NCBI GenBank assembly: GCA_947625105.1
Contig: CANQMZ010000006.1
Coordinates: 1-32,440 of the forward strand
Origin: an uncultured Parasutterella sp.
GTDB lineage: Bacteria > Pseudomonadota > Gammaproteobacteria > Burkholderiales > Burkholderiaceae_F
DNA length: 32,440 nucleotides
Reading direction: 5' to 3'
In this document: positions 1 through 32,440 of the stretch, piece after piece
Layout of the letters: every line of letters begins with the position of its first letter
Position numbering within the stretch: the first letter of the stretch is position 1
The notes under the pieces: model-generated
The model's input: only the letters and a program-made list of their open reading frames with translations
Told to the model about the DNA's origin: nothing
Database searches by the model: none
Made by a program: the position numbers and the translations under genes

Positions 1-99
1 CTCAGAGATGTGAGAGGGGCTTCTGAAGTAGACCTGAGGGTCAATGCGGAGGTGATTAATTTGGATACGGGACAATGTTTCTCTTTTTATGCGAAATAG
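1..99 (+). CDS. C-terminal end of a CDS truncated by the window edge (…LRDVRGASEVDLRVNAEVINLDTGQCFSFYAK*)
   Basis: Open reading frame 1 from the window edge to TAG at 97-99; family not identifiable from 32 residues. Confidence 0.5.
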   Translation, partial: LRDVRGASEVDLRVNAEVINLDTGQCFSFYAK

Positions 100-254
100 A
101 GCAACAGAGGGGTTAGCTCTCTTTTGATTCCACCCTTTTAGTACCGGTGGTCTTGACTCATCATGCAGAAAATGCAACGTTACTTATACCCAAAATTCAG
201 TGACTTTCATGAAAAAATACTTCGGGTCTAGCCATTAATCTCAAACGTTAAGGG

Positions 255-280
255 AAAAAAAAGAATCCTTTCGGATCCCT
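255..280 (-). terminator. Rho-independent terminator of the 37-aa ORF
   Basis: Minus strand reads GGATCC-GAAA-GGATTC followed by TTTTTTTT; 6-bp stem with GNRA loop and U-tract. Confidence 0.75.
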
Positions 281-300
281 TTATTTTTTTTGAATTTTTC

Positions 301-414
301 TTAGCTAAAAAGCTGAGCAACCATCAAGAGTGCACCACTACCAATCACGGACATGACCGAAGAAATGGCAATGATTTTTACAGACTCTTTTTGCTCAATT
401 TCACGATTTTGCAT
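301..414 (-). CDS. Small hydrophobic protein, 37 aa (MQNREIEQKESVKIIAISSVMSVIGSGALLMVAQLFS), predicted single-pass membrane peptide
   Basis: ATG with upstream GGGAG SD (9-nt spacing), near-consensus promoter (477-482/454-459) and a downstream intrinsic terminator; shorter than the ORF-track cutoff. Confidence 0.7.
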   Translation of the reverse strand: MQNREIEQKESVKIIAISSVMSVIGSGALLMVAQLFS

Positions 415-453
415 TAATTGTTTCTCCCAAAACGATTAACTAGAAAGCCGCGC

Positions 454-482
454 ACTATACACGACTAACATTGGAAATTCAA
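454..482 (-). promoter_or_regulatory. Sigma70-type promoter for the 37-aa ORF
   Basis: Minus strand TTGAAT - 17 nt - TATAGT. Confidence 0.7.
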
Positions 483-730
483 TAGGGTTAGGAGAGTTTC
501 GGGGGCTGTTTTGTAACAGAGTGCGAACGGATAAATTTATAAGCTTGCTTTGATGGGCTTTTGATTTTGAAGTTTTCAAGTAAGACATCTAACGTAGAGA
601 AAGGAAGCTCCGCAAAAGTCTAACCAGAAAACAGAGGCATGGTTCTTGATCCTGGCAGCATAAGTGTTGGCTTTTAAGATTTTCTAGGTTTTATAATAAA
701 AACATTGGGTTATTTCTCAAGGAGTTGGTC

Positions 731-2110
731 ATGTTCGGAATAATTGTGACTGTACTTGCAGTCATACTTCTAGGCTATTTTGTTTTGAAGAATTACTACC
801 CGCCAATCATTTTGCTTTTGATTGGTTTGTTTTTATTATTGGTTGCAGGAATTATGGGTACAGATCCTGTGACTGCTAAACAATCTACCCACTTTTTTGG
901 GTTTGACTTGGCAGAGGCTTTTACAAGAACCGTTCAGGGGCGCCTGCCCGGTCTAGGTCTCAACATCATGGCAATCGCGGGCTTTGCCTTTTATATGGAT
1001 AGAATCGGAGCAAGCAAGTCACTGGTCAGATTTTGCGTTCGTCCTTTAAAAGCGATTCATTCGCCATATTTACTGCTCGCTTTGACTTATGTGGTAGGTC
1101 AGTTTATTGCACTTTTCTTTAACTCCGCCGTAGGACTTGGTCTGCTTTTGATGGCCTCAATTTATCCTCTTTTGATTGCACTTGGTGTATCAAGAGTTTC
1201 GGCCGCAGCAGTTATTGCCTCCACATGCTGTCTTGATTTAGGGCCGTCAAGTTCTAATTCTATGAGAGCTGCCGATTTGTGTAATATTGATGTCGTCAGT
1301 TATTTTGTTCAAGGGCAAGGACCAATTGCCCTTTGTACCGTAGCTACTGTTGCTGTTGGCCATTTCTTTGTTCAAAAGTGGTTTGACAAAAGAGAAAAAC
1401 ATGCCGACGACGGTAAGGCAGATTCTGAAAACTTTAATGCTGAAGAGGCCTTGAAGGGTGCGGGGCCATCCTATTACGCCATTCTTCCAATGCTTCCGCT
1501 TTTCTTGTTGGTGATTTTCTCTCCAATGGTTTACGCGAAAGTCAAACTTAGCCTTGTGACCGCTATCGTTGTATCTCTGATTATTTCTCTATTCATTGAT
1601 ATTTTGACTAGAAGGGACTTCAAACTTTGTTGCAAAGATACGCAGGCGATTTTTGAAGGGATGGGCAAGGTTTTCACCTCAACTGTGAGTTTGATTGTTT
1701 GCGCCGAGTTCTTTGCATTGGGGCTTTCCAAGGTCGGAGGTATCACTACAATGATCCAGGCGGCGGCTTCCATGCAAAACGCTGGTCTCATCGTGATGCT
1801 GTTTGTTATGTTACTGATCATGATTGTTGCTTCTGTTGTGACAGGTTCTGGTAACGCTGCGTTTTTTGCTTTCTCGCCATTACTTCCGGAAGCTGCAGCT
1901 TCTGTAGGTATTCCTACCCTGGCTCTTGTGGTTCCCGTTCAACTTTCCGCCGGTATAGCAAGGACCATGAGCCCAATCGCAGGTGTGATCATTGCTGTTG
2001 CGGGTATTTCGGGTTGCACGCCGATTCAGTTGGTCAGGAGAACGATTCCTGTGATGATTTTGGCAATGATCGTTTCAGTAGCTACTAGTTTGATTTTTCT
2101 TGAAGCCTAA
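731..2110 (+). CDS. dcuC: DcuC-family anaerobic C4-dicarboxylate transporter
   Basis: Long hydrophobic ORF with DcuC-like features (…GVSRVSAAAVIASTCCLDLGPSSSNS…, …VTGSGNAAFFAFSPLLPEAAA…); ATG at 731 follows AAGGAG. Confidence 0.8.
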   Translation: MFGIIVTVLAVILLGYFVLKNYYPPIILLLIGLFLLLVAGIMGTDPVTAKQSTHFFGFDLAEAFTRTVQGRLPGLGLNIMAIAGFAFYMDRIGASKSLVRFCVRPLKAIHSPYLLLALTYVVGQFIALFFNSAVGLGLLLMASIYPLLIALGVSRVSAAAVIASTCCLDLGPSSSNSMRAADLCNIDVVSYFVQGQGPIALCTVATVAVGHFFVQKWFDKREKHADDGKADSENFNAEEALKGAGPSYYAILPMLPLFLLVIFSPMVYAKVKLSLVTAIVVSLIISLFIDILTRRDFKLCCKDTQAIFEGMGKVFTSTVSLIVCAEFFALGLSKVGGITTMIQAAASMQNAGLIVMLFVMLLIMIVASVVTGSGNAAFFAFSPLLPEAAASVGIPTLALVVPVQLSAGIARTMSPIAGVIIAVAGISGCTPIQLVRRTIPVMILAMIVSVATSLIFLEA

Positions 2111-2123
2111 TGGAGTCCTTGAT

Positions 2124-3266
2124 ATGGCATATTTAATTCGTTCGGCACATTTATATTCACCTGAAGACAAGGGGATAAAAGATGTTTTAATCGTCAACGA
2201 TAAAGTGGCGGCGATTGGCGAAAACTTAAAGATTGAGCTACCGGGTTTGGAAATTATCAATGCCGAGGGCAAGATCATGACCCCGGGATTGATTGATCAG
2301 CATATTCATGTTACAGGCGGAGGCGGCGAGGGAGGTCCACGAACAAGAACTCCCGAGATTCAGCTCTCAGAGCTTATTGAATGCGGAACCACTAGTTTAG
2401 TAGGTGTTTCTGGGACCGATAGTCTCACTCGATCAATTCCTAATCTCTTGGCAAAGGTTCAAGCTTTGACTGAAGAAGGCGTGACAGCGTGGATGTATAC
2501 CAGTAATTATTCTTATCCTCCGACGACGTTAACCGGTAGTGTCAAAGGCGATTTATTGATGGTCCATGAGTGTCTTGGCGTAAAAATTGCCTTAGGTGAT
2601 CATCGTTCTTCTTTCCCAACATCCCAGCAAGTTATGGATCTTTTGACACAAATTCGGGTAGGAGGAATGATTGCGGGAAAACTCGGCGTCTTACACATTC
2701 ATTTGGGTAACGTTCCAGGGGCCTTTGAGATATTTAAGGAAGTAGTGGCTCGCGGTATGCCTATTCGACATATCAGACCGACTCATTGCGCTAGAGATGC
2801 AAAAGTTTTCGAGCATGCCTTGAATTTCGCTAAGGCTGGTGGTCGAATTGATATTACAACAGGTGGATCGTGTTTCTTGAGTAGTCCGGCCGATGCAGTG
2901 GAAACTGCATGGAAAGAAGGTATTGACGAATCCTTAATTACCATGAGTTCTGACGGGCATGGATCAGTGCCTAGATTTAACGATAAGGGTGAAATGATCG
3001 GCCTCGGAGTCGGCGGCGTTGCCTGCAATCTCAGAGACGCAAGGAAACTGTTGGAGCGCGGTTACAAACCAGAAAAAGTTCTTCCTCTCCTGACCCGAAA
3101 CGTTGCCAAGGGCCTAGAGCTGAAAGGCAAAGGAGAAGTGATTATCGGAAACAGTGCAGATGTATGCATATTTGACCAAGACTGGCAACTGCAAGATGTC
3201 ATTTCTAAAGGGGTCGTCATGATGAAAGACAAACAGCTACTCGTCAAAGGAACCTTTGAACAATAG
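2124..3266 (+). CDS. iadA: Isoaspartyl dipeptidase (beta-aspartyl-peptidase)
   Basis: Amidohydrolase motifs: PGLIDQHIHVTGGGGEGGP, RHIRPTHCARD, TMSSDGHGS; internal ATG at 2124 preferred. Confidence 0.88.
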   Translation: MAYLIRSAHLYSPEDKGIKDVLIVNDKVAAIGENLKIELPGLEIINAEGKIMTPGLIDQHIHVTGGGGEGGPRTRTPEIQLSELIECGTTSLVGVSGTDSLTRSIPNLLAKVQALTEEGVTAWMYTSNYSYPPTTLTGSVKGDLLMVHECLGVKIALGDHRSSFPTSQQVMDLLTQIRVGGMIAGKLGVLHIHLGNVPGAFEIFKEVVARGMPIRHIRPTHCARDAKVFEHALNFAKAGGRIDITTGGSCFLSSPADAVETAWKEGIDESLITMSSDGHGSVPRFNDKGEMIGLGVGGVACNLRDARKLLERGYKPEKVLPLLTRNVAKGLELKGKGEVIIGNSADVCIFDQDWQLQDVISKGVVMMKDKQLLVKGTFEQ

Positions 3267-3280
3267 CAACCTACTTTAAA

Positions 3281-3320
3281 CACCCCAATCCTAAAGTCAC
3301 TAGCGCTCGGGATTGGGGTG
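3281..3320 (+). terminator. Hairpin terminator after iadA
   Basis: CACCCCAATCC…GGATTGGGGTG, 11-bp inverted repeat followed by ATTTATT. Confidence 0.65.
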
Positions 3321-3336
3321 ATTTATTCAGAATTCA

Positions 3337-3411
3337 TGGCAGCCCCAACAGGAATCGAACCTGTACCTCAGTCTTAGGAGGACCACGTTGTATCCATTCA
3401 ACTATGGGGCC
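3337..3411 (-). tRNA. tRNA-Arg (anticodon CCT)
   Basis: Minus strand GGCCCCATAGTTGAATGGATACAACGTGGTCCTCCTAAGACTGAGGTACAGGTTCGATTCCTGTTGGGGCTGCCA; cloverleaf, TTCGATTC T-loop, encoded CCA, loop CTCCTAA. Confidence 0.95.
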
Positions 3412-3579
3412 AACACCACCAGTTTATAACAAAAAAAAGAGGTTTTGCGATCGTTAGACGACCCAAGATTGAACCAGGCTACTCAATAGGCGTCTTATCA
3501 CTGAGATTATCTGTTAACAAGCTTTTGGTAAAATACGACCTGTTTTTTAAACCCGACAGTATTGCGGTTCTTTTTTTGT

Positions 3580-5556
3580 ATGCCTCAAATAAGTTCAAAT
3601 TTAAAAAAGTATTCCGAAGACACAATCAAGGTTTTAAAGGGTTTAGAACCGGTAAAACAGCGTCCGGGCATGTATACCCTGACCGATTCTCCTTTGCATA
3701 TTGTTCAGGAGGTTATTGATAACTCCAGCGATGAAGTGTTGGCTGGGTTTTGTGACCGGATAGAACTCACTTTACATCAGGACGGTTCGGTTTCAGTCGA
3801 AGATAATGGGCGTGGAATTCCTATCGGAGAACACCCCGAAGAAAAAGTGCCGGTTATCGAGCTTGTTTTTACGAGGCTACATGCAGGAGGTAAGTTCAAC
3901 AAGGCTAACGGTGGGGCTTATGCCTTTTCTGGCGGTTTGCATGGTGTTGGGGTATCAGTTACCAATGCGCTTTCCACCCGTTTAGAGGTTACAGTATGGA
4001 GAGATGGACTTGAAAGCACCATCGCCTTCAAAGACGGTTTTGTCTGCGAAAGCCTTTCTTCCGTTAAGTCTCCTAGACCTAAGCGTCAGACTGGAACTAG
4101 AGTTCGTTGCTGGCCGGATCCCAAGTATTTCTCGTCGTCAAATATCCCAAAAGACAACCTGATCCACTTACTGCGGAGCAAAGCAGTTCTACTTCCCGGG
4201 TGTACTGTGGTCTACAGAGAAGAGGCTACAGGACTTGAGCAGATTTGGCTCTATAAGGGGGGTCTTAAAGAGTATCTCGTAGATCAAATTGAAAATGAGT
4301 TCATAGCAACCCCCTTTGAAGCGGAAGGTTTTGCGACCGAGGACGATGAGAACTTCTCCGAAGGTGAGGGCGCGAGTTGGGTTCTTGCATGGACCGAGGA
4401 AGGTCCGCTCAAACAAGAAAGCTTCGTCAATTTAATTCCAACATCTTCAGGCGGAACTCATGTAGCTGGCTTAAAGGATGGCATCTTCCAAGCGGTCAAA
4501 ACCTACATGGAAAGCCATGGGCTAGGAACTAAAGGTGTAAAACTCACTAGCGAAGATGTGTTTGCGAGAGCCAACTTTATTCTTAATGCTAAGGTACTCG
4601 ACCCTCAGTTCCAAGGACAGGTCAAAGATAGACTCATCAGCAGAGAAGCCCTAAGATTGATTTCCACGTTTGTCAGAACTCAGATGGAGTTTTGGCTTAA
4701 CATCCATGGAGAGGACAGCAAAAAACTGATTGATGCGTTCATTAAACAAGCTCAAGCAAGACAACACAGCGCTCAAAAAGTAGAGAGAAAAAAGGGTTCT
4801 TCGGTTGCCGTCCTGCCAGGCAAATTAACCGACTGTACTAGCGGCGATATTGCAAGAAATGAATTATTTCTTGTTGAGGGAGATTCTGCGGGAGGTTCAG
4901 CAAAGAAAGGTAGGGACAAGGACTATCAGGCTATTTTGCCCTTGAGAGGAAAGATTCTGAACTCTTGGGAAGAAAATCCGGATCAGGTATTGAGAAGCCA
5001 AGAAATTCACGATATCTCGGTAGCTATCGGTGTTGACCCTCATAAAACGGGAGAGATCGCCGACTTGTCAGGACTTCGCTATGGAAAGATATGCATTATG
5101 GCTGATGCCGATGTCGATGGTTCTCATATTGAAGTTCTGCTACTAACGCTGTTTTATCGCCACTTCTCTTATTTGATAGAAAAAGGGCACATTTTTGTTG
5201 CGATGCCACCACTGTTCAAAGTAACCGTTGGCAAAATCGGTAAGAAAAAAGAACGCCGTATTTATTGTTTGAATGATGAGGAGCTTTCTTCGACTATCGA
5301 GAAACTTAAGAAAGAAAAACTCAAGGAAGAACAGATAGAGATTTCGCGCTTCAAAGGGCTTGGTGAAATGGATTGGCAGGAGTTGAGGGAAACCTCCTTA
5401 GACCCAGAAACTAGAAGACTGTTGCCCGTCAAGGTGGGAGAGCCCGGGATACCGCTTACTGATAAGGCAATGAATATTCTTATGTCCCGCGAGAAAGCTA
5501 ACGATCGCAAAATGTGGATTGAGCGGCATGGAGACATGTTTGAACCTGATATTTGA
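3580..5556 (+). CDS. parE: DNA topoisomerase IV subunit B
   Basis: GHKL ATPase ([24 protein letters not shown]) and TOPRIM ([26 protein letters not shown]); followed directly by parC; ATG at 3580 preferred over 3562. Confidence 0.93.
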
Positions 5557-5561
5557 TAAAA

Positions 5562-8291
5562 ATGCCTATTAAGAAAAAACGTAAAAAACTTAAACCAGAA
5601 GACCAAACGGTTCTCTTTGATAGCGAAGTGCTTCCGGAAATGGAACAAAGTCAAGAAACTGAAACGGATAGGGATCAATCGGCTGAACAAGAGGATTCGA
5701 CAGGTTTTCTTTTTGATATCGCAGGTCTTGAAGAGAAAACTCAAGGTAAGCCCTCTGAGGCAGAGTCTGTGATTGAAGAAGCTGAAAACAAGGCAACATC
5801 AATCGTGGAAGAGGTGCAAGCGGAGGTCCTGAACGAGGAAGAAGCCCTCGTTAATGAACTTGAACAGGTTGAAGTAGTTCCTGAGGATGCTCAACCCAAT
5901 CCAACTGATATAGTTGAAGATGCCCTGTCGCACAGTGACGACGATGGAGAAGAATTAACTCTAGCTTATTTTGCTTCCAAGGCTTATCTTGAATATGCGA
6001 TTTCGGTTGTTAAGGGTCGTGCACTACCAGAAGTAACCGACGGGTTAAAGCCGGTCCAAAGAAGAATCCTCTATTCAATGCGTCGCTTGAATCTATCTTC
6101 AGATTCCAAGCCGGTAAAAAGTGCTCGAGTTGTGGGTGATGTTTTGGGTAAATATCATCCTCATGGGGACCAGGCGGCATATGACGCCATGGTGAGAATG
6201 GCGCAAGACTTCACGATGCGTTATCCGCTTGTCCAAGGGCACGGAAATTTTGGCTCAGCCGATGGAGACCCTCCTGCCGCAATGCGATATACAGAAGTCA
6301 GACTTCATCGTAATGCGGAGTTGTTGCTTGGAGAGCTGGATCAGGGGACGGTTCCGTTCGTGAGCAATTATGATGGTGCATTCAAGGAGCCGCCGATTCT
6401 GCCTGCAAGGCTGCCCATTTTACTGCTTAATGGCTCTAGTGGTATTGCTGTGGGCATGGCGACTGAAATTCCTCCTCATAACCTGAGAGAAGTGGCCTCT
6501 GCATCTGCAGAAATGATTCTCAACCCTGAAACTTCTCTTGAAAAAATCATGGAGTTGTTGCCAGGTCCTGATTTCCCAGGCGGTGGTCAAATTATTTCTT
6601 CAAATTCCGAGATACTATCAGCATATCGGACTGGATACGGCAACCTCAAATTAAGGGCTGTTTATCATTTTGAGGAACTCTCTCGTGGTCAATGGCAGCT
6701 GATCATTGATCAACTTCCCTATAAAGTTTCTGCCCAAAAGGTTATGGAAGAGATTGAAACTCTGACGAATCCGAGACCATCTGGCGAGCGCAAGAAACTG
6801 ACGGAGAAACAACAGCAACTCAAACAGTTGTTGCTTGGAATGATGGGCAGTATTCGAGACGAATCTTCCGCAGAAGAATCGATTCGTATTGTCATCGAGC
6901 CCAAGAGTAAAACTGTTGATAGATCAAACCTTGTAAGCACTCTATGCAACCTGACCAGTTTAGAGGCTAGTGCGAAATTTAATTTAGTGACCATCGGTCT
7001 AGATGGGAAACCAGCTCAAAAAGGTATTCGGGAGGTTCTTTCTGAGTGGTGCGAATTTAGAATTCAAACGGTCAAGCGTAGAACAGAGGCAACCCTTAAA
7101 GATGTGAATGCCAGAATTCATATTCTTGAAGGTCGATTGATCATCATTCTTGACATTGAAGAGGTGATCCGCATCATCAGGAACGCCGAGGATCCTAAGA
7201 AAGCATTGATGGAAACCTTCTCTTTGAGTGATACTCAGGCCGAAGATATCCTGGAAATTAAATTACGTCAGTTGGCCAACTTGGATGAGGTTAAACTCAA
7301 CAAAGAATTGGATAAGTTGCGTAAAGAACAATCAAGACTCAACGATCTGCTCGTCAATGAGGTCAAGATGCGTCGTTTGATCTCTAGGGAAATCATAGCT
7401 GATTCTGAAAAATTCGGTGATGAAAGAAGAACACTCATTGAAGAGTCCAAGGGTTCTGTCTTAGTACAGCAAGTTGTTGATGAACCAGTCACCGTCATTG
7501 TCAGCGAAAAGGGTTTTGTGAAGACAAGAAGTGGCCACGATGTCAATGCTGCTGCCATGAACTTTAAGCTTGGAGACTCGCTAAGAGCCGCCTTTGAGTG
7601 CAGAACTGTTGATTATTTGGTTATGCTGACCAACTTTGGCAGAGTTTACAGTGTACCGGTTTCTCAATTACCGGGTGCAAGAGGTGACGGAACTCATTAT
7701 TCTGCTTTTATTCAGTTGCAAGATAAAGAATTACCTGTTGACTTTTTAGCTACGGCGGGAGAAAACAAAATTTTGATGTCCTCCGATGAGGCAATGGGGT
7801 TCATGTGTAAATTCTCAGATTTGGTTGTCAAGCAGAGAATAGGAAAGTCTTTCTTCACGCTAGGACCCAAGAAAGCCCCGCTACCAATGAGGCTTGTTAC
7901 GCCACTTACTGGTTGGATTGCTGCGCTGTCAAGCAGCGGACGCCTTCTTGTATTTGATGTGAGCGAGATGAGAGCTCTTTCTAGCGGTGGTAAGGGTGTG
8001 ACCATTATTGACTTGGAGACTGGAGAGAAACTCGTCGCGACACTACCTATAACCCCGAATGGAGTTGTTGTTCAGGGTGTCGGGCGCGGACAAAAGAAAC
8101 AGGAACTTAATATTGGTCCTCGTCTGATTGAAGAGTACAGAGGGAAACGGGCTAGAAGAGGCAGAAGAGTGGAAGCCAAATGGAAATTTACTGGCCTCGC
8201 ACCAAGTCCGTTAGACGAAAAAGCACGGGAAGCTGAGGACGTCGTGGTTGACGAAACCCCAAAGATTCCTTCGGATGATTTGTTGAATTAG
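5562..8291 (+). CDS. parC: DNA topoisomerase IV subunit A with a long acidic N-terminal extension
   Basis: [64 protein letters not shown] at 5562. Confidence 0.93.
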
Positions 8292-8324
8292 CATTGTTCC
8301 AACTTTTATGAGGGAACCATAAAG

Positions 8325-9194
8325 ATGCTGTGGAAAAACAGGCAAATGAGCTCGCACGTTGAGGATCGAAGAGGGCAAGTCTCCGGTCCGGGTGGAAGAA
8401 TCATGCTTCCCCGTGGGAAAGCTGGTCTTTTGGTGCTTGTTGTGGTAATGGTTGCAGGACTTTACGGAATTGATCTGACACCGATTTTGGGAATGGGAGG
8501 AGACTCCTACACTGTTAATCAGACTCAGCATCCATATTCGGCTTCTCCCGAAGAAGAACAACTTGCTAAGTTTTCTTCTGTTGCCCTACGTTCAACTGAA
8601 GACACTTGGGGCCACATTTTTAGAAATTCTGGAAAGACATATCAGCCTCCAACAATGGTTCTTTATTCCGGAGTCACTCAGACCGCCTGTGGCTATGGCC
8701 AGTCTGCTATGGGTCCTTTCTACTGTCCTTTAGACCGAAAACTTTATGTTGACCTTTCCTTTTATAAGGACATGCAAAAGAAACTTGGTGGCGGAGGAGA
8801 CTTTGCCTTGGGCTATGTTTTGGCCCACGAGGTCGGTCACCACGTGCAAAACCTTCTCGGAATTGCTGACCAGGTAAGGAATCTGCAAAGTCAAACCAAT
8901 CAAAAAGAGGCCAATAAGCTTTCTGTTTTGCTTGAGCTCCAAGCAGACTGTCTTGCGGGGGTTTGGGGTCATCAAATGAATAAAGAGGGAGTGCTTGAGA
9001 AAGGAGATCTCGAGGAAGCACTTAGGACGGCTGCTGCGATCGGAGACGACAGACTCCAAAAACAAGCTCAAGGAAGAGTGGTCCCTGACAGTTTTACTCA
9101 CGGTACTTCTCAGCAAAGATATCACTGGTTCAAAACAGGTTTTGATACCGGAGATCCAAATAAATGTAATACGTTCCAGTCGGCAGGCAGATAA
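8325..9194 (+). CDS. ypfJ: YpfJ-like neutral zinc metallopeptidase
   Basis: N-terminal TM segment; [26 protein letters not shown]; zinc motif [26 protein letters not shown]. Confidence 0.85.
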
Positions 9195-9232
9195 TCCGCA
9201 TAGCCTCTTTTGTAATCAGAGCATATAACTTT

Positions 9233-9637
9233 TTAGCAGTTTTCGGTTTGCGAACCTATCGTACCGGCTCTGACACCAAGACTGGCCAACAAAATTCCAC
9301 CAGTTAGTGTCAGGAAGGTGTACATCCCGGCGGATAAAACTTTTTGTGCTTCAAGTAAAACCGATGCCTCATAGACGAACGATGAAAAGCTTGTAAAACT
9401 GCCAAGGAAGCCAGTTCCGAGCAAAAGAAAGATTAGTCCTGCATGCCTGTTTTTTCTGTTAAGCGAGACCTTTTGACTCACAAAACCTAGTACGAGGGAC
9501 CCTATCCAGTTGATTAACATTAACACTGGTGGAAAAGAAAGATCGGGTGCAAACGTGATAGTTAGCAGAAAAATCCGACTGAGAGTTCCTAAAAAACCTC
9601 CCAACATAACGGCAAATATTTCCTGGAAATTTTTCAT
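9233..9637 (-). CDS. crcB: Fluc/CrcB-family fluoride channel subunit (copy 1)
   Basis: GTLSRIF, INWIGSLVLGF, GFLGSFTSFSSF; about 134 aa, four TM segments. Confidence 0.85.
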   Translation of the reverse strand: MKNFQEIFAVMLGGFLGTLSRIFLLTITFAPDLSFPPVLMLINWIGSLVLGFVSQKVSLNRKNRHAGLIFLLLGTGFLGSFTSFSSFVYEASVLLEAQKVLSAGMYTFLTLTGGILLASLGVRAGTIGSQTENC

Positions 9638-9640
9638 TGC

Positions 9641-9991
9641 CTAGTACAACAAAGAACCGAAGAAAAAAAATGAAAAACAAAAGGCAAGATTAAAAAAAAT
9701 TTCTTTCAAGGCTTTTCCATAATTTAGTCTGCCAAAGGCAACACTGACTGATACAGCAAACGTAGAAAACGTTGAGAATGCTCCAAGAAAACCTTGAGTG
9801 ATAATCACTGTGAGAGAGCTTCCCGATGGCGCAATGCTGATTGCTATTCCTAATAGTAGGCAACCCAAGCTATTGACCAACAGGGTTCCCGCATCAAAGT
9901 TTTTGACCTTACTAATTATTAACAGCGAAAGTAGCCATCTACATAGAGCACCTAGTGCCCCAGCCAGGCCAATCAACAAAAATTGTGTCAC
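9641..9991 (-). CDS. crcB: Fluc/CrcB-family fluoride channel subunit (copy 2)
   Basis: GALCRW, VNSLGCLLLGI, GFLGAFSTFSTF; GTG start; separated from copy 1 by only 3 nt. Confidence 0.85.
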   Translation of the reverse strand: MTQFLLIGLAGALGALCRWLLSLLIISKVKNFDAGTLLVNSLGCLLLGIAISIAPSGSSLTVIITQGFLGAFSTFSTFAVSVSVAFGRLNYGKALKEIFFNLAFCFSFFFFGSLLY

Positions 9992-10124
9992 TCTCTATAA
10001 CCAACGGGTTTTTAGACTATGAATTACTAACAGTACTGCAGTCAATCTTATCAACGTTTCAAGACTAGAAGTCAACGGTTATTACTTTTTCTTGATTGGG
10101 GGAATAAGGCGAATTTGGTTGGTA

Positions 10125-10152
10125 CTTGAAATTTGTATTTCTAACCCCAAAT
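10125..10152 (+). promoter_or_regulatory. Sigma32 (RpoH) heat-shock promoter of htpG
   Basis: CTTGAAA - 13 nt - CCCCAAAT, near match to the sigma32 consensus CTTGAAA-N13-17-CCCCATNT. Confidence 0.75.
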
Positions 10153-10199
10153 AGAGGGGAGCGATAAATCACGACAAAATGTTGGAATAGAAGGATTAA

Positions 10200-12113
10200 A
10201 TGATGTCTGAACAAGCGACAAATAAGAAAAGTATGAATTTTCAGGCTGAAGTAAAGCAGATGCTGCACTTGGTAGTGCATTCGCTTTATTCAAAGCGTGA
10301 GATTTTTTTAAGAGAATTAATATCGAACGCATCGGATGCTATCGATAAGTTGAAATTTGCTGGAATCGAAAACCCACAACTTTTGGAGGCAGATCCGCAT
10401 CCATCCATCCGAGTTAGCGCTGACGAAAAAGCTCATACGATCACCATCAGTGATGATGGCATCGGTATGAATAGGGATGAGATCATTGAGCATCTGGGTA
10501 CGATTGCTAACAGTGGTACTAGGGAATTTTTCGCTCACCTTACGGGCGATCAGAAAAAGGATGTGCAACTCATTGGTCAGTTTGGAGTTGGTTTTTATTC
10601 TTCATTCATCGTAGCTGACAAAGTAACAGTAATCAGCAGGAAAGCGGGTGATCCATCAGAATCCGCTACAAAATGGGAAAGCGATGGAGAAGGAGAGTTC
10701 ACCGTGGAGGATGCTGTTCGTGAGCATTTCGGAACGGATGTTATTCTGCAGCTTAAAAAGGACGATTGGGATCTAGCTAATAATTGGAGAATTAAGGATA
10801 TCCTGGTCCATTACTCTGACCATATTGCCGCTCCGATCCTGATGCAAGAACTCTCCTTTGATGAAGAGAAAAAAGATAAGCAAGAAAAGAAATGGGAAGC
10901 CATCAATCAGGGGGCGGCTCTATGGATTCGTCCTAAGAAAGAAATAACAGAACAGCAGTACAAGGATTTTTATCATCACATAGCTCATGATGCCAGTGAT
11001 CCTCTCTGTTGGACTCACAACAAGGTTGAAGGCCGTAACGAATACATTCAACTGCTATATATTCCTTCCGTCAAGCCCTTTGACCTGTGGACAACGGAAG
11101 ACATAAGAGGTGTGAAACTGTATGTTAAACGCGTGTTCATTATGGATGATGCTAAGGAGCTTTTGCCAAGGTACTTACGCTTTGTGAGAGGTGTCATTGA
11201 CTCTGAGGATCTCCCGTTGAACGTGAGCCGAGAGATACTTCAGCAGAGCAGAGATTTAATGACAATCCGTGATGGCACAACCAAACGAGTTTTGTCGATG
11301 CTTGAGGACTTGGCAAAAAATAAAGAAGAAGACTATAAAAAGTTTTGGTCTTTATTTGGTGATGTTCTGAAGGAAGGTATGTCTGATCACGCTTCCCGTG
11401 AACGCATTACCAAACTCCTGAGATTTGCCTCAACGAATAGCTCGGGTGAGAAGAATGTTTCTCTTGAGTCTTATGTCAGCAGAATGGTTAAGGACCAAAA
11501 AGATATCTATTACTTCATCGGAGAGTCAGAAGAACAGGCGGCTAAGAGTCCGTTGCTTGAAATGTTTAAGAAAAAGGGTATTGAAGTACTGTTGCTTAAT
11601 GGACCAATTGATCAATGGATGTCTCAGTTCTTCTATGAGTTTGATTCAAAGAAACTGACGGATATTGCTCAGGAAGGTTTGGACCTAGGAGCTTTGGCAG
11701 ATAAGGATGAAAAGTCTGAAAAAGAAAAATTGCAGGTCGAATATCTGCCATTGATAGAGAAGTTTAAAAAAGCTTTGGGTGATCAGGTCGAAGATGTGAG
11801 AATTACATTGCGTCTTACGGATTCTCCTTCTTGCTTGGTTAATCCACAGAATCAGCCCAACCCAGCGTTTTTCAAAATGTTGAAGAGGGCGGGTCAACCA
11901 GTTCCAGAAGTAAAAGCGATTCTTGAGTTGAATCCTAACCACCCGTTGGTCAGTAGATTACGAGAGGAAGGAGCGTTTAATGATGATTGGGCTAAGTTGC
12001 TACTTGAACAGGCTCAAGTCATGGAAGGCGCAGAACTTAAAGATCCGGTGGGTTTTATTCATCGGGTAAATTCCATGCTGGTAGACTTTTCTCCGAAAGC
12101 TACAGTAAATTAA
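10200..12113 (+). CDS. htpG: Molecular chaperone HtpG (Hsp90)
   Basis: FQAEVKQMLHLVVHSLYSKREIFLRELISNASDAIDKL, GTIANSGT, GQFGVGFYSSF. Confidence 0.97.
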   Translation: MMSEQATNKKSMNFQAEVKQMLHLVVHSLYSKREIFLRELISNASDAIDKLKFAGIENPQLLEADPHPSIRVSADEKAHTITISDDGIGMNRDEIIEHLGTIANSGTREFFAHLTGDQKKDVQLIGQFGVGFYSSFIVADKVTVISRKAGDPSESATKWESDGEGEFTVEDAVREHFGTDVILQLKKDDWDLANNWRIKDILVHYSDHIAAPILMQELSFDEEKKDKQEKKWEAINQGAALWIRPKKEITEQQYKDFYHHIAHDASDPLCWTHNKVEGRNEYIQLLYIPSVKPFDLWTTEDIRGVKLYVKRVFIMDDAKELLPRYLRFVRGVIDSEDLPLNVSREILQQSRDLMTIRDGTTKRVLSMLEDLAKNKEEDYKKFWSLFGDVLKEGMSDHASRERITKLLRFASTNSSGEKNVSLESYVSRMVKDQKDIYYFIGESEEQAAKSPLLEMFKKKGIEVLLLNGPIDQWMSQFFYEFDSKKLTDIAQEGLDLGALADKDEKSEKEKLQVEYLPLIEKFKKALGDQVEDVRITLRLTDSPSCLVNPQNQPNPAFFKMLKRAGQPVPEVKAILELNPNHPLVSRLREEGAFNDDWAKLLLEQAQVMEGAELKDPVGFIHRVNSMLVDFSPKATVN

Positions 12114-12127
12114 ACTTATTGTGAATG

Positions 12128-12155
12128 GAAAAAGGCGGTGAACCCGCCTTTTTTC
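12128..12155. terminator. Bidirectional terminator between htpG and pgi
   Basis: AAAAAGGCGGTGAACCCGCCTTTTTT between convergent genes. Confidence 0.85.
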
Positions 12156-12164
12156 TCAGGGTGC

Positions 12165-13550
12165 TTAAGAACCTAATATTTCCCGGGCAAGTTTTTTGCC
12201 CAATTCAACTCCAGGCTGGTCAAATGCGTTTAACCCAAAAAGGAAGGCAAGCATTACCGTCTTGTGCTCATAGAGCGCCATTAATGAGCCCAGAGTCTTT
12301 GCATCAAGTATTTCTAAGGTTAGGACAGTTACAACGTTGAAGTTTTCATCGCCTTGTTCTCTTGATGTCAGGGCTTTTGTCTGTGCCTTGGCATTGGCGA
12401 TTAGGACATTGTGTAGTTGTTTGTGGCTATGTCCCGGTTTAATGGACCAACAGATGTCAATAGCTGTTTTTGAAGTGCCTTCTCTCAGCCATTGATAAAA
12501 GGAATGCTGAGATTCGTTGCCATGTCCACCCCATACAGCAATTGCGGTGGGCGTATCAACCGCTTGTCCAGTCGTTGTTCGATGCTTGCCCAAACTTTCC
12601 ATCTCAAGCTGTTGCAGCCAATCGACAACAATACGTAAACGTTCATCGTAAGCTAAGAAACAGTAGCTAGAAACGCCCAATTGGGTGATATTCCTATAGG
12701 CAATCAAGGCCAATAGCGCCGGAAGATTGGAGGTTATTGGTGCTATGGATGCGTGTTCGTCCATGCAGTGAGCCCCCGAAAGCAATTCAAGGAATACTTT
12801 CGCTCCAAGGCCCACAGCGACAGGCAGTCCAATAGCGCTCCAAACAGAAAATCTGCCTCCAACCCAATCCCAAATGGGAAATTGATTTTCCTGCGGCAAG
12901 TTGAGCGAATTGGCTGCGTTTGGGTTGGAGGAAACAACGACCACGTGCTTAGCTAAATTCTTTCCATCAATCCCCTGGTTTTTGAACCATTCCAAAGCGG
13001 CAAGCGCGTTGAAGTGGGTTTCTTGTGTTCTCCAACTTTTTGAAGAAACCACGATCAGGGTTGATGCCGCATCTAAGTCAGAAAAAATACGGTCAAATGT
13101 CACACCGTCAGCCGCGGCAAGGAATCTGATATCGATCTTGGGATGGTTTGGTCTTAAAGCATGCCAAACTGCGCGTGGTCCCATGTCAGAGCCACCGATG
13201 CCGATATTAACTACCGTTCTAATCTTTTTACCGGTTGCACCAAGCCACTTGCCGGAGCGAACCGCCTTAGCAAATTCGATGATTTTCTCCAGACTTTGGT
13301 GTACTTCAAGACCGAAGGGGACATCTTTAGACGGATCCCGCAGCGAGGTATGCAGTGCGGACCTTTTTTCGGAAAGATTGACCACTTCTCCTTGTCGCAT
13401 TGCATTGAACGCCTTTTGGATACCTCTATCTAGGGCTAGTTTGACGAGTCCATCTAAGACGGACTGGTCTAGCTTTTGATTGCTGAAATCAAGCCTGATT
13501 CCGCAGCTTTGCACGGTGAAGGTGTTTCCTGCTTTATCTGTAATTGACAT
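12165..13550 (-). CDS. pgi: Glucose-6-phosphate isomerase
   Basis: VNIGIGGSDMGPRAV, SSKSWRTQETHFNA, WDWVGGRFSVWSAIGLP, QHSFYQWLREGT. Confidence 0.92.
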   Translation of the reverse strand: MSITDKAGNTFTVQSCGIRLDFSNQKLDQSVLDGLVKLALDRGIQKAFNAMRQGEVVNLSEKRSALHTSLRDPSKDVPFGLEVHQSLEKIIEFAKAVRSGKWLGATGKKIRTVVNIGIGGSDMGPRAVWHALRPNHPKIDIRFLAAADGVTFDRIFSDLDAASTLIVVSSKSWRTQETHFNALAALEWFKNQGIDGKNLAKHVVVVSSNPNAANSLNLPQENQFPIWDWVGGRFSVWSAIGLPVAVGLGAKVFLELLSGAHCMDEHASIAPITSNLPALLALIAYRNITQLGVSSYCFLAYDERLRIVVDWLQQLEMESLGKHRTTTGQAVDTPTAIAVWGGHGNESQHSFYQWLREGTSKTAIDICWSIKPGHSHKQLHNVLIANAKAQTKALTSREQGDENFNVVTVLTLEILDAKTLGSLMALYEHKTVMLAFLFGLNAFDQPGVELGKKLAREILGS

Positions 13551-13627
13551 AGGGTATCTGGAGAATATCTAATAAAAAGCGAGCTGCAACTGTTGCCATC
13601 ATATCCCAAGCGGAGGGCGATATGGCT

Positions 13628-14932
13628 CTAGTGGCGCTTTTCTTCACCAATAAGATGTAACGAATCTTCAATGGATTGATTGTGTCTGTGTTTAAAAATC
13701 ACACCGAGCATAGAGAATCCAACGAAACAACCGAAAATAACCATGATAGTGACAGACCCAAGACCCGTTTTAATGAGCAGGGAGTAAACCGCCAACATTA
13801 TCAGAATGGAAGAGTTTTCGTTGAAATTTTGTACCGCAATTGATCGGCCGGCGCTCATCAAAACGTGCCCTCTGTGCTGCAATAAAGCGTTCATGGGGAC
13901 TACGAAGAATCCGGCCATCATCCCTACAAGGATCAGCATTAAGCAGGCAATGACAATTGCGAAGGAGACGTGGAAACCGAAAGCGTCGAATCCCCCGGGA
14001 ATCCAGGAGCCCTTGTAGAAAGACATAAGGGCAACGGAAAAGCCCATTAGAACACCAAGAGGCAGAACATCGACACTTTTACGCAGACTAACCAGAGAGG
14101 CGGCTAGCACTGCACCAATGGCAATGCCTATCGCAACTACGCCTTGAAGGATGGCTGCCTTAGATAGATCAAGACCTAATGAATGATCCGCCCAAGTTAG
14201 CACTAAGAACTGTAATGTTGCGCCCGCACCCCAAAACAATGTGGTCACAGAAAGGGAAATCTGACCAAGCTTATCATGCCAAAGCAAGGCGCAAGATTTG
14301 TAAAAATTGATGAGCGTATGAACAGGTCGGAAATCCTGTTTTGGATACTTGGCTCCGGTGTTGGGAATAAATAGGTTGACGATGGCAGCTGCGGCATAAA
14401 TAAAAATCATGACAGCGATGGCTGCTTGAGCAGAGTTGTGGATGCCCCAAACATGAACTCCCTGAACCCAATGCTCAACCGTTGGCGAAATAAGGAAACC
14501 GCCAAGGCCCGTACCGAGAATGATAGAGGCTACGGTAAGCCCTTCTATCCAACCGTTGGCTTTCACTAGAAGCTCTGGTGGTAGCAGTTCAGTGAGAATC
14601 CCGTATTTGGCTGGAGAATAAGCTGCCGCACCAAGTCCAACAATACCGTAAGCAATAAGCGGATGAGTACCGAACAGCATGACACAGCAACCAAAGGTCT
14701 TGATGGCATTGGTAATGAACATCACATGGCCTTTGGGCATGGTGTCCGCAAAAATGCCCACCCAGGCTGCGAAAAGAACATAACTCACCACAAAGAAAAG
14801 TTTTAACAGCGGTGTCATCCACGCTGGTTCGTTAAGTGTCGCAAGTAATGCGATAGCTGCTATCAGAAGTGCGTTGTCGGCCAGTGATGATAAGAACTGA
14901 GCCAACATGATGCTGTAAAAACCTTTTCCCAT
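13628..14932 (-). CDS. lplT: Lysophospholipid transporter LplT (MFS)
   Basis: MGKGFYSIMLAQFLSSLADNALLIAAIALL, GIFADTMPKGHVMFITNAIK, AAYSPAKYGILTELLP. Confidence 0.85.
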   Translation of the reverse strand: MGKGFYSIMLAQFLSSLADNALLIAAIALLATLNEPAWMTPLLKLFFVVSYVLFAAWVGIFADTMPKGHVMFITNAIKTFGCCVMLFGTHPLIAYGIVGLGAAAYSPAKYGILTELLPPELLVKANGWIEGLTVASIILGTGLGGFLISPTVEHWVQGVHVWGIHNSAQAAIAVMIFIYAAAAIVNLFIPNTGAKYPKQDFRPVHTLINFYKSCALLWHDKLGQISLSVTTLFWGAGATLQFLVLTWADHSLGLDLSKAAILQGVVAIGIAIGAVLAASLVSLRKSVDVLPLGVLMGFSVALMSFYKGSWIPGGFDAFGFHVSFAIVIACLMLILVGMMAGFFVVPMNALLQHRGHVLMSAGRSIAVQNFNENSSILIMLAVYSLLIKTGLGSVTIMVIFGCFVGFSMLGVIFKHRHNQSIEDSLHLIGEEKRH

Positions 14933-15155
14933 CGTCTTTATTGCTTAGTAATACTTTGGCGTATTTTAAACAAAGAGATCACAAACTTTGGGTAACTAAT
15001 TAAAAGGCGTAGCGCAATGTGGTTTTTCCCTGAAAGTCGACAGTCGTTAATCCCTTGGATAATTCTTTAGAATGTGCGGAAAAGAAAAACGATAGGGGTC
15101 CGCCTTGCATTTGGCGGAGCAGCTCTTACCTAGAAGAAACATTTGGAAGGATTTA

Positions 15156-15998
15156 ATGAGTCAGGTACAGATTACAGGAGTATCGCCCGTTCCTTTTAAA
15201 CGTCGAAAGCAAAAAAGTTTCGGCTTAATAGATATTGTTAGAGGCATACAACAATTTGATTTGGCTGATCTATTGGCGCGATCTGATATCAGACAACGCT
15301 ATCGCCGTTCTACGTTAGGACCTTTTTGGATAACAATTTCAACGGCGATCATGATCGCCTGTTTGGGTTTTATCTTTGGAACGATTTTTAAATCTTCAAT
15401 AAACGAATTCCTACCTTTCATTTCCGCCGGCTTAATCATTTGGGGGTATCTATCTTCAACTCTTACTGAAGCTACAACCGCATTTACCTCTGTGGAGGGA
15501 ATGATTAAGCAGCTTCCGCATCCGCTCTTTCTCTATGTAGAAAGGATGGTCATGCGAAACTTCTACATTTTTGTTCATAACATTGTCATCTTTCCGATTG
15601 TTTGCCTCATAGTCAGAAGACCTCTTGATTGGGACATGTTCCTTTTCCTTCCTGGGATCTTACTTTTGACTCTGAATTTGACTTGGATGTCTTTGATGAT
15701 TGGCATCTTCTGCACTCGTTTTAGAGATATGGCTCAAATTTTAATTAATTTGTTGCAGGTGATTTTTTACGTAACACCGATCATTTGGATGCCTGGGCTA
15801 CTTTCAGCTAGAACCTCTGTCATGATTCTTGAACCAAATCCCTTCTACCATCTTATGGAAATTGTCAGGGCGCCGTTAATGGGCAATTTGCCGACGGCTT
15901 TGAACTGGGGTGTGTCTTTCTTGTGCCTGATTGTGGGTACTTGGCTGACGCTAATTGTGTACAACAAATACCGCAATAGAATTGCTTACTGGTTATAA
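15156..15998 (+). CDS. wzm: ABC-2 type polysaccharide export permease (Wzm-like)
   Basis: Six-TM ABC-2 permease with RSDIRQRYRRSTLGPFW-type N-terminus; overlapping operon with a Wzt-like ATPase; ATG at 15156 preferred. Confidence 0.8.
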   Translation: MSQVQITGVSPVPFKRRKQKSFGLIDIVRGIQQFDLADLLARSDIRQRYRRSTLGPFWITISTAIMIACLGFIFGTIFKSSINEFLPFISAGLIIWGYLSSTLTEATTAFTSVEGMIKQLPHPLFLYVERMVMRNFYIFVHNIVIFPIVCLIVRRPLDWDMFLFLPGILLLTLNLTWMSLMIGIFCTRFRDMAQILINLLQVIFYVTPIIWMPGLLSARTSVMILEPNPFYHLMEIVRAPLMGNLPTALNWGVSFLCLIVGTWLTLIVYNKYRNRIAYWL

Positions 15999-16000
15999 CA

Positions 16001-16741
16001 ATGGCGCGCATAAGTCTTAAAGACGTAACGGTTGACATTCCCATTTTTAATTCTCAGGGTCGTTCTCTGAAAAAAGCTGTCATGGGAATGGCCACGGGTG
16101 GCAAGATAGGTCTAACCGAAGCAGGAAGGACGATTGTCAGGTCCTTAGAAAGAATCAATCTAGAAATCCAAGGTGAAGAAAGGGTAGGTTTAATTGGCCA
16201 TAATGGTGCAGGGAAAAGTACTCTTCTGCGCGTTATCGGTCAGGTTTATTACCCGACAGCAGGACAGGCAATCGTGGAGGGCAAACTGGGTTCCTTGATT
16301 GATGTGTCCTTGGGAATTGATGGGGAAGCAACTGGCATTGAAAACATCTATCTTCGTGCAGCCTTGCTCGGTATTGACAAAAAAATCGTTAATGAAAATA
16401 TCGATGAAATTATTGAATTTTCCGAGCTGGGTCGCTTTGTTGAAATGCCTGTCAGAACTTATTCGACTGGTATGCACATGAGGCTTGCTTTTGCGGTCTC
16501 AACGATGATCACTCCGGAAATCCTCCTGATGGACGAATGGCTTTCCGTAGGTGATGAGGGTTTCCGTCAGAAGGCGGAAACAAGATTGAATCGGCTTATT
16601 GAAAGCTCAAGCATTCTTGTCATTGCTACGCACTCCCAAGCACTCATCAAAAAATGTTGCACCCGGGTTGTGTGGCTTGAGCATGGCCAAATGATTATGG
16701 ATGGTAAACCTGACGAGGTGTGTCCCAAATATTTCAAATAG
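16001..16741 (+). CDS. wzt: Polysaccharide ABC exporter ATP-binding protein (Wzt/KpsT-like, no C-terminal carbohydrate-binding domain)
   Basis: Walker A GHNGAGKST, signature YSTGMHMRLAFA, Walker B EILLMDEW; 246 aa only. Confidence 0.85.
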   Translation: MARISLKDVTVDIPIFNSQGRSLKKAVMGMATGGKIGLTEAGRTIVRSLERINLEIQGEERVGLIGHNGAGKSTLLRVIGQVYYPTAGQAIVEGKLGSLIDVSLGIDGEATGIENIYLRAALLGIDKKIVNENIDEIIEFSELGRFVEMPVRTYSTGMHMRLAFAVSTMITPEILLMDEWLSVGDEGFRQKAETRLNRLIESSSILVIATHSQALIKKCCTRVVWLEHGQMIMDGKPDEVCPKYFK

Positions 16742-16825
16742 TCTTTTGGAGAGACCCTCGCACAGGTATTGAATACAGTTGAACAGTTTATGTTTGATCC
16801 CGATTAATGGAATAGGCGCAGAATC

Positions 16826-17923
16826 ATGGATATCTTAGTAGTTGGGGCAGGTTTGACAGGAGCAACTCTAGCAAGGGCGTTGGCAGAAAAGGGGCATGAG
16901 ATCAGACTCATTGAACAAAGAGAGCATTTAGCTGGGAACTGCTTTGATTACTTCAACGATAACGAAATTGATGTTCATATGTATGGGACGCACATATTCC
17001 ACACGCAAAGCGCTGAAGTGTGGCACTTTGCTTCTAGGTTTGCAGAATGGTATCCCTATCAACACGAGGTTCGAGCTTTTATAGACGGCAAACTCGTACC
17101 TGTTCCTTTCAACATCAATTCTATCGAGGCCTTGTTTCCGACTTCAATTGCAGATCGCTTAATTTATGCTCTGCTCAACGAATTTGGGCTAGGTCAGAAG
17201 GTGCCGATTCTTGAATTGAGGAAATCTCAGAACAAGGATCTCCAGTTTCTTGCTAATTACGTGTACGAAAAAGTTTTTTTACACTACACAGAAAAACAGT
17301 GGGGGTTCACACCGGAACAACTTGATCAAGCGGTAACGGGGAGAGTTCCGGTGTTTGTCGGAAAAGATAATCGGTATTTCCAGGATAAGTATCAAGGTAT
17401 ACCCATAGCCGGATACACGAGGATGGTCGAACGCATGCTGGAGCATGAGAATATCAGCGTAGACCTCAACACAAAGTTTTCTCGAGATCAGCTTGAAGAG
17501 GTTGATCATTGCTTTTATACAGGCGCTATTGACGAGTACTTTAATTACGTGTTGGGAGAGTTGCCATATAGAAGTTTGAAATTTAACTTTTTGGAATTCA
17601 ACAGAGCGCATTTTCAACCTTATGCGGTTGTGAACTATCCAAACAACTACGATTGGACAAGGATTGGGGAGTACAAATATTTTCTGGACACTAAATCTGA
17701 TAAAACCGTAGTGTCCTACGAATACCCTGAAGCCTTTGTTCGTGGCCAAAACGAGCGATATTACCCGATACCAAATGAGGCCAACGACAAGTTGTACAAA
17801 CGTTACTTGGAGTTGGCAGCCAAAGAAGCGAAACTTACCTTTGCCGGTCGTCTCGGCGACTATAGGTATTACAACATGGACCAAGCTATGCTGAGAGCCA
17901 TCAAACTTTCCGAGAGTTTTTGA
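16826..17923 (+). CDS. glf: UDP-galactopyranose mutase
   Basis: VVGAGLTGATLARALAEKG (FAD Rossmann), GNCFDY, YGTHIFHT, EKQWGFTPEQLDQAVTGRVPV. Confidence 0.93.
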   Translation: MDILVVGAGLTGATLARALAEKGHEIRLIEQREHLAGNCFDYFNDNEIDVHMYGTHIFHTQSAEVWHFASRFAEWYPYQHEVRAFIDGKLVPVPFNINSIEALFPTSIADRLIYALLNEFGLGQKVPILELRKSQNKDLQFLANYVYEKVFLHYTEKQWGFTPEQLDQAVTGRVPVFVGKDNRYFQDKYQGIPIAGYTRMVERMLEHENISVDLNTKFSRDQLEEVDHCFYTGAIDEYFNYVLGELPYRSLKFNFLEFNRAHFQPYAVVNYPNNYDWTRIGEYKYFLDTKSDKTVVSYEYPEAFVRGQNERYYPIPNEANDKLYKRYLELAAKEAKLTFAGRLGDYRYYNMDQAMLRAIKLSESF

Positions 17924-18086
17924 AATCACTAAAAAGAAGAAAAAGTGAACAGGTTGATTTCATTAGTCATAAATTGACTTGTTGATCTGTAGGATGCGCT
18001 CCGTTGACAACGAGAGCTTCAAAGATTAGATAAAAAAGTTACTGCTCCGTTGTTTGATTTTCAAATCTCAAGAGGAGTTCTACAAA

Positions 18087-19100
18087 GTGGAGAAATTTGC
18101 AACTACTCACTTATACACGACCGAAGACGCAAGACAGGTTGTCGCTTCGGCCTACATGAAATTTCACGATATTCTACTGAAAGCGGGAGTCAATGAGAAT
18201 CTGCTTATTCGTAAATGGACCACTTGCCCATGGTGCCGCGCTACCAACCGTTTCACTTATACCGACAAATTTGGCAAGGGAGATAGCTATTGTGGGAATT
18301 GCGGCTATCACAACGGTGTAGATTTATTAATGCAAGCGAAGAATTGGTCCTTTCAGGAAGCGATTGGTTTTATCGCTGAATACACAAACTGGAAACCCGA
18401 TCGCGAAAAAATTACAGTTGCAGCGACCGGTAGGGCTGATTACGCACCTTATATGAGGAAGATTTTAGACTTTTCTCATCCGGTAAAAGAGGGAGATAGC
18501 GCCTATGCGTACTTACAGGCCTGTGGGATTAGTAAACCATTGCCCAAGTCGCTTTGGGCATCTCCTAAGCTCAGCTATGCATGGATCGGAGGCCGAGAAG
18601 GTAAAAGTAAGGCGGTCTATTATCCGGGGCTTGTGGCTGAAATGAGTGACAGTGAAGGAAAATTGGTTAATCTCTATCGCATTTATCTGCAAGATGACCA
18701 CTTGGCTCCGGTAACCACAGCCAAAAAGACTTACACGAATAGAGTGGCGGGTACGGTTATTCGGCTTGGAGAAGTCTCGGAAGAAGGAGTACTCGGGCTT
18801 GCCGAGGATGTGGAAACGGCATTGTCGGCTACGGAATTGTTTGATGTACCAGTCTGGGCAGTTATCTCAGCTTACAACTACAAGGGCTTTGCGGTCCCTG
18901 AAGGAGTAAAGAAAATCATCTTTTTCGGTGACAACGATTCGGACTTCATTTCCCAAAGAGAAATCTTTACTGCTGCCACAAAACTGAAACAGGAAAACCC
19001 TCAGTTAGAAATAGAAGTCAAGCTTCCGGAAGAAAAAGGGGCGAATTGGAATGATGTGTTAAGAGCCCAAAAGGGAATACCGAACCAGGTGGCGGCTTAA
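18087..19100 (+). CDS. Phage/plasmid-type primase-like protein (zinc finger plus TOPRIM)
   Basis: CPWC…CGNC zinc finger (CPWCRATNRFTYTDKFGKGDSYCGNCG), LAEDVETALSA and IIFFGDNDSD TOPRIM motifs; GTG at 18087 preceded by AGAGGAG (ORF track starts at TTG 18054). Confidence 0.75.
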   Translation: MEKFATTHLYTTEDARQVVASAYMKFHDILLKAGVNENLLIRKWTTCPWCRATNRFTYTDKFGKGDSYCGNCGYHNGVDLLMQAKNWSFQEAIGFIAEYTNWKPDREKITVAATGRADYAPYMRKILDFSHPVKEGDSAYAYLQACGISKPLPKSLWASPKLSYAWIGGREGKSKAVYYPGLVAEMSDSEGKLVNLYRIYLQDDHLAPVTTAKKTYTNRVAGTVIRLGEVSEEGVLGLAEDVETALSATELFDVPVWAVISAYNYKGFAVPEGVKKIIFFGDNDSDFISQREIFTAATKLKQENPQLEIEVKLPEEKGANWNDVLRAQKGIPNQVAA

Positions 19101-19113
19101 AGTGCACTAAGGA

Positions 19114-19143
19114 CGAGGAGGAAAAACGCCTCCTCTTTTTTTA
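19114..19143 (+). terminator. Rho-independent terminator after the primase-like gene
   Basis: GAGGAGG-AAAAAC-GCCTCCTC followed by T7. Confidence 0.85.
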
Positions 19144-19151
19144 CGGTTAAA

Positions 19152-20108
19152 TTATCGTACCAACTCTCTGTATTGACCGTAACCTTCCTTTTCCATGTCT
19201 GCTAAAGGAATAAATCTCAGAGAGGCACTGTTGATGCAATACCTTAAACCGCCGAACTCCCTCGGTCCATCGTTAAACACATGTCCGAGATGCGATCCCC
19301 CAGTCCTGCTTTTGACTTCTATGCGTGACATTCCATAACTTCCATCAAAATGTTCGGTGACGAAGCTCTTGTCAATCGGTTTTGAGAAGCTAGGCCAACC
19401 GCAGCCAGAATCAAACTTGTCCGTGGAGACAAATAAAGGCTCGCCTGTCACTATATCAACGTAGATGCCTTTTTCATGATTGTCCCAGTATTTGCCAGTA
19501 AAAGCTTTTTCGGTTGCCGCATGCTGTGTGACTTCGTAGGATTCCTTGCTGAGCTTGGAGCGAATTTCCGCGTCAGATGGCTTTGCATAATGCTTTTCGT
19601 GCTTTGCCAGAGTTTCCTGATTGGCCTGCTCCACGCCGGCAAAACTGATATGACAATAGCCGTTTGGATTTTTCTTCAGGTAATCTTGATGGTAGTCCTC
19701 AGCTCGATAGAAGTTTTTCAAGGGTTCGTATTCGACTACAAAAGGCCGCGCATATTTTTTCGCTTCTTCTCTGATGACTTTCTCAATTACAGGAAGATCG
19801 GCTGGGTCAGTATAAAAAATTCCGGTTCTATACTGCGTGCCTACGTCGTTTCCTTGTCGGTTCAGAACGGTAGGATCAATGATTGAAAAATACTGTTTGA
19901 GTATCGTGCTCAAGGAAATGGTATCTGGATCGAACGTCACTTTGACAGTTTCCGCAAAACCGGTTGTTCCCGAACAAACTTGACTGTACGTAGGATTCTC
20001 TATGAATCCGTTCGCATAGCCTGATACAGCATCATTAACACCAATAAGTCGAGAGAAAAATTCCTCAACACCCCAAAAACATCCGCCAGCAAGAAAAATT
20101 GTTTTCAT
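19152..20108 (-). CDS. msrAB: Bifunctional peptide-methionine sulfoxide reductase MsrA/MsrB fusion
   Basis: Msr[11 protein letters not shown] at the N-terminus; MsrB SGCGWPSF…RYCINSASL at the C-terminus; ATG at 20108. Confidence 0.92.
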
Positions 20109-20353
20109 AACAGAATATCTAAAAAAACGGGCAAATGATAGTGAAATCCAAGGGGGCGAGAGGATGTAATTACCCAAAAGAGGGAAAGGGTAAAACTAAA
20201 TTAGTGTCAGATAAATAGAAAAAATACTAAAATAAAAATTAAATTTGGTCATAATTATTATAAATAAATATCTAAAAATAATAAAATGTAATTTTATTTT
20301 GGTATTATTTCATTGATTCTATAGAGATATTTAGAAAAATATTATTTAGAAAG

Positions 20354-20382
20354 TTGCAAAAGCTAAATTTAAAGAGTATTGT
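20354..20382 (+). promoter_or_regulatory. Candidate promoter of the intergenic sRNA
   Basis: TTGCAA - 17 nt - TATTGT. Confidence 0.45.
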
Positions 20383-20388
20383 TTCGCT

Positions 20389-20508
20389 GCTGTCTAAATA
20401 TTTGCGTTTCTCCTCAAAAAACGATGCGCAGGAAAACGGCGGTTGGTCCCGCTAGACTTCCTAACAGACGCAAGACCGCCAGTAAGAAATGGCGGTCTTT
20501 TTCTTTTT
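20389..20508 (+). ncRNA. Candidate small RNA or attenuated leader in the msrAB-nrdD intergenic region
   Basis: Promoter-like hexamers upstream, CGTTT/AAACG hairpin with CTCCTC loop, terminated by AAGACCGCC-AGTAAGAAAT-GGCGGTCTT plus T-tract. Confidence 0.45.
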
Positions 20509-20509
20509 T
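20472..20509 (+). terminator. Rho-independent terminator in the intergenic region
   Basis: 9-bp perfect stem AAGACCGCC/GGCGGTCTT followed by TTTCTTTTTT. Confidence 0.8.
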
Positions 20510-20958
20510 GACTTTACAGCCTGTTTTAGGTTTGCATTCCGTAAAGACCCCGTTGCTATTTACTCTCCAAAGAGTTCCTTCTTTGGCAAATCGCCGGATT
20601 TGATATAAAAATCGTGTGGTAATTTCCCTAATCGGGATATTCACAATATTCGTTTTTTCTTTATGATTTATCTAGTTCAAATTAAAATGACCCCAATAAA
20701 AAATTCAAGTTTCATTTTTCTCTCTAATTATTATTTTTAGATATATTTAAAAGATATATTATAAGTTTGGTATTCAAAAATTATTTGGAGTTACCTTCGA
20801 GCAGCAAAACAAACAATTTGAAACAAAGTAATTCCACATATTGTGTTTTTATCGGTTATAGTGCGCCGCTTTTTAACCAATATTTCTAAGTTATCTGCTT
20901 GAATTCTAAAGCAGAACAATACCCAAGCAAAAATACATCATGTAGAAAAATGCCTTAT

Positions 20959-21006
20959 ACACAGTATATTGATTGTCTACCACTAAAATTACACTACTGA
21001 TTGTAT
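20959..21006 (+). promoter_or_regulatory. Tandem NrdR-box-like operator upstream of nrdD
   Basis: ACACAGTATATTGATT (20959-20974) and ACACTACTGATTGTAT (20991-21006), start-to-start spacing 32 bp; putative -10 TATACT at 21027-21032. Confidence 0.7.
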
Positions 21007-21072
21007 TTTTTTTGATTTCTTTTATGTATACTCTCGGACTGTTTGAAAATTTTTGATTAGGAGCTGGTTCAG

Positions 21073-23103
21073 ATGAGCCCAATGACAGCGACACCGTCTC
21101 ACGTGATTAAAAGAGACGGTACCGTAAAGGACTTTGATATGTCCAAAATTGCCTCCGCTCTGGAAAGGGCAGGTAAGGCGACTGGTGAGTTCGGTGCAGA
21201 CATCGCAAACCGCATTACTCACATTGAAGTGATGAAAAGGTTGGAAGAGCAAAAGATCTCCACACCGACCATTGAACAAATTCAGGATGCCGTAGAAAAC
21301 GCCCTTTTTGACACAGGGTACAGAAAAACGCTACGCGCATACATTGTTTATCGTGAACAAAGAGCAAAAGCCCGTGACGCACGCCGCAGCCTTGTGGATG
21401 TTGAGAGCTCAATGAACGAGTACCTTGACCAACTTGATTGGCGTGTCAATGCCAACGCTAATCAAGGATATTCCCTCGGCGGTCTAATTCTCAATGTTTC
21501 CGGGAAGGTTGTTGCCAACTACTGGCTCAACTACATTTATCCTCCAGAAGTAGGTCACGCGCATCGCGAAGCAGATTTCCATATTCATGATTTGGATATG
21601 CTTTCCGGCTATTGCGCAGGTTGGTCATTGAAGACCCTGCTCAATGAAGGTCTCAATGGGGTTCCTGGCAAAGTAGAAGCAGCGGCTCCTAAACATCTGA
21701 CAAGCGCTGTTGGACAGATCGTCAATTTCCTTGGAACAATGCAGAACGAATGGGCAGGGGCTCAAGCATTCAGCTCCTTTGATACCTATCTGGCTCCTTT
21801 CATTCGTGTTGACAAACTCTCATACAAGGAAGTTCGCCAGTGTATTCAAGAGTTGATTTACAACCTGAATGTTCCAAGTCGTTGGGGTACTCAGACTCCT
21901 TTTACTAATCTCACATTTGACTGGGTTTGCCCGGAGGATTTGAGAGAACAGCATCCGTTAATCGGCGGTGAGGAAGTTGACTTCACCTACGGTGATTTAC
22001 AGGAAGAGATGGCAATGATCAACAGGGCATATATTGAAGTCATGCTCGAGGGAGACGCCAAGGGACGCGTGTTTACGTTCCCGATTCCTACCTACAATAT
22101 GACCAAGGATTTCGATTGGGACAGTCCCAATGCCAAGTTGCTGTTCAGCATGACGGCTCGCTACGGTCTGCCGTATTTCCAGAATTTCATCAATTCAGAA
22201 CTGAAACCCAACATGATTAGATCTATGTGTTGCCGTCTGCAGCTCGACTTGCGCGAGCTCTTAAAGCGTGGTAACGGTTTGTTTGGCTCGGCTGAACAAA
22301 CAGGATCCCTAGGCGTGGTGACCATAAACTGCGCAAGGTTGGGTTATGTGTTCGCACAGGATGAGCAAGGTTTGTTCAAACGTCTTGATGATTTGCTTGA
22401 AATGGCGAGAAACAGCTTGGAGATTAAGCGCAAAGTGATTCAGCGTCATATGGATCACGGCCTGTTCCCGTATACACGACGCTACCTCGGGACGTTGCGT
22501 AATCACTTCTCCACGATCGGTGTTAACGGCCTCAACGAAATGATTCGTAACTTCACTCAGGATAAAGAAGACATTACAACGCCAGCTGGTCATGCATTTG
22601 CAGCCAAAGTATTGGATTTCATCCGTGACAAGATGGTTATCTTCCAAGAAGAGACGGGACATATGTACAACCTAGAGGCCACTCCTGCCGAAGGTACCAC
22701 TTATCGCTTTGCCAAAGAAGATAGGAAACGTTTTCCCAAGATTATCCAAGCCGGTACGCCAGATCATCCTTACTACACCAATAGCTCGCAACTGCCGGTC
22801 AACTACACAGATGATCCATTCCAAGCATTAGAAATGCAGGAAGACCTTCAGAAGAAATACACGGGTGGTACAGTTTTGCACCTCTACATGAATGAAGAAG
22901 TGTCAAGTCCCGAGCTTTGCCGCGATATTGTGCGCCGAGCTCTAACACAGTTCCGTTTACCTTACATCACCATTACGCCAACTTTCTCGATTTGCCCGAA
23001 ACACGGCTATATCCCTGGCAATCACAAGTTCTGCCCGAAGTGTGATGCGGAACTTATTGCCCAGAAGAAGAAAGAAATGGCACAGGCCCAAGCCACGAAA
23101 TAG
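21073..23103 (+). CDS. nrdD: Anaerobic ribonucleoside-triphosphate reductase large polypeptide, lacking the glycyl-radical tail
   Basis: N-terminal ATP-cone (VIKRDGTVKDFDMSKI), HIHDLDMLSGYCAGWSLKTLL, SMCCRLQLDLRELLKRG; ends after zinc ribbon CPKHGYIPGNHKFCPKCD. Confidence 0.95.
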   Translation: MSPMTATPSHVIKRDGTVKDFDMSKIASALERAGKATGEFGADIANRITHIEVMKRLEEQKISTPTIEQIQDAVENALFDTGYRKTLRAYIVYREQRAKARDARRSLVDVESSMNEYLDQLDWRVNANANQGYSLGGLILNVSGKVVANYWLNYIYPPEVGHAHREADFHIHDLDMLSGYCAGWSLKTLLNEGLNGVPGKVEAAAPKHLTSAVGQIVNFLGTMQNEWAGAQAFSSFDTYLAPFIRVDKLSYKEVRQCIQELIYNLNVPSRWGTQTPFTNLTFDWVCPEDLREQHPLIGGEEVDFTYGDLQEEMAMINRAYIEVMLEGDAKGRVFTFPIPTYNMTKDFDWDSPNAKLLFSMTARYGLPYFQNFINSELKPNMIRSMCCRLQLDLRELLKRGNGLFGSAEQTGSLGVVTINCARLGYVFAQDEQGLFKRLDDLLEMARNSLEIKRKVIQRHMDHGLFPYTRRYLGTLRNHFSTIGVNGLNEMIRNFTQDKEDITTPAGHAFAAKVLDFIRDKMVIFQEETGHMYNLEATPAEGTTYRFAKEDRKRFPKIIQAGTPDHPYYTNSSQLPVNYTDDPFQALEMQEDLQKKYTGGTVLHLYMNEEVSSPELCRDIVRRALTQFRLPYITITPTFSICPKHGYIPGNHKFCPKCDAELIAQKKKEMAQAQATK

Positions 23104-23135
23104 TTTTCTACAATTGTCTAATTAAGGAGGAAAAA

Positions 23136-23315
23136 ATGTCCGAAAAAACAACTCAACAGGAAGTTCAGCTCAAAGATGAAGAGCGCACAAAGTGCGAAGT
23201 GTGGACTCGCGTGATGGGATACCATCGTCCGGTATCCTCATTTAACATTGGCAAGCAAGGAGAGTTTGCTGAACGCAAATACTTTGTCGAGTCAAAGTGC
23301 GGTTGCGCCAAGTAA
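23136..23315 (+). CDS. Separate 59-aa glycyl-radical domain of class III ribonucleotide reductase (MSEKTTQQEVQLKDEERTKCEVWTRVMGYHRPVSSFNIGKQGEFAERKYFVESKCGCAK)
   Basis: Strong SD AAGGAGG; RVMGYHRPVSSFNIGKQGEF matches the RVxGY…NxGK glycyl-radical tail of NrdD; below ORF-track length cutoff. Confidence 0.9.
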   Translation: MSEKTTQQEVQLKDEERTKCEVWTRVMGYHRPVSSFNIGKQGEFAERKYFVESKCGCAK

Positions 23316-23331
23316 TCTATAACTGAGTTCT

Positions 23332-23367
23332 GACCTCCTTTGCCACGCAATAGCAGGTAAGGAGGTC
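23332..23367 (+). promoter_or_regulatory. SD-sequestering hairpin upstream of nrdG
   Basis: GACCTCCTT (23332-23340) / AAGGAGGTC (23359-23367), 9-bp perfect stem containing the only good SD before nrdG. Confidence 0.6.
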
Positions 23368-23379
23368 TTCTATTATCAA

Positions 23380-24147
23380 ATGCAACAGAATAAACACATT
23401 GAGATCGTGGATGTCAGCTCTAAAAGCGCTGATGAATTGCGCATCGGTGGCATTGCAAGATTTACTACGATAGATTTTCCTAACAGACTTTCGGCAGTTA
23501 TCTTCATCAAAGGATGTCCATGGCGGTGTGCCTATTGCCAGAACCCTGATCTTCAAGCTAGAGAATTCGCTCCACAAGATGAACGCCTTGACTGGGTAAC
23601 TATTAAAGGCTTTCTTTCCACACGCAAAGGACTGCTTGACGGTGTTGTTTTTAGTGGTGGCGAGCCCTGCGTTGACCCTGCTCTAAACGAGGCGGTTCGA
23701 GAAACCAAAGATCTCGGCTTTCAGGTCGGACTGCACACAGGAGGAATGTATCCGAGAAGAGTATCGGAAATACTTCCGTACCTTGATTGGGTTGGGTTGG
23801 ATATCAAAGCACCCCTTAGCGACGAGAGCGCATACGAGAAAGTCGTTGGCAAAAAAGAGGCGGCATCCCACGTCGAGAGGACACTGGACATGTTGCTACA
23901 GAGTCCTGTGGAATTGGAAGTTAGGACTACGGTCCATCCAGATCTTCTTTCCGAAGAACAGATTGCTAAGATTGCTGATGAACTACTGGCAAAAAAAGTT
24001 CAGACCTTTGCCTTACAGGTTTACCGTCAGCCGAACGGCATGGATGAATCCGAGGCATTGCCTAGAGTTGGCAGTGATTATCCAAGTGAAAAACTTATTA
24101 CCCATTTAAGCCACAGATTCAAGAACTTTATCTTCAGGCGGTCTTAG
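23380..24147 (+). CDS. nrdG: Anaerobic ribonucleoside-triphosphate reductase activating protein (radical SAM)
   Basis: CxxxCxxC motif KGCPWRCAYCQNPDLQ, FSGGEP, downstream of nrdD. Confidence 0.92.
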   Translation: MQQNKHIEIVDVSSKSADELRIGGIARFTTIDFPNRLSAVIFIKGCPWRCAYCQNPDLQAREFAPQDERLDWVTIKGFLSTRKGLLDGVVFSGGEPCVDPALNEAVRETKDLGFQVGLHTGGMYPRRVSEILPYLDWVGLDIKAPLSDESAYEKVVGKKEAASHVERTLDMLLQSPVELEVRTTVHPDLLSEEQIAKIADELLAKKVQTFALQVYRQPNGMDESEALPRVGSDYPSEKLITHLSHRFKNFIFRRS

Positions 24148-24179
24148 ACTTCTCTCATCGTTATTGAGGAGGTCTAAAA

Positions 24180-25127
24180 ATGCCTGCCAGTATTAAAAAA
24201 TCGCTTTTATTGTTATCCGTAACAGCTTGTTTTGGTGTTGGGTTGGCTTTGCCAGACGGTTTGAGTGCCTTCACTGAGGCCAAGGCTGCCGATTCTCAGA
24301 TGGCTTCCCAAGTAGTTAAAGCCAAAGTCAAGGAGGTTTTGAGTGGGGACACGGTGATTATTTCGAGCCCGAGTGGGACTCAGAAGATTTCTCTTATGGG
24401 AGTTCAAGCACCGGATGTGAATTTACCTGCCGGAATCAAGAGTAAAGAATCATTGCAACAACTCTTAGCCAAGGGTAATAACGAACTGATGATCCAACAC
24501 CAGGTAACAGACAAGTGGGGACGTTTCATTGGTCGTCTACTTGGTTCGGATATGGACATCAATTTACAGCAATTGAAGGACGGTCATGCGTGGACGACTA
24601 ATAAGATTTTGGAATTCAATACCCCAGAGGAGCAGACTTTGTATCAGAAGATGCAGGAGGAGGCTCGTACTCTGAATAAGGGGCTGTGGGCAGGAGCACG
24701 CAATACGGATAAGAACGTTATGACAGTAGGTGCCCTGCATGTTATTAGTGGAGATTCCATTGTCGTCTCTTCCCCGTCTGGTATCTCAGTGGTCAGGATG
24801 GTCGGAATCAAAGCCCCCTCAATGAAGCAGCCAGCGGGAGAGGCTAGCAGAGCCTCCTTGTCCGAGGCCCTTGAAAAGGGGAACGGTCATTTGGACGTCT
24901 ATTACAAAGTCAGAGATAAGTGGGGTCGCTACATTGGCAAGATCGTTTCAGAGGGAATGGATCTGAATCTGCATCAAATTAAAAACGGTCAAGCATGGCT
25001 CTATCAAGAGTTCAAGAAGGACATCGCCCCTTCGGATTTGAGTTTGTATGAAAAAGTTCAACAGGAAGCTAAAACTCTAAATAAAGGAGTTTGGAAAGAT
25101 CCTCAAGCTCAAAAGCAACTTTATTGA
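24180..25127 (+). CDS. Exported protein with two degenerate SNase (thermonuclease-like) domains
   Basis: Signal-peptide-like N-terminus; two repeats VxSGD(T/S)…G(V/I)xAP…KWGR(F/Y)IG…NL(Q/H)Q(L/I)K(D/N)G(H/Q)AW…TLNKG(L/V)W. Confidence 0.85.
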   Translation: MPASIKKSLLLLSVTACFGVGLALPDGLSAFTEAKAADSQMASQVVKAKVKEVLSGDTVIISSPSGTQKISLMGVQAPDVNLPAGIKSKESLQQLLAKGNNELMIQHQVTDKWGRFIGRLLGSDMDINLQQLKDGHAWTTNKILEFNTPEEQTLYQKMQEEARTLNKGLWAGARNTDKNVMTVGALHVISGDSIVVSSPSGISVVRMVGIKAPSMKQPAGEASRASLSEALEKGNGHLDVYYKVRDKWGRYIGKIVSEGMDLNLHQIKNGQAWLYQEFKKDIAPSDLSLYEKVQQEAKTLNKGVWKDPQAQKQLY

Positions 25128-25152
25128 TTAAACTTCTACATCAATGACTGTG

Positions 25153-25175
25153 CAAAGCGGCCGTTGGCCGCTTTG
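25153..25175. repeat. Perfect palindromic hairpin CAAAGCGGCC-GTT-GGCCGCTTTG
   Basis: 10-bp perfect inverted repeat between the two SNase genes; no T-tract directly after it. Confidence 0.7.
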
Positions 25176-25214
25176 TCAATAAGAAGTTAGAACCTCCTTA
25201 TGGAGATCAAATTG

Positions 25215-25781
25215 ATGCAGAAGCGTTACAACTATAAAAGCACTCTTTTCTGGCTCGTCTTGGCTATCATCGTCCTGTTGGTAGCATGGTTCTTTCAGGG
25301 GACGGATCCGTCTCAAAACTCTCGATCTTCCACGGGGAAGAAGGAAGTGAATGCAAAGGTGGTCCGGATCTCTGATGGAGATACTTTTGAGGTGATTTTT
25401 GACGGGAAAAAGGAAAAAAAGAGGATCCGGATGTTGGCAATAGACGCTCCAGAACTAAAGATGAAAGGAGGTGCAGAAAGTAAAAAGTCATTAACCGATC
25501 TGATAAAGAAATGTGATAACCGTGTTTTCGTGCAGCAGGCCTATGAAGACCAGTACAAGCGGGTCGTAGGAAAAGTTCTCTGTGACGGACAGGATTTAAA
25601 TCTTGAGCAAATCAAAAATGGTCATGCATGGCTTTATGAGAGGCATCGCAAGGATGCGTTCGCCGGAGACGGAACAAAGTATGCCGAAGCCCAAAAATAC
25701 GCAAAAGAGCATAATTTGGGTCTTTGGAAAGAAAAAAATCCCAAGGCTCCTTGGGAATGGAGAAAAGAAAATCCCCGGTAG
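25215..25781 (+). CDS. Membrane-anchored SNase/thermonuclease family protein with intact catalytic motifs
   Basis: N-terminal TM; SDGDTFEVIF, RIRMLAIDAPEL, DQYKRVVGKV; ATG at 25215 with GGAG 9 nt upstream. Confidence 0.85.
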   Translation: MQKRYNYKSTLFWLVLAIIVLLVAWFFQGTDPSQNSRSSTGKKEVNAKVVRISDGDTFEVIFDGKKEKKRIRMLAIDAPELKMKGGAESKKSLTDLIKKCDNRVFVQQAYEDQYKRVVGKVLCDGQDLNLEQIKNGHAWLYERHRKDAFAGDGTKYAEAQKYAKEHNLGLWKEKNPKAPWEWRKENPR

Positions 25782-25819
25782 TTTTTAATTTTGCCACCGG
25801 GTAATCTGAGCGGTTGGGT

Positions 25820-26263
25820 CTACTGCAGTAAGACCTTGTCAGGGTTGCGCTGATCCACTTTAAAACAGCTGAAAGGTACCATCAAAGAAAGAGTGCCTCT
25901 ATCCTCCAGAATAGTTTCAACTAAAAGAGGAACGGAAGTGCCTTGTTTGACCAGTTGGTTCAATCTTTCAAACAATGTTTCTTTGGGCTCAACTCTTAAT
26001 TCACTACCTTTGCGGATCCAATCTTTATCGATTTCCATTCCAATGAACTGACAGGCCTCTGAAATGGACTTGTCCTTCAGATCGTCTAGCCTACGGCTGG
26101 CCAAATATTCTAAAGTACCTAAGAGTTCTGGAAGATGGCGATCATCAATGATCTCTTTAATGATTTGGATGCTTGAGTCTTCAAGTTTATACATGCGCAA
26201 CGTATCAAAAGCGCCGACACTCATTTTTTCTTGGCTAATTTCATAGTCCGTGCTGCGTTGCAT
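25820..26263 (-). CDS. Hypothetical protein, 147 aa
   Basis: Complete ORF, soluble composition, no recognised motif. Confidence 0.6.
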   Translation of the reverse strand: MQRSTDYEISQEKMSVGAFDTLRMYKLEDSSIQIIKEIIDDRHLPELLGTLEYLASRRLDDLKDKSISEACQFIGMEIDKDWIRKGSELRVEPKETLFERLNQLVKQGTSVPLLVETILEDRGTLSLMVPFSCFKVDQRNPDKVLLQ

Positions 26264-26307
26264 TTCAAAGAGACCTCAGGTTATTTGTCCTTCTACAATT
26301 AAAAACC

Positions 26308-27879
26308 TCATTTGTTCGCTAAGGATAACGCTTTTTGTTCTTCCACCTTAGCATTAAAACTGGATTTCCAAAGGACGGCCAAAACCACTACAAACATGGC
26401 GGAAGTAGCTCCAAAACTGAAGAGCCAACTACCATGTGTGAATCCCGCTACTAGATAGCCGAAAAGGCAACAAACAGCGATGAACCACGCGTATGGTAAC
26501 TGTGTAGTTACGTGGGCGATGTGAGAACAACCGCTTCCGGCACTCGACAGAATGGTCGTATCGGAAATCGGCGAGCAGTGGTCACCAAAAACAGCTCCTG
26601 CCAAAGTCGAGGACAGGCAAACGATGGTAAGCGAGGGATCTACTGCTTGTGCAACCGGCACCGCAATGGGGATCAATATACCGAATGTTCCCCAAGCCGT
26701 TCCTGTTGAAAAACTCAAAAATGCGGCAATGAGGAATATGGCTGCCGGAAGGAACAGATCCAGTCCAGTGCTTCCTGTTACGAAAGACTCAACGAAATTC
26801 TGAGTCATCAAAAGGTCACGACAAACACCCGATAGCGTCCAAGCCAAAATCAGGATAACGTTGGCCGGGAGCATGAGTTTCATACCTTCGACCGATCCTT
26901 CCATGAAGTCTTGGAAGCTCACAATCTTCCTTGGAATGTACATGAGGAAAGCAACTACCAGCGCACCAAAAGATGCCCATACCAAAGCCTTGGATGCAGA
27001 ACAGTTGCCTAGCGCGGCTGTCACAGAATGGTAAGCAGGATCTGAGCCCCAATAGCCTCCATCGTATAGAAGAGAAAGAACGGCAAAAATGATCAAGCAT
27101 ATGAGAGGTATCACCATATCCCAAAGCGTTCCCTTCTCACTTTGCTTGTGTTTGGAGCGGTCAATTGAGGCCACGGCAACTTCTTCTGGCCTGGCATAAA
27201 GGGCTTTAACTTCGGCTTTTTTCATTGGTCCGAAATCTCTGTTTGTATAGGAGAGATAAATGACCAACAGAAGGCAGAAAATGGCATAAAAGTTGTACGG
27301 AATCGTGGAGACGAAAGCCTGAAAATCACTTTGGAAAGCACCTGTGGCTTTAAGGGAACTTCCCACGGCCGCCGCCCATGAGGAAACGGGAGCGATAATG
27401 CACATCGGTGCGGCGGTCGAGTCGATGATGTAAGCGAGCTTCTCGCGAGAGACTTTGTAGGCGTCAGTGAGAGGTCTCATCACGGTGCCGACTGTCAGGC
27501 AGTTGAAATAGTCATCAATGAAAATGACAAAGCTCAGTCCGCAAGTGGCCATCAAGGAGCTTTTTCTTGATTTGATCTTCTTTAAGGCCATTTCTCCATA
27601 TCGCTTAGTTCCTCCGGACATGTTGAGTACATAAACCAGAGCGCCCAATAGAGTACAGAACATCAGAATTTGAAAATCAACTTTTTTAGCCATGAGCGTA
27701 AAGGTGACGCCCAACATATTGATAATCGGATCTTCGAGTCCTTTACCAAACGCATAGATACAGGTACCGGAAAAAATTCCAATCAGCAGTGAGGAGAAAA
27801 CCTCCTTCGTAATAAGAGCCAAAACGATCGCAACGATAGGAGGCACGATCGATAGCCAACCAGCGGCATAGGATTCCAT
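26308..27879 (-). CDS. NhaC-family Na+/H+ antiporter
   Basis: FIDDYFNCLTVGTVMRPLTD, APVSSWAAAVGS, FGDHCSPISDTTILSSAGSGCSHIAHVTTQLPYA. Confidence 0.88.
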   Translation of the reverse strand: MESYAAGWLSIVPPIVAIVLALITKEVFSSLLIGIFSGTCIYAFGKGLEDPIINMLGVTFTLMAKKVDFQILMFCTLLGALVYVLNMSGGTKRYGEMALKKIKSRKSSLMATCGLSFVIFIDDYFNCLTVGTVMRPLTDAYKVSREKLAYIIDSTAAPMCIIAPVSSWAAAVGSSLKATGAFQSDFQAFVSTIPYNFYAIFCLLLVIYLSYTNRDFGPMKKAEVKALYARPEEVAVASIDRSKHKQSEKGTLWDMVIPLICLIIFAVLSLLYDGGYWGSDPAYHSVTAALGNCSASKALVWASFGALVVAFLMYIPRKIVSFQDFMEGSVEGMKLMLPANVILILAWTLSGVCRDLLMTQNFVESFVTGSTGLDLFLPAAIFLIAAFLSFSTGTAWGTFGILIPIAVPVAQAVDPSLTIVCLSSTLAGAVFGDHCSPISDTTILSSAGSGCSHIAHVTTQLPYAWFIAVCCLFGYLVAGFTHGSWLFSFGATSAMFVVVLAVLWKSSFNAKVEEQKALSLANK

Positions 27880-27966
27880 AATTGTCTACTTATTCGGGAT
27901 TTGACCGAAAAATTTTAACTGAATCCTGTTTCATTACGATAAACGCAATTAGTTTTTGAGGCTATC

Positions 27967-27998
27967 TAAAAAAACCGCTACCGATGGTAGCGGTTTTT
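27967..27998. terminator. Bidirectional-type terminator hairpin between efp and nhaC
   Basis: AAAACCGCTACC-GAT-GGTAGCGGTTTT with A- and T-tracts on either side. Confidence 0.8.
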
Positions 27999-28021
27999 AC
28001 TAAGATGAAAGCAAACTTGGC

Positions 28022-28579
28022 TTACATGACTCTGTTGCGATATTCATCTGTACGAGTGTCGATCTCAATCTTATCGCCGGTTTTCACAAAAGCAGGGACC
28101 TGAATGATATGTCCAGTTGCAAGTTTTGCTGGTTTCATGACCTTACCGGAAGTATCTCCCTTGACCGCAGGTTCTGTGTAGATGATTTCCCTTGTAAGGA
28201 TGGTCGGTAGCTCAATGGAAATGGCCTTTCCGTTGTAAAGAACGACCTCTGCTTTCATACCGTCTTCAAGATATTTGAGCACATCTTCCATAACCTCGGC
28301 TTCAACCTCGTACTGGTTGTACTCGTCATCCATCCAAACGTAGAGAGGATCAGCAAAGTAGGAATAAGAAACTTCTTTTTTATCGAGGATGATATCGTCG
28401 AAGCGATCATCGGCGCGATAAACAGTCTCTGTTCCGCTATTGGAAAGGAGATTCTTCATCTTAAGCTTAACAGTGGAGGCGCCGCGACCGCCTTTGCTGT
28501 ACTCTGACTTTAAAATAACCATGGGTTTGTCATCGACCATGACAACATTGCCCACTCTAAGTTCTTGTGCTGTTTTCAT
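28022..28579 (-). CDS. efp: Elongation factor P (Arg32 type)
   Basis: [11 protein letters not shown]…[23 protein letters not shown] at 28579 preferred. Confidence 0.96.
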
Positions 28580-28650
28580 AATTACTTTTGGTTGGTTAAT
28601 GTTCAAAAGCCGTCAGGCTCCTGGGAACACGAAAATTCAAAACAATCCGA

Positions 28651-29757
28651 TTATTTTAGCTTGTAATTAATAAAGTTGCACAAATTATCGATGAGAGATT
28701 TGTTTTTGAGCAGCTGTGTCCTCCAGGAGAGCATATCGGCGGTTAACTTTTGCAGGGATTGAATCATGGCTGGCAGACTTTCACACAAGCTTGAGGGGTT
28801 GTTATTGAAATCTAGGTTTGCCTTTACCCATGTGTTTGCTTTTTGTCCGAGAAATGGCGCAATGCGATTCAAAAAAGCTTCAAGTTTCTTTATATGAACA
28901 TCGTCTTTTTGGGGATAGATATTCCAAATAAAAGGTTTGGCGGCCAATTGTGCCCGGACGAAAGAATCTTCACCTCGCACGATTAGCAGATCTGAGAAAA
29001 AGAGAAAATTATCAAATTTTTCTTGATCGACCATCGGGATAGAAACAAAGGAAAGATTTTGGTGTGGTTTGTCTCCAAGGAGCTCAATAATTTGTTCGGA
29101 GGCTTCGCCTGGACAAAGCAGAAGCTGAATTTTTTTTTGACTTTTTTCTAATGCCTCAATCAAGGGGCCTAAGGGAGCGGTGGGATAACAGAAGATGAGG
29201 ACTAATAGTTTTGAAGGGTCGCAATTAAAGGAAGATAGGAAGTTTTCTCGTTGCCGGGAATAGTATTTTTGTCTATCTAGCAGGTCATGCTCGATGATTA
29301 CTCCCCCCGTTTTATCAGTAAAGCCTGGAAAAAAGAAATATTTTGGGATACCAAATTTTGGATGTGGAGATGGTAACAGATGACAACCTTCCACCCAACT
29401 CTCTGCGGAAAGATATTCAATGTTTATCCAAAGGGGAGTGGGCAGCGCTGAACATAGCTTTTCTTCAAACCTTTCGGGAAGTCGACAACCAAATGTTTCA
29501 ATAACCACAGGAGAAACATCTTCTGAGAGACAGTCATTCCAGTACCTTACCTGGATTTTGTTTTCGATTAGCTGAGGCAGTTGCTCAGCATTTAGTTGCT
29601 TGACAAAAGCGGACAATGTCTGAGGCTTATTGATGAACAGACGGACTTTCAGTTGTCTTTCAAAAGCCAAGGCTTTCGCAATGCGCCAAGCAACTCCGGC
29701 GTCTCCGTAGTTATCAATGACATCGCAGAAGAGGTCAATATCAAAATTCGGTTTCAT
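28651..29757 (-). CDS. earP: EF-P arginine rhamnosyltransferase
   Basis: DLFCDVIDNYGDAGVAWRIAKAL, PLWINIEYLSAESWVEGCHLLPSPHP, FFPGFTDKTGG; adjacent to Arg32-type efp. Confidence 0.93.
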   Translation of the reverse strand: MKPNFDIDLFCDVIDNYGDAGVAWRIAKALAFERQLKVRLFINKPQTLSAFVKQLNAEQLPQLIENKIQVRYWNDCLSEDVSPVVIETFGCRLPERFEEKLCSALPTPLWINIEYLSAESWVEGCHLLPSPHPKFGIPKYFFFPGFTDKTGGVIIEHDLLDRQKYYSRQRENFLSSFNCDPSKLLVLIFCYPTAPLGPLIEALEKSQKKIQLLLCPGEASEQIIELLGDKPHQNLSFVSIPMVDQEKFDNFLFFSDLLIVRGEDSFVRAQLAAKPFIWNIYPQKDDVHIKKLEAFLNRIAPFLGQKANTWVKANLDFNNNPSSLCESLPAMIQSLQKLTADMLSWRTQLLKNKSLIDNLCNFINYKLK

Positions 29758-29843
29758 TTCTATGCTGCTGTCCTGAGAAAAAAATCATATCATTGCCTCT
29801 GCTAGTCTTATAAATATCTGCTAATGGAATATTTATCCTCTCC

Positions 29844-31727
29844 ATGTCAATAGATCAAAACAAAGAAATACAGAACGAAAAAGAGCACAAAGGTTTCGAT
29901 AGTGCGACTTTTTTAAAACAGCTCCCACATCTGCCGGGTGTTTACCGATATTTTGATGCCCAGGGGCAGCTTCTTTATGTGGGTAAGGCGCGGGATCTGA
30001 AGCGTAGGGTGTCGAGTTATTTCCAAAAGACTCTGGCTCCAAGAACCCAAATGATGGTTGATCTCATTGCCAGCGCAGAGGTAACCATAGTCAGAAGTGA
30101 GGCTGAGGCCCTCATTCTTGAAAGTAACCTGATTAAGACAAAGAAGCCTCGTTTCAACATACTATTCAGAGACGATAAATCCTATCCATATCTGAAGATC
30201 AGTAATACTAGATACCCTCGCATTTCTTATTACCGAGGAGCTTTGGATAAAAAAAACTCATTTTTTGGTCCCTACCCAAATGCTCTGGCTGCCAAGGATA
30301 CGATAAGTACTGTGCAGAAGATTTTTCTCCTGCGTACCTGTGAAAACACGGTATTCAACCACAGGGAGCGTCCCTGTCTTTTGTATCAGATTGGCAGATG
30401 TAGTGGACCGTGTTGCAAGATGATCACTGACGAAGAGTACACGGAAAGTGTGGATATGGCCAAGACCTTTCTGCGTGGTGATTCCGTGAGGGTACAAAAG
30501 GCTTTGCAGGAGAGAATGAATAAGCATGCATTGAAGTTGGAGTTTGAGAAGGCGGCTGTTCTAAGGGATCATCTTGCAGCAATATCCAGGGTTGTGAGTA
30601 CGCAGAGTATGGAGGCCGGAGCAGATCAGGAGGCAGACATCATTGCAGTTGTAGTCGAGGGAGGTGAAGTTTGTGTCAATCTTGCCATGGTCCGGGGTGG
30701 GCGACATTTGGGTGATAAAGCTGTTTTTCCAATGATCCAGAAAGATACGGAGCTACCGAGCACGGAGGAAATTTTGGAAGCCTTTATTAGCCAACATTAC
30801 GAAAACATGGAAATTCCTCCAACTATCATTGTGAATCTTGAGGATAAAAACGAAAATTTGGAGGGTTTATTGGCAACAATGTCCGGCAAGAGACCGAATT
30901 TGGTCAGAAGGCCTGTCGGCGTGCGTCGGCAGTGGCTAGAGCTTGCTATTTCCAATGCAAAAATGTCTTTGGGCAGAAGGTTGTTGGAAGAGGGGACTCA
31001 GAAAAAGCGGATAGAGTCTTTAGTCAAAGCGTTAAATCTTCCAATTTCAGAGGACGAATACGATGACTTCAAGATTGAGTGTTTTGACATAAGCCATACC
31101 GCTGGAGAAGCAACGCAAGCCTCGTGCGTAGTTTTTTCCAATAGTCAGATGGACAGGACTAATTATCGAAGGTTCAATATCACTGGCGTAGAGCCGGGTG
31201 ACGACTATGGGGCGATGCGGCAAGTACTGACTCGAAGGTATCAGAGGGTGGCAAGCGGAGAGGCGCAGCTACCCAATATCGTCCTTGTTGATGGAGGAAA
31301 GGGACAAGTTCGCATGGCTTGCGAGGTGTTTGATGAACTTGGACTCGATAAAGGTGTCATCGTAGGTGTAGCAAAAGGAGAAGGTCGTAAGGTGGGACTT
31401 GAGACACTTATTTTTGCTGACTCCCAAAGATTACCGCTTAGATTAGGCAAGGAATCCTCGGCTCTCATGCTTATTGACCAAATCCGCGACGAAGCTCACC
31501 GTTTTGCGATCACAGGAATGAGAGCAAAACGCGCAAAGTCTCGTAATTACTCTAAAATCGAGGACCTTGAAGGCGTTGGACCTAAACGTAGAAGAAGCCT
31601 CCTTGCTAAATTTGGAAGTTTCAAAGTACTGTCCAATGCTTCCGTAGATGACATAGCTAATGTTGAGGGTGTATCCAAGACGCTAGCTCAACAGATATAT
31701 GCACAGATACATGGACAAACAGAATAA
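29844..31727 (+). CDS. uvrC: Excinuclease ABC subunit C
   Basis: LPHLPGVYRYFDAQGQLLYVGKARDLKRRVSSYF (GIY-YIG), C-terminal helix-hairpin-helix LEGVGPKRRRSLLAKFGS. Confidence 0.96.
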   Translation: MSIDQNKEIQNEKEHKGFDSATFLKQLPHLPGVYRYFDAQGQLLYVGKARDLKRRVSSYFQKTLAPRTQMMVDLIASAEVTIVRSEAEALILESNLIKTKKPRFNILFRDDKSYPYLKISNTRYPRISYYRGALDKKNSFFGPYPNALAAKDTISTVQKIFLLRTCENTVFNHRERPCLLYQIGRCSGPCCKMITDEEYTESVDMAKTFLRGDSVRVQKALQERMNKHALKLEFEKAAVLRDHLAAISRVVSTQSMEAGADQEADIIAVVVEGGEVCVNLAMVRGGRHLGDKAVFPMIQKDTELPSTEEILEAFISQHYENMEIPPTIIVNLEDKNENLEGLLATMSGKRPNLVRRPVGVRRQWLELAISNAKMSLGRRLLEEGTQKKRIESLVKALNLPISEDEYDDFKIECFDISHTAGEATQASCVVFSNSQMDRTNYRRFNITGVEPGDDYGAMRQVLTRRYQRVASGEAQLPNIVLVDGGKGQVRMACEVFDELGLDKGVIVGVAKGEGRKVGLETLIFADSQRLPLRLGKESSALMLIDQIRDEAHRFAITGMRAKRAKSRNYSKIEDLEGVGPKRRRSLLAKFGSFKVLSNASVDDIANVEGVSKTLAQQIYAQIHGQTE

Positions 31728-32313
31728 AAAGTACAAGATCAACATTCCTATGATTCTCACATGGGCGAGGATCGCTTTGATCCCGCTTATCGTGGGAGTT
31801 TTCATGCTGCCTACCGCCTTGTTAAGTCAACACTCCCAGAATGTACTGGGCTGTATTTTTTTTGTAGTGGCAGCAATTACTGACGCCTTGGATGGGTTTG
31901 TTGCAAGACGTTATGGGATGGGTACAGCTCTCGGAGCATTTCTTGATCCCGTGGCCGATAAACTTATGGTAAGCGCTGCACTTATCGTTTTATTGGCTTT
32001 TGACCGAGTGGATATGATCGTGGCATTGATTATCATAGGACGAGAAATCACGGTCACTGCGTTAAGGGAGTGGATGGCCCTGATGGGAGAATCAGGCAAA
32101 GTCAAAGTTAATTGGTTTGGTAAGATCAAGGCCATAGCTCAGATGGTCGCGATACCAATGCTCCTTTATTACGATCCTCTTATGGGAATTAATATTGAAC
32201 TAATCGGTAAGATTCTTATCTATATCGCAGCCGCACTTACGCTTTATTCCATGTTTGTTTATCTAAGAGCGGCCAGTCCCTACTTTTCCTTGACACCAGA
32301 CAAGGAAGAATAA
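31711..32313 (+). CDS. pgsA: CDP-diacylglycerol-glycerol-3-phosphate 3-phosphatidyltransferase
   Basis: IPMILTWARIALIPLIV, CDP-alcohol phosphatidyltransferase motif DALDGFVARRYGMGTALGAFLDPVADK; overlaps the uvrC 3' end. Confidence 0.93.
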   Translation: MDKQNKKYKINIPMILTWARIALIPLIVGVFMLPTALLSQHSQNVLGCIFFVVAAITDALDGFVARRYGMGTALGAFLDPVADKLMVSAALIVLLAFDRVDMIVALIIIGREITVTALREWMALMGESGKVKVNWFGKIKAIAQMVAIPMLLYYDPLMGINIELIGKILIYIAAALTLYSMFVYLRAASPYFSLTPDKEE

Positions 32314-32348
32314 ATTTACAATTTGTTACAATTTATTTTCACTTTGAC

Positions 32349-32376
32349 TTGACACTAAAAAATAAACGTGTACAAT
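32349..32376 (+). promoter_or_regulatory. Strong sigma70 promoter, likely of an rRNA operon
   Basis: TTGACA - 16 nt - TACAAT. Confidence 0.85.
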
Positions 32377-32386
32377 GGCAATTCTG

Positions 32387-32425
32387 CGCTTGAGAAAAGC
32401 TCAAGCGAAACGAGTTCTTTAACAA
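32387..32425 (+). promoter_or_regulatory. rrn leader antitermination region (boxB-like hairpin and boxA)
   Basis: CGCTTGAG-AAAAG-CTCAAGCG hairpin followed by GTTCTTTAACAA, like the boxA-containing leader upstream of 16S rRNA. Confidence 0.75.
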
Positions 32426-32440
32426 GGTACAATCGACGAC

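Follow-up and report, generated by a model that had tools for sequence, protein, structure and literature searches.

A conserved 37-codon gene encoding a predicted single-pass membrane microprotein in Parasutterella and Turicimonas

The analysed window, a 32,440-nt stretch of contig CANQMZ010000006.1 from an uncultured Parasutterella sp., carries on its minus strand a small gene of 114 nt between its left end, which is also the left end of the contig, and a dcuC-type transporter gene. Direct reading of the sequence around this gene revealed a complete set of expression signals, listed in Table 1, and the promoter and terminator were also recovered by a scanner. Transcription probably starts at about positions 447-445 and would yield a separate mRNA of about 190 nt, driven by a promoter of the housekeeping type. 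At the extreme left of the window, positions 1-99 (+) may hold the C-terminal end of an open reading frame (ORF) cut by the contig end (...VDLRVNAEVINLDTGQCFSFYAK).

Table 1. Features of the small gene and its transcription unit, in window coordinates.
Feature	Position	Strand	Evidence
-35 element TTGAAT	482-477	-	Direct sequence reading and scan
-10 element TATAGT, after a 17-bp spacer	459-454	-	Direct reading and scan
Sigma-70-type promoter TTGAAT-17-TATAGT	454..482	-	Sequence, scanner, five-species comparison
G/C-only discriminator GCGCGGC, directly 3' of the -10 element	447..453	-	Base composition
Shine-Dalgarno GGGAG, 9 nt ahead of ATG	424..428	-	Sequence
ATG start codon	414-412	-	Direct reading
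Small gene, 37 aa, MQNREIEQKESVKIIAISSVMSVIGSGALLMVAQLFS	301..414 (stop included)	-	Sequence, orthologues, substitution tests
TAA stop codon	303-301	-	Direct reading
Intrinsic terminator: 10-bp stem AAAGGGATCC / GGATTCTTTT with GAAA tetraloop (282-259), T-tract to about 255	255..282	-	Sequence and scan

Promoter-like and terminator-like sites occur in this AT-rich region at numbers near chance (5 found against 3.2 expected and 4 found against 2.5 expected, respectively). The full arrangement, defined as an ATG-initiated ORF of 30-70 codons with a Shine-Dalgarno site, a hydrophobic segment, a promoter upstream and a terminator downstream, was not reproduced in any of 1500 dinucleotide shuffles of window positions 100-733; a Shine-Dalgarno site and hydrophobic segment alone were found in 18 of these shuffles, and in a single one when the promoter was added. 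The reality of the gene is settled by its conservation in four other species. The original prediction had described a promoter, a GGGAG Shine-Dalgarno site, a 37-aa ORF and a GNRA-loop terminator, an anatomy that proved accurate, with the same elements read directly here and the scanner in agreement on promoter and terminator. It had also placed the gene below standard gene-calling limits, which is inexact and overstated: the default minimum gene length of Prodigal is 90 nt, so that a gene of this size is easily missed without formally falling under the limit. The case illustrates that a 37-codon gene can be discovered from its sequence anatomy alone and then confirmed by comparison.

A search of 101 relatives identified intact orthologues of 36-37 aa, 44-62% identical, in Parasutterella excrementihominis (strain YIT 11859), P. 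muris (NM82_D38), Turicimonas muris (YL45) and one further member of the Turicimonas genus group, that is, in two genomes of the same genus and two of another; the window itself derives from a third Parasutterella species, distinct from the first two. The gene is present in single copy. The five proteins align without internal gaps, and the frameshifts and internal stops that the original prediction had named as evidence against a coding function are absent from all four orthologues. Substitutions among the orthologues are mostly synonymous or conservative. Between the window and P. excrementihominis, the 39 nucleotide differences fall 10, 4 and 25 at codon positions 1, 2 and 3, and the encoded changes sum to a BLOSUM score of 111 against 44 expected, a value not equalled in 5000 randomisations. 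In all ten pairs the BLOSUM sum exceeded that obtained by random placement of the same substitutions (P <= 0.002), and pairs between genera display the same substitution pattern as pairs within a genus. Synonymous divergence is saturated or nearly so in most pairs, which deprives an exact dN/dS of meaning; the randomisation is independent of dS. Seven residues (M1, E7, K13, A16, S18, S22 and S26) are invariant across the five proteins. The comparative pattern of the sequences indicates, with near certainty, a genuine protein-coding gene under purifying selection.

A profile built from the five members raised all of them to E-values of about 1e-21, with no convincing match among the family's remaining 62 genomes. 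Weak matches inspected in other genomes of the family and order (L012-L016, L036, L040-L051) turned out to be fragments of longer reading frames, or frames without any relation, rather than small genes, and the weak matches inspected among 399 genomes drawn from the order Burkholderiales were all unrelated frames. Among close relatives within the family, the syntenic positions (the serB locus and the parE locus) showed no similar small ORF with a Shine-Dalgarno site and hydrophobic segment. The nearest other genera as judged by SerB are represented by G006 (80%) and G016 (61%), whose genomes are 80% and 84% complete, so that absence of the gene there is not proven. No homologue was found in phages, plasmids or viral contigs (IMG/VR), and no named family or solved structure in Pfam, NCBIfam, PHROGs, PADLOC or PDB matches; even at E = 10, the only Pfam or NCBIfam match of the five members was that of one member to Antimicrobial17 (E = 0.17). 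A literature search on small proteins of Parasutterella returned nothing relevant, and it turned up no expression data for the species that carry the gene. As far as these searches reach, the proteins form a microprotein family restricted to Parasutterella and Turicimonas; the family is new, and its kind, the single-pass membrane microprotein, is already known.

The promoter and Shine-Dalgarno site are conserved together with the protein. All five species carry a -35/-10 pair with exactly 17-bp spacing located 29-43 nt before the start codon, four of these promoters having been found independently by the scanner and the fifth (L005) placed by eye. The Shine-Dalgarno sites of the orthologues read AGGAGG, AGGAGGGG, AGGAGG and GAGAGG. 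In the other four species the gene is likewise followed by a stem-loop, whose sequence differs from one species to the next; these stem-loops were read by eye, the scanner confirming the terminators of the window and of L005, and they constitute weaker evidence than the promoters. The self-contained transcription unit originally proposed is thus upheld by five loci that each have their own 17-bp-spaced promoter and Shine-Dalgarno site, and their sequences make it very probable that the gene is transcribed independently of its neighbours. Across the five species, the conserved promoter and Shine-Dalgarno site and the selection at codon level make for unusually clean comparative evidence.

The seven bases following the -10 element include 7, 5, 6, 6 and 6 G or C in the five species, against a background of 25-43% G+C in the upstream DNA, and such G/C-rich discriminators are a feature of stringently controlled (ppGpp/DksA-repressed) promoters. 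As the stringent response generally represses promoters of this kind (PMC6013443), the base composition suggests that the small gene may be highly expressed during fast growth and repressed by ppGpp, and growth-rate or stringent control of its promoter is a possibility to which we give slightly less than even weight.

The chromosomal surroundings of the gene differ between the two genera. In Parasutterella it sits no more than a few kb from tRNA-Arg(CCT) and parE, with varying distances and orientations: it converges on the tRNA gene in P. muris, is found upstream of it in the same orientation in P. excrementihominis, and is separated from it in the window by dcuC and an amidohydrolase gene. 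These two genes (window 734-3411), encoding a dcuC-family transporter and an amidohydrolase resembling isoaspartyl dipeptidase, are both missing from the corresponding spot in P. muris, and the stretch adjoining the tRNA gene therefore varies between species. In Turicimonas the small gene is located between serB and a helicase gene, and it is absent from the tRNA-Arg-parE spot of T. muris. No neighbouring gene is common to the Parasutterella and Turicimonas loci, and no flanking repeats that could explain a relocation were found. The promoter, short leader and Shine-Dalgarno site have been kept although the gene sits at unrelated sites in the two genera.

All five proteins, at 36-37 aa, have the dimensions of small membrane proteins of the single-pass type, which do not exceed about 50 aa and contain a single hydrophobic helix of 18-25 residues. 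Residues 1-13 are charged, with three basic and three acidic residues in the window protein, and residues 14-36, approximately, are hydrophobic and predicted to form a transmembrane helix, with a Kyte-Doolittle 19-residue maximum of 1.88-2.29 across the five proteins. A structure model returned one helix spanning residues 3-36 (mean pLDDT 83), which for a lone helix conveys little beyond secondary structure. The charged N-terminus and hydrophobic helix of the original prediction are supported by the hydropathy of all five proteins and by this model, and the 37-aa product is predicted, with high confidence, to be a single-pass membrane protein. Taken with the orthologues and the selection on them, this largely supports the initial reading, namely a genuine gene whose product is a single-pass membrane microprotein. 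The N-terminus is most likely cytoplasmic because the C-terminus ends with the helix; we consider an N-in/C-out orientation likely, in which a short charged N-terminus would lie in the cytoplasm and the C-terminus would be the end of the inner-membrane helix. The invariant serines S18, S22 and S26 are spaced by four residues, a spacing that in a membrane helix suggests helix packing. The conserved small residues do not significantly define one face of the helix in five sequences (conservation moment P = 0.15; small-residue moment P = 0.30), and a serine-lined face was dropped as a supported interface.

Several described proteins share this architecture. AcrZ of E. coli (49 aa) is likewise a single-helix inner-membrane microprotein, and acrZ is a small gene of its own that does not adjoin those encoding its partner. 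AcrZ binds AcrB (PMC10710835, PMC7267776); its sequence is unrelated by Pfam scan, and the small protein described here lacks a C-terminal tail after the helix. MgtS, MgtR and MgtU are similarly single-pass proteins of about 30 aa, which act as modulators of transporters or of transporter turnover (PMC10710835), but they have no sequence match to the present family, nor did the small gene show linkage to any magnesium transporter or regulon. Since known small single-helix proteins bind and modulate transporters or enzymes (PMC10710835), a role as accessory subunit or regulator of a larger membrane protein is the function we favour, by analogy and with moderate confidence. The helix would pack against a larger integral membrane protein, either a transporter or a respiratory complex, and alter its stability or activity, much as AcrZ, MgtS, MgtR and CydX act on their partners. 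Counting against this function are the lack of any neighbour common to both genera, the database searches that matched no family, and the non-significant helix-face tests on five sequences.

Four other explanations were weighed against this subunit-or-regulator function. A non-coding small RNA in which the ORF is incidental, an outcome the original prediction had set against itself, is extremely improbable. A stand-alone transcript of this size (about 190 nt), bounded by its own promoter and terminator, would suit such an RNA, and in the window the full-length transcript of the gene folds better than its shuffles (z = -3.26). Without the terminator, however, the value is reduced to -1.90, and leader plus ORF of the orthologues folds no better than shuffles (z = 0.19, -0.25, -0.64 and 0.00); terminators differ in sequence between species, Rfam yields no match, and the substitutions follow a coding pattern. 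It is the protein, and not the structure of the mRNA, that is conserved. The size and single hydrophobic helix of the product would also fit a type I toxin like TisB, DinQ or Hok, a membrane-depolarising hydrophobic peptide silenced by an antisense RNA, and a weak antisense promoter-like site at ORF position 67-40 (9 of 12 matching positions in P. excrementihominis and 10 of 12 in P. muris) could direct an antisense transcript across the start codon. In the three remaining species this site scores only 8, 8 and 7 of 12, its resemblance to a promoter follows from the conserved codons, and no conserved antisense promoter over the small-gene mRNA was found across the five species. Many type I toxin mRNAs carry a long inhibitory leader, whereas only 29-43 nt follow the -10 element here, with a good Shine-Dalgarno site. 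This short, well-equipped leader and the lack of a consistent antisense promoter make a type I toxin unlikely, and the single copy and absence from phages and plasmids also argue against it.

A peptide acting on the bilayer or the proton-motive force under general membrane stress, with no single partner, would likewise account for a lone helix with no obvious partner, and E. coli YohP (27 aa), another tiny single-pass membrane protein, for which such an action has been proposed, has been reported to lower membrane fluidity and membrane potential and has been linked to the stringent response (PMC12719787). Conservation here is more detailed than a purely bilayer-acting peptide should need, including invariant polar residues, and YohP is by its description a stationary-phase and starvation protein (PMC12719787), as opposed to the growth-like promoter of the small gene; we regard this explanation as rather unlikely, if less so than a toxin. 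Somewhat less probable than either is that the protein represents a known small respiratory or transport subunit (CydX, KdpF, AcrZ and similar) in diverged form. Such subunits are similar in size and topology class and are often missed in annotation, but the database searches described above gave no match to them, the comparison with KdpF and AcrZ consisting of the Pfam scan. CydX (YbgT_YccB, PF08173), a membrane-enzyme subunit, resembles the predicted product in being small and single-helix; identity with it was rejected, as the window protein does not match PF08173 and P. excrementihominis has a different, CydX-like ORF behind cydB, which excludes the CydX role in that species. The latter ORF (L112:1501-1605, MTYLAWICAVLFMICLSALATLGFDF...) lies directly after cydB, and a similar one is present in P. 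muris (L114:1501-1605). They score 17.8 and 12.2 bits, respectively, against a Pfam cut-off of 26.2 for PF08173, and are probably diverged cydX genes.

In its most complete form, the subunit-or-regulator reading would describe an undescribed lineage-specific family made in step with growth rate, whose members serve a central membrane machine of Parasutterella and Turicimonas and whose own promoter was kept through relocation between the genera; this combined proposal is tentative, and we hold it to be less likely than not by a clear measure. The gene adds a small-protein family to common and poorly studied gut Burkholderiales, and the availability of P. excrementihominis and T. muris YL45 in culture makes its translation, location and partner directly testable. 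Inspection by eye of the remainder of the window revealed three further gene pairs. Positions 9233-9991 (-) hold two adjacent genes resembling a CrcB/Fluc fluoride-channel subunit pair, and positions 24180-25781 (+) a neighbouring pair with repeats that look thermonuclease-like (SNase), of which the first gene seems to encode two SNase domains in tandem. At positions 28022-29757 (-), an efp-like gene lies beside a gene resembling earP, a pair for arginine rhamnosylation of EF-P.
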